The position numbers and the translations under genes are program-made. The notes beneath the pieces are model-generated. The model did not search any database, had not been told where the DNA came from, and worked only from the letters and a program-made list of their open reading frames with translations. Shown one piece after another: positions 1 through 37,350 of a stretch of DNA of 37,350 nucleotides. How positions within the stretch are numbered: position 1 is the stretch's first letter; each line of letters opens with the position of its first letter. This DNA comes from a virus, in IMG/VR virus record IMGVR_UViG_3300020185_000126, positions 1 through 37,350 of that record. One strand, given 5' to 3'.

Positions 1-1112
1 ATAACCAGATTGCATACCATATCCATAAGTTGTGCCTGTCCAAACAGAAAATTTAACCCTTTGGCTTACCGCTTTCATTTCAACTTGAGTAGTTTGTAAT
101 CTTAATACTGTTCCGCTTCGAGTTCCAGACATTATTAAAGTTCCATTTTGAGAAGCATTATGTCCCCACATACCCCATTCACCATTACCAATCTGAGTTA
201 AGCCAGAAAAACCACTTGGCAAAGTAGTTCCACCACCTCTATAACCTAGCGACATCCCATAATTTTCTTTTGACGTTGTTGTTGAATTATGTTCTGCAAA
301 GAATATTCTACTAGAACCTTCGCCATCAGTTGCACCAGTATTACCTTCAATAGTACAGAATCTACTATTTGCATTAGCTCCGCCTCCAGGTACTCCAAAA
401 TTCATTGTTCCGCCTTTAACTAAAACAGATTCATTTACCCCATTATTTAGCTCTATATTACCGCCATTGTCAATCCTTAAACCAGTTAAATTTGCTGTAT
501 TTGTAAAACTAAAAGCACCTACTGAATCCATCGCAATTGTAGGGTGTCCAGATGATGCGGTTGTATCAAATTTTATTGCACTATTTGTTTGTAGAAAAAT
601 ATCACCATGCACACACAAAGAATCTGAGGTTGTAGTTCCTTTTATTCCGACATTACCAGTAACTCTATCTATTTCAAATGAATTATTACCACCAGCACTA
701 TTATTATGTGATGTTATTCTAAATTTATTTCCTGAGCCATCATTTAATAAAGCATAACCATAAGTCATTACACCACCACCAGTAACCGATTCAGCCAATT
801 CTAGTTTTGAGCTTTCATTACCAGTTACACCACCAATTCGCATTGTTGATGATGAACCATTTACAGCATTGTATTTCTGAAAGTCAAAATCAACTTTTGG
901 TGATTGAGAGTTTACACCAAATCTGTAATCTGTTCCGCTATGTTGTTTTAGTGATAATATTCTAACATTTGTACCGCCAGAATTTACAATACCAAAATGT
1001 GCAATACCTCTGTCGCTACTTTCTCGACCAGCTTCTATTAATAAACCTCTATCGTTTGAATGATTAATAAGTATTGCCGCACCAGTATTATCGGCATCAG
1101 CACCAGCTTGAA
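1..1112. repeat. Left copy of a diverged 1,112-bp terminal duplication
   Basis: Bases 1-1112 align end to end with 36239-37350, with the same length and codon phase. Roughly 1-330 and 920-1112 are close to identical, while about 330-910 differ at many sites. It lies inside the fibre reading frame, before the S74 domain. See the findings for interpretations. Confidence 0.9.
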
Positions 1113-4100
1113 ACCTTGCAGTTAATCTAAATTCACCATTTGCTCCAGCTCCTAAAACATGCAATCTAGGTGCAACAGAACCAAAGTCATTATTAGTTGG
1201 AACAGCAATACCAACTCCTAAATTACCGCCATTAAAATAAGTATCACCATAACTTCTAGCTAAAAAGCCACCACCACCAATACCTTTTACGACACCACCA
1301 CTTGAATTTGATTCAAGTTGAGCAAAATGTGTGGAATCGTATTCTGATATTACTTTATTTTCTGTTGTTCCAAGTGCTTTTACATAATGATTTGAAGCAA
1401 CTGCATTAGCATAAAATGTTGCACTACCATCATTAATAACTAATTTATTATTTCCATTATGTGCGCCTCTAACTCCAAATACTATAGCAGCACCAGCAGC
1501 AGTATTACCATTTGTAATGTAAATATTACCAGTTCTGTTACCCATTATTCCATAACCAGTAACTCTTAATGAATCTTCAGAACCAGTTACATTTCCAGCA
1601 TCATCAACACCATCAATTTGTACTCTGTTATTAGATAAAATAGCTCCATTCACATCTAATTTATCTGCTGGTGTACCTTCGCCAATGCCCACTTGACCAT
1701 TGGAAAGTATAGTAAATCTATTTTCAGCTCCATTAGTTCCATTATAAAATCTTAATAAACCATCAGTTTCTACTAATAATTGTGCTTCTGGAACTGTAGA
1801 ACTTGTTGTGCTATACCATCTTGCACCACCTATATTACCACTTGTTCTTGCCGAATGTAAATCAAAACCAGCAAAAGAGTTACCAGTTCTTATTGTTAAA
1901 GGAGCATCAGAATTTATTGACTGCGTACCAGCTCCAGTTGCTACATAACCCCCAAAAATACCACCATGTTCAACATCAATACTTAAATGACTTGCTCCAG
2001 ATGTTCTAAAATAAAATGTTCTAGCACCGCCAGATTGCTGTTCTAAAACAGTATTATAACCATCTGTTCCATATCCAGCTGGCATGGCTGGTTTAAATAC
2101 TATTGCATTTGTTGGTGTTACAGTTCCACTTGTTGATGTGGTTTCTGATGTACCAGTTAATGATAAAACATCTGCGCCTAATGTACCGCCATTTGCAACT
2201 GATGGAGTTGCAATGGTTACTTTTTCAGCGCCTATATTACCAGCCACATCTATATTACCTGAGGATACATTTAAATCACCATTTTGTACAAACACACCAG
2301 CAGAGGTTAATTGTATTTTTCTTGAACCATTAACAACAAAACCTAGTTGATGATTAGCTGGTCGATACATACCAGTATTTAAATCAGCTACAAAACCATA
2401 ATCAACCTCTGCTGTTGAAGCTCTAGAATATGATAAAAAATTACCCTCGCTAGTAGCATCACCAGAAACAACACTTACTTGTGATTCAGTAGTATCAAAA
2501 TGAAAAGCCGCACCACTACCAATACTAGTATTATCTGTATGAGCAAAATATAAAGTACCTTCTTGAAAAGGAGTAATTATATCATCACTAAATTTAATTT
2601 TAGCACCAACACCATTTGTTGTTGTTCTAATTGTAATTCCATCATCTGAATTTATTGTTAAAGAACCATTGTTAATATGACCAGTAGATGTTAAAGCACC
2701 TAACACAAATAAATTGCCGGAGGTATCTAAAGTCATTGACCTTGTTGTATCTTTTACAAATTGTAAATTACCAGAAGCATTACTTAAATCATTTGGGGAT
2801 TCAAATATTCTCCATAAATTACCACCATTCCAATTTATACCCTCATTTCCGCCAGCATCATTAAAAGTTAGATTATTTATATTAACAATATTACCATTAA
2901 CCATGTTGATTTGTTGACCACCCATAGTTATACCGCCACCAAAAGTTGATATTGCTTGAGTTGTAATACCACCAGCAAATGCTACTGTATTTGCACCTCT
3001 GCCAATAGTAATAATATCAACTCCAGCCGCACTATTATCATGTCTAATTATTTTAAACTTATTTGCTGTACCATCATAACGCATGGTAAATCCATAATTA
3101 TCTGTGGATTCTCTTAATTGTACCTCTGTATTATATTCTGCTGCTGTTTGTATTTTTAATATTCTATCAGCTTCAATACTTGTATTACCAATGTTTTGAT
3201 TACCTACAACAAATAAACTATCTAAAAACTTAGCTGTACCATCAATAAATAATTGACTAGCTGTTGAATCCCACCTAATACTACCATCATCTGCTGTACT
3301 GCTACCAAAATATAATCTTAAACCATCAGGTAAATGTGGCGATCTTCCAAATGGTACTGTGTTTGTTGATCCATCTAATCTGAAATATTCTACAACATCC
3401 CCACTACCATTGTCGTTTCTAAATACTATATCTTCATCATCTGAATAATTTGTTATATATAAACTACCAGTATGGTTTTCAATATTAGTATTACTTGATG
3501 TTGAATTATGATATATTTTTAAGTCATCAGATGTACCAGCTAAAAATAAAACATCATCATTTAATTTTAAATTGCCAGTCATTGTATCACCAGCTTTTAA
3601 TACATTTAAACTAGCTGCTCCTGTTAAATCACCTGTAACATCTCCTGTTATAGTGCCACTAACTTCTAGTGTGCCAGTAATATCAACACCTCCTAGAACT
3701 GTTTCTAATACAACACCATTTGAATCGTATAATTTAGCAACACCACCAGCAACATATAAACCTTGATTTTGTTCACCAGCATTACCCGTAACACCCCATA
3801 CTTGTAAATCACTATCAACAGTAATTCTCATTCCTTTTCCAGTACCACCAGAATCTGAATGTTGTATATGTGGTCCATAACCAGATGTAGCACCAGAACC
3901 TAAATATAAAAACTCATTAACTCTTAAATCTTCAACTTCTGCATCATCAAAAACAGCACCTTCAAATTCAACATCACCAGCAAATTTTGTTTTATTACTA
4001 TTGTTTGCAGTAGCAGTATAAGCTGTTCCACCAGTTATAGTACCATCTGTATATGTTGTAGTTGGAGTAACCTTGCCACCTTTTTTACTTGTTATGTTAC

Positions 4101-5997
4101 ACTCAACTACTAAATCTCTATTGTCATCATTTGATCTAGCTTGTAATTCAAACGTATAATCAGCAGTTTTATATACTCTTAATAAATTAGCATCTTTACC
4201 ATATACAATGGCATCATTATGTGTTGAGCTATCATCAATTCGACCTCTAAAAGCTACACTATAATATATAGTATGTAATCCAGCAGTTACACCAGAATTA
4301 GTATTTGGTTGATATACTTTAGCTTCTAGTTGAACACCATTTGGTGTAATAGCATTTGTAATAACAACATCAGCAACTTTTTTCCAAGTGCTTCCAGTAG
4401 AACCACTATTAGATTCAATCCATCTAAAATTAGTTCCAATACCATCTACATTAAAAGCACTATTATCTAGTTTAGTTCCCTCGCCACCTTTATATGCTAT
4501 TGTATTTAAATAAATATTTTCTGCTGTTACATCACCGCCAAATGTACTTGTTGTTTTACCTAATACTAATGGAATTACAGTAGTTTCACCATCATTACCG
4601 CCTAATCTAAAACTATAAGTTCCAAAGTTTCCATTACCCTCGCTGCTTGTATCTTCTATGTAATTAAACATAGCAACTGTATCAGTTATTCCAATTTGTA
4701 GTGTTTGACTAGATGTGCTACCTAATCTTGTTATATTTAATGGCTGGTTGTTTGTGTTAGTATCGACAACTAAAGTTGTATCTATGTTACCTAATGTTGT
4801 AATTCTTCCATCCTTTGTCATCTGAAATCTTGTAGTGCCACTATCTTGAAATCTAATTAACGCATCACCAACATCATCTAAACCAGTTACACTAATTCTA
4901 AAACCAGAAGCATTATTACTGCTGTTTACAGTCATAGTTGGTGCAGTGCCATTTAAATTAAAACTATCAGAATTAATTGTAATACCACCGCCAAAAGCTC
5001 CGCCATTTGCTTTTGACACGAAATCTGTTGGCAATGTTTGATCGCCAGTATTAGTTCCAGATAAATTACTAGCACTTATAGTTCCACTAAAAGTTGAATT
5101 TTTATAAAAGTTGATAGTGTCAGCAGTATCTTCTGTAAACCTCATAAATTCTGAGCCACCTACAAAAAATCTTAATCTGTCATCAATATCTTCATTTATA
5201 TATGTATGATTACCACCACCAAATTTTAATTTTTTAGAAACTGCTATACTAACATCATCAGAAAATGTTGCAGTAGTTCCAGATATTGCACTACCAGTAA
5301 TATTGCCAAATGTTACATTACTATCAGTAGCAACATCTTGACCAATAGCAATTTCGCCAGATGTAATTGTAACTCCAGTTCCAGCAGTAAAACTAGCTCT
5401 GGCTCTAGTTGTTGTAAAATATTGATTAACAGATCCCTCGACTAAATCATTTGTATCATGGTTAGATAATGAGCTAACAGTTCCAGTTACATTACCCTCT
5501 AAATTAGCAATTAAGGTTCCAGTAATTGTTGTAGCAAATGTATTGCCTGGTTCAACAGTTCCTAAACCTAAGTTAAATTTTGGAGCAGTAACTCCAGTTG
5601 ATGCATCATAAGCCATTCCAGCATACTTAGTGCCACTTTCAACAATAGTTCCATACCAACCTATATCTTTTGTGTTGGCTACATTATCCTTAGCCATTTC
5701 AATCATATTATCGCCTATTGCAATAATTGTTGAATCAATAATTGTTGTTGTACCATTTACTGTTAGGTCGCCAGATATAATTAAGTTGCCACCAATTTTA
5801 GCATTACCAGATGTGTGAAATTGATAAGCTGGTGATATTCCAATACCTAACCTAGTTCCAGATAAATATAGTGGTGAATCATTACCAAAACCATCAGAAA
5901 GTAGTTTTGCTGTACCAGAGAGATTTGAGTTATCTCCAATTTTTATTATTGCATTATAAGTATCTTGAACTCTTAAACCAGTATAAGTTGTTGCCAT
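1..5997 (-). CDS. Giant tail fibre/spike, N-terminal 1,999 codons (partial, no stop in window)
   Basis: The frame is open from an ATG at 5997 to base 1, with no stop found in the many lines I checked, so the gene continues beyond the window. The N-terminus begins MATTYTGLRVQDTYN. The rest is rich in G, S, T and N, with repeated short strands of the type 'NGNIFL' and 'GNVGIK', as in trimeric beta-helical fibres. The last residues here (YGMQSGY) align in frame with the C-terminal fibre piece at 35699-37350, which carries the S74 autochaperone, so a similar C-terminus is expected. The role would be host receptor binding at the tail tip. It is the last gene of the lysis-to-fibre run and has a TAnnTTTG box just upstream. 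The fibre call is firm; the full length is inferred. Confidence 0.85.
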   Translation of the reverse strand, partial: MATTYTGLRVQDTYNAIIKIGDNSNLSGTAKLLSDGFGNDSPLYLSGTRLGIGISPAYQFHTSGNAKIGGNLIISGDLTVNGTTTIIDSTIIAIGDNMIEMAKDNVANTKDIGWYGTIVESGTKYAGMAYDASTGVTAPKFNLGLGTVEPGNTFATTITGTLIANLEGNVTGTVSSLSNHDTNDLVEGSVNQYFTTTRARASFTAGTGVTITSGEIAIGQDVATDSNVTFGNITGSAISGTTATFSDDVSIAVSKKLKFGGGNHTYINEDIDDRLRFFVGGSEFMRFTEDTADTINFYKNSTFSGTISASNLSGTNTGDQTLPTDFVSKANGGAFGGGITINSDSFNLNGTAPTMTVNSSNNASGFRISVTGLDDVGDALIRFQDSGTTRFQMTKDGRITTLGNIDTTLVVDTNTNNQPLNITRLGSTSSQTLQIGITDTVAMFNYIEDTSSEGNGNFGTYSFRLGGNDGETTVIPLVLGKTTSTFGGDVTAENIYLNTIAYKGGEGTKLDNSAFNVDGIGTNFRWIESNSGSTGSTWKKVADVVITNAITPNGVQLEAKVYQPNTNSGVTAGLHTIYYSVAFRGRIDDSSTHNDAIVYGKDANLLRVYKTADYTFELQARSNDDNRDLVVECNITSKKGGKVTPTTTYTDGTITGGTAYTATANNSNKTKFAGDVEFEGAVFDDAEVEDLRVNEFLYLGSGATSGYGPHIQHSDSGGTGKGMRITVDSDLQVWGVTGNAGEQNQGLYVAGGVAKLYDSNGVVLETVLGGVDITGTLEVSGTITGDVTGDLTGAASLNVLKAGDTMTGNLKLNDDVLFLAGTSDDLKIYHNSTSSNTNIENHTGSLYITNYSDDEDIVFRNDNGSGDVVEYFRLDGSTNTVPFGRSPHLPDGLRLYFGSSTADDGSIRWDSTASQLFIDGTAKFLDSLFVVGNQNIGNTSIEADRILKIQTAAEYNTEVQLRESTDNYGFTMRYDGTANKFKIIRHDNSAAGVDIITIGRGANTVAFAGGITTQAISTFGGGITMGGQQINMVNGNIVNINNLTFNDAGGNEGINWNGGNLWRIFESPNDLSNASGNLQFVKDTTRSMTLDTSGNLFVLGALTSTGHINNGSLTINSDDGITIRTTTNGVGAKIKFSDDIITPFQEGTLYFAHTDNTSIGSGAAFHFDTTESQVSVVSGDATSEGNFLSYSRASTAEVDYGFVADLNTGMYRPANHQLGFVVNGSRKIQLTSAGVFVQNGDLNVSSGNIDVAGNIGAEKVTIATPSVANGGTLGADVLSLTGTSETTSTSGTVTPTNAIVFKPAMPAGYGTDGYNTVLEQQSGGARTFYFRTSGASHLSIDVEHGGIFGGYVATGAGTQSINSDAPLTIRTGNSFAGFDLHSARTSGNIGGARWYSTTSSTVPEAQLLVETDGLLRFYNGTNGAENRFTILSNGQVGIGEGTPADKLDVNGAILSNNRVQIDGVDDAGNVTGSEDSLRVTGYGIMGNRTGNIYITNGNTAAGAAIVFGVRGAHNGNNKLVINDGSATFYANAVASNHYVKALGTTENKVISEYDSTHFAQLESNSSGGVVKGIGGGGFLARSYGDTYFNGGNLGVGIAVPTNNDFGSVAPRLHVLGAGANGEFRLTARFQAGADADNTGAAILINHSNDRGLLIEAGRESSDRGIAHFGIVNSGGTNVRILSLKQHSGTDYRFGVNSQSPKVDFDFQKYNAVNGSSSTMRIGGVTGNESSKLELAESVTGGGVMTYGYALLNDGSGNKFRITSHNNSAGGNNSFEIDRVTGNVGIKGTTTSDSLCVHGDIFLQTNSAIKFDTTASSGHPTIAMDSVGAFSFTNTANLTGLRIDNGGNIELNNGVNESVLVKGGTMNFGVPGGGANANSRFCTIEGNTGATDGEGSSRIFFAEHNSTTTSKENYGMSLGYRGGGTTLPSGFSGLTQIGNGEWGMWGHNASQNGTLIMSGTRSGTVLRLQTTQVEMKAVSQRVKFSVWTGTTYGYGMQSGY

Positions 5998-6002
5998 ATT
6001 GT

Positions 6003-6019
6003 ATTTTTTACAAATTTAA
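6003..6019 (-). promoter_or_regulatory. Putative promoter -7 box before the fibre gene
   Basis: The minus strand reads TTAAATTTGTAAAAAAT, containing TAAATTTG, which fits the Bacteroidetes -7 consensus TAnnTTTG. The same 17-mer occurs at 35133-35149 before another virion gene. It ends 5 bases before the fibre ATG region. I see no well-spaced -33 TTG here, so promoter function is inferred. Confidence 0.45.
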
Positions 6020-6029
6020 GCAATTTCGT

Positions 6030-6161
6030 TTACCTTTGTTTCCCTTGCCCTTTATACTTTTTTTTGTAGCCGTTTTGACTTTTAGATGCGTTTTTAGAAT
6101 GCACACCTTTTCTTTTTTTCCTTGTGTTTGCTCTATATGTTTGAGCTATATTTTTAGCCAT
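6030..6161 (-). CDS. Small very basic protein (43 aa)
   Basis: This is a 43-residue ORF beginning MAKNIAQTYRANTRKKRKG. It is rich in Lys, Arg, Gln and Asn, with no hydrophobic segment or Cys. Its ATG overlaps the holin stop codon (TAATG), a translational-coupling arrangement that supports it as a real gene. It lies between the holin and the giant fibre. The basic composition would suit nucleic acid or membrane-surface binding, but no family was recognised and the function is unknown. Confidence 0.6.
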   Translation of the reverse strand: MAKNIAQTYRANTRKKRKGVHSKNASKSQNGYKKKYKGQGKQR

Positions 6162-6619
6162 TATTTTTTAAATATACTACTTGATTTTTCAGCAGTTCGC
6201 CCACCAAAATAAGCTAACACTACTGCCATCATTACCTTTTCAAATGTATCATTCCAAGTTTCACCAATATGAAATGGCACACTTTCAATGCTATCTAATA
6301 TACCAGCTAAACTAAATACAACAATACACCAAACCAAAACAAGTGGTCGCACATTTTTACTTAACCAAGAATCTGACATTGAATCAGCTTCCCATCTATT
6401 TGTAACTGCTTCAATTTCTTTGTTTTGTTGCTCGTAAATCATTTGTTGGAGCTTTATTTTATCATCATTAGATATTTTGGATTTACCAATTTCTGATAAT
6501 GCTTCTTTAGGTGAACTAACACCACTTAACACTTTTCCTAGTGTTGGATTTATCATTGATGCCGCACCAAATAATAATTTGCCAACTGTCGTTTCTTTGA
6601 ATTTCTTTTTATCACTCAT
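6161..6619 (-). CDS. Holin, GTA-holin/3TM-like
   Basis: This 152-residue protein has a soluble N-terminal half, the motif DSWLSKNVRPLVLVW leading into a hydrophobic segment (about VLVWCIVVFSLAGI), and a second segment (VMMAVVLAYFGG) near a basic C-terminus. That layout matches the 3TM holin family, in which a W-L-x-x-N-x-R-P motif precedes the first membrane helix. It would form inner-membrane lesions that time lysis and release the M15 enzyme encoded upstream. The start MSDKKKFK at 6619 is preferred over an in-frame ATG at 6646 because it overlaps the stop of the 51-aa gene (ATGAGTGA). The family call is from motif and context. Confidence 0.7.
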   Translation of the reverse strand: MSDKKKFKETTVGKLLFGAASMINPTLGKVLSGVSSPKEALSEIGKSKISNDDKIKLQQMIYEQQNKEIEAVTNRWEADSMSDSWLSKNVRPLVLVWCIVVFSLAGILDSIESVPFHIGETWNDTFEKVMMAVVLAYFGGRTAEKSSSIFKK

Positions 6620-6767
6620 AATTAAAAAATCTAAAATGTAAACCAAATAAAATTAAATATATATTTAGTTCCGAGTACTCTGCTAAATCATCTGCTGGAT
6701 AATAAGAAAAACCTAAAAGAGGACCAGTACTTAAAATTTCCATAATACCAAACTGAAAATTATTCAT
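6612..6767 (-). CDS. Small lysis-cassette protein (51 aa)
   Basis: This 51-residue ORF starts MNNFQFGIMEILSTG. Its centre reads LLGFSYYPADDLAEYSE, followed by an amphipathic-to-hydrophobic stretch, NIYLILFGLHFRFF. The ATG overlaps the end of the M15 peptidase by 8 bases and its stop overlaps the holin start, so it fits exactly into a coupled operon. The hydrophobic C-terminal half suggests membrane association. No family was recognised. A role in lysis is inferred only from position. Confidence 0.6.
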   Translation of the reverse strand: MNNFQFGIMEILSTGPLLGFSYYPADDLAEYSELNIYLILFGLHFRFFNYE

Positions 6768-7227
6768 TAGTAATATCTATATAAATAGTTTTACCTTTTT
6801 CTTTTACAGCTTTTAAACATCTTTTTCTATTTGAATCTGCATCAACATAACTTACATGAATCCAAGAGGCATTACCTTTATCATCTGGAAATTCAAATAT
6901 AAGTTGATCAAAATCTAAATTATTTTTTATGTAATTATACATATCGTTATTTGACATATATCCATAATTATCATCTAAATCTATTGCTCTACCTTGACAA
7001 TGTTGCGATTTACTTGATCCACCAATAGCTTTATTTAAATCTTCACTTCTAAAAAAAGAATTTATTTTTATTGGACCATTAACTACTTTTCTTAAAGGTT
7101 CAAACACTTTTTCTGCAATAAGTTCCATATTCTGTAATTGATAATCGTTTGGAGTATTATCGATACCTAATCTTAATGCTGTTACACTTCTTGTAGCTTC
7201 TTTATATGATATATGTTTGCTTAACAT
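6760..7227 (-). CDS. Endolysin, M15-type zinc peptidase
   Basis: This 155-residue protein has the M15 metallopeptidase signature. The motif SQHCQGRAID at residues 74-83 supplies a zinc His (76) and Asp (83), and WIHVSY supplies the second His (124). The preceding segment, INSFFRSEDLN, matches the usual 'GYRS..N' region of M15 carboxypeptidases. The family cleaves peptidoglycan peptide stems. It would act in the periplasm after holin action, which fits its place next to the holin. No signal peptide is visible. The length matches single-domain phage M15 lysins. Confidence 0.88.
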   Translation of the reverse strand: MLSKHISYKEATRSVTALRLGIDNTPNDYQLQNMELIAEKVFEPLRKVVNGPIKINSFFRSEDLNKAIGGSSKSQHCQGRAIDLDDNYGYMSNNDMYNYIKNNLDFDQLIFEFPDDKGNASWIHVSYVDADSNRKRCLKAVKEKGKTIYIDITNE

Positions 7228-7230
7228 TTA

Positions 7231-7572
7231 TTAATTTGTTGATGCTCTTCTATTGCCTTTAATTTTATTTATAGTGTTTTGAATTTCCATATTACTGACA
7301 TTTATTTTAAATGATAAATCAGCAACATATTGCATTCTAATTCTGCCAGTTTTGTCAATTATAACAATGACTGGAACTGATGTAATGCCTTTTTGAATAT
7401 CTTTTGGTTGATCTTTTAAATAACTAAACTTTACAAGAACACCATTTAAATTACTTAGATCGTAATTATTTCTCTCATTCCATTTTGCATTTATTTGCAA
7501 AACAGTAACATCTTGAGCTTTAACATAAACCGCAACCAATACAAATATCACACATAATATAAATTTTTTCAT
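7231..7572 (-). CDS. Secreted thioredoxin-fold-like protein in the lysis cassette
   Basis: This 113-residue protein starts with a clear signal peptide: MKK, a hydrophobic core (FILCVIFVLVAVYV), then KAQ as a likely cleavage site. The mature part has ITSVPVIVIIDKTGRI, which resembles the cis-proline strand of thioredoxin-like proteins (S-V-P then a hydrophobic strand and D-x-x-G), and an NGVLVKF strand before it. There is no CxxC pair, so a redox role is doubtful. The protein would reside in the periplasm. The stop lies just before the endolysin gene, and the start overlaps the preceding gene by 4 bases. Fold assignment is from motif only. Confidence 0.6.
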   Translation of the reverse strand: MKKFILCVIFVLVAVYVKAQDVTVLQINAKWNERNNYDLSNLNGVLVKFSYLKDQPKDIQKGITSVPVIVIIDKTGRIRMQYVADLSFKINVSNMEIQNTINKIKGNRRASTN

Positions 7573-7880
7573 CTTTTTTTATAAACTTTATTCTCTAAAT
7601 CTTTAATAGCTTCTTTATTTTCTTCAACATCTTCTTTTATGTTTTCTGTTAACTTATCAATAGTAACAATGTTTGATCTAATTAATTCGTCTTTAAATTT
7701 AAACTCCATTTTTTGTACAAACTCATCACCGCTAAAATTTTCAATTTTATTTTGTAAATCTGAAATGTCGCCTTGTAAAGTAAACCACATACTAGCTAAA
7801 GACACAGTACCAGCTATAATAATACCGATTGTTTTTAAATCTAATTGTACGTTAGTATCTTCACTAATCTTTGTTGCCAT
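7569..7880 (-). CDS. Single-membrane-span coiled-coil protein of the lysis region
   Basis: This 103-residue protein has one hydrophobic segment at about residues 17-35 (TIGIIIAGTVSLASMWFTL). A charged, heptad-like region follows (DISDLQNKIENF and then TENIKEDVEENKEAIKDLENKVYKKR). This is the topology of many phage spanin-like or antiholin-like lysis accessories, but no signature decides between them. The start overlaps the end of the 53-aa gene by 17 bases and the stop overlaps the thioredoxin-like gene by 4. Confidence 0.6.
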   Translation of the reverse strand: MATKISEDTNVQLDLKTIGIIIAGTVSLASMWFTLQGDISDLQNKIENFSGDEFVQKMEFKFKDELIRSNIVTIDKLTENIKEDVEENKEAIKDLENKVYKKR

Positions 7881-8025
7881 TTTTTTTGTTTGTTTTAATT
7901 TTTTGTATTGTATATATTATCGTCGCTAGTAATAAAATTATCCTTAATGACACCTCAATATTTGATAATGAAATTCCTAATGCTACTGTATTTATAAAAT
8001 ATAATTTCATATCTGTATTTTCCAT
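7864..8025 (-). CDS. Small membrane protein (53 aa)
   Basis: This ORF begins MENTDMKLYFINTVALGISL. It has two hydrophobic stretches, one around YFINTVALGISL and one around LRIILLLATIIYTI, then a basic Asn/Lys-rich tail. It begins 4 bases after the stop of the tail-completion gene and overlaps the next gene by 17 bases, so it fits the operon. A holin-like or lysis-accessory role is possible by position and topology; no family was recognised. Confidence 0.55.
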   Translation of the reverse strand: MENTDMKLYFINTVALGISLSNIEVSLRIILLLATIIYTIQKIKTNKKNGNKD

Positions 8026-8028
8026 TTT

Positions 8029-8472
8029 TTAACTTGTTTGTTCGACTCTAGTGGCTAATTCAATAACACCAATAAAATATGTATGATCATCTTTATCTAA
8101 TTGTTCGTAATTAACACTATCTAAAACATTCATATAAACATTAAAATTATTAGCACTTAAATCAAAGTAACCACTACTTCTTGTTCTTAGCAAATATAAT
8201 ACTTCTGAAACTAAAGTATTTACATCTAAATCACCACCTATATCTGAATCAAATCTGGTAACACACTCAATTCTTGTAACACATTCTAAACAAAAATTTT
8301 GTGCATTTTGATTAATTTCATTTGTTGTTGTAGAATAAATCCATACATAAGGTGTATCAGCATTTCTAGGAACTCGATTAAAAACACTAACCGTATCACC
8401 ACTAATATTAGGAATATTGCCATTTAAAGCAGTATAAATTTTTTGCCTAATAAATTGCATTGCTTCTCTCAT
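8029..8472 (-). CDS. Tail completion/terminator protein, DUF3168-like
   Basis: This 147-residue protein begins with a helix (REAMQFIRQKIYTAL), followed by PYVWIYSTTTNE and IECVTRFDSD strands and a C-terminal HTYFIGVIELATRVEQ strand. The order resembles the DUF3168/gpU-like tail terminator family, which caps the tail tube at the head-proximal end. It is the last of four connector genes, the expected position for this function. The start overlaps the HK97 gp10-like gene by 4 bases. The family call rests on pattern and order. Confidence 0.65.
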   Translation of the reverse strand: MREAMQFIRQKIYTALNGNIPNISGDTVSVFNRVPRNADTPYVWIYSTTTNEINQNAQNFCLECVTRIECVTRFDSDIGGDLDVNTLVSEVLYLLRTRSSGYFDLSANNFNVYMNVLDSVNYEQLDKDDHTYFIGVIELATRVEQTS

Positions 8473-8834
8473 TCTATAATTTTATCAATTTGTTTTTCTA
8501 ATTTTTTAAATAATAAATTTATCTCTAACTCAGCATTTGGATAAAAATATTCTCTTCCTTTTATAGTTCTTCCTTTTTTAGTTTTCCAACCAAATTCTTG
8601 ATAGTAAGCATAACTAGCTGATGCTTGTACATATACACTTTTATCTTTACCAAAATTTATACTAGATTTTAGAAACCCAGTATCTAATGGAGCATCTATT
8701 TTAGCTCTTTTACTTATAAGAGAAGCAGTAACGGCAAAAGCATTTGTTAATTGATCTTCTGTAAAATTTTTTAATTCTGCTATGTCAATTAAAATTTTAT
8801 TTATATCATCGGTATTTACTTTTACATCAATCAT
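8469..8834 (-). CDS. HK97 gp10-like head-tail/neck protein
   Basis: This 121-residue protein shows the typical gp10-like pattern: an N-terminal helix region, then KRAKIDAPLDTGFLKSSI (the 'aP.dTG.Lr.si' motif), ASYAYYQEFGWKTKKGR (the 'ya.y.E.GT' motif), and a C-terminal helix. The family forms part of the tail completion or neck structure in siphoviruses. Four-base overlaps with both neighbouring genes place it in the connector operon. Confidence 0.8.
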   Translation of the reverse strand: MIDVKVNTDDINKILIDIAELKNFTEDQLTNAFAVTASLISKRAKIDAPLDTGFLKSSINFGKDKSVYVQASASYAYYQEFGWKTKKGRTIKGREYFYPNAELEINLLFKKLEKQIDKIIE

Positions 8835-9163
8835 ATCGGTTCGTATGTTCCAATTAATTTAACATATTTTTTTTCGATCATATTATAATAATCGTTTACT
8901 CGATATTTACCCTCACCATCAATATCAAATAAAAAATCGCTGTGTGTAATTGTATCAAAATCTTTTTTTCTTAAAATAACTTCTGACACTCTATTGTATT
9001 TTCTTACTCCTTGACTTTGAGATATATCTCCAGAAACTTCTTTTGCATCACCCCATAATGTTACATTTAAAGTATAACCACTACTTGTAAATCCACCATA
9101 ACCATCATCGGATTTATTAGGAGTATAAAATTTTATTACGTTTTTAAATTTTCCGGGATTCAT
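8831..9163 (-). CDS. Head-tail adaptor (stopper), SPP1 gp16/HK97 gp9-like
   Basis: This 110-residue protein begins MNPGKFKNVIKFYTPN, followed by DGYGGFTSSGYTLNVTLWGDAKEVSG. This is the usual start of head-closure proteins ('G.l..rI.iq.....d..G......w...Wa.v....'). A final beta segment reads KYRVNDYYNMIEKKYVKLIGTYE. It plugs or closes the connector after packaging. Its start shares one base with the previous gene's stop, and its stop overlaps the gp10-like gene by 4 bases. Confidence 0.8.
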   Translation of the reverse strand: MNPGKFKNVIKFYTPNKSDDGYGGFTSSGYTLNVTLWGDAKEVSGDISQSQGVRKYNRVSEVILRKKDFDTITHSDFLFDIDGEGKYRVNDYYNMIEKKYVKLIGTYEPI

Positions 9164-9672
9164 TATATAAACATATTTTTGTAACTGTTTAAAATAGTTT
9201 TTGTTGATGATGGTATTTTTGTAACTTCTTTTCCTACTTCAAAATCGCTTCTATTATCGTATAAAGTTGTACTTAATTGTAATATAGATTGCTCTAGTAA
9301 TTTATCATCTAATCCGCTTGTTACATATACAATTTTTACTTTTTCAGCTGGACCATCTAAATCTATAGTTTCATTATCTAATCCCTCTATCGTATAATCT
9401 GTATAAGCTGTACCCTCAATATGTATTGATGAAATGCTTTCTATAGGACCAAATGGAAGATCAAATATTCCGTTTGTTTCTGGTATATAATAAGTTCTAT
9501 TTTTTGCGACTATATCTCTTGATATATAGTTTTCACACCATATTCTAGCTTGTACAATTATACTCCCTATCAATGTATCGTCTAAAGTATTACTTATTCT
9601 AGCAAATGATTTAAACTCACTTACACTAACAATTTCTGATCCAGTTACTGAATTAATCTTTATTTGTCTCAT
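9163..9672 (-). CDS. Head-tail connector, HK97 gp6-like
   Basis: This 169-residue protein has EIVSVSEFKSFARIS and then DDTLIGSIIVQARIWCENYISRDIV, the standard gp6-like signature ('s.ee.k.hlri....dD.li..li.aA...ve.yt'). A beta region follows (YYIPETNGIFDLPFGPIESI) and a C-terminal helix. Family members form the ring under the portal. It comes first among the classical connector genes, after the major capsid and accessory genes, which is the expected order. Confidence 0.85.
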   Translation of the reverse strand: MRQIKINSVTGSEIVSVSEFKSFARISNTLDDTLIGSIIVQARIWCENYISRDIVAKNRTYYIPETNGIFDLPFGPIESISSIHIEGTAYTDYTIEGLDNETIDLDGPAEKVKIVYVTSGLDDKLLEQSILQLSTTLYDNRSDFEVGKEVTKIPSSTKTILNSYKNMFI

Positions 9673-9850
9673 TTTTTGTTTCTTTTGAATCTAGTTTTAA
9701 TTCTTTTGTTTGTTTTTTAATTTTAGATTCTTTTTTCGCCCATCCTTTATTAATCCAAGTTTGTGCTAACTCATCACCTAAATTTATTACAGAATCTTTT
9801 TCTATTGATTTTCCGTCTTGTTTAATTGATGTCAAAAGTTTTATTTTCAT
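9653..9850 (-). CDS. Small basic protein upstream of connector genes (65 aa)
   Basis: The product begins MKIKLLTSIKQDGKSIEKDS, followed by ELAQTWINKGWAKKE and a lysine-rich tail. The N-terminal half resembles short phage proteins that read 'mkvkll....g...ekGd.v.l....a..li..G.a', often found between capsid and connector genes. The function is unknown. The start at 9850 is preferred over an in-frame ATG at 9868, because 9868 lies against the upstream -7 box and terminator T-run. It overlaps the connector gene by 20 bases. Confidence 0.65.
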   Translation of the reverse strand: MKIKLLTSIKQDGKSIEKDSVINLGDELAQTWINKGWAKKESKIKKQTKELKLDSKETKNETNKD

Positions 9851-9865
9851 AATAATAATTTTAAA

Positions 9866-9873
9866 CAAAGATA
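9866..9873 (-). promoter_or_regulatory. Putative -7 box for the connector operon
   Basis: The minus strand reads TATCTTTG, a perfect TAnnTTTG match. It lies directly after the terminator hairpin at 9881-9909 and 16 bases before the ATG at 9850. Restarting transcription right after a terminator makes sense, but no -33 TTG is visible at the usual spacing. Confidence 0.4.
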
Positions 9874-9909
9874 AAAAAAAAGTGCCACTCGGTTTTAAGG
9901 AGTGACACT
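9872..9909 (-). terminator. Rho-independent terminator after the nuclease gene
   Basis: On the minus strand a 10-bp stem with one mismatch (9900-9909 with 9881-9890) and a 9-base loop is followed by a run of eight T. The stem begins inside the stop codon of the nuclease gene at 9908-10288. Confidence 0.85.
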
Positions 9910-10288
9910 AACAATTATGGAATAGGTCAAAGTTATTAAAATTTTCTTTATACTTGTTATTTAATGACACTCTTAATGAAGTTTGCCCTAAATTTTTTAT
10001 TATAAAGAATCCTAAATACTCTTCACTCCATATAGCAAAAAAATCAACTAACCTTTTATCATAACTTGGATCACCTGACCTTTTAAGTGTTATCTGTGTA
10101 TTACCTCTATGTTTATACCTATCAACACCTAAATACTTTACTTGAACCTTTTTAAGAGCACCATTCTTCTCAATTATGCAATCATAAGGACTTGAATCCA
10201 ATAGTGGCATAGAAACGTTAAAACCTTGCTTAATAGCTGTACTAGCAAAGTGATGCTCAGCATAACACCCTTTTTGATTGGCATTCAT
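9908..10288 (-). CDS. PD-(D/E)XK endonuclease-like protein
   Basis: This 126-residue protein has the core of the PD-(D/E)XK_5 type. An N-terminal helix reads KGCYAEHHFASTAIKQGF, followed by SPYDCIIEKNG and then KKVQVKYL, giving E, D and Q-V-K residues in the expected order. The family includes stand-alone phage and intron-encoded nucleases. The gene is boxed between two terminators (10301-10332 and 9872-9909), so it is transcribed as an independent unit between head and connector genes, as for a moron or homing nuclease. The substrate is unknown. Confidence 0.7.
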   Translation of the reverse strand: MNANQKGCYAEHHFASTAIKQGFNVSMPLLDSSPYDCIIEKNGALKKVQVKYLGVDRYKHRGNTQITLKRSGDPSYDKRLVDFFAIWSEEYLGFFIIKNLGQTSLRVSLNNKYKENFNNFDLFHNC

Positions 10289-10300
10289 TTAAGTAATATA

Positions 10301-10332
10301 AAAAAAAGCCGATTAAGTTAATAATCGACTTT
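10301..10332 (-). terminator. Hairpin terminator, possibly bidirectional
   Basis: An 11-bp stem with one C-A mismatch (10305-10315 with 10322-10332) has a T run on both sides: seven T on the minus strand after 10307 and five on the plus strand. It separates the small genes at 10358-11000 from the nuclease gene. Confidence 0.8.
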
Positions 10333-10357
10333 TTAACAAACAACTCAAACAAAATTA

Positions 10358-10498
10358 TCATTTATTCTTTTCTAGTGTCTCTTTTATCTCTGTAAATTTT
10401 TTTACTATAAATATCTGTTTTCTTGTTGGTAACTTATAAAATTTATTAGCACCTATTACATGATCTATAAAAAAATCTAAATTATTATATTCAGGCAT
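10358..10498 (-). CDS. Small hypothetical protein (46 aa)
   Basis: The product begins MPEYNNLDFFIDHVIGANKF and continues YKLPTRKQIFIVKKFTEIKE. It is soluble and basic, with a probable helix at the C-terminus. Its ATG follows the stop of the 54-aa membrane gene after one base, and a terminator follows its own stop. Spacing supports a real gene. No family was recognised. Confidence 0.5.
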   Translation of the reverse strand: MPEYNNLDFFIDHVIGANKFYKLPTRKQIFIVKKFTEIKETLEKNK

Positions 10499-10499
10499 A

Positions 10500-10664
10500 T
10501 TATTTAGTATTTAATAAAACTGATACACCTAACACACCAAATACAATAGTAGTAAACATATCAAAATTTAAGTACATTGATCTTATTCCCATAAAAAAAA
10601 GGAAACCACCAATTGCTAATTGATAAGTCCTTTTTTTAATTAATTGTTCTTCTTGATCTTCCAT
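10500..10664 (-). CDS. Small two-span membrane protein (54 aa)
   Basis: After a charged start (MEDQEEQLIKKRTYQ) come two hydrophobic segments, LAIGGFLFFMGI and MFTTIVFGVLGVSVLL, joined by a short polar turn. The start lies inside the end of the preceding 50-aa ORF and the stop is one base before the next ATG. This is a small phage membrane protein of unknown role. Confidence 0.55.
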   Translation of the reverse strand: MEDQEEQLIKKRTYQLAIGGFLFFMGIRSMYLNFDMFTTIVFGVLGVSVLLNTK

Positions 10665-10792
10665 ATTAACATTCTATTTTTTTGTTCTTCTCTATCTAAA
10701 TTATCCCAATCACTATCCATACAAGGATGATTTATTTTTCTAAATCCTTTTAACTTGTTTATGTTGTGATATAATCTTTCTCTAGTAGCCAT
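10640..10792 (-). CDS. Small basic hypothetical protein (50 aa)
   Basis: The product begins MATRERLYHNINKLKGFRKI and contains MDSDWDNLDREEQKNRM. It overlaps the preceding gene by 11 bases and the following one by 25, a larger overlap than elsewhere in the window. The Arg/Lys/Asp-rich, helical composition gives no functional hint. It is supported mainly by its position in a run of overlapping small genes. Confidence 0.45.
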   Translation of the reverse strand: MATRERLYHNINKLKGFRKINHPCMDSDWDNLDREEQKNRMLIWKIKKNN

Positions 10793-11000
10793 ATAATTCC
10801 TCTTTAAATGTGTTAAATATTTTTTCTTCTATTTCATCAATAATAAAACTACCATCTAATAGTTCTGTTATTTCTGAGTCGTTGTGCCATACCTCGTGTA
10901 AATCAACATTAGGTGGAGTGTTAGTAGCTTCATCGCCCTCGTAGAATTTGAACTGTACAAATAATACAACACCTTTAAATTTAATTATTCTAGTTTCCAT
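10782..11000 (-). CDS. Small acidic hypothetical protein (72 aa)
   Basis: This acidic 72-residue protein has an N-terminal beta-like region (RIIKFKGVVLFVQFKFYEG) and an acidic helical C-terminus (DEIEEKIFNTFKEELYGY). No family was recognised. It is first in a four-gene cluster of small proteins that starts just after a terminator at 11011-11033, so its promoter or read-through must lie in that short gap. Confidence 0.55.
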   Translation of the reverse strand: METRIIKFKGVVLFVQFKFYEGDEATNTPPNVDLHEVWHNDSEITELLDGSFIIDEIEEKIFNTFKEELYGY

Positions 11001-11010
11001 ATTTAAGTTT

Positions 11011-11033
11011 AAAAAGGGAGCTGTTACACTCCC
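11011..11033 (-). terminator. Hairpin terminator
   Basis: GGGAG/CTCCC forms a 5-bp stem (11029-11033 with 11016-11020) with an 8-base loop, followed by five T on the minus strand. It ends the gene at 11041-11268. Confidence 0.65.
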
Positions 11034-11040
11034 AATGTTA

Positions 11041-11268
11041 TTATTTTTTTTTGTTAAAATTTAACCAATAATTATATTGTTTTTCACAAGCATACCAAGC
11101 TTCTAACAATGTATCATAACCTTTATTTTCATAAACCTCATCCATTACACCATTAACACATCTTGACACTCTATACAATCTTCTTGATGTATGATAAAAA
11201 GGTTTAAAAGAGATATTTTCGTTTCTCCAGTTTTTAAAAGCTTTAGTTTCATTTAAATAATTTTCCAT
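11041..11268 (-). CDS. Small hypothetical protein (75 aa from the preferred start)
   Basis: From MENYLNETKAFKNWRNENIS the product is a 75-residue soluble protein with many aromatic residues (YDTLLEAWYACEKQYNYWLNF near the C-terminus). An upstream in-frame ATG at 11325 would add 19 residues, but it lies upstream of the promoter-like box at 11311-11318, so 11268 is preferred. It is flanked by its own promoter and terminator, hence probably a single-gene unit. No family was recognised. Confidence 0.55.
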   Translation of the reverse strand: MENYLNETKAFKNWRNENISFKPFYHTSRRLYRVSRCVNGVMDEVYENKGYDTLLEAWYACEKQYNYWLNFNKKK

Positions 11269-11310
11269 TTGTTTGTTTGTTTGTATAACTGCTTCGTTAC
11301 AATTATAACA

Positions 11311-11341
11311 TAAAGATAAGTACAATTATTTGAATATGCAA
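11311..11341 (-). promoter_or_regulatory. Putative Bacteroidetes-type promoter
   Basis: On the minus strand a -33 TTG (11339-11341) is followed by 20 bases and then TATCTTTA (11311-11318), close to the TTG-N17-23-TAnnTTTG consensus of Bacteroidetes sigma factors (one mismatch). It drives the small gene at 11041-11268 and is one of only two sites here with both elements. Confidence 0.55.
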
Positions 11342-11383
11342 ATATATTTTCAATTTTAAAGTATTTTTTTAACTATTACACAT

Positions 11384-11408
11384 AAAAAAAGGGGTAAAAA
11401 ATACCCCT
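11384..11408 (-). terminator. Strong terminator after the major capsid gene
   Basis: A 7-bp GC-rich stem, AGGGGTA/TACCCCT (11402-11408 with 11390-11396), with a 5-base loop is followed by seven T on the minus strand. It lies 24 bases after the capsid stop codon. Confidence 0.9.
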
Positions 11409-11431
11409 CTTTTATTATAAACTTGAAACTA

Positions 11432-12637
11432 TTATGGTGTTTCAAGTGCAGCTTTAGACGTACTAAATGCACCATTAACAAATGCATTAGGTAAGTAGTT
11501 TGTAAGAGCAATTCTTTCCAAACATCTAACCGTAATAAATCCATCTCTAACATTCGTTCCATCTTCTCTAAAGAATTCAACTGAAACATTATCTCTAATC
11601 CACATTTGAGTTCCTTGACTAAAGTCACCTAAAAGATAGTTACCTGCACCAATAGCAGTATTTAAAATTACTGGCACACCATTAAATTGTGGCTGTAATC
11701 CTTGATAAACTTGTTCTTTTAAGTAAGATAAGTTAGAATCTTTTAATAATAAGATTTTATGAAAATCTGTTGGGTTTAAGATAATTTGGTTAGCAGAGTA
11801 GTTTGATAAAGCTAACTGGTTTAAAGCAGCAATAATAACATCAAACTCATTTGCACCATTTACTGACTGATAAAATGCACCACTAGATGATACATCAAAG
11901 TCAGCAGCATCAGTAATAATACCAGATAAATTTGGAGCAGAACCATTACCATTTAGTAATTGGTCATCCTCAGCAGTAAGTAATTTACTTGGTACTCTTG
12001 CAGAAATATAAGAAGTTAATTGAGGTGTATCAGCTAACATTTCTTCTGATATTCTCAAGTAAGCACCTAATTTCTGAACATTTACTGAACTAGCAGTCAT
12101 ATCAAAATCAGATTGTCCTAATGTAGCACCCTCTGCTTTCATAGCTGATCCATCGCTGTATCCTGATTCTTTTACAAATCTAATTACATCAGATGTAGTT
12201 GATCCTTGTGAGATTAACTGTCTAATGTGTTGTGGACGAGCTGGGTCATACTTATATCCTGCCACTCTATCAGCTGGAATAACCTCACCGGTGAAATCTG
12301 CACCAGTTGTCATATCAGCTTTAATTTCAAATGAAGCACCTCTTGTGTTTCCATTTTTCATATTATCTAAAACACCCTCATTGATACTTTTTATAAGTGA
12401 TCCTTTAAATGATTTATCTTCATTTTTAGATTCAACCATATCAAAGTGTTTTTTGTTTGCAACTTCCATTGCATCCATTCTCGAGTTAAAATCGTTTGTA
12501 AGATTTTTGATTTCGCCTTTTAGAGCTTCATCTGCCTTACCAGTTGCCGAGTCAACTGCTTGTCCGTGAGCTTTTTCCAATTTAGCATCTATAATATCGC
12601 CTAATTGGTCAAGCTGTTTTTTTACATTTTCTTCCAT
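11432..12637 (-). CDS. Major capsid protein, HK97 fold
   Basis: This 401-residue protein has an N-terminal coiled-coil (delta-like) domain (about residues 1-95), with the helix KKQLDQLGDIIDAKLEKAHG. The HK97-type body follows: FTGEVIPADRVAGYKYDPARP, SDVIRFVKESG, then LGAYLRISEEMLADTP (the E-loop to spine region) and a terminal P-domain ending in RCLERIALTNYLPNAFVNG. It would form the icosahedral shell. The protease gene sits 11 bases upstream and would remove the delta domain. A strong terminator follows, isolating capsid expression. Confidence 0.93.
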   Translation of the reverse strand: MEENVKKQLDQLGDIIDAKLEKAHGQAVDSATGKADEALKGEIKNLTNDFNSRMDAMEVANKKHFDMVESKNEDKSFKGSLIKSINEGVLDNMKNGNTRGASFEIKADMTTGADFTGEVIPADRVAGYKYDPARPQHIRQLISQGSTTSDVIRFVKESGYSDGSAMKAEGATLGQSDFDMTASSVNVQKLGAYLRISEEMLADTPQLTSYISARVPSKLLTAEDDQLLNGNGSAPNLSGIITDAADFDVSSSGAFYQSVNGANEFDVIIAALNQLALSNYSANQIILNPTDFHKILLLKDSNLSYLKEQVYQGLQPQFNGVPVILNTAIGAGNYLLGDFSQGTQMWIRDNVSVEFFREDGTNVRDGFITVRCLERIALTNYLPNAFVNGAFSTSKAALETP

Positions 12638-12648
12638 TGAAGTAAGTT

Positions 12649-13326
12649 TTATTTTAAATTATTTAACAAATATTTATAAACATCAAACTCTTCCTCTTTT
12701 TTTGTCGGCTCAGTAATTTCATCAATTGGCTGAGTGGCATTTATAAATAAAGATTTTAGCTTGTATATTTCACTTTCTATTGCATATCCCATATCATCTG
12801 AGATATTGCCTTTTCTTATTAATTTAGTTAGATTATCGTATCTAGATAAAACATTATCTAAAATTTGTTCTCCTTTAACATCCATAATTTTTGCCTGATC
12901 GTTTGCAGCCATCGTAACAGCAGAAATCTCATACAATTTTACTTCTTTTATTTCTCGATAATCACCTTTTTGTTCTTTAACCATTGGTAAGATACCTACA
13001 CTATTTTCTGTAATAACTCCCGCTTTCATTAACTCAATAACATCTGTTCCTAGTGATGTTTTAGGTACCTCTGCTACAAAAACTAATCCTTTTGAATCCT
13101 CGTATAACTCTTTCATTTTACCAATTGGTTTCATCATATCGTGTTGATACAAATATTTAACCCTATGACCATTTTCTTTAATTGTTTTAAGATATGCTCC
13201 TTGTCTAATTATATCTTGATCACTATCTAAATTATTAAAAAATGATCCATATCCTTTTACGATATTATTCTTTTCGTCGTAATCGTGCATTCCCTTTATT
13301 GTAGCAGCTTTGTATAAAAATTCCAT
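12649..13326 (-). CDS. Prohead protease, HK97/S78 family
   Basis: This 225-residue protein has the S78 pattern: GYGSFFNNLDSDQDIIRQGAY near the N-terminus, a catalytic His in VKYLYQHDMMKPIGK, and a catalytic Ser in ITENSVGILPM, then VKLYEISAVTMAAND. The family cleaves scaffold or delta domains of the capsid during maturation. The gene order minor head protein, protease, capsid is standard. A TAAT-TTTG type -7 box lies just upstream. Confidence 0.9.
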   Translation of the reverse strand: MEFLYKAATIKGMHDYDEKNNIVKGYGSFFNNLDSDQDIIRQGAYLKTIKENGHRVKYLYQHDMMKPIGKMKELYEDSKGLVFVAEVPKTSLGTDVIELMKAGVITENSVGILPMVKEQKGDYREIKEVKLYEISAVTMAANDQAKIMDVKGEQILDNVLSRYDNLTKLIRKGNISDDMGYAIESEIYKLKSLFINATQPIDEITEPTKKEEEFDVYKYLLNNLK

Positions 13327-13341
13327 TTAATAAGTTTTCAT

Positions 13342-13349
13342 CAAAATTA
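13342..13349 (-). promoter_or_regulatory. Putative -7 box before the protease-capsid pair
   Basis: The minus strand reads TAATTTTG (TAnnTTTG), 15 bases before the protease ATG and within a 40-base intergenic gap. No TTG is at a standard distance. Confidence 0.35.
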
Positions 13350-13366
13350 ATGATTTTTTTTTAAAT

Positions 13367-14215
13367 CTATTCTTGATCAATAATTGATCCAATTGCAACA
13401 GCAACACCTATTGATTCTAATATGTTTTGCTCGTGTATTGGAATAGGTTTTGGCTGATAGTTTATAGTACATCTACAGTTTATTATATTCTCAGCACTAC
13501 CTTCACCTGGTCGAAACATATTTTCACCACCAACATTAAAATACTCTCTATAAGGGATAGTTTTAAAATTTAAAGCGGCATGCCAAGATCGTTCGTTTAA
13601 TCCCATAGAATGAATCCAAGTTTTCTCTAAGTTTTCCTCTCCAAATAAATCTAAAGCACTTGTTTGTGTAGCAAAATTTGCTATTCTATTACTTTCTGTT
13701 CTAACTAATCTTTTTGCTTGATATCTACTATATTGTTTAAATTGGTTTCTTAAAATTCTTGCTTTTTGATCAGCACCTAACATCATAAACTCAGGATCAC
13801 TCATTAATTTTTGAGTTAATTTAATTAAAGTTTTTTTAGCTGTTCCACTTACTAAACTAACATTAACTGCCGCTACTTTAGATGCATAATTAGCAAAATA
13901 ACTTTCCCAGATTTGTAATTTAGTTTGTGGAGCATTTTTTTTAACTATATACTTTTCGTATTTATTGTAATACCATTTTGCAAATCTCAAACCAATTGAT
14001 TTATACATTTCTGTATATATGTTTTTTACTAACCCATATTGAAATAATGATTGATAGTCGGTAGTACCATTTTGAATAAAATTATCTACTCCTTTAAAAT
14101 ATTCTGTTTGATAATATTTTTGAATTTGAGGATTTATTTTTCTTTCAGCTATATTTAACTGTTTTTCATAATCCTCTCTATATCTATCTAAAACTTTTTT
14201 TCTTGCATTACTCAT
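13367..14215 (-). CDS. Minor head protein, Mu gpF-like (phage head morphogenesis)
   Basis: From MSNARKKVLDRYRED the product is a 282-residue protein, mostly helical in its first 200 residues. The C-terminal Mu F-like core reads RTESNRIANFATQ, EKTWIHSMGLNERSWHAAL, then MFRPGEGSAENIINCRCTINY. The conserved NCRC motif is typical of this family, which sits at the portal vertex in the procapsid. The start at 14215 (8-base overlap with portal) is preferred over an ATG at 14233 (26-base overlap). Confidence 0.87.
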   Translation of the reverse strand: MSNARKKVLDRYREDYEKQLNIAERKINPQIQKYYQTEYFKGVDNFIQNGTTDYQSLFQYGLVKNIYTEMYKSIGLRFAKWYYNKYEKYIVKKNAPQTKLQIWESYFANYASKVAAVNVSLVSGTAKKTLIKLTQKLMSDPEFMMLGADQKARILRNQFKQYSRYQAKRLVRTESNRIANFATQTSALDLFGEENLEKTWIHSMGLNERSWHAALNFKTIPYREYFNVGGENMFRPGEGSAENIINCRCTINYQPKPIPIHEQNILESIGVAVAIGSIIDQE

Positions 14216-15836
14216 CCTTTTTGTATGTAGCAAATTTTGGATATAAGTGTTTGTATTTTTTTTCTTCGTGCCAAGTTTTTAGAGCATCTTCATATTCCTC
14301 GTGTGTTTCAAATGGCATATAAATAGTTTCTCCATCCATATCGTGAGTGTGAAATCCCTCTCCTCCTAACTCTCTTGCTCTTTCTTCCGCTTCCTCTTGT
14401 GTAGTAAATACATCAGTCATTCCTCTAACTTCTTCCTTTTGTAATTCAATTTGATCTAATTTTTTTTCTTCTTCATCTTCCTCAATTGGTTGAGGTAAAG
14501 GAATATCAATATCGTTATTTGACATTGGAATCAAATTAGCTGGTACATAAAAATCGTTTAATGATTCATTCTCCTCTTGAGCATAACTCATTGATTCTCT
14601 TTTTTCATTTGGAGAAACCCACCAAGCTTTTGACATTTGATCAACTACTTTATCCATTTCTTCTTGAAGTTCTGGTATCACACTAAAATCAAAATCTATA
14701 TACATTTTATCTCCATATTGAGGAGTTAACCATCTATTTAGTTCATCTCTAATTTTTATTAACTCTGGTATAACACAATTTTGATATAATGCCTTTTTAG
14801 CTTCTTTAACATTATTATATGTACTTGATTTATCGTTATTTAATAATACTGATGGTACTGAATAGATATTACATAAATCCTTTATCGAAGCATTATATTG
14901 CTCTAACAAACTAATATCTGCCGCATTTAATCCAAAGTTAACCCAAGATAATTTCTTTGGTGTAATAATTACATCACCAGCATTATTACTTCCTTGGAAG
15001 TTTTGTTTAAACTTATCTTTTAATTGTTGTGCTTGTACTTCATTTAGATCGCCCTCATCACTCATTAAAATACCTCTAGCAGTTTGATTTTGTAAATATT
15101 TAACACCAGTTTGAACAGCTTCATTATTTGTAGTTAATGACCTTAAACCAGCTTTTAAAGGTGATTGACCGTATAAGTGAGAACCAGTACCATCATAATA
15201 AGGATTAAAATCTTTAATATGGCAAATTTGTTCTGCTGGAATAGTATAAGCACCATTATATTCAACTCTATATTCTTTTACTGGGTCAAACATACCACCA
15301 CTAATAATCTCCATTACTTGACTTGGCATTACATATAATTCTTGGTATTTACCTATATTGTTTCCAGTTTCTGGTCCAATTCCATATATGTATCTGTTTC
15401 CAGTTAATTTACCAAAAGCTATTAATTCACTTATAAAAGTAGCATAAGATTGAGAGGGATTAGGACGTTCTAATAATTTATGTAAATCAGTATCATCTAA
15501 TTGTACTAAAGCTTGTTTTTTTATAAGGTTTGCTTTGTGTAATATTGATCCATCTACTAAACCACTTGACATAGCTTTATATCTTTTCAATTCATTATCA
15601 TTTACTTTTTCATAAACATTTATAGGAATTGTACTTGCTGCTTTAGTAATTATATTAATTAAAGAATATACAGTTGCATTTTTTCTATATCCCTCATCAA
15701 TGTAAGTTGTGTCGTTTTCTGGGTTCCAAACTAAACTTTCACCAAGCCAATTATATATAGCTTGGTTGTATTGTGAATTTGTTTGTTGATTATTTTTGGT
15801 TAAGAGATTTTTAAATCTGTCGAAGATTGATGCCAT
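14208..15836 (-). CDS. Portal protein, HK97/SPP1 type, with C-terminal extension
   Basis: This 542-residue protein has the portal family core. It starts MASIFDRFKNLLTK, followed by YSLINIITKAASTIPINVYE, HKLLERPNPSQSY, the region LTGNRYIYGIG, and the stem region DLCNIYSVPSVLLNN. After about residue 440 an extension rich in Glu is followed by HTHDMDGETIYMP and THEEYEDAL, a small His-rich module beyond the usual portal length. It forms the dodecameric DNA channel and docks the terminase encoded just upstream. Confidence 0.92.
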   Translation of the reverse strand: MASIFDRFKNLLTKNNQQTNSQYNQAIYNWLGESLVWNPENDTTYIDEGYRKNATVYSLINIITKAASTIPINVYEKVNDNELKRYKAMSSGLVDGSILHKANLIKKQALVQLDDTDLHKLLERPNPSQSYATFISELIAFGKLTGNRYIYGIGPETGNNIGKYQELYVMPSQVMEIISGGMFDPVKEYRVEYNGAYTIPAEQICHIKDFNPYYDGTGSHLYGQSPLKAGLRSLTTNNEAVQTGVKYLQNQTARGILMSDEGDLNEVQAQQLKDKFKQNFQGSNNAGDVIITPKKLSWVNFGLNAADISLLEQYNASIKDLCNIYSVPSVLLNNDKSSTYNNVKEAKKALYQNCVIPELIKIRDELNRWLTPQYGDKMYIDFDFSVIPELQEEMDKVVDQMSKAWWVSPNEKRESMSYAQEENESLNDFYVPANLIPMSNNDIDIPLPQPIEEDEEEKKLDQIELQKEEVRGMTDVFTTQEEAEERARELGGEGFHTHDMDGETIYMPFETHEEYEDALKTWHEEKKYKHLYPKFATYKKDE

Positions 15837-15879
15837 TAATACAAAATTTTCTGTAAAAATACAAAATAAACTAGAATTG

Positions 15880-17058
15880 CTAAATTACAAAAAAGTCGTA
15901 TCTATTTTTGTACCTACTATATACACAATATCTCATTGCGTCCATTGTGTGATCGTTTTTTGAAATAGGTTTATTTATTATAGTTCCATCTTTTAATTCT
16001 TCCCAAAAGTAAGTCATTTGTTCTTTTTTAATGTTTTTACTTTCATTTGAAATAACTATATCAAACTCTTTTAATAAACTTATACCAGCATTAATACTTC
16101 CTTGACCTTTAATTGTAGGTTTTGCTAATACATCCATTTGTCTTAATTCTTCAATAGATTTTGGTTCAGCACTATCGCAATAAGCTAATTTTTGATTTAA
16201 ATTATTTTGTTTTAAAAATTGTGCTAAATCTCTATTTGTCATCCCTTTTTTATATAACCATTCGTGAACATATAATTTATCTCCTACTTTACCCACCTCT
16301 ACAACAACACAAGGATCATTTGAATATCCAAAGTCAATACCTAATGCAGTTTCAGAAAACTCAGGAAATTCAGATTTTGGTAAATATTTCCAAGTTGTAA
16401 AAATTTGTCTATTACTAAATATTGCTCTTTGCCCCTCTCCATATACTCTCCAATAGTCAGGATCACGTTCTCTTATTCTTTCAATTTCATCAACAAGTTC
16501 TTTAGGTAAAAACTTATTGTCTTTATATGTACTAATGAATAAATCGGCATCATCTCTTTCAGCTAGATCATATAAAAAATGTATTGGATCAGAGGGATTA
16601 AAATCTATTAAAATATAGTTTCTAGTTCTCATTGCTAACTGGTTATAGTCCTCGAAAAACAATTCATTACCCTCATTAATCCATAAAATATCTCTACTAC
16701 TTCCTCTAATTTTTTGTGCATCATCAGTACTAAACATTTCTAGTGTATGACCATTGTATAAAAACGTATTATCTGACTTATTATGTGTTCCACTCCAATA
16801 AATACCTAATTGCCTTGAAATGTGTAGAAAATCTCTTAAAACCGATCTTTTAATTGCAGGTAAAGTTTTTCTAACTATTGATATAGTTAATGGTTTTTTA
16901 CTTATAGTCATTAAATACAAAACATATTGCATTAATGAATAAGTTTTACCACTTCTAGTACCTCCTTGAAATATTCTTAATCTTTTGTCTGAATTTAATG
17001 CTTGATAAAACTGTTTGTTGCAATATTCTTTTATTCTTTTTCGTTGGCTGGTGTCCAT
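15880..17058 (-). CDS. terL: Terminase large subunit
   Basis: This 392-residue packaging motor has an N-terminal ATPase with Walker A GGTRSGKT (residues 32-39) and a Walker B-like ILWINEGNE (124-132, with W-I-N before the acid). The C-terminal RNase H-like nuclease has LGIDFGYSND (Asp 242), YCDSAEPKSI, and a final NDHTMDAMRYCVY. The length and order match the Terminase_3 type. It translocates and cuts concatemeric DNA at the portal. Its start lies 28 bases inside terS. Confidence 0.95.
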   Translation of the reverse strand: MDTSQRKRIKEYCNKQFYQALNSDKRLRIFQGGTRSGKTYSLMQYVLYLMTISKKPLTISIVRKTLPAIKRSVLRDFLHISRQLGIYWSGTHNKSDNTFLYNGHTLEMFSTDDAQKIRGSSRDILWINEGNELFFEDYNQLAMRTRNYILIDFNPSDPIHFLYDLAERDDADLFISTYKDNKFLPKELVDEIERIRERDPDYWRVYGEGQRAIFSNRQIFTTWKYLPKSEFPEFSETALGIDFGYSNDPCVVVEVGKVGDKLYVHEWLYKKGMTNRDLAQFLKQNNLNQKLAYCDSAEPKSIEELRQMDVLAKPTIKGQGSINAGISLLKEFDIVISNESKNIKKEQMTYFWEELKDGTIINKPISKNDHTMDAMRYCVYSRYKNRYDFFVI

Positions 17059-17390
17059 TCAATTAATTTAGATTCAATAGATGCTTCGTGTTGTATTTCT
17101 TGTCTTTCAACATAACCTCTTTTTTTACCTAGAGTTTTGAGTAAAAAAATTGTTGCTGTAGTATTACCTTCTTGAATTTGTTTATGTAATTGACTTTCAG
17201 CGAAATCTAATGTAACATTTTTTAAATCATTACAAGTTTTTTGGTATTCTTTATCTTCATTATACCATCTGTAATGTGTACTTCTATCTATACCTACTTG
17301 TTTACATGCTGTTGTAACAACACCTAATGATTTTTCTAAAGCATTAACCATTGCTTCCTTTTTTAGTGTTGCATTTTGTTGTTTATCCAT
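17031..17390 (-). CDS. terS: Terminase small subunit
   Basis: This 119-residue protein contains a helix-turn-helix near the N-terminus (SLGVVTTACKQVGIDRSTHYRWYNED). A helical segment follows, including DFAESQLHKQIQEGNTTATIFLLKT, which resembles small terminase oligomerisation regions. It recognises the packaging site and feeds DNA to TerL. A structured, repeat-bearing element (17404-17467) lies only 14 bases upstream and is a candidate binding site. Confidence 0.85.
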   Translation of the reverse strand: MDKQQNATLKKEAMVNALEKSLGVVTTACKQVGIDRSTHYRWYNEDKEYQKTCNDLKNVTLDFAESQLHKQIQEGNTTATIFLLKTLGKKRGYVERQEIQHEASIESKLIEWTPANEKE

Positions 17391-17403
17391 TATACAAAAC
17401 TAT

Positions 17404-17467
17404 AAAAAAAAAGGTAGAAACTCTACTCAGGGTGAGGATGAGTATTTGTAGATGAGTAACTACCTTT
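17404..17467 (-). terminator. Structured element with repeats and T-run before terS (terminator or packaging-site candidate)
   Basis: On the minus strand an 8-bp outer stem (17460-17467 with 17410-17417) encloses an inner 6-bp stem (17453-17458 with 17424-17429), followed by nine T. The plus-strand octamer GATGAGTA occurs twice (17437-17444 and 17451-17458), so TACTCA can pair with either copy, giving two alternative folds. It would terminate transcripts from 17494-17987. The repeats could also be TerS-binding or packaging signals. Confidence 0.6.
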
Positions 17468-17493
17468 AAAATGTCGCTTTCCAATAGGACTTT

Positions 17494-17625
17494 TTAATTA
17501 TCTATTTTTTGTATAATTTTTCCTTCTAAATCAATTATAGTATAACCGTGAAATTTTAATAATTCAATTGCATCACCTATTTTTTTAACTCTCTGTCTAT
17601 AATGATCAAATATTTCGTTTTCCAT
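17494..17625 (-). CDS. Small hypothetical protein (43 aa)
   Basis: The product begins MENEIFDHYRQRVKKIGDAI and contains HGYTIIDLEGKIIQKI. Its ATG overlaps the stop of the previous gene by one base (TAATG), and it ends just before the structured element at 17404-17467. The first half is a probable amphipathic helix and the second a beta hairpin. No family was recognised. Coupling makes it likely real. Confidence 0.55.
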   Translation of the reverse strand: MENEIFDHYRQRVKKIGDAIELLKFHGYTIIDLEGKIIQKIDN

Positions 17626-17987
17626 TATCTTCTGTAATAAGAATTAGTTTGTGCTTTTGGTTGACCATCCCATTCCATAGCATTAGAATAAGAATTTATA
17701 GCTATCCTAGCGGTAGTATAATGATCGTAATAAGCATATTTAATTTTCTTTTTCATTGGCTCACCCTCTGCTGCTGGATAAGGCATTACAGCATCTGTAT
17801 AAGGTGTGCTTTTTATTTCATCTAGTTGACTTTCAATTGGAACAAGGATTACACTTGCTTTTCCTACTAATTCTTTGACCTTGTAATAATCAATATTTGT
17901 TTGATCATAACCCCAAGAATTGTAAAATATATCTCCTACTTTAGTTTTTGAATTGTCGTAAATGTATCTTTTTTTAGTTTTTTCCAT
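17625..17987 (-). CDS. Conserved phage protein of unknown function (120 aa)
   Basis: This 120-residue soluble protein has the segment VGDIFYNSWGYDQTNIDYYKVKELVGK followed by VILVPIESQ. It resembles a widespread phage hypothetical family that reads 'GDi...SWGYDQTNvdfYqVv', for which I know no function. The C-terminus is Tyr-, Arg- and Asn-rich. It lies between the modification operon and terS and is transcribed with the 43-aa gene. Confidence 0.6.
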   Translation of the reverse strand: MEKTKKRYIYDNSKTKVGDIFYNSWGYDQTNIDYYKVKELVGKASVILVPIESQLDEIKSTPYTDAVMPYPAAEGEPMKKKIKYAYYDHYTTARIAINSYSNAMEWDGQPKAQTNSYYRR

Positions 17988-18015
17988 AATTAATTTTTTA
18001 ATTTACAGTAAAGTT

Positions 18016-18044
18016 AAAAAAAAATTTAATATTAAAAAAATATT
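18016..18044 (-). terminator. Weak AT-only hairpin after the modification operon
   Basis: AATATT pairs with AATATT (18039-18044 with 18028-18033), followed on the minus strand by AAA and then nine T. It lies within the 62-base gap after FolE. Stem stability would be low, so termination is only a possibility. Confidence 0.3.
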
Positions 18045-18049
18045 TTACA

Positions 18050-18889
18050 TTATTTTTGCCTAATAAGATTTAAAAACTCATTACGAGGGTTGAATTCATC
18101 TTTAAATTTACCAATCATTTTAGACGTCGTAGTAAACGTATCGTGCTTTTTTACACCTCTCATCTCCATACACATATGCTTAGCTGTTAAAACAACTGCT
18201 ACACCTTTAGGGTCGAGTTTATCTTGTAAAAATTCAGCTACTTGAGTAGTAATACGTTCTTGATTTTGTAATCTTCTTGAAAATGTTTCAAGTGTTCTAG
18301 CTAATTTACTCAAACCAACTATTCTTTTGTTTGGAATGTAAGCTATATGACCATATCCAAAAAAAGGCGCTATATGGTGTTCACATAATGAATGAAAAGG
18401 AATATTTGTTTGTACTATCATTTCATCATATCCCTCACCTTCAAAAGTAGTACAATTCCAATTGGGTGGATTTAAAAACTCTTTAAAAAACTTAATAAAC
18501 CTTTTTGGTGTATCTAGTAAACCCTCTCTAGTTACATCCTCTCCAAAATATTGTAATAATCTCTTTACATTGTCCTCAACTGTTTCTACTGTATCGTTTT
18601 CTTTAACTTCCCAAGGAAAAACTATCCAATCGTTATGGTACTCTTTTTTCTTATCTATTAATACCTCAAATGGTTTTTTAAAATTTTTATATCTTTCTTG
18701 TGTTGTTCCGCTATCAATTAAATCATCAACTATAACATCACAATCTTCTATTTTATCAACCGCATTTCCAATTACTCCAGCTACAACTTGACCACCCCTA
18801 GGAACACCCCAAAAATTAGAGTTAGGATATTTTTTTTTAATTTTTAAAGCTCTTACAAATATCTCATCCCACGTTATATACTTCTTCAT
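18050..18889 (-). CDS. folE: Phosphoribosyltransferase-GTP cyclohydrolase I fusion
   Basis: This 279-residue protein has two parts. Residues about 1-95 look like a type I phosphoribosyltransferase: WGVPRGGQVVAG (27-38), the PRPP-binding motif VDDLIDSGTT (54-63), and WIVFPWE (88-94). Residues about 98-279 are GTP cyclohydrolase I, with CEHH (169-172) and HMCMEMRGV (238-246) giving the zinc ligands, plus STS-like TTTS. FolE opens GTP to dihydroneopterin triphosphate, the first step to preQ0. The PRTase may recycle or channel purine bases, but that is a guess. It is the last gene of the que operon, with a 4-base overlap with queE. Confidence 0.88.
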   Translation of the reverse strand: MKKYITWDEIFVRALKIKKKYPNSNFWGVPRGGQVVAGVIGNAVDKIEDCDVIVDDLIDSGTTQERYKNFKKPFEVLIDKKKEYHNDWIVFPWEVKENDTVETVEDNVKRLLQYFGEDVTREGLLDTPKRFIKFFKEFLNPPNWNCTTFEGEGYDEMIVQTNIPFHSLCEHHIAPFFGYGHIAYIPNKRIVGLSKLARTLETFSRRLQNQERITTQVAEFLQDKLDPKGVAVVLTAKHMCMEMRGVKKHDTFTTTSKMIGKFKDEFNPRNEFLNLIRQK

Positions 18890-19617
18890 ACTCCAGTTTT
18901 TTTATTCCAAATTTCTATGTGTAACCTTGTAGTAAAATTAATATGATTATTTTTTGCTAATTCAACTACAAATTGTTTATTCTGATTTAATAATTCTTGA
19001 TTTTCTCCTGCTGGCATTAAATAAATTTTATTTCTATCTATTAATGGCATATATAAATGTCCTATCTCATGCCATTCTTTCATTTTGTTAATTACAAATT
19101 TAAATATAGTGTTGTGTTTATTTAATTCTATTATTACATCCTCTTTAAAAGTCATAGAAGTATCATTACCACTGTTTAATAATTTAGGACTACAATTCCA
19201 CAAATCAATATTTAATAATAGATATTCATTAGGCATTATGGTTCCATTTGTTTCTACCTCAAAAAATGCATAAGGATTAATCTCTTTGTAAACGTATTTC
19301 ATAAATTCTTCTAATCCCTTTTGTTGCATCGTTGGTTCTCCGCCAGTCAAAATAACGTGAGCACCTAGTTTTATTGCTTTTATACATTCTTCATCTAATA
19401 TTTCATTTACTGGTTTTGAGGTAGCTTTCATCCATACCTCTACTGTATCACACCTAAATTCTGCGCCATTATGTAATTCTCCATCAAATTGAGTTCCCAT
19501 ACCGCCACACATAAGATTACAACCACCTAATCTAACAAATACACTTGGAATACCAACTGTTTTACCCTCTCCTTGTATTGAGTAAAAAACCTCGCTAATT
19601 GCTAATTTCGTTTCCAT
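18886..19617 (-). CDS. queE: QueE, 7-carboxy-7-deazaguanine synthase (radical SAM)
   Basis: This 243-residue protein starts EVFYSIQGEGKTVGIPSVFVR, the hallmark QueE N-terminus. The cluster cysteines are C33, C37 and C56 (GGCNLMC, then RCDTVEVW). The spacing C-x3-C-x18-C differs from the usual C-x3-C-x2-C, with an insertion before the third Cys. VILTGGEPTMQ is the SAM/substrate GGEP motif, and FEVETNGT follows. It converts 6-carboxytetrahydropterin to CDG in preQ0 synthesis. It overlaps queD by 23 bases and folE by 4. Confidence 0.93.
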   Translation of the reverse strand: METKLAISEVFYSIQGEGKTVGIPSVFVRLGGCNLMCGGMGTQFDGELHNGAEFRCDTVEVWMKATSKPVNEILDEECIKAIKLGAHVILTGGEPTMQQKGLEEFMKYVYKEINPYAFFEVETNGTIMPNEYLLLNIDLWNCSPKLLNSGNDTSMTFKEDVIIELNKHNTIFKFVINKMKEWHEIGHLYMPLIDRNKIYLMPAGENQELLNQNKQFVVELAKNNHINFTTRLHIEIWNKKTGV

Positions 19618-20011
19618 TATATATAATTGTTGATGATTTTGTTTCCGCTAATTGTATCTCACATATTGGTAATTTAGTTTCGTTTTTAATTCTTGTAAAT
19701 AACCAAATCGCCATATTTTCAGCACTTGTTTCGAAAGGTAGTTTTCTATAAGGTTCGTTTGATAAATCTAGAACCGAACATAAATTATCTTTTTCCCATA
19801 ACAAAAAATAATGATCATAGTATTTAATAATTGGTTCAACTAAATTATCTATATCACTAAACAAAACAGTTATACCGTTTTTCATAGTTGAAAAATTAAA
19901 TTTACATACTACATCGTATGTATGACCGTGTAATCTGCTACACTTTTCGCCAGCTTTTTTATTTCTATGTCCAGCATAAAAATAATATCTTTTTTGTATA
20001 ATCATATCCAT
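19595..20011 (-). CDS. queD: QueD, 6-carboxytetrahydropterin synthase
   Basis: This 138-residue PTPS-family enzyme has zinc His ligands in FYAGHR (residues 12-17) and RLHGHTY, and the catalytic Cys precedes the latter in KCSRLHGH. Further family features are VLFSDIDNLVEPI, a YYDHYFL His-Asp, and a terminal AETKSSTIIY matching the 'E....' substrate loop. It turns dihydroneopterin triphosphate into CPH4. The start at 20011 overlaps queC by 10 bases. Confidence 0.92.
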   Translation of the reverse strand: MDMIIQKRYYFYAGHRNKKAGEKCSRLHGHTYDVVCKFNFSTMKNGITVLFSDIDNLVEPIIKYYDHYFLLWEKDNLCSVLDLSNEPYRKLPFETSAENMAIWLFTRIKNETKLPICEIQLAETKSSTIIYNGNEISN

Positions 20012-20619
20012 CCTTTTTCTTTTGCCTCGTAATAACCCTCAACACGTAATTCAGTTGCATGATTATCATTAACACCATACCCCCATTCGTTTAAAATATT
20101 AGAACCATTATAATCAGTCATAGTATCATTAATTATAATATCTAAAATATTTAAATCTTTTGCCATTTTCCAAGTTTCTGCTTTGGTTAAGTACATTAAT
20201 GGAGTATGTATTCTAAAATCAATATCCATTCCTAATGTTAATGTTAATTGAATACTATCAATAAATTTTCTTCTACAATCTGGATAATCTTGAAAATCCA
20301 TTTGACAAGTACCTGTAATTAAATCTGTAATCTCTAATCCTTTTGCATAAATTCCTGCTATAGTTATAAACAAACTATTTCGTCCCTCAGTTAATCTTAA
20401 ATTACTAGAATTATTTGTTTTTAATAAATGTTCAATATCAAATATCTTATACTCAATATTTTCTTTATCACAAATTTTTTGAGCAGATTCTAATTCGATT
20501 TTATGTTTTTGACCGTAATCAAATCCAACTGCATAAATTTTATCGTATTTTTCTTTTGCCCAATATAAGCAAGTAGTAGAATCTTGACCACCACTAAATA
20601 ATATTACTGCGTCTTTCAT
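20002..20619 (-). CDS. queC: QueC, preQ0 synthase, with the zinc cysteines missing
   Basis: This 205-residue PP-loop ATPase has FSGGQDSTT (residues 8-16), VGFDYGQKH, a TGTCQMDFQDYPDCR segment, and a HTPLMYLTKAETW motif, all typical of QueC, which makes preQ0 from CDG, ammonia and ATP. The C-terminal zinc site, normally four Cys in a C...CxxCxxC-LR arrangement, is replaced here by WGYGVNDNHATELRVEGY with no Cys. The LR..GY frame is kept, so this looks like a variant rather than a truncation. It starts directly after the DpdA stop. Confidence 0.9.
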   Translation of the reverse strand: MKDAVILFSGGQDSTTCLYWAKEKYDKIYAVGFDYGQKHKIELESAQKICDKENIEYKIFDIEHLLKTNNSSNLRLTEGRNSLFITIAGIYAKGLEITDLITGTCQMDFQDYPDCRRKFIDSIQLTLTLGMDIDFRIHTPLMYLTKAETWKMAKDLNILDIIINDTMTDYNGSNILNEWGYGVNDNHATELRVEGYYEAKEKGWI

Positions 20620-21348
20620 TTATATAGTATTTAAATATTTACCGTATTTTACCCACTCAAAAAAATTATGTCTGCAAGTTTCTCTGGTTTTAATTCTTTT
20701 TCCCTCTGGTTTTACAAATTTTTCCATTTTTTTGTTTTTAAAATTATATACACCACCAAACCTATTACCACTTAACCAGCTTGTACTATCAACACTATAA
20801 AAAGGTATATCAAGTAAACCCTTTTGACTTGTATAACCTAAACCATGTACTCTTACATTTTTTTTATTTGCGTATTGTACTAATTTTTTTAATTTATCAG
20901 GTTGATTTCTTGTCCACCTTGTACCGTGTTGTCCACTAGCACCAATAGCTATATAATTATATTTATCGCATAACATTTTATAATAATCTATACCTAAAAA
21001 AATATGAAAAACTGGAATACATTTTTTTTTAGTTTTTTTTTCTATTAAATCTCTAATATCCTCAGTTTTTTTTATACCAATTAATTTATATATATCTAGT
21101 TCAAAAAAATACCTTACATCGTATTTATTTATAAAATCAATATAATCATTTACATATTTTTTAATATCAACTTTAACACCGCCAAACATTGAAAAAGCAC
21201 CACTATCTAAAAGAAAATTATTATACTGGTGTAGTACTTTTGCTTCTTTTTCGTTTATATGAAAAAAAGTATGTAATCTATTAAAATCATAATAATTTAA
21301 CTCCATCCAAGTATCTTGCCAACCAGCACCAGCTAAAAAAAGTTTCAT
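20620..21348 (-). CDS. dpdA: DpdA-like DNA-guanine transglycosylase
   Basis: This 242-residue TIM-barrel-like protein distantly related to tRNA-guanine transglycosylase has FLLDSGAFS (residues 45-53), ELDIY (83-87), PVFHI, IAIGASG (133-139), VHGLGYT (167-173) and YSVDSTSW (184-191). These motifs fit the short phage DpdA type, which swaps guanine in DNA for preQ0. Asp 48 and Asp 187 are candidate catalytic acids by analogy. It is placed between a ParB-like gene (ATGA overlap) and queC, and no QueF or ArcS gene is present, so preQ0 or a near derivative is the predicted base. Confidence 0.82.
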   Translation of the reverse strand: MKLFLAGAGWQDTWMELNYYDFNRLHTFFHINEKEAKVLHQYNNFLLDSGAFSMFGGVKVDIKKYVNDYIDFINKYDVRYFFELDIYKLIGIKKTEDIRDLIEKKTKKKCIPVFHIFLGIDYYKMLCDKYNYIAIGASGQHGTRWTRNQPDKLKKLVQYANKKNVRVHGLGYTSQKGLLDIPFYSVDSTSWLSGNRFGGVYNFKNKKMEKFVKPEGKRIKTRETCRHNFFEWVKYGKYLNTI

Positions 21349-21884
21349 AGTTTTAAAGCTTGTTTTAAAATGTCTTCTGCTTTTCTTCCATCAACTTTTA
21401 TTTTATCAATAATCTCGTTATACTCTAACTCGTTTTCGTATTTTAGTATAATTTTATTATTTGATTGTTCATTATCTTTTGTTACATCTATATATAAATC
21501 ATCTATATTAACATCTGTTTCGGTTTGCCAAACTTGTAAACCCCACTCGTCAAGTTTTACCTCACTCCAATCGTTAGCTAATATATCCCAATCCCACTCA
21601 CCAAAACCTAAATTATCTTTTATAATAAATTCTTTTTTTTGCTCCTCTGTCCAATTTAATACTTTATGTATATATACATCAAATAAACCAGCTGATTTAC
21701 ATGCTTTTAACCTCATATTACCGCCTAAAACAACCATATTTTCGTCAACTATTATAGGACGTTTTTGTAACATTTCCGGAAATTCTTTTATTGATTTAAC
21801 TAACTTTTTAAATTTTGTAGAATTAATATATCTTGGATTAGTTTTATTTTCTTTAACTAATTTAATATTACATTTTTCAATCAT
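21345..21884 (-). CDS. ParB/Srx-like DNA-binding protein coupled to dpdA
   Basis: From MIEKCNIKLVKENKTNPRY the product is a 179-residue protein with a ParB-like N-domain: FKKLVKSIKEFPEMLQKRPI, VVLGGNMRLKACKSAGL (the 'GGnmRl.A' signature), then TEEQKKEFIIKDNLGFGEWDWDILAN. This exact layout commonly forms the N-terminus of phage ParB-DNA methylase fusions. Here the methylase domain is absent and dpdA starts within its stop codon. An in-frame ATG at 21992 is rejected because the 36 extra residues are unlike the family and overlap the upstream gene. A targeting or nicking role is inferred. Confidence 0.8.
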   Translation of the reverse strand: MIEKCNIKLVKENKTNPRYINSTKFKKLVKSIKEFPEMLQKRPIIVDENMVVLGGNMRLKACKSAGLFDVYIHKVLNWTEEQKKEFIIKDNLGFGEWDWDILANDWSEVKLDEWGLQVWQTETDVNIDDLYIDVTKDNEQSNNKIILKYENELEYNEIIDKIKVDGRKAEDILKQALKL

Positions 21885-22107
21885 TGTAACTGTTTTGCTT
21901 ATACAAATATAAAAATAAATCCCAAATTTTGTTTGATGCAATACTTTGATTTTTATAAAAATAAGGTGACCTTGAGATATTATTATTATCATTTACCTCG
22001 ATAAAACACTCTTTTTTACCTTTAATTGGCACTATATATATAGTAATATTATTATTTAAACACCAGCTTTGTGCTTTATGATATATATTCATATTTATAT
22101 TTATCAA
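21877..22107 (-). CDS. Small hypothetical protein (76 aa) before the ParB-like gene
   Basis: This product has NIYHKAQSWCLNNNITIYIVPIKGKKECFIEVNDN and ends QNSYND. It is a compact alpha-beta-like soluble protein with no known motif. The ATG at 22107 overlaps the zinc-ribbon gene by 32 bases; a second ATG at 22092 would overlap by 17 and is equally possible. Its end overlaps the ParB-like start by 8 bases, so it belongs to the modification operon. No family was recognised. Confidence 0.6.
   Translation of the reverse strand: MININMNIYHKAQSWCLNNNITIYIVPIKGKKECFIEVNDNNNISRSPYFYKNQSIASNKIWDLFLYLYKQNSYND
21904..21911 (-). promoter_or_regulatory. Possible -7 box inside the operon, before the ParB-dpdA-que genes
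   Basis: The minus strand reads TATATTTG (TAnnTTTG), 19 bases before the ParB-like ATG at 21884. TTG triplets upstream lie 11 or 27 bases away, outside the usual spacing, so confidence is low. Confidence 0.3.
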
Positions 22108-22243
22108 TTAATTCTTTACAATTAATACATTGTAAAGCTGACCAACTAAAATGATAAACAATAAAACGTTCACTACAATTTGGACATACAATAATTTTAC
22201 CTAAACCAGCTCTAGTATGTTTATTTACTTTTTTTAATCCCAT
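22076..22243 (-). CDS. Small zinc-ribbon protein (55 aa)
   Basis: The product has two CxxC knuckles, IIVCPNCSERF and LQCINCKELI, separated by 17 residues and so forming a probable zinc ribbon after a basic N-terminus (MGLKKVNKHTRAGLGK). The start overlaps the primase-helicase stop by 10 bases and the end overlaps the 76-aa gene by 32, linking the replication genes to the modification operon. Nucleic-acid binding is likely by type, and the target is unknown. Confidence 0.7.
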   Translation of the reverse strand: MGLKKVNKHTRAGLGKIIVCPNCSERFIVYHFSWSALQCINCKELIDKYKYEYIS

Positions 22244-23913
22244 GGTATATTATTTTTAATTTTAAGTGATTTTGAATTTTGATCAATACTTTTATATACT
22301 CCACCGTTTATAAAATCTGGTGCTACATAAAAATGACCTAATTGACCGTTTTCTTTTCTTTTAACTTTTTCAATATATACAGTAACTACATCACTATTGT
22401 ACTCAGTTTTTTGTCCTATGTTTCTAAACACTATAATACCATTATAACATTTATTAAAAAAATCAGCCGATCCACTAATACTATACAAAGTAGGTTTTTT
22501 ATATTGACCACCCTCACTTTCAATTTTTCTAGGGTGTGCAACTAAAAATAAATGAGTATTGGTTTGTTGACAAAATTGAGTTATTTGACTTAATTCTCTA
22601 CCTATGTAACTAAAATCTCTTTGTGCTGAATGATCAAGCATATTCCAAGGATCAATAACACATAAATTAATTCCTTTTTGTAATACTAATTCTTTAAACA
22701 ATTTTAAAATACCTTTTAATGTTAAGTTTTCTAAATCTATTTTAATCCAAAAAAAGTGATCCTCAATAAAATCTTTTACTTGATTTAAATCGTCGTTATT
22801 ACAATTTTTACCCATTAATTTATTAGCTATTCTTTTTATATGTCCCTCGTATGGAAAACTTTCTGGAGAAAACATAGCACATCTAAAATTATGATCAACA
22901 GCCATATTACATAAAATTTGATCTAAAACATCTGATTTACCACTATTAGGAATACCAGATACTACTGACCATTCACCCATTCCAATTTTAATAAAAGTAT
23001 CACTATCTGGTAAACCAATATTATAATTTTTTACTCCGTTTTGATTATAATTTAAAACATTATCCCATAGGTTTGATATATTTAAAACACCTTCTAATGG
23101 AAAATTTTTAGCATTTTTAATTATATTTTGTAATGTATCAGAATCTTTTTTAACCAATACTTCGTTAGCATCTTTATAATCGCCAAACTCAACATATTTA
23201 CATCTATATCTTCCAAAACGTCTAGCTAATTCGTTTCTTAATTGTAAACCAGCTTCGTCATTATCAGTACACAAGATAATTTGTTTTTTATTTTTAAAAT
23301 ACTTCCAACAATTATCTAAATAATCAAGTCGTTGATTACCTTTACTAGCACCATTTGGAACACTACATACACTATACAAACCAACCTCGTGTAAACTTAA
23401 AGCATCCATTTCACCCTCAACTATATAACATTTATCGTTATTTTTTATATTATTTAAACCATAAAAAATTAACTCTGCACCTGATACTAACTTAAAATTT
23501 TTATCTCTATCTCTATATTTAATATTAACAATATTATCATCTCTATAATAATTAAAATTTATACATTTTCTTTTAGCTTGTACTTGTGGTATATATTCAA
23601 TTGATTCACCAATTTTCCAATGTATTAAAGTTGGTTCTTTTATACCTCGTTTTGTAAACCATTTAATTATACTATCCGTTATATTAGAATTAATTTTTGG
23701 TGGTAAAACATACTCAACTTTTGGTTTAAATTTAACATTACCACCCCATCCACAATGATGACAATTATATAAACCGTCGTCTATATTAACACTTAAACAA
23801 GGATCTTTTTTCTTTTTTCTTGTACTTGAACATTTAGGACATAAAGCATGTACTTGACCACTTGACTGTTTTAATATAATACCCAAATCTTGTAAAGCTG
23901 TATAATTACTCAT
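22234..23913 (-). CDS. Primase-helicase (T7 gp4/Twinkle-like)
   Basis: This 559-residue replicative protein has a zinc finger at the N-terminus (CPKC at 25-28, CHHCGWGG at 51-58). A TOPRIM primase domain follows (IVEGEMDALS, about 164-173; LCTDNDEAG, 214-222), then a RecA-like helicase with Walker A GIPNSGKS (320-327). Later come a Walker B-like LCVIDPWNMLD, FLVAHPRK and the arginine-finger region ISGSADFFNKCYNG. The order matches T7 gp4. It unwinds DNA and primes synthesis at the fork. No phage DNA polymerase was found, so the host enzyme is probably used. Confidence 0.93.
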   Translation of the reverse strand: MSNYTALQDLGIILKQSSGQVHALCPKCSSTRKKKKDPCLSVNIDDGLYNCHHCGWGGNVKFKPKVEYVLPPKINSNITDSIIKWFTKRGIKEPTLIHWKIGESIEYIPQVQAKRKCINFNYYRDDNIVNIKYRDRDKNFKLVSGAELIFYGLNNIKNNDKCYIVEGEMDALSLHEVGLYSVCSVPNGASKGNQRLDYLDNCWKYFKNKKQIILCTDNDEAGLQLRNELARRFGRYRCKYVEFGDYKDANEVLVKKDSDTLQNIIKNAKNFPLEGVLNISNLWDNVLNYNQNGVKNYNIGLPDSDTFIKIGMGEWSVVSGIPNSGKSDVLDQILCNMAVDHNFRCAMFSPESFPYEGHIKRIANKLMGKNCNNDDLNQVKDFIEDHFFWIKIDLENLTLKGILKLFKELVLQKGINLCVIDPWNMLDHSAQRDFSYIGRELSQITQFCQQTNTHLFLVAHPRKIESEGGQYKKPTLYSISGSADFFNKCYNGIIVFRNIGQKTEYNSDVVTVYIEKVKRKENGQLGHFYVAPDFINGGVYKSIDQNSKSLKIKNNIPWD

Positions 23914-24410
23914 ATTTTTAAATCTCTTATATCCAATAATAAAGATTTTTTTACAACATAACTCTCTATTTTTGTCATTTTTAAATTTTCTTTTTTAAAT
24001 ACCATCTCGTTTGTAGCGAAGCCCTCGAATCTAAATCTAGGATAAATACAACTAAATAAAGCGAATAAGTTACAATCACTTTTTGCGTATTTTGGTATCA
24101 TTAAAGGATTATTATAATTTCTATTTACTTTAACATCAACTGTATTATTTATAAATACAGCATCGTAATAATCAGTACCTAATTGTTTTGAGGTATTATG
24201 TATTTTAAAATCAGGATATAAATTTAATTCTCTACAAAAAATAAATTCAGCACCAAAACCAACTATATTTAGTTTTACATCACTTTTATCGTTTACTGTC
24301 TTATAACCATTCCAACCAGTTTTAACTTTATTAAAGTGTCTTTGTTTTGCGGCTAACTCAACTATCTCTTGCTCGTAATTATCTAAATAATAAATTTTAC
24401 CTTTTGTCAT
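23910..24410 (-). CDS. Possible PD-(D/E)XK-type nuclease (166 aa)
   Basis: This 166-residue protein sits between the winged-helix replication gene and the primase-helicase, with 4-base overlaps on both sides. It contains FGAEFIFCRELNLYPDF, then LGTDYYDAVFINNTVDVKVNRN, where E, D and D-V-K fall in the order of a PD-(D/E)XK core. Later strands are MIPKYAKSDCNLFALFS. A resolvase or structure-specific nuclease would suit the position, but the family is not certain. Confidence 0.5.
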   Translation of the reverse strand: MTKGKIYYLDNYEQEIVELAAKQRHFNKVKTGWNGYKTVNDKSDVKLNIVGFGAEFIFCRELNLYPDFKIHNTSKQLGTDYYDAVFINNTVDVKVNRNYNNPLMIPKYAKSDCNLFALFSCIYPRFRFEGFATNEMVFKKENLKMTKIESYVVKKSLLLDIRDLKI

Positions 24411-25087
24411 TGTTTTTTTCTGTTTTTATATAATTCCATAAATCTGTCTATAAATTTCATTCCATATTTATCTAAATGCCTTAATTTAATTAATGTTAAA
24501 AAATTAGTTTTCCAAAAATTATCTAATCTTATATATTGACATGCTAAGTAAACTTCTTTCAAATCGTACTTATCTATACGTTCTATTTTATCTAAACAAA
24601 TAATCCACTTTTTAAGTTGCGCATGTGTTTTTGGTTTGTAACGATCAGGAAACAAATTAATAAAGTGTATATAACTTTTTAATATTGTATTACTAATATT
24701 ACTTATATATATATCTATATTATTATATATAATATTACTTTGTGTCGTTTTTTCCATTGCTGGAATTTCCTTGTGTGGTTTTTCGATGTGTGGTTTTTCG
24801 TTTAGGTAATAATTTGTGCCAACAAATCTTCCTTTTTCTGTTATTTTAATTCTTTTTAAATAACCGTTATCAATTAACTCATTCAATCTTTTTCTTATTG
24901 TATCTCGACCTTGTTTAAAATGGCCACAAATAAATTCTGTAGTGATTACTTGTTTTGAGGTATGACTAAACATCCAACAATATAAACCAGTAGCACCAAT
25001 ACTTATATTTTTATGTCTAAATATATTACTTGGTACAATAGTAAAATTGTCAAACTTTTTAGGTTTGTAAATTCGATTATATTCCAT
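24407..25087 (-). CDS. Winged-helix replication initiation/helicase-loader-like protein
   Basis: This 226-residue protein has an N-terminal winged helix-turn-helix: KNISIGATGLYCWMFSHTSKQVITTEF, then GRDTIRKRLNELIDNGYLKRI. This is typical of phage replication proteins of the DnaD/RepA-like class, which often start by listing a constitutive-growth type HTH. A low-complexity linker follows, then a helical C-terminal domain (HAQLKKWIICLDKIERID). It lies two genes upstream of the primase-helicase, consistent with loading the helicase at the origin. Confidence 0.7.
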   Translation of the reverse strand: MEYNRIYKPKKFDNFTIVPSNIFRHKNISIGATGLYCWMFSHTSKQVITTEFICGHFKQGRDTIRKRLNELIDNGYLKRIKITEKGRFVGTNYYLNEKPHIEKPHKEIPAMEKTTQSNIIYNNIDIYISNISNTILKSYIHFINLFPDRYKPKTHAQLKKWIICLDKIERIDKYDLKEVYLACQYIRLDNFWKTNFLTLIKLRHLDKYGMKFIDRFMELYKNRKKQ

Positions 25088-25102
25088 AATTGATTTTATA
25101 AA

Positions 25103-25354
25103 CTAACTTTCGTCAATTAATCCTTTTATACTATCACAAAAACTTCTTAATTTTTTATACATTGATTTATATTCTTCATAGGTAATATCTTTTTCTTCAT
25201 ATAAAAAAAACAACAATTCACTTAATAATACATATTCAGTTTCTGTTGAATAACCTACATATTTATAATCATATTTAAAACCATCAGTTGAGTCAACAGT
25301 CCATCTACATTTTTGAGTTAATTCATCAAAGTAGATTGATTTATGTTTTGCCAT
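25103..25354 (-). CDS. Small hypothetical protein (83 aa)
   Basis: From MAKHKSIYFDELTQKCRWTV the product is an 83-residue acidic protein with an aromatic-rich beta part (KYDYKYVGYSTETEYVL) and a helical end (YEEYKSMYKKLRSFCDSI). The start at 25354 is preferred over 25378 because it reduces overlap with the VRR-NUC gene to 14 bases. No family was recognised. Confidence 0.6.
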   Translation of the reverse strand: MAKHKSIYFDELTQKCRWTVDSTDGFKYDYKYVGYSTETEYVLLSELLFFLYEEKDITYEEYKSMYKKLRSFCDSIKGLIDES

Positions 25355-25718
25355 CTTTAAAATAATTATTAATTTCATTTATCACATTCTCATAATTGTT
25401 ATGCCAACAAGTTTTCCAGTTGTTATCTTCTAATTCTTTTAACCAATATTTTTGATTATTTGTAGGTTTATTATAACCTACTTTTAATTCTATTGCTAAT
25501 CCATTATAATTATCATTTGGAGTAAAAATCATTATATCAGGTAAACCAGCTTTCGATCCTAAGAATTTCATTTTAAATTGTTCAAATGGTGTTCTTTTAC
25601 CCTCGTTCGATACATGAGTGTAAAGTACACTCGGATAATTATATTTAATATAATTCATTATTTTGTTTTGTAAAATATCTTCTTTACCTAAATATTTTAA
25701 ATAAGGATTTCTTTTCAT
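25341..25718 (-). CDS. VRR-NUC domain nuclease
   Basis: This 125-residue stand-alone VRR-NUC protein has EDILQNKIMNYIKYNYP (conserved Glu helix), FKMKFLGSKAGLPDIMIFTP (G-x-P-D-I), LAIELKVGYNKPTNNQKYWL (E-L-K and Q-x-x-W/L), and a C-terminal helix. The motif set E...PD...ExK is complete. Family members act on branched or flap DNA in phage replication and recombination. A TAATTTTG box lies only 5 bases upstream (25723-25730), so it may start a transcript with almost no leader. Confidence 0.88.
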   Translation of the reverse strand: MKRNPYLKYLGKEDILQNKIMNYIKYNYPSVLYTHVSNEGKRTPFEQFKMKFLGSKAGLPDIMIFTPNDNYNGLAIELKVGYNKPTNNQKYWLKELEDNNWKTCWHNNYENVINEINNYFKDGKT

Positions 25719-25738
25719 ATAACAAAATTATATAAAAA

Positions 25739-26140
25739 TTACTCTATTTCAGACAATTTATATATAAGTTCATTTAATTCATCTATCTCACCTCTTAAAA
25801 TTTCTGTTTCAAATAATAAATTATTATATTTTAAAACTAACTTTTTTGCTGATAATTCTTCATTATGGAAACAAAAAAACTTTAATTTTGTCATTACTAA
25901 TTCATAATCTCTTTGTAATTGTTTATTATATTTTAATAAATCTGGCAAACTTTTTAAACTCCATAAAATAGTCGCGTGATTCTTATTTAAAGAATCAGAA
26001 ATTTGATGATATGGTATATTTAAATAATCTCTACAAGCTTTGTAATAACAAGCTCTAGCAAATACATATCTTTCTTTTCTAGTATTATTATTTATATCTA
26101 AATTAAAATGTCTATTAACTATTTTTTTTAACTCTTCCAT
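25739..26140 (-). CDS. DnaA domain IV-like DNA-binding protein
   Basis: This 133-residue protein starts MEELKKIVNRHFNLDIN. Its next segment, ERYVFARACYYKACRDYLNIPYHQISDSLNKNHATILWSLKSL, matches the DnaA C-terminal helix-turn-helix signature, including the N-H-x-T-I/V-x-x-x-x-K recognition helix. There is no AAA+ domain, so it is a stand-alone DNA-binder. A helical tail follows. It may recognise the phage origin or compete at DnaA boxes. It overlaps the exonuclease end by 13 bases. Confidence 0.75.
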   Translation of the reverse strand: MEELKKIVNRHFNLDINNNTRKERYVFARACYYKACRDYLNIPYHQISDSLNKNHATILWSLKSLPDLLKYNKQLQRDYELVMTKLKFFCFHNEELSAKKLVLKYNNLLFETEILRGEIDELNELIYKLSEIE

Positions 26141-26898
26141 TTTCTTGTTATTAAGTAACTACCATCATCACATTGTTCTCCGTCATACAAAGTTATGTTC
26201 CCTTCTTTTATATATTTTTTCCATTGTTCTAATGCTCTTTTATAAAGAACTCTACCTTCTTCAATAAACTCATCATCTAATGTATGTACCACAGTAGTAT
26301 AAGGATGATTAGTTTCTACACAAATAAATTTAAAATTATCAATATCTAGCATATCCATATAAAATGCCGCTTGTATATGATAAGAATATTTTATAACATC
26401 TGATCTAAATTGTTTAGGTGTGTTTCTTTGACAAGTTTTTACATCAGCAATATAATTACCAATATTATTAACTACATCAGGACGTATTCTAACGTCTATT
26501 CCGTCGTGTTTCTTATAATGTGATAATTCTTTTTCACCTTTAGTATATTTTGTTGCCAAAACATTTTTTTTATAATTCTGTTTAATGTTTTTTATTATAT
26601 CGTAAGTATCTTGATCTAATATAATTTTACCATCAGCAAGTTCTATTTCTTTTTGATATGCCTCTTTTCCAGCTTTAGTTCTTTTATCTATTTTTTGTGA
26701 TACATGGTATAAATCCCAAAAGTCATCTGGCTCAAGTATTGCTTGATGAACAGCAGTACCTAATGCCATAGCAGGTGTTTCTTTAAACTTTTCGTTTATA
26801 AAATGATATACAGATGAGCTATGAATTTTTTTTAAACCACTAGCACTTATACTATTTTTAGAGTGGTATTCGTCGTTTGTATCTTTAACTATTAACAT
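26128..26898 (-). CDS. RecE/Exo VIII-like exonuclease (PD-(D/E)XK)
   Basis: From MLIVKDTNDEYHSKNSISAS the product has 256 residues with SGLKKIHSSSVYHF and ALGTAVHQAILEPDDF (the H-Q-A-I-x-E-P motif), and RIRPDVVNNIGNYIADVKTCQRN (D and D-x-K catalytic motif), then YSYHIQAAFYMDML. This matches the DUF3799/exodeoxyribonuclease VIII group. It resects DNA ends to feed ERF annealing (27758-28147). The start at 26898 overlaps the stop of the 46-aa gene, and an in-frame ATG at 26955 is less likely. Confidence 0.88.
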   Translation of the reverse strand: MLIVKDTNDEYHSKNSISASGLKKIHSSSVYHFINEKFKETPAMALGTAVHQAILEPDDFWDLYHVSQKIDKRTKAGKEAYQKEIELADGKIILDQDTYDIIKNIKQNYKKNVLATKYTKGEKELSHYKKHDGIDVRIRPDVVNNIGNYIADVKTCQRNTPKQFRSDVIKYSYHIQAAFYMDMLDIDNFKFICVETNHPYTTVVHTLDDEFIEEGRVLYKRALEQWKKYIKEGNITLYDGEQCDDGSYLITRKWKS

Positions 26899-27032
26899 CC
26901 TGCTATATTTAAAATTAATAAACCAAATGATAACATTAAAGCCATTATTACACAAGCTTTAATAACTAACATTGATTGCTGTTCTCTAAAAGGTGATCTA
27001 CCTTGATTTGATCTATATTGTCTTTTTTTCAT
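26892..27032 (-). CDS. Small single-span membrane protein (46 aa)
   Basis: A basic N-terminus (MKKRQYRSNQGRSPFREQQ) is followed by one hydrophobic helix (VIKACVIMALMLSFGLLILNIAGC), ending in Gly-Cys. It overlaps the exonuclease start by 7 bases and begins immediately after the 109-aa gene. It is probably membrane-embedded, and its role is unknown. Confidence 0.55.
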   Translation of the reverse strand: MKKRQYRSNQGRSPFREQQSMLVIKACVIMALMLSFGLLILNIAGC

Positions 27033-27033
27033 A

Positions 27034-27363
27034 TTATATATGTTTTTTTAATCTATTAATAATCTCATCTCCATTATAAACATCTCTTTCGTTTTTTAAT
27101 CTAAATGCAATTCTAAAATGAAAATCCTTATTATCTTTTAAAATTTCATCATATTTTTTAGGATCAGTTAAGTTTATTAAACTTATATCGTACTTGTCTT
27201 TTTTTAATTTTCCATTATTGCCACAAAAACTAATTTGATCTTTATCAATTAAATCTTGTAATAAAAAATTAATATCAAATATATTTAACTTGTCAATTTT
27301 TCTTTTGTAAGAATTTAACATTCTCATATATTTTTTTTGTAGTTTACTTTTTGTATTTACCAT
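27034..27363 (-). CDS. Hypothetical protein (109 aa)
   Basis: This is a lysine-rich soluble protein starting MVNTKSKLQKKYMRMLNSYK. It contains NIFDINFLLQDLIDKDQISFCG and a KDFHFRIAFRLKNERDV strand before a helical end. No motif was recognised. It begins a gene group after the terminator at 27413-27447, so transcription must restart in the 50-base gap or continue through. Confidence 0.6.
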   Translation of the reverse strand: MVNTKSKLQKKYMRMLNSYKRKIDKLNIFDINFLLQDLIDKDQISFCGNNGKLKKDKYDISLINLTDPKKYDEILKDNKDFHFRIAFRLKNERDVYNGDEIINRLKKHI

Positions 27364-27412
27364 AGATTATAAATTTTCTTTTAAATTAAAAATAATTTTT
27401 AAATAAAACAAA

Positions 27413-27447
27413 TTAAAATAAAAAAAAAGGCAACCTTTCGATTGCCT
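27413..27447 (-). terminator. Rho-independent terminator after the SSB-like gene
   Basis: AGGCAA pairs with TTGCCT (27442-27447 with 27428-27433) around an 8-base loop, followed on the minus strand by about nine T. It lies 22 bases beyond the gene at 27470-27754. Confidence 0.85.
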
Positions 27448-27469
27448 ATTCTCCTATTGCTGCTAATAT

Positions 27470-27754
27470 TTAGAAAGGAAGATCATTTGATGGCTCTTCT
27501 TTTTTATCATTAGTTTGAGGCGGTTGATATTCATTTTTAGTAATAGAAGCCGATCCATCTTGATTAACCCATAAACTAAATTTAAACTGTGTATTACCTT
27601 GATATTCGGTTTTACACTTATCTGCTTTACCAGATTTTAAATACTCAAATAATTGATTAGGTGTAATAACACCATTCCAGCATGGAGCACTTTCATTTTT
27701 ATTGAAGATTCTAATTCCTTCAATGTAGTTAGGTTCTTTTTTTGTTTCACTCAT
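27470..27754 (-). CDS. SSB-like protein with acidic DLPF tail (94 aa)
   Basis: This 94-residue protein begins MSETKKEPNYIEGIRIFNKNE. Its centre reads QFKFSLWVNQDGSASITK and its C-terminus is acidic and unstructured, ending EEPSNDLPF. That D-L-P-F tip is the protein-interaction tail typical of single-strand DNA binding proteins. I see no clear OB-fold signature, but position right after ERF supports ssDNA binding in recombination or replication. Confidence 0.65.
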   Translation of the reverse strand: MSETKKEPNYIEGIRIFNKNESAPCWNGVITPNQLFEYLKSGKADKCKTEYQGNTQFKFSLWVNQDGSASITKNEYQPPQTNDKKEEPSNDLPF

Positions 27755-27757
27755 AAT

Positions 27758-28147
27758 TTAAAATTTATATTGATTTTTATTGTTAACTTTTCTATTTGAT
27801 GCAATATTACCGTCATCATCTTCACATTCTAATCCTAGTAGTGATATTACATTATATCTTCTGTAGTATGTTATAGCACTACCTATTTTTTGTGGATCAT
27901 TTGTATCTGGTAATTTGATAGAACTAAATATTTTTTCTTTTGATTCTACATCTTGTATTATAGCATAAACCTCGTGTTGTTCAATTGGTTGTATTATCAC
28001 CAACTTATATTTTTTTAATAAAGGTTTTAAATGTTTTAATAACTGATTTATATCAGCATAATTTGATTTAAAGAAAGGATTTTTTGATTCCTTAGATATT
28101 GCTTCAATCTCTTGTTGCAACGAAAATAATTTTTGATAAAATTCCAT
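27758..28147 (-). CDS. ERF-family single-strand annealing protein
   Basis: This 129-residue protein has the ERF pattern: LQQEIEAISKESKNPFFKSNYADINQLLKHLKPLL, then LVIIQPIEQ, and DPQKIGSAITYYRRYNVISLLGLECEDDDGN, which contains the G-S-x-I-T-Y-x-R-R-Y motif. It anneals complementary strands in phage recombination, working with the exonuclease at 26128-26898 and the SSB-like protein just downstream. It is shorter than P22 Erf, as in many Bacteroidetes phages. Confidence 0.92.
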   Translation of the reverse strand: MEFYQKLFSLQQEIEAISKESKNPFFKSNYADINQLLKHLKPLLKKYKLVIIQPIEQHEVYAIIQDVESKEKIFSSIKLPDTNDPQKIGSAITYYRRYNVISLLGLECEDDDGNIASNRKVNNKNQYKF

Positions 28148-28159
28148 AATTGTGTTTTT

Positions 28160-28351
28160 TTAAATTAAACGATTCATACTTTTAAATCCCATTTCTTTCA
28201 ATGTTAATATTTCGTCTAACGTAAATCTTCCGGGATTATTAATTCTGTTAGCTAATGTTGGACGAGTACAATCCAAAATTTTACAAACTTTATGTTTGTT
28301 TAAATTTAAGTTTTTAATGTCTTCTTCAAAATATAATTTAAAGTAATTCAT
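28160..28351 (-). CDS. Small helix-turn-helix protein (63 aa)
   Basis: The product has NLNKHKVCKILDCTRPTLANRINNPGRFTLDEILTLKE, a compact HTH of the XRE/Cro type with a 'T-R-P-T-L-x-N-R' recognition helix. It is the first gene of the early block, after the strong terminator at 28408-28446 and a TATCTTTA box, so it may autoregulate early transcription. With no integrase or lysogeny genes, a lytic-cycle switch is more likely than a prophage repressor. Confidence 0.75.
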   Translation of the reverse strand: MNYFKLYFEEDIKNLNLNKHKVCKILDCTRPTLANRINNPGRFTLDEILTLKEMGFKSMNRLI

Positions 28352-28365
28352 ATAATAATTTTTGA

Positions 28366-28373
28366 TAAAGATA
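28366..28373 (-). promoter_or_regulatory. Putative early -7 box
   Basis: The minus strand reads TATCTTTA (one mismatch to TAnnTTTG), 15 bases before the HTH gene start. The same TTATCTTTAT string occurs at the promoter at 11311. No -33 TTG is at the right distance. Confidence 0.35.
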
Positions 28374-28407
28374 ATAAAATTTATTTTAAAATTAAAAAAA
28401 AACTTTT

Positions 28408-28446
28408 AAAAAAGTACCCCCCAAAGTAAAGAACAATGAGGGGCAC
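28408..28446 (-). terminator. Strong terminator separating late tail genes from early genes
   Basis: A 9-bp stem (28438-28446 with 28414-28422, two G-T wobbles) with a 15-base loop is followed by six T, then AAAAG and nine more T. It lies 24 bases after the tail-protein stop. Confidence 0.88.
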
Positions 28447-28470
28447 AGCAGCAAACAGAAAAAAGAAAGT

Positions 28471-30543
28471 TTAAAATTTTATAACAAAATCAGACGTTAA
28501 ATCATCATCTTGATTAGGTATATGCATAACAGTTTTATATGTATTTTTTTTAATATTATAATTTATTGAATCGATATAACAGCTTACCGGTTCTTGTAAT
28601 ACACTAGAGCCAAAGTTAATCCATATTTTATTATGTAATCCTAAAGGCAATACATTATTATTGTATAAATCTCCCTCGTATCTAATTACAAAATCTCTAT
28701 AATCATTTATTACTTGTTGTGATGTAATTTGTTCTATTGATTTTAAATAATTTGTTTTATCTCTTGATCTATAAAATTCACCACTTATTTTTGAATATTC
28801 TTCGTTAGTTAATATCAATTTATCTAATTCTAATAATCCAGTAAAATTTCCACTTCGTTTTCTTATAAATTGTAATAAATCAAACTTTTCAAAAATGTCA
28901 GTTCTTTGACCATCTGCATTAATATATACTTTGTCTAATATTATAGAATCCCAGTGTGTATCTGTAAAACCAGATGTGCTACCAGTTTGAAAGGGATCAT
29001 ATAAATAAAAATATAATTCCCATGCATTATTTGGCAATGCTGGAGCTGTAAAATCATAGCTTTTCCATCTTCTATTATTTACAATATTTACTTCGTTTAT
29101 AGTGGCTGTTGTTGTCCATCCGCTACTTCCTGACCAATATAACGTGGCTATTGGGGGATCGCCTGGCAAAACAACTGCCTCAGCTTTTACTTGCCATCTA
29201 AAACCCCTGACAACACCAGATGTTGAATTAAAAAAATTATTTAATTTTAATTTATAACCAATAAAATCAGAACCAGCTTCATTTATTGGGTTTATTAATT
29301 CAGCTGTAACACTAGTTCCACTAGTTGAGGTTTGTATGTTAGTTGATTTTAAAGATACATCACCTTGAAAACTAAAATTTGTATCAATACTAGAATTAGT
29401 TAATGTCCATCCAGATGATCCAAATTCAAAACCAGAATTACCTATAATATTTGTGCTAAAAAAACCTTTCATATCTACACTTTGTGTGTATTGTTTTAAT
29501 GGTCGTAAATATTCTTTAGTTAAATTATTTAATGGTAATAAATCTATTGGTATATCACAATCCTCAATATTAGGATCGCAATTTGTTTTAGTAAGTGTAT
29601 TAGATGATCCAGAACACACATTTAAAACATCAACAGTTGATGTTGATTGATAAACACCAGAACTATCATAAATATTATATTTTATTGATTCAGTTGCATT
29701 ATTTTGTAATGACAAAGTTTCTGCTGCTCGTATTCCAGTAGGTATAGTTCCGCTATTAGCAGAAGTAGCACTACTATCTTTTACTGATTGTTCGCTATAA
29801 CTAGAATTATTTATAATATACCATCTGCCATAGCTTTGAAAAATTCTACTATTTGTAAATTTTAAAATTTGCTCTAAAACCTCTTTACAATTTTTTGGAT
29901 CAACTCCATCTGAAAAAAATTTTTTAGCACTAATAGTGTCATTAATATCTGTTTTTTGATCGTAAACATTATAACCGCTTGTAGCTCCATCTTTTTGTAT
30001 ATCGTTAGAAACATAAATATCAAAACCTAAATTAATATTTTCTAATATTTCATGTATGTGAACCATAAAATCCCCAGCAAGTTCATTGCCACTAGAATTT
30101 GTTAATGGCTGTGTAAAACCATCTAAACTACCTAAACCATCATATCCTTTTAGAATTATAGGATAAGGAGTAGAGGTAACAGCTTCTTGAAATTGATCCA
30201 CTAATAACCATCCTTGCCAATATGTTTGATAATTGTTACTCCCATCTTTATAAGATATTTTAATTTTATATTCTCTCTCATCAGCAATATAAAAATCATC
30301 ATAGTTTGTTGTATCTGTAACAAAAAGATTTATTTGACAAGTTGACCCAATAATCGGATCGTAAAAATTATCATCTTGATCCCAAGAAATTTCAATAGGA
30401 TCATCTGTACAAACTAAATCGTATATAGGTAAATCAGGATCAGTTGGATTAGCTTTTACATATCCGTCTTTTAATATTTCAATTTTTTTTCCGTTACCTA
30501 AAACGTCATCGAATTCTAATTTAAATTTTACTCCGTATGCCAT
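28471..30543 (-). CDS. Baseplate/distal tail hub-like protein (690 aa)
   Basis: The N-terminal part has GVKFKLEFDDVLGNGKKIEIL, then DLVCTDDPIEISWDQDDNFYDPIIGS, and YQTYWQGWLLVDQFQEAVTSTPYPI followed by LKGYDGLGSLDGF. This layout of a beta-rich hub followed by GYDGLG resembles tail-tip proteins of Bacteroidetes phages. The central region about 360-540 is a jelly-roll-like carbohydrate-binding-type beta domain, with repeated SGW and WTLTNSS segments. It lies right after the tape measure, where the distal tail or hub is expected. Function is by position and pattern. Confidence 0.7.
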   Translation of the reverse strand: MAYGVKFKLEFDDVLGNGKKIEILKDGYVKANPTDPDLPIYDLVCTDDPIEISWDQDDNFYDPIIGSTCQINLFVTDTTNYDDFYIADEREYKIKISYKDGSNNYQTYWQGWLLVDQFQEAVTSTPYPIILKGYDGLGSLDGFTQPLTNSSGNELAGDFMVHIHEILENINLGFDIYVSNDIQKDGATSGYNVYDQKTDINDTISAKKFFSDGVDPKNCKEVLEQILKFTNSRIFQSYGRWYIINNSSYSEQSVKDSSATSANSGTIPTGIRAAETLSLQNNATESIKYNIYDSSGVYQSTSTVDVLNVCSGSSNTLTKTNCDPNIEDCDIPIDLLPLNNLTKEYLRPLKQYTQSVDMKGFFSTNIIGNSGFEFGSSGWTLTNSSIDTNFSFQGDVSLKSTNIQTSTSGTSVTAELINPINEAGSDFIGYKLKLNNFFNSTSGVVRGFRWQVKAEAVVLPGDPPIATLYWSGSSGWTTTATINEVNIVNNRRWKSYDFTAPALPNNAWELYFYLYDPFQTGSTSGFTDTHWDSIILDKVYINADGQRTDIFEKFDLLQFIRKRSGNFTGLLELDKLILTNEEYSKISGEFYRSRDKTNYLKSIEQITSQQVINDYRDFVIRYEGDLYNNNVLPLGLHNKIWINFGSSVLQEPVSCYIDSINYNIKKNTYKTVMHIPNQDDDLTSDFVIKF

Positions 30544-32795
30544 TATTTAATTCTATTTCTATTACGATCAGCTCTTTGTAAAGCAACCACTAAATCTTGT
30601 CCTTTTAAAGTAAATTGACCTCCAACTTGAACACTTGATCCACCGCCATCGCCAATCATATTTTTTAATTTATCTAAAGGTGCTACTACCTCAGGATTTG
30701 ATCTAGCACCCGGATATTCTCCAAAGAGTCCAAGTGTTGGAGTACTTACAATTCCACCTTTTGCAAATTTCTTTGTATCTCCACCCTTTACAATTGATGC
30801 AGCACTTTGTATCATTTTACCAACAGCAATTAAAGCAATACCAGCTGCAATAGCTGTAAATGGGTGTTTAAAAGACATTTTAATAGCTTCCATCGTTAAA
30901 CCAATTTTTATTGCTAATTGACCTAGTTGTATAGCCATTGATCCAACAGCATTTAATAAAACTGATGCTAAACCTTTTGCTAAATTACCACCATTAGTAA
31001 TGGCATCAGCTAAAGCCATTCCAACACCCTCTGCCATTTGTTGAAATCCACCAGTAACAATACTACCAGCTTGATTCATTATTTCTTGCATTTGAGCTAT
31101 CTCCTCTTTGGTTCTATTATTAAATTTCTTTATACTTGTATTTGTTGTTTCGAAAGGTTTTTGAGCACTTTTTACAAGTTTATCCATTCCCTCGTTTAAT
31201 GCTTTACCACCCTCTGTAGTTACAGCAAACATATCATTTAAGAAATTACGTCTATTCATTACAGCTTTTTCTTGCTGTATCTGTTCCTCTTGATTAAATA
31301 CTGCTAATCCACTATTTACTGGAGTTATACCACCACCAACATCACCACTATCTGTATCAGTTTTTTTAGTTACTATTTCAGCTTCTATTTTAATTTTTGG
31401 TTTTGTGCCTTCAATATTTTTTAAACCATTTATTATTATTTGCATGGCTTCCTCTCCAGCTTTATTTGTTTCGTCTTTAACACCTGCTACAATATCATCA
31501 AAACCACCTTTAAGAGATTTAGTCATTTCTGATACACTAATTTTTATTAAGTCAGTATCGAGAGTAAATACACCTTTAATCGCAGTTCCAAAATTTCCAA
31601 TAAGATTTGTTATTGTTTTAAATACTCCACTTACAATAGTGTAAAGTATCCTCATTTGTGTTTTTATTTTTAAAACAGCTAATTTAAAAACTGCACTTAT
31701 AGATTCAATTAAAACTCTGAATCCATATGCCTCATTGTATAAATCAATAAAATAATTAGCTACATCTAAAATTGTTTTTTTAATTGGTTTCCAATTGGTT
31801 GCTATTACATAAGCAATAGCAGTTAAACCAGCTATAACTAATCCAACTGGACCCATCATTACTGTTAATGCTGATCCTATTGCTGGTGCTAATGTTAACA
31901 AAGTTCCAATAGCAATTAATATTGGTCCAAGTGCAACACCAAAACCAACCATTATAACTGTAAATTTTTTTGTTTCTGGTGTTAATGATTTAAATTTCTT
32001 AGTTAGATCACCAATAAATCTAGTGATTTTAGGTATGTTTTCTGATAGATTAAATGCTTTGCTTATCTCTTGTCCCAATTCTGCAAAAGCTATGTTTAAA
32101 TTGTCTCTTAGTGTGCTAAATAAACCGTTTAAAGTTTTACTTAATGTATTCATTCCACCATGGAATTTTCCTCCCTCTTGTGTCGCTTTAGCAAATGCAG
32201 CTTGTAAAACATCAAAAGTTATTTTACCTTCAGTTGCTAATTTTCTAACTTCACTAGCACTTTTACCAGTAACGTCAGCCAATAAATCATACATCGGAAC
32301 ACCATTATTAATAAACTGTAAAATATCTCTAGACATTACTCTACCCTCTGCTGCCGATTGACCAAAAGCTATTGCTATCCTTTGTAAATCACCACCAGCA
32401 ACTGCGGCAATATCTCCTAGTTGTGCCATTGAATTAAAAGCTTGATCAGCACTTAATCCGAATCCCATTAAAGTATTATTAGCTTTAACTATCTGATCTA
32501 ATTGAAAAGGTGTTTTTGATGAAAATTCTACTAATCTTTCAAATGCTTTAGCACCCTCCTCAACTGATCCAGTCAATACATTTAATGTAGTTTGTAATTT
32601 CTCAAAATTTGCAGCTTGTTTTAAAGCTATACCACCTGCTATTGCTAATGGTGCAGAAATGTATTTTGATATTTCTTTACCAACCTTTTGAGTTTTTTTT
32701 CCGAATTTTCCGATACTTGAACTTGCATTTTTTAAAGCCGCTTTTAATTGAGCTATATCAGCAATAAAATTAATTCTAACATTCTTATCTGCCAT
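30543..32795 (-). CDS. Tail tape measure protein
   Basis: This 750-residue protein begins MADKNVRINFIADIAQLKAALKNAS, followed by FEKLQTTLNVLTGSVEEGAKAFERLVEFSS and LAQ-like helices typical of the tape measure family. Hydrophobic segments at about residues 280-340 (GPILIAIGTLLTLAPAIG, MMGPVGLVIAGLTAIAYVIA) and 610-670 are likely to insert in the membrane during DNA entry. At roughly 1.5 angstrom per residue it predicts a tail of about 110 nm, so a siphovirus. It shares one base with the next gene's start. Confidence 0.95.
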   Translation of the reverse strand: MADKNVRINFIADIAQLKAALKNASSSIGKFGKKTQKVGKEISKYISAPLAIAGGIALKQAANFEKLQTTLNVLTGSVEEGAKAFERLVEFSSKTPFQLDQIVKANNTLMGFGLSADQAFNSMAQLGDIAAVAGGDLQRIAIAFGQSAAEGRVMSRDILQFINNGVPMYDLLADVTGKSASEVRKLATEGKITFDVLQAAFAKATQEGGKFHGGMNTLSKTLNGLFSTLRDNLNIAFAELGQEISKAFNLSENIPKITRFIGDLTKKFKSLTPETKKFTVIMVGFGVALGPILIAIGTLLTLAPAIGSALTVMMGPVGLVIAGLTAIAYVIATNWKPIKKTILDVANYFIDLYNEAYGFRVLIESISAVFKLAVLKIKTQMRILYTIVSGVFKTITNLIGNFGTAIKGVFTLDTDLIKISVSEMTKSLKGGFDDIVAGVKDETNKAGEEAMQIIINGLKNIEGTKPKIKIEAEIVTKKTDTDSGDVGGGITPVNSGLAVFNQEEQIQQEKAVMNRRNFLNDMFAVTTEGGKALNEGMDKLVKSAQKPFETTNTSIKKFNNRTKEEIAQMQEIMNQAGSIVTGGFQQMAEGVGMALADAITNGGNLAKGLASVLLNAVGSMAIQLGQLAIKIGLTMEAIKMSFKHPFTAIAAGIALIAVGKMIQSAASIVKGGDTKKFAKGGIVSTPTLGLFGEYPGARSNPEVVAPLDKLKNMIGDGGGSSVQVGGQFTLKGQDLVVALQRADRNRNRIK

Positions 32796-32809
32796 AGTAA
32801 ATTTTTATA

Positions 32810-32826
32810 CAAAAATAACAAATTTA
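32810..32826 (-). promoter_or_regulatory. Two adjacent -7-like boxes before the tape measure
   Basis: The minus strand carries TAAATTTG (32819-32826) and TATTTTTG (32810-32817), both TAnnTTTG matches, in the 28-base gap between the G-T stop and the tape measure ATG. No properly spaced TTG is visible. Confidence 0.35.
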
Positions 32827-33536
32827 TAACTGTACTGTTTTACCCTTTAAATTTTCTAGTTTTTCTTTAAATTTAATATATTCTTCTTTAGTAGATTTAG
32901 GTTTACCTTTCTCTAAATAAACATCTTGTGGTAGTGGAAAAAGTTTATCAGGAGAGATCATTTGATTTCTTTTAGTACAATTTACATTGAATATCATAGC
33001 AGAGTTATATCTTACTCTTTCCCAGTGTAAATTTTGTTGAATTAAATAAGATTCTCCAAGTAAGTGATTCTCTTTCCACGTGTGTAACCAAAAATCATTT
33101 GGTGGTATGCCAACTTGACCAATGTAAAAATCTAAAAGAGAATCCCAATCAAGCTGGCTAGTTACTTTCCCTTAGTAGATTTTTTTACGTTTCTTTCTAA
33201 ACCAGAATTTAAATTGTTACCTAATATTCTAGATTGCATCATAACATTTACAATATCATTTAATTTTTCACTATCTACATCCTCAAGCCATACACCAACT
33301 TTAAATTGATTATAAGTTATTTCGTTGTCTTGTTCTTGATCATTAGCTAACAAACCAGAATATATAATTGATCTTATAGTGCTAATATTAACACCTTTTT
33401 CAAATACATTACCTAATTCTTCTAATGATACTCCTAAAATGTCTGTAAAGTTTGCCCAGAAATTCATTGAAAAATGCATAGTACGCATCTTTCCACCTAT
33501 TTTTAAGGTATAGTAACCTCTCTTTTTGTTTGCCAT
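32824..33536 (-). CDS. Tail assembly chaperone G-T fusion made by -1 frameshift (237 aa)
   Basis: After the stop of gene G, the -1 frame is open from GTA ACT AGC to TAA at 32824 and has no ATG of its own. It reads QLDWDSLLDFYIGQVGIPP, FWLHTWKENHLLGESYLIQ, and ends KEKLENLKGKTVQL. Ribosomes slipping on GGGAAAG at 33165-33171 would join the 124 residues of G to 113 residues of T. This is the lambda gpG/gpGT arrangement, located between tail tube and tape measure as expected. The fusion chaperones tape-measure and tail-tube assembly and is absent from the virion. Confidence 0.88.
33162..33536 (-). CDS. Tail assembly chaperone G (124 aa)
   Basis: From MANKKRGYYTLKIGGKMRTM the product is a 124-residue protein, with FSMNFWANFTDILGVSLEELGNVF and YNQFKVGVWLEDVDSEKLNDIVNVM. 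Its end, KKSTKGK, encodes the slippery heptamer. An in-frame ATG at 33557 would place the start inside the upstream hairpin, so 33536 is chosen. Tail chaperones of this kind bind the tape measure before tube polymerisation. Confidence 0.8.
   Translation of the reverse strand: MANKKRGYYTLKIGGKMRTMHFSMNFWANFTDILGVSLEELGNVFEKGVNISTIRSIIYSGLLANDQEQDNEITYNQFKVGVWLEDVDSEKLNDIVNVMMQSRILGNNLNSGLERNVKKSTKGK
33165..33171 (-). promoter_or_regulatory. Programmed -1 frameshift site GGGAAAG
   Basis: The minus strand reads AAG GGA AAG TAA. The heptamer G GGA AAG lets both tRNAs re-pair as GGG AAA in the -1 frame. This is the same heptamer as in lambda gene G. The stop codon is directly 3'. Confidence 0.88.
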
Positions 33537-33552
33537 TATGTTAAAATTATAA

Positions 33553-33576
33553 GGCACACAGAACTAACTATGTGCC
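33553..33576 (-). terminator. Hairpin after the tail tube gene (weak terminator)
   Basis: GGCACA pairs with TGTGCC (33571-33576 with 33553-33558) around a 12-base loop, on the minus strand followed by TTATAATTTT rather than a clean T run. It lies 12 bases after the tail-tube stop and may attenuate transcription or protect the mRNA end, lowering chaperone levels relative to tube protein. Confidence 0.5.
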
Positions 33577-33588
33577 AGATTTATTTTA

Positions 33589-34011
33589 TTAGTTTGTAGT
33601 TTTAGTAATCGCACCAGTAACAGTTATTGATCCACTAAAAGATACTGGAGATTCCATTTCTGCACTCATTTCAAGGTTATTAATAAAACCAGCACCATTG
33701 TAAACTGCATCACCAGTTTCAGCAGTACCAAATGACCAAAATACTTTTGTTCTTCCTAGTAAATAATCTGCGGATTCAATAGCATTGTTAGAGTCGTTGT
33801 AAGCAACTAAACCTTCAAATGAAATCTCACCAGATATAACACCAGCAATATGCTCAGCAAAACCAGCTGACGTTTTTGTAGTTGCTTCTGGTAAATCATT
33901 ACTTAATGATAACGAAGCACTTGTACTGTGCCCTACTGCAACTTCTGATCCATCTGTTGAGTGAAACTTTAAAATTAAATCTGTTCCGTTAAATACTCCA
34001 CTTGTAGCCAT
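33589..34011 (-). CDS. Major tail tube protein 1
   Basis: This 140-residue protein begins MATSGVFNGTDLILKFHSTD, with VAVGHSTSASLSLSNDLPEATTKTSAGF, GEISFEGLVAYNDSNNAIESADYLLG and ending SFSGSITVTGAI. This is the TP901-1-type tail tube pattern. It sits right before the chaperone and tape-measure genes. A close relative lies 49 bases upstream (34060-34527). The hairpin after its stop suggests it is expressed at a higher level. Confidence 0.88.
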   Translation of the reverse strand: MATSGVFNGTDLILKFHSTDGSEVAVGHSTSASLSLSNDLPEATTKTSAGFAEHIAGVISGEISFEGLVAYNDSNNAIESADYLLGRTKVFWSFGTAETGDAVYNGAGFINNLEMSAEMESPVSFSGSITVTGAITKTTN

Positions 34012-34039
34012 AAGAATTATTTTTTTTAATTATTTAAAG

Positions 34040-34047
34040 CAAATATA
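34040..34047 (-). promoter_or_regulatory. Putative -7 box before tail tube protein 1
   Basis: The minus strand reads TATATTTG, 28 bases before the tube ATG, in an AT-rich 48-base gap. No TTG is at the usual spacing. Confidence 0.35.
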
Positions 34048-34059
34048 CAAATAAAAAAT

Positions 34060-34527
34060 TTATACATTTTCCCATTGATCCGCTATTGTTTGCCATTGAG
34101 CAAATACATTTTCCCAAGTCAAACCCTCTGTTGGATCGGTAACAGTTATTATATGTTGTAAGGTAATTTCTAAATCAAATTCAGTTACAGTATTATCATC
34201 ACCAACTTCATTTACATTATTTACATAACCCTCTGCTCTAAAAACTAACTCAGGATTTGTTAATTGTTTAAAATAAAATACTTGTTTTGATTTTGTAATA
34301 ACGTAATCTGCAAATTGTTGAAAATTTAAAGAATCATTATAAGCTGTTAATCCATCACATTTTATACTACCACCTTTTATTAAAGGTAAATATTCAGTAA
34401 AACCTAAACTTTCTTTATTAGTTATATCAGTTAGATTTAACTCTAATGTTATAGATGTGTTTCTAGAATGACCAATAGCTGTTGTATCTTTTACAAGTAA
34501 AAAGCTACTGGCATTAATACTAGGCAT
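34060..34527 (-). CDS. Tail tube protein paralogue 2
   Basis: This 155-residue protein is related to the neighbour at 33589: TTAIGHSRNTSITLELNLTDITNKESLGFTEYL parallels its GHSTSASLSLSNDLPE region, and IKCDGLTAYNDSLNFQQFADYV parallels FEGLVAYNDSNNAIESADYL. It carries its own C-terminal extension, ending in two W-x-x-I/V segments (ENVFAQWQTIADQWENV). It may form a distinct tail tube layer, the tube tip, or a decoration. One base separates it from the upstream gene. Confidence 0.82.
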   Translation of the reverse strand: MPSINASSFLLVKDTTAIGHSRNTSITLELNLTDITNKESLGFTEYLPLIKGGSIKCDGLTAYNDSLNFQQFADYVITKSKQVFYFKQLTNPELVFRAEGYVNNVNEVGDDNTVTEFDLEITLQHIITVTDPTEGLTWENVFAQWQTIADQWENV

Positions 34528-34528
34528 T

Positions 34529-34765
34529 TTATTCTTCTATTGGTGTGATTTCGCCAGTATCAATATTTAAAGAACCTTTGCCATGCTTATCTTCAATCTC
34601 TTTCATTTTTTCTTGTTGTTCTTTAATTGATTCTTTGTGTAAATTAACAAGATCATTAATTGAATTATATGCAACTACTCTTGCGCCTATTTCAATAAGA
34701 ATTTGATTTGGTTTTGAAATTGTTTCTTTGAGTTCTTGTAACTCTTTTTCCTCTAGTTTGCTCAT
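34529..34765 (-). CDS. Small coiled-coil protein of the tail module (78 aa)
   Basis: This acidic, helical 78-residue protein has MSKLEEKELQELKETISKPN, ARVVAYNSINDLVNLHKESIKEQQEKMKEIEDKHG, then NIDTGEITPIEE. The long central helix looks like a coiled coil and the end is a hairpin-like tail. Similar small proteins occur next to tail tube genes in Bacteroidetes phages. Function unknown. Confidence 0.6.
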   Translation of the reverse strand: MSKLEEKELQELKETISKPNQILIEIGARVVAYNSINDLVNLHKESIKEQQEKMKEIEDKHGKGSLNIDTGEITPIEE

Positions 34766-34789
34766 TTTTATTTATTTAATTATTAATTT

Positions 34790-35125
34790 TTATACTGGAT
34801 CGTTCCAATTTGGATATAAAATCTCATCAACTGGATTTTTCTTTTGATATAACAATTCATCAACATCTTGTTTTAGTTGCTCTATATTAACAGTTGCTTC
34901 TAACCAACCAACTACAATATCTTTTGTTAAATCTTCGTAGGGTATAAAAGGATTTTCTGGATTGTATTCAATATGTTGAACACCAACTTGTCTGGCTGTT
35001 GTAGGATTTTCCTCACCATCTGAAACTATATATACAAATATTATCTCATATATAACATTTTGATTATCACCCTCTTGTATTTTAGCATTAAACTGTGAAA
35101 TTTCCCAACTATAAATATTTGCCAT
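34790..35125 (-). CDS. Conserved virion-module protein (111 aa)
   Basis: This protein begins MANIYSWEISQFNAKIQEGD and has NVIYEIIFVYIVSDGEE, VGVQHIEYNPENPFIPYEDLTKDIVVGWLEA and a C-terminal DELLYQKKNPVDEILYPNW. The 'YSW.I......Y.....F.pye.lt...v..Wle' pattern recurs in small proteins beside fibre genes of marine phages. A structural or fibre-assembly role is inferred from position. A shared promoter-like 17-mer lies just upstream. Confidence 0.6.
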   Translation of the reverse strand: MANIYSWEISQFNAKIQEGDNQNVIYEIIFVYIVSDGEENPTTARQVGVQHIEYNPENPFIPYEDLTKDIVVGWLEATVNIEQLKQDVDELLYQKKNPVDEILYPNWNDPV

Positions 35126-35132
35126 AATATTA

Positions 35133-35172
35133 ATTTTTTACAAATTTAATCATTTATTTTAACAATTACCAA
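35133..35172 (-). promoter_or_regulatory. Putative promoter with -33 TTG and -7 TAAATTTG
   Basis: On the minus strand a TTG (35170-35172) is followed by 21 bases and then TAAATTTG (35141-35148), within the consensus spacing. The 17-mer TTAAATTTGTAAAAAAT (35133-35149) is identical to that at 6003-6019. The start codon at 35125 is 16 bases from the -7 box. Confidence 0.5.
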
Positions 35173-35695
35173 CAGCTAAAATTGCTCCATTGTTACCTAC
35201 TTGCATCCATTTACCGCTAGCAGTTGGAAAATTACCAGTTTCATAAATAGCATAATAACCAGCTGGTGCAACAGTTGCACCGCTAATAGTGGTATATGCT
35301 GTATATTGACCGCCACCAGCATCTGGAACTAAATTATTTACATCAGTATGAAAATATGGTGATGGTGATGGTATTGCAGCTTGACAAGCACTATTGCTGT
35401 TTTGTGTACTGTAAACATAATTAAATGCTGTTCTAGTTACTGTTTGATTATACTTACTAAACTCAGCAAAACTCAATGGATTTTCACCATCTGGTCGGTT
35501 TTCAACTGGATTTAATGTGTTAACTGCTAAAAATGAATTGCCAGAGCCACTAGAATTACCACCTGACATTCTTTGTAAATCTGACATATATATTGGACCA
35601 GTTACACTAAAACTATTATCATATCCATAACCTAGTCGTTCTCTTGCTGTTTTAAGCATTGTAATCTCATCTTGTGATATATCAGGACAAGCCAT
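35159..35695 (-). CDS. Virion-associated hypothetical protein (178 aa)
   Basis: This protein begins MACPDISQDEITMLKTARERLGYG and contains GPIYMSDLQRMSGGNSSGSGNSF, then SACQAAIPSPSPYF and a C-terminal GKWMQVGNNGAILAVGNC. It has a Gly/Ser/Asn-rich linker and beta-rich second half typical of fibre-associated proteins. It starts 4 bases after the fibre stop. No family was recognised; the role is probably in tail fibre attachment or baseplate decoration. Confidence 0.55.
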   Translation of the reverse strand: MACPDISQDEITMLKTARERLGYGYDNSFSVTGPIYMSDLQRMSGGNSSGSGNSFLAVNTLNPVENRPDGENPLSFAEFSKYNQTVTRTAFNYVYSTQNSNSACQAAIPSPSPYFHTDVNNLVPDAGGGQYTAYTTISGATVAPAGYYAIYETGNFPTASGKWMQVGNNGAILAVGNC

Positions 35696-35698
35696 AAT

Positions 35699-37350
35699 TT
35701 ATTTTTTTAATTGTTTTATTTCTTGTTTTAAACTATCAACCTCTGCTTTTAGTTCTTTTATAGCTTCAATAAATACACCAGCCATATTTCCATAGGCAAC
35801 GGAATGTTTATCCTCATCATCTATACTTACAACTTCTGGCAACACCTTTAAAACTTCTTGAGCAATTACACCAATTTTAGTTGATTTGTCATCAATGTCT
35901 TTTCTAGTGTAATTAACACCTCTTAATTTAGTAACCTTTTCTAATGCATTATCAATAGTAACAATATTTTCTTTTACTCTGCGATCAGAAAATGCAATTA
36001 CATCACTTGTAGCTCTTATTGATCCAGATACATCAAGTGCGTAACTTGGTACATTAGTTGTATCACCCTCTCCATATCCTAACCTAACACTTGTAGCAAC
36101 TGTTAATCTACCTCTTGTGTTTAATGACATTGCACCTTGTGCGTTTGTGTGTCCATTATCACCCCACCACCAACCTCTGCCATCTGTATTACTCATTTGT
36201 GAGGTTAAAGCATATTCATTATCTAAAGCACCATAAGTATAACCAGATTGCATACCATACCCATAAGTTGTGCCTGTCCAAACAGAAAATTTAACTCTTT
36301 GGCTTACTGCTTTCATTTCAACATGAGTAGTTTGTAATTTTAATACTGATCCGCTTCGAGTACCAGACATTATTAAAGTTCCATTTTGAGAAGCATTATG
36401 TCCCCACATACCCCATTCACCATTACCAATCTGAGTTAATCCAGAGAAACCACTTGGCAAAACAGTTCCACCACCTCTATAACCTAGCGACATCCCATAA
36501 GCTTCTTTTGACGCTGTTGTTGAATTATGTTCTGCAAAGAATATTCTACCAGAACCCTCGCCACTAGCATCTGTGTTTCCTTCAATAGTACAAAATCTAC
36601 CATTAACATTACCGCCATTTCCAGGTACACCAAAATTCATTGTCCCACCTTTAACTAAAACAGCTTGACCAGTACCATTATTTAAAACAATAGAACCACT
36701 ATTATTAACTTGTAAACCAACTAAATTTGCGGTATTTTGAAACGTAAACGTTCCTGATGAGTTCATTGCAATTTTAGGGTGTCCAGATGATGCACTGGTG
36801 TCAAAAGCTATATAACTGTTGTTGGTTAAAAATATATTACCATTAACTTGTAATGATTCACTACCACTAGCTCCTTTTATACCAACATTTCCAGTAACTC
36901 TATCTATCTCAAATGAATTATTACCATCAACACTATTATTATGTGAGTGTATTCTAAATTTGTTATCTAAATTACCTCTGTTTTGTAAACTAAATCCATA
37001 AGTCATTACACCAGAGCCATTAAGTGTTTCAGCTAATTCTAATTTAGAACTTTCATTTGAACCTACACCCCCAACTCGCATAGTAGATGCTGAACCATTA
37101 GTAGCATTATACTTTTGAAAGTCAAAATCTACGTAAGGTGATGGTACATTTACACCAAATCTGTAATCAGTTCCGCTATGTTGTTTTAGTGATAATATTC
37201 TAACATTTGTACCGCCAGAATTAACAATACCAAAATGTGCAATACCTCTGTCGCTACTTTCTCGACCAGCTTCTATTAATAAACCTCTATCGTTTGAATG
37301 ATTAATAAGTATTGCCGCACCAGTATTATCGGCATCAGCACCAGCTTGAA
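35699..37350 (-). CDS. Tail fibre C-terminal part with S74 autochaperone (5' end off the window)
   Basis: The frame is open from the right edge of the window, so the ATG at 37081 is internal and the gene has no visible start. The body is Gly/Asn/Ser-rich. The last ~100 residues form a peptidase S74 intramolecular chaperone: AFSDRRVKENIVTID, KLRGVNYTRKD, TKIGVIAQEVLKVLPEVV, and a C-terminal coiled coil (KELKAEVDSLKQEIKQLKK). In this family the domain trimerises the fibre and then self-cleaves at a Ser near the S-D-R-R motif. It shares 1,112 bases with the left-end fibre (1-1112). Confidence 0.93.
   Translation of the reverse strand, partial: QAGADADNTGAAILINHSNDRGLLIEAGRESSDRGIAHFGIVNSGGTNVRILSLKQHSGTDYRFGVNVPSPYVDFDFQKYNATNGSASTMRVGGVGSNESSKLELAETLNGSGVMTYGFSLQNRGNLDNKFRIHSHNNSVDGNNSFEIDRVTGNVGIKGASGSESLQVNGNIFLTNNSYIAFDTSASSGHPKIAMNSSGTFTFQNTANLVGLQVNNSGSIVLNNGTGQAVLVKGGTMNFGVPGNGGNVNGRFCTIEGNTDASGEGSGRIFFAEHNSTTASKEAYGMSLGYRGGGTVLPSGFSGLTQIGNGEWGMWGHNASQNGTLIMSGTRSGSVLKLQTTHVEMKAVSQRVKFSVWTGTTYGYGMQSGYTYGALDNEYALTSQMSNTDGRGWWWGDNGHTNAQGAMSLNTRGRLTVATSVRLGYGEGDTTNVPSYALDVSGSIRATSDVIAFSDRRVKENIVTIDNALEKVTKLRGVNYTRKDIDDKSTKIGVIAQEVLKVLPEVVSIDDEDKHSVAYGNMAGVFIEAIKELKAEVDSLKQEIKQLKK
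36239..37350. repeat. Right copy of the diverged 1,112-bp terminal duplication
   Basis: This is homologous to 1-1112 with the same length and codon phase. The last ~200 bases (37150-37350) are almost identical, with only a few differences visible, while about 36568-37145 vary at many codons. Where they can be compared, the proteins are roughly 80% alike by eye. Confidence 0.9.

Follow-up and report, generated by a model that had tools for sequence, protein, structure and literature searches.

A phage operon with a probable role in preQ0 modification of DNA encodes a QueC without zinc cysteines and a FolE fused to a phosphoribosyltransferase-like domain

We found a chain of six genes on the minus strand, encoding FolE, QueE, QueD, QueC, a phage 9g-type DpdA and a ParB-like protein, at positions 18,050-22,243 of a 37,350-nt record from an uncultured tailed phage (the whole record is called the window below). 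It is likely that this is a phage dPreQ0 operon, which makes preQ0 and exchanges it for guanine in phage DNA; we infer both the product and the exchange reaction from orthologues with measured products. FolE, QueD and QueE would convert GTP to 7-carboxy-7-deazaguanine (CDG), from which a zinc-free QueC would form ADG and then preQ0, using ATP and ammonia. DpdA would replace guanine in the phage DNA with preQ0, probably within selected sequences, and the modified DNA would be cut more poorly by host restriction enzymes and perhaps by CRISPR nucleases. Phage preQ0/DpdA operons are a known type; the features that stand out here are the QueC without its zinc site and the fusion of a phosphoribosyltransferase (PRT)-like domain to FolE.

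We compared the operon to phages in which the modified base has been measured. Escherichia phage CAjan and Mycobacterium phage Rosebush encode, like the window, FolE, QueD, QueE, QueC and DpdA but no amidotransferase (Hutinet et al. 2019, PMC6884629). In these phages this gene set gives dPreQ0, measured in about 30% of G, and inactivation of dpdA in CAjan abolishes the modified base (PMC6884629). Their QueCs keep the zinc cysteines, unlike the window protein (Rosebush was read from its relative Hedgerow). No ParB gene is annotated in the CAjan and Rosebush stretches compared, and ParB is absent from the text of PMC6884629. Among the ORFs scanned in the 37,350-base linear record, which is a genome fragment, we found no QueF, ArcS, amidotransferase or Gat-QueC, and the window QueC itself has no Gat domain. 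A weak match of FolE to QueF (PF14489) was rejected as a QueF gene, as it reflects T-fold paralogy. The first-pass annotation had proposed that preQ0 is inserted by base exchange, and this prediction gains support from the DpdA family, its catalytic aspartates and the gene set shared with CAjan and Rosebush.

The six genes do form one chain, as had been proposed: all lie on the minus strand, and profile searches revealed homology far beyond chance (Table 1). FolE matches PF01227 (3.7e-64) and TIGR00063 (9.6e-61), QueE matches PHROG 2076 (3e-53) and TIGR03963 (8e-19), and QueD matches PF01242 (3.2e-23) and TIGR03367 (2.9e-17). In the alignment QueE keeps its three cysteines with the triad spacing C-x3-C-x18-C, and the QueD sequence contains both the zinc histidines and the catalytic cysteine. 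The junctions, read from the sequence, overlap by 4 bp (ParB/DpdA and QueE/FolE), by 23 bp (QueD/QueE) and by 10 bp (QueC/QueD, or 4 bp if the second ATG of QueD is the start). Overlaps of 1-23 bases had been claimed throughout, which holds for these junctions but not for DpdA/QueC, where the stop abuts the start (0 bp). The start of the ParB-like gene, previously placed at 21992, is most likely 21884, where its homologues in alignment A3 begin. The earlier FolE call stands for the GTP cyclohydrolase I domain but missed the fused N-terminal domain, and the QueC call stands at the level of the family but missed the absence of the zinc cysteines. Scans for promoters and terminators gave no clear excess over shuffled sequence.

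Table 1. Features of the operon, with positions in the window
Feature	Position	Strand	Basis
Small 55-aa ORF, two CxxC pairs (zinc-ribbon-like)	22076..22243	-	sequence and translation
Small ORF, at most 76 aa, start TTG 22107 or ATG 22092	21877..22107	-	ORF call
ParB/Srx-like protein, 179 aa, GGNMR motif	21345..21884	-	PHROG 940/498/620; start by alignment A3
DpdA, DNA guanine transglycosylase, phage 9g type, 242 aa	20620..21348	-	PHROG 887
QueC (preQ0 synthase by family) without zinc cysteines, 205 aa	20002..20619	-	TIGR00364, 3BL5 alignment, model
Degenerate zinc site of QueC, TDYNGSNILNEWGYGVNDNHATELR replacing TCYNG..CGxCxxCxLR	20044..20118	-	alignment
QueD, 138 aa (136 if start is ATG at 20005)	19595..20011	-	PF01242, TIGR03367
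QueE radical SAM enzyme, 243 aa	18886..19617	-	PHROG 2076, TIGR03963
PRT-FolE fusion, 279 aa; GTP cyclohydrolase I is residues about 105-277	18050..18889	-	PF01227, TIGR00063
N-terminal XGPRT-like domain of FolE, shortened (PRGG, VDDLIDSG, W.VFPW)	18590..18889	-	NF006613, PDB profile search

The family check that the first-pass annotation had set for 20620-21348 returned PHROG 887 (phage queuine-transglycosylase/DpdA; 3.2e-45, across the core) and not an unrelated family. In a tblastn comparison, the protein is 26.5% identical over 89% to the experimentally proven DpdA of phage 9g (1e-10), with which the aspartates of LDSGAF and VDS(S/T) align. Asp-48 (DSGAF), Asp-85 and Asp-187 (VDS(S/T)) are invariant in an alignment of 28 DpdA sequences (A2). 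An AlphaFold2 model (pLDDT 88.0) has a TGT-like barrel, and the structures nearest to it in BFVD include queuine tRNA-ribosyltransferases of viruses; a PDB structure search with the same model returned only barrels in general. We determined how constant this gene is among relatives. Across 39 QueC-bearing viral contigs whose flanks are long enough to compare, DpdA, QueE and FolE are always present, QueD is found in 38 and ParB in 30, and the gene order is the same across dozens of viral contigs. The ParB-like gene is missing from 9 of the 39 comparable loci and is thus not essential to the cassette. Phages with preQ0 genes but without DpdA exist and are thought to raise preQ0 for queuosine in host tRNA (PMC6884629). 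That the window operon serves host tRNA rather than phage DNA is highly improbable, since every comparable locus has a DpdA, the window DpdA belongs to the 9g type that acts on DNA, and its gene is coupled to that of a ParB-like protein, a kind associated with DNA-modifying enzymes of phages (PMC12783734).

The window QueC matches TIGR00364 at 3e-55 (186.9 bits, with a curated cut-off of 150.3) and PF06508 at 3.2e-53, and by sequence belongs to the canonical QueC family (PF06508 cluster 1). It keeps the SGGQDS, YxQxHxxE, RN and YPDC motifs and the essential tyrosine (Tyr-170, invariant in alignment A1); in the VPxRN loop the essential Arg is kept, as is the Asn, and Val-Pro is changed (LTEGRN). 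Its model superimposes on Bacillus subtilis QueC (3BL5) over the whole length, C-terminus included (TM 0.87-0.90). We considered a QueC-like defence protein of the QatC/Cap9 type and found that it does not belong there, as the QatC model gave only an E of 0.0079, the QueC core motifs are kept, and the partner genes are QueD, QueE, FolE and DpdA rather than Qat or CBASS genes.

C(x)8CxxCxxC is part of the QueC signature as published (PMC13329287), and the zinc site formed by these four cysteines is regarded as diagnostic, separating true preQ0 synthases from their relatives. All four cysteines are absent from the window QueC, and the alignment with 3BL5 places a conserved D..x..N..S/T at their positions. 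They are also absent from 35 of 36 relatives in a set not selected on the zinc site, and 96 of 97 unique relatives carry the D, x, N, S/T replacement, which led us to reject a sequencing or assembly error. The larger collection of relatives, gathered by DNA pattern, was selected for Asp at the first site, never for the Asn and Ser/Thr positions; this bias is controlled by the unselected set and by a Cys-codon pattern, which in IMG/VR matched 2 stretches versus 113 for the Asp codon. A single loss of the zinc site was supported by a tree with the motif included, but two groups appeared once the motif was cut out. The zinc site has been lost in an ordered way, with the rest of the pathway kept, in a large phage clade and in several cultured phages. 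Further phages whose QueC is zinc-less are RHEph06, Erebus, MMDA13, DshS-R5C and Pan1.

Relatives of the window operon (L009, L029, L030, L074, L085 and others) share its ParB-DpdA-QueC-QueD-QueE-FolE layout and zinc-less QueC but differ in having a QueF, so that dPreQ1 is predicted for them; none was seen in the window. QueF scored above the NCBIfam TIGR03139 cut-off in seven tested operons of the same QueC clade, and was counted only for proteins checked against NCBIfam; an iterated QueF profile also picked up FolE (T-fold paralogy). As QueF requires preQ0 as its substrate, these related operons support preQ0 formation by zinc-less QueCs. The Iggyvirus lineage (Iggy, PBPA162 and Knedl) also has a QueC without zinc cysteines, and is reported to carry dPreQ0 in the title of a paper cited in PMC11008142. 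Its QueC differs from the window protein in its greater length (352-353 aa) and in its degenerate motif (SHTSYDGEYPPTKNNHSNLLRAQGF), and the gene order is also different. Pseudomonas aeruginosa, the host of Iggy, has its own QueC, and the Iggy base is therefore no proof that the phage QueC is active. Together, the QueF-bearing operons and Iggy indicate that preQ0 synthesis has probably been retained by zinc-less QueC.

Loss of all four hallmark cysteines could also mean that QueC stops half-way at ADG, or is inactive and leaves CDG, so that DpdA would insert dADG, a known phage base (PMC8306585), or dCDG. We consider this unlikely, because QueF in same-clade operons acts on the preQ0 nitrile, a zinc-less QueC accompanies the dPreQ0 named for Iggy in that title, and the window QueC keeps the Arg and Tyr reported to be essential for preQ0 synthesis. 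Moreover, phage CP220, with 100% dADG, keeps its QueC cysteines, so that loss of the zinc site does not track with ADG; together with the QueF genes in zinc-less operons, this led us to reject ADG as the main reading. Given the unusual QueC, the chance of another base (ADG or CDG) is small but real. If zinc-less QueCs do produce preQ0, making this base would not require zinc, and such enzymes would be misclassified when the zinc motif is used for annotation.

The ParB-like protein matches PHROG 940 (2.8e-24) with a conserved GGNMR motif, and Pfam ParB_N below its cut-off (6.7e-4). It also matches MTase_II of PADLOC (1.1e-9), and tblastn finds phage proteins annotated as 'DNA modification methylase'; by sequence it is related to the N-terminal ParB domain of phage DNA methyltransferases. 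Small ParB/Srx domains are likewise fused to, or encoded next to, other DNA-modifying enzymes of phages, as in methyltransferases and in CmoX loci (PMC12783734), whereas in the window ParB is a separate gene overlapping the transglycosylase gene. The ParB-DpdA pair extends the pattern to transglycosylases. Translationally coupled to dpdA, the ParB-like protein may help DpdA to engage or scan DNA, by analogy with the ParB domains fused to phage methyltransferases, which may act likewise.

The N-terminal XGPRT-like domain is fused to FolE in 60 of 90 operons, the other 30 having a FolE without it. All 15 aligned proteins match the xanthine PRT model NF006613, the best at 7.1e-7 and far below the 138-bit cut-off, and the top matches in a PDB profile search with the domain are all xanthine(-guanine) PRTases (E 0.002). 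The PRPP loop (D55-D56-x-I58-D59-S60-G61) and the purine-binding Trp-88 are invariant in alignment A4 and align with XGPRT. The domain has ~95 residues versus about 150 in a complete PRTase, and the segment between the RGG and PRPP motifs is missing. This truncation, and the many operons with a plain FolE, would fit a folding or regulatory module such as a nucleotide sensor rather than a salvage enzyme, and we give this explanation even odds. Pointing the other way, all 15 aligned proteins share an invariant PRPP loop, RGG turn and equivalent of the base-stacking Trp, and locus L112 has the PRT as a separate gene beside FolE. The same fusion is also seen elsewhere, in Queuovirinae (for example VpKK5) and in phages like Quinobequin-P09. 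These features suggest salvage of guanine released by DpdA, which the domain would recapture as GMP to supply FolE with GTP. The fusion offers a testable answer to the fate of the expelled guanine. A more speculative extension, which we regard as rather doubtful, is a self-feeding cycle, in which guanine ejected by DpdA would return through PRT-FolE as GMP and then GTP, be turned into preQ0 by way of a zinc-independent QueC, and be put back by a DpdA steered by ParB.

Two small ORFs lie upstream of the ParB-like gene. The 55-aa ORF is the first of the chain and overlaps the end of a primase/helicase gene, and no equivalent clearly recurs at the same place in relatives. The second ORF gave no convincing family match to Pfam or PHROG profiles, and one relative encodes a similar ORF.

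The window carries a chain of six genes in which family assignments are unambiguous and successive genes share 4, 0, 10 (or 4), 23, and 4 bases. The chain is preceded by a primase/helicase gene and two small ORFs, and followed by a 120-amino acid ORF, small and large terminase genes, and a portal gene (the last three were identified by their sequence and position). By gene content, the operon belongs to the known phage 7-deazaguanine systems, and the first-pass annotation identified it correctly; the function proposed there, 7-deazaguanine DNA modification, is probable. Two testable surprises are found in this otherwise known type of system. Its QueC lacks one defining feature of canonical QueC, and the FolE and ParB parts are outside the standard 7-deazaguanine gene set.

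Locations and family matches of the features discussed
Feature	Location	Strand	Match or context
ParB-like, DpdA, QueC, QueD, QueE, FolE chain	18050-21884	minus	
ParB-like		minus	PHROG 940, 2.8e-24
DpdA		minus	PHROG 887, 3.2e-45
QueC		minus	TIGR00364, 3e-55, 186.9 bits (curated cut-off 150.3)
QueD		minus	PF01242, 3.2e-23
QueE	18886-19617	minus	PHROG 2076, 3e-53
FolE		minus	PF01227, 3.7e-64
DnaA C-terminal-like protein	25739-26140		replication region
PDDEXK_5 endonuclease	9908-10288		among structural genes
Tail-fibre C-terminus copies	1-1500 and 35850-37350		Peptidase_S74 chaperone
SAM-methyltransferase-like protein, contig L001	L001:2268-2966		PF13489, 4e-4
ParB-DpdA then queuosine-precursor transporter, Fusobacterium phage phiFN37	L048:5441-7750		

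We compared the window QueC with Bacillus subtilis QueC (3BL5). The SGGQDS ATP loop, YxQxHxxE, the Arg-Asn of VPxRN, YPDC, and the zinc-region tyrosine are all kept, but TCYNG...CGxCxxCxLR is replaced by TDYNGSNILNEWGYGVNDNHATELR. A 2026 family study names C(x)8CxxCxxC as one hallmark of true QueC, and its available text holds no description of phage QueCs without it (PMC13329287). A search with the window QueC matched 36 further viral contigs, found without selecting on the zinc site, and all four cysteines are lost in 35 of them. An added DNA-pattern search brought the set to 97 distinct QueCs. Asp replaces the first cysteine in 96 of 97, a count biased by the search pattern, whereas the third (Asn in 96) and fourth (Ser or Thr in 95) positions are unbiased, and the second is free to vary. 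As a control, IMG/VR stretches with the pattern carry a cysteine codon in 2 cases versus an aspartate codon in 113. A second zinc-less set, with another motif, comes from cultured phages (Iggy, PBPA162, RHEph06, Erebus, MMDA13, DshS-R5C, Pan1, and a Stenotrophomonas phage); zinc may have been lost once or twice. For the window QueC, a normal fold is predicted as far as the C-terminus, with pLDDT block means of 85-97 over the last 45 residues in a model that superposes on 3BL5 with a TM of 0.87-0.90.

Zinc-less QueC probably retains preQ0 synthesis, as concluded from two lines of evidence. QueF acts on the nitrile of preQ0, and its presence in zinc-less operons thus argues that preQ0 is still made. 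Seven tested proteins (L009, L029, L030, L061, L071, L074, and L085) score 91-109 bits against TIGR03139 (cut-off 86.9), most of their genes lying between dpdA and queC. QueF or a QueF-like protein also accompanies QueC in MMDA13 and in the R5C-like phage R26L. Secondly, Iggy has a zinc-less QueC and belongs to a lineage for which dPreQ0 is reported (Olsen et al. 2023, as cited in PMC11008142); the DNA of a relative resists restriction enzymes (PMC11945000). Conversely, the cysteines are kept in the QueC of CP220, a dADG phage. A caveat is that preQ0 can come from the host. YhhQ-like membrane proteins, possibly preQ0 transporters, are encoded near zinc-less QueC in some operons (L062, L097, L118, L119, L032, and L138); among three tested, only that of L032 has a family match (TIGR00697, 2e-6).

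The DpdA family check called for in the first-pass annotation was run, and the window protein matches phage DpdA proteins. It shares 26.5% identity over 89% with the functionally proven 9g DpdA, including the DSGAF and VDS(S/T) aspartates, and Asp-48, Asp-85, and Asp-187 are invariant in 28 sequences. The best structural neighbors of its AlphaFold2 model (pLDDT 88.0) include viral queuine tRNA-ribosyltransferases; PDB matches are to barrels in general only. The contig with the closest DpdA (L001, 61% identity) encodes a methyltransferase-like protein between DpdA and QueD, in the QueC position, and no QueC was seen on it. The base of this phage may be CDG-derived, perhaps methylated.

The ParB-like protein is likely a DNA-engaging partner of modification enzymes. 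Most of its phage relatives are ParB domains annotated with DNA methyltransferases, and a study of CmoX, a phage cytosine-modification enzyme, reports adjacent ParB proteins whose role its authors call unknown (PMC12783734). ParB-like genes also adjoin dpdA in phiFN37 and a faecal phage (L049), in neither case with zinc-less QueC. Nothing observed here supports a nuclease or partition role. The stretch fetched from phiFN37 shows no synthesis genes, and its ParB-DpdA pair with a transporter is perhaps a salvage version.

FolE residues 1 to about 95/100 contain PRGG and VDDLIDSG motifs and a W.VFPW end. Each of the 15 aligned proteins matches NF006613, a xanthine phosphoribosyltransferase model (best 7.1e-7, a score far under the curated cut-off), and a profile built from these proteins finds xanthine/xanthine-guanine phosphoribosyltransferases as top PDB matches (E 0.002). 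The domain is short, the XGPRT middle segment being absent. Of 90 distinct operons, 60 have it, one of them (L112) as a separate gene beside FolE; cultured phages with the domain include VpKK5, Quinobequin-P09, and MMDA13. Base exchange by DpdA would necessarily release guanine, which a guanine phosphoribosyltransferase on the GTP-consuming FolE may recycle.

Most of the 36 contigs have the window's gene order, followed by terminase genes. In the 39 loci that have sufficient flanking sequence, DpdA, QueE, and FolE are always present, QueD in 38, and ParB in 30. QueE of this operon type has two forms (comparison loci L001-L037), C-x3-C-x18-C (243 residues, as in the window) versus C-x5-C-x6-C (about 200 residues), of low mutual identity, as if exchanged among phages. 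In a phage isolate collection, DNA-level matches cover at most 2% of the operon in any record, and the best QueC identity is 42.5%; the lineage is thus known only from environmental sequence. A Bacteroidota host is only a guess, because the nearest TerL proteins, from Bacteroides and Phocaeicola phages, are below 40% identity. The IMG/VR record is classed as linear (37,350 bases), and its ends carry near-identical tail-fibre copies (220 shared 25-mers); a contig break within these copies is therefore probable, and little of the genome may be missing.
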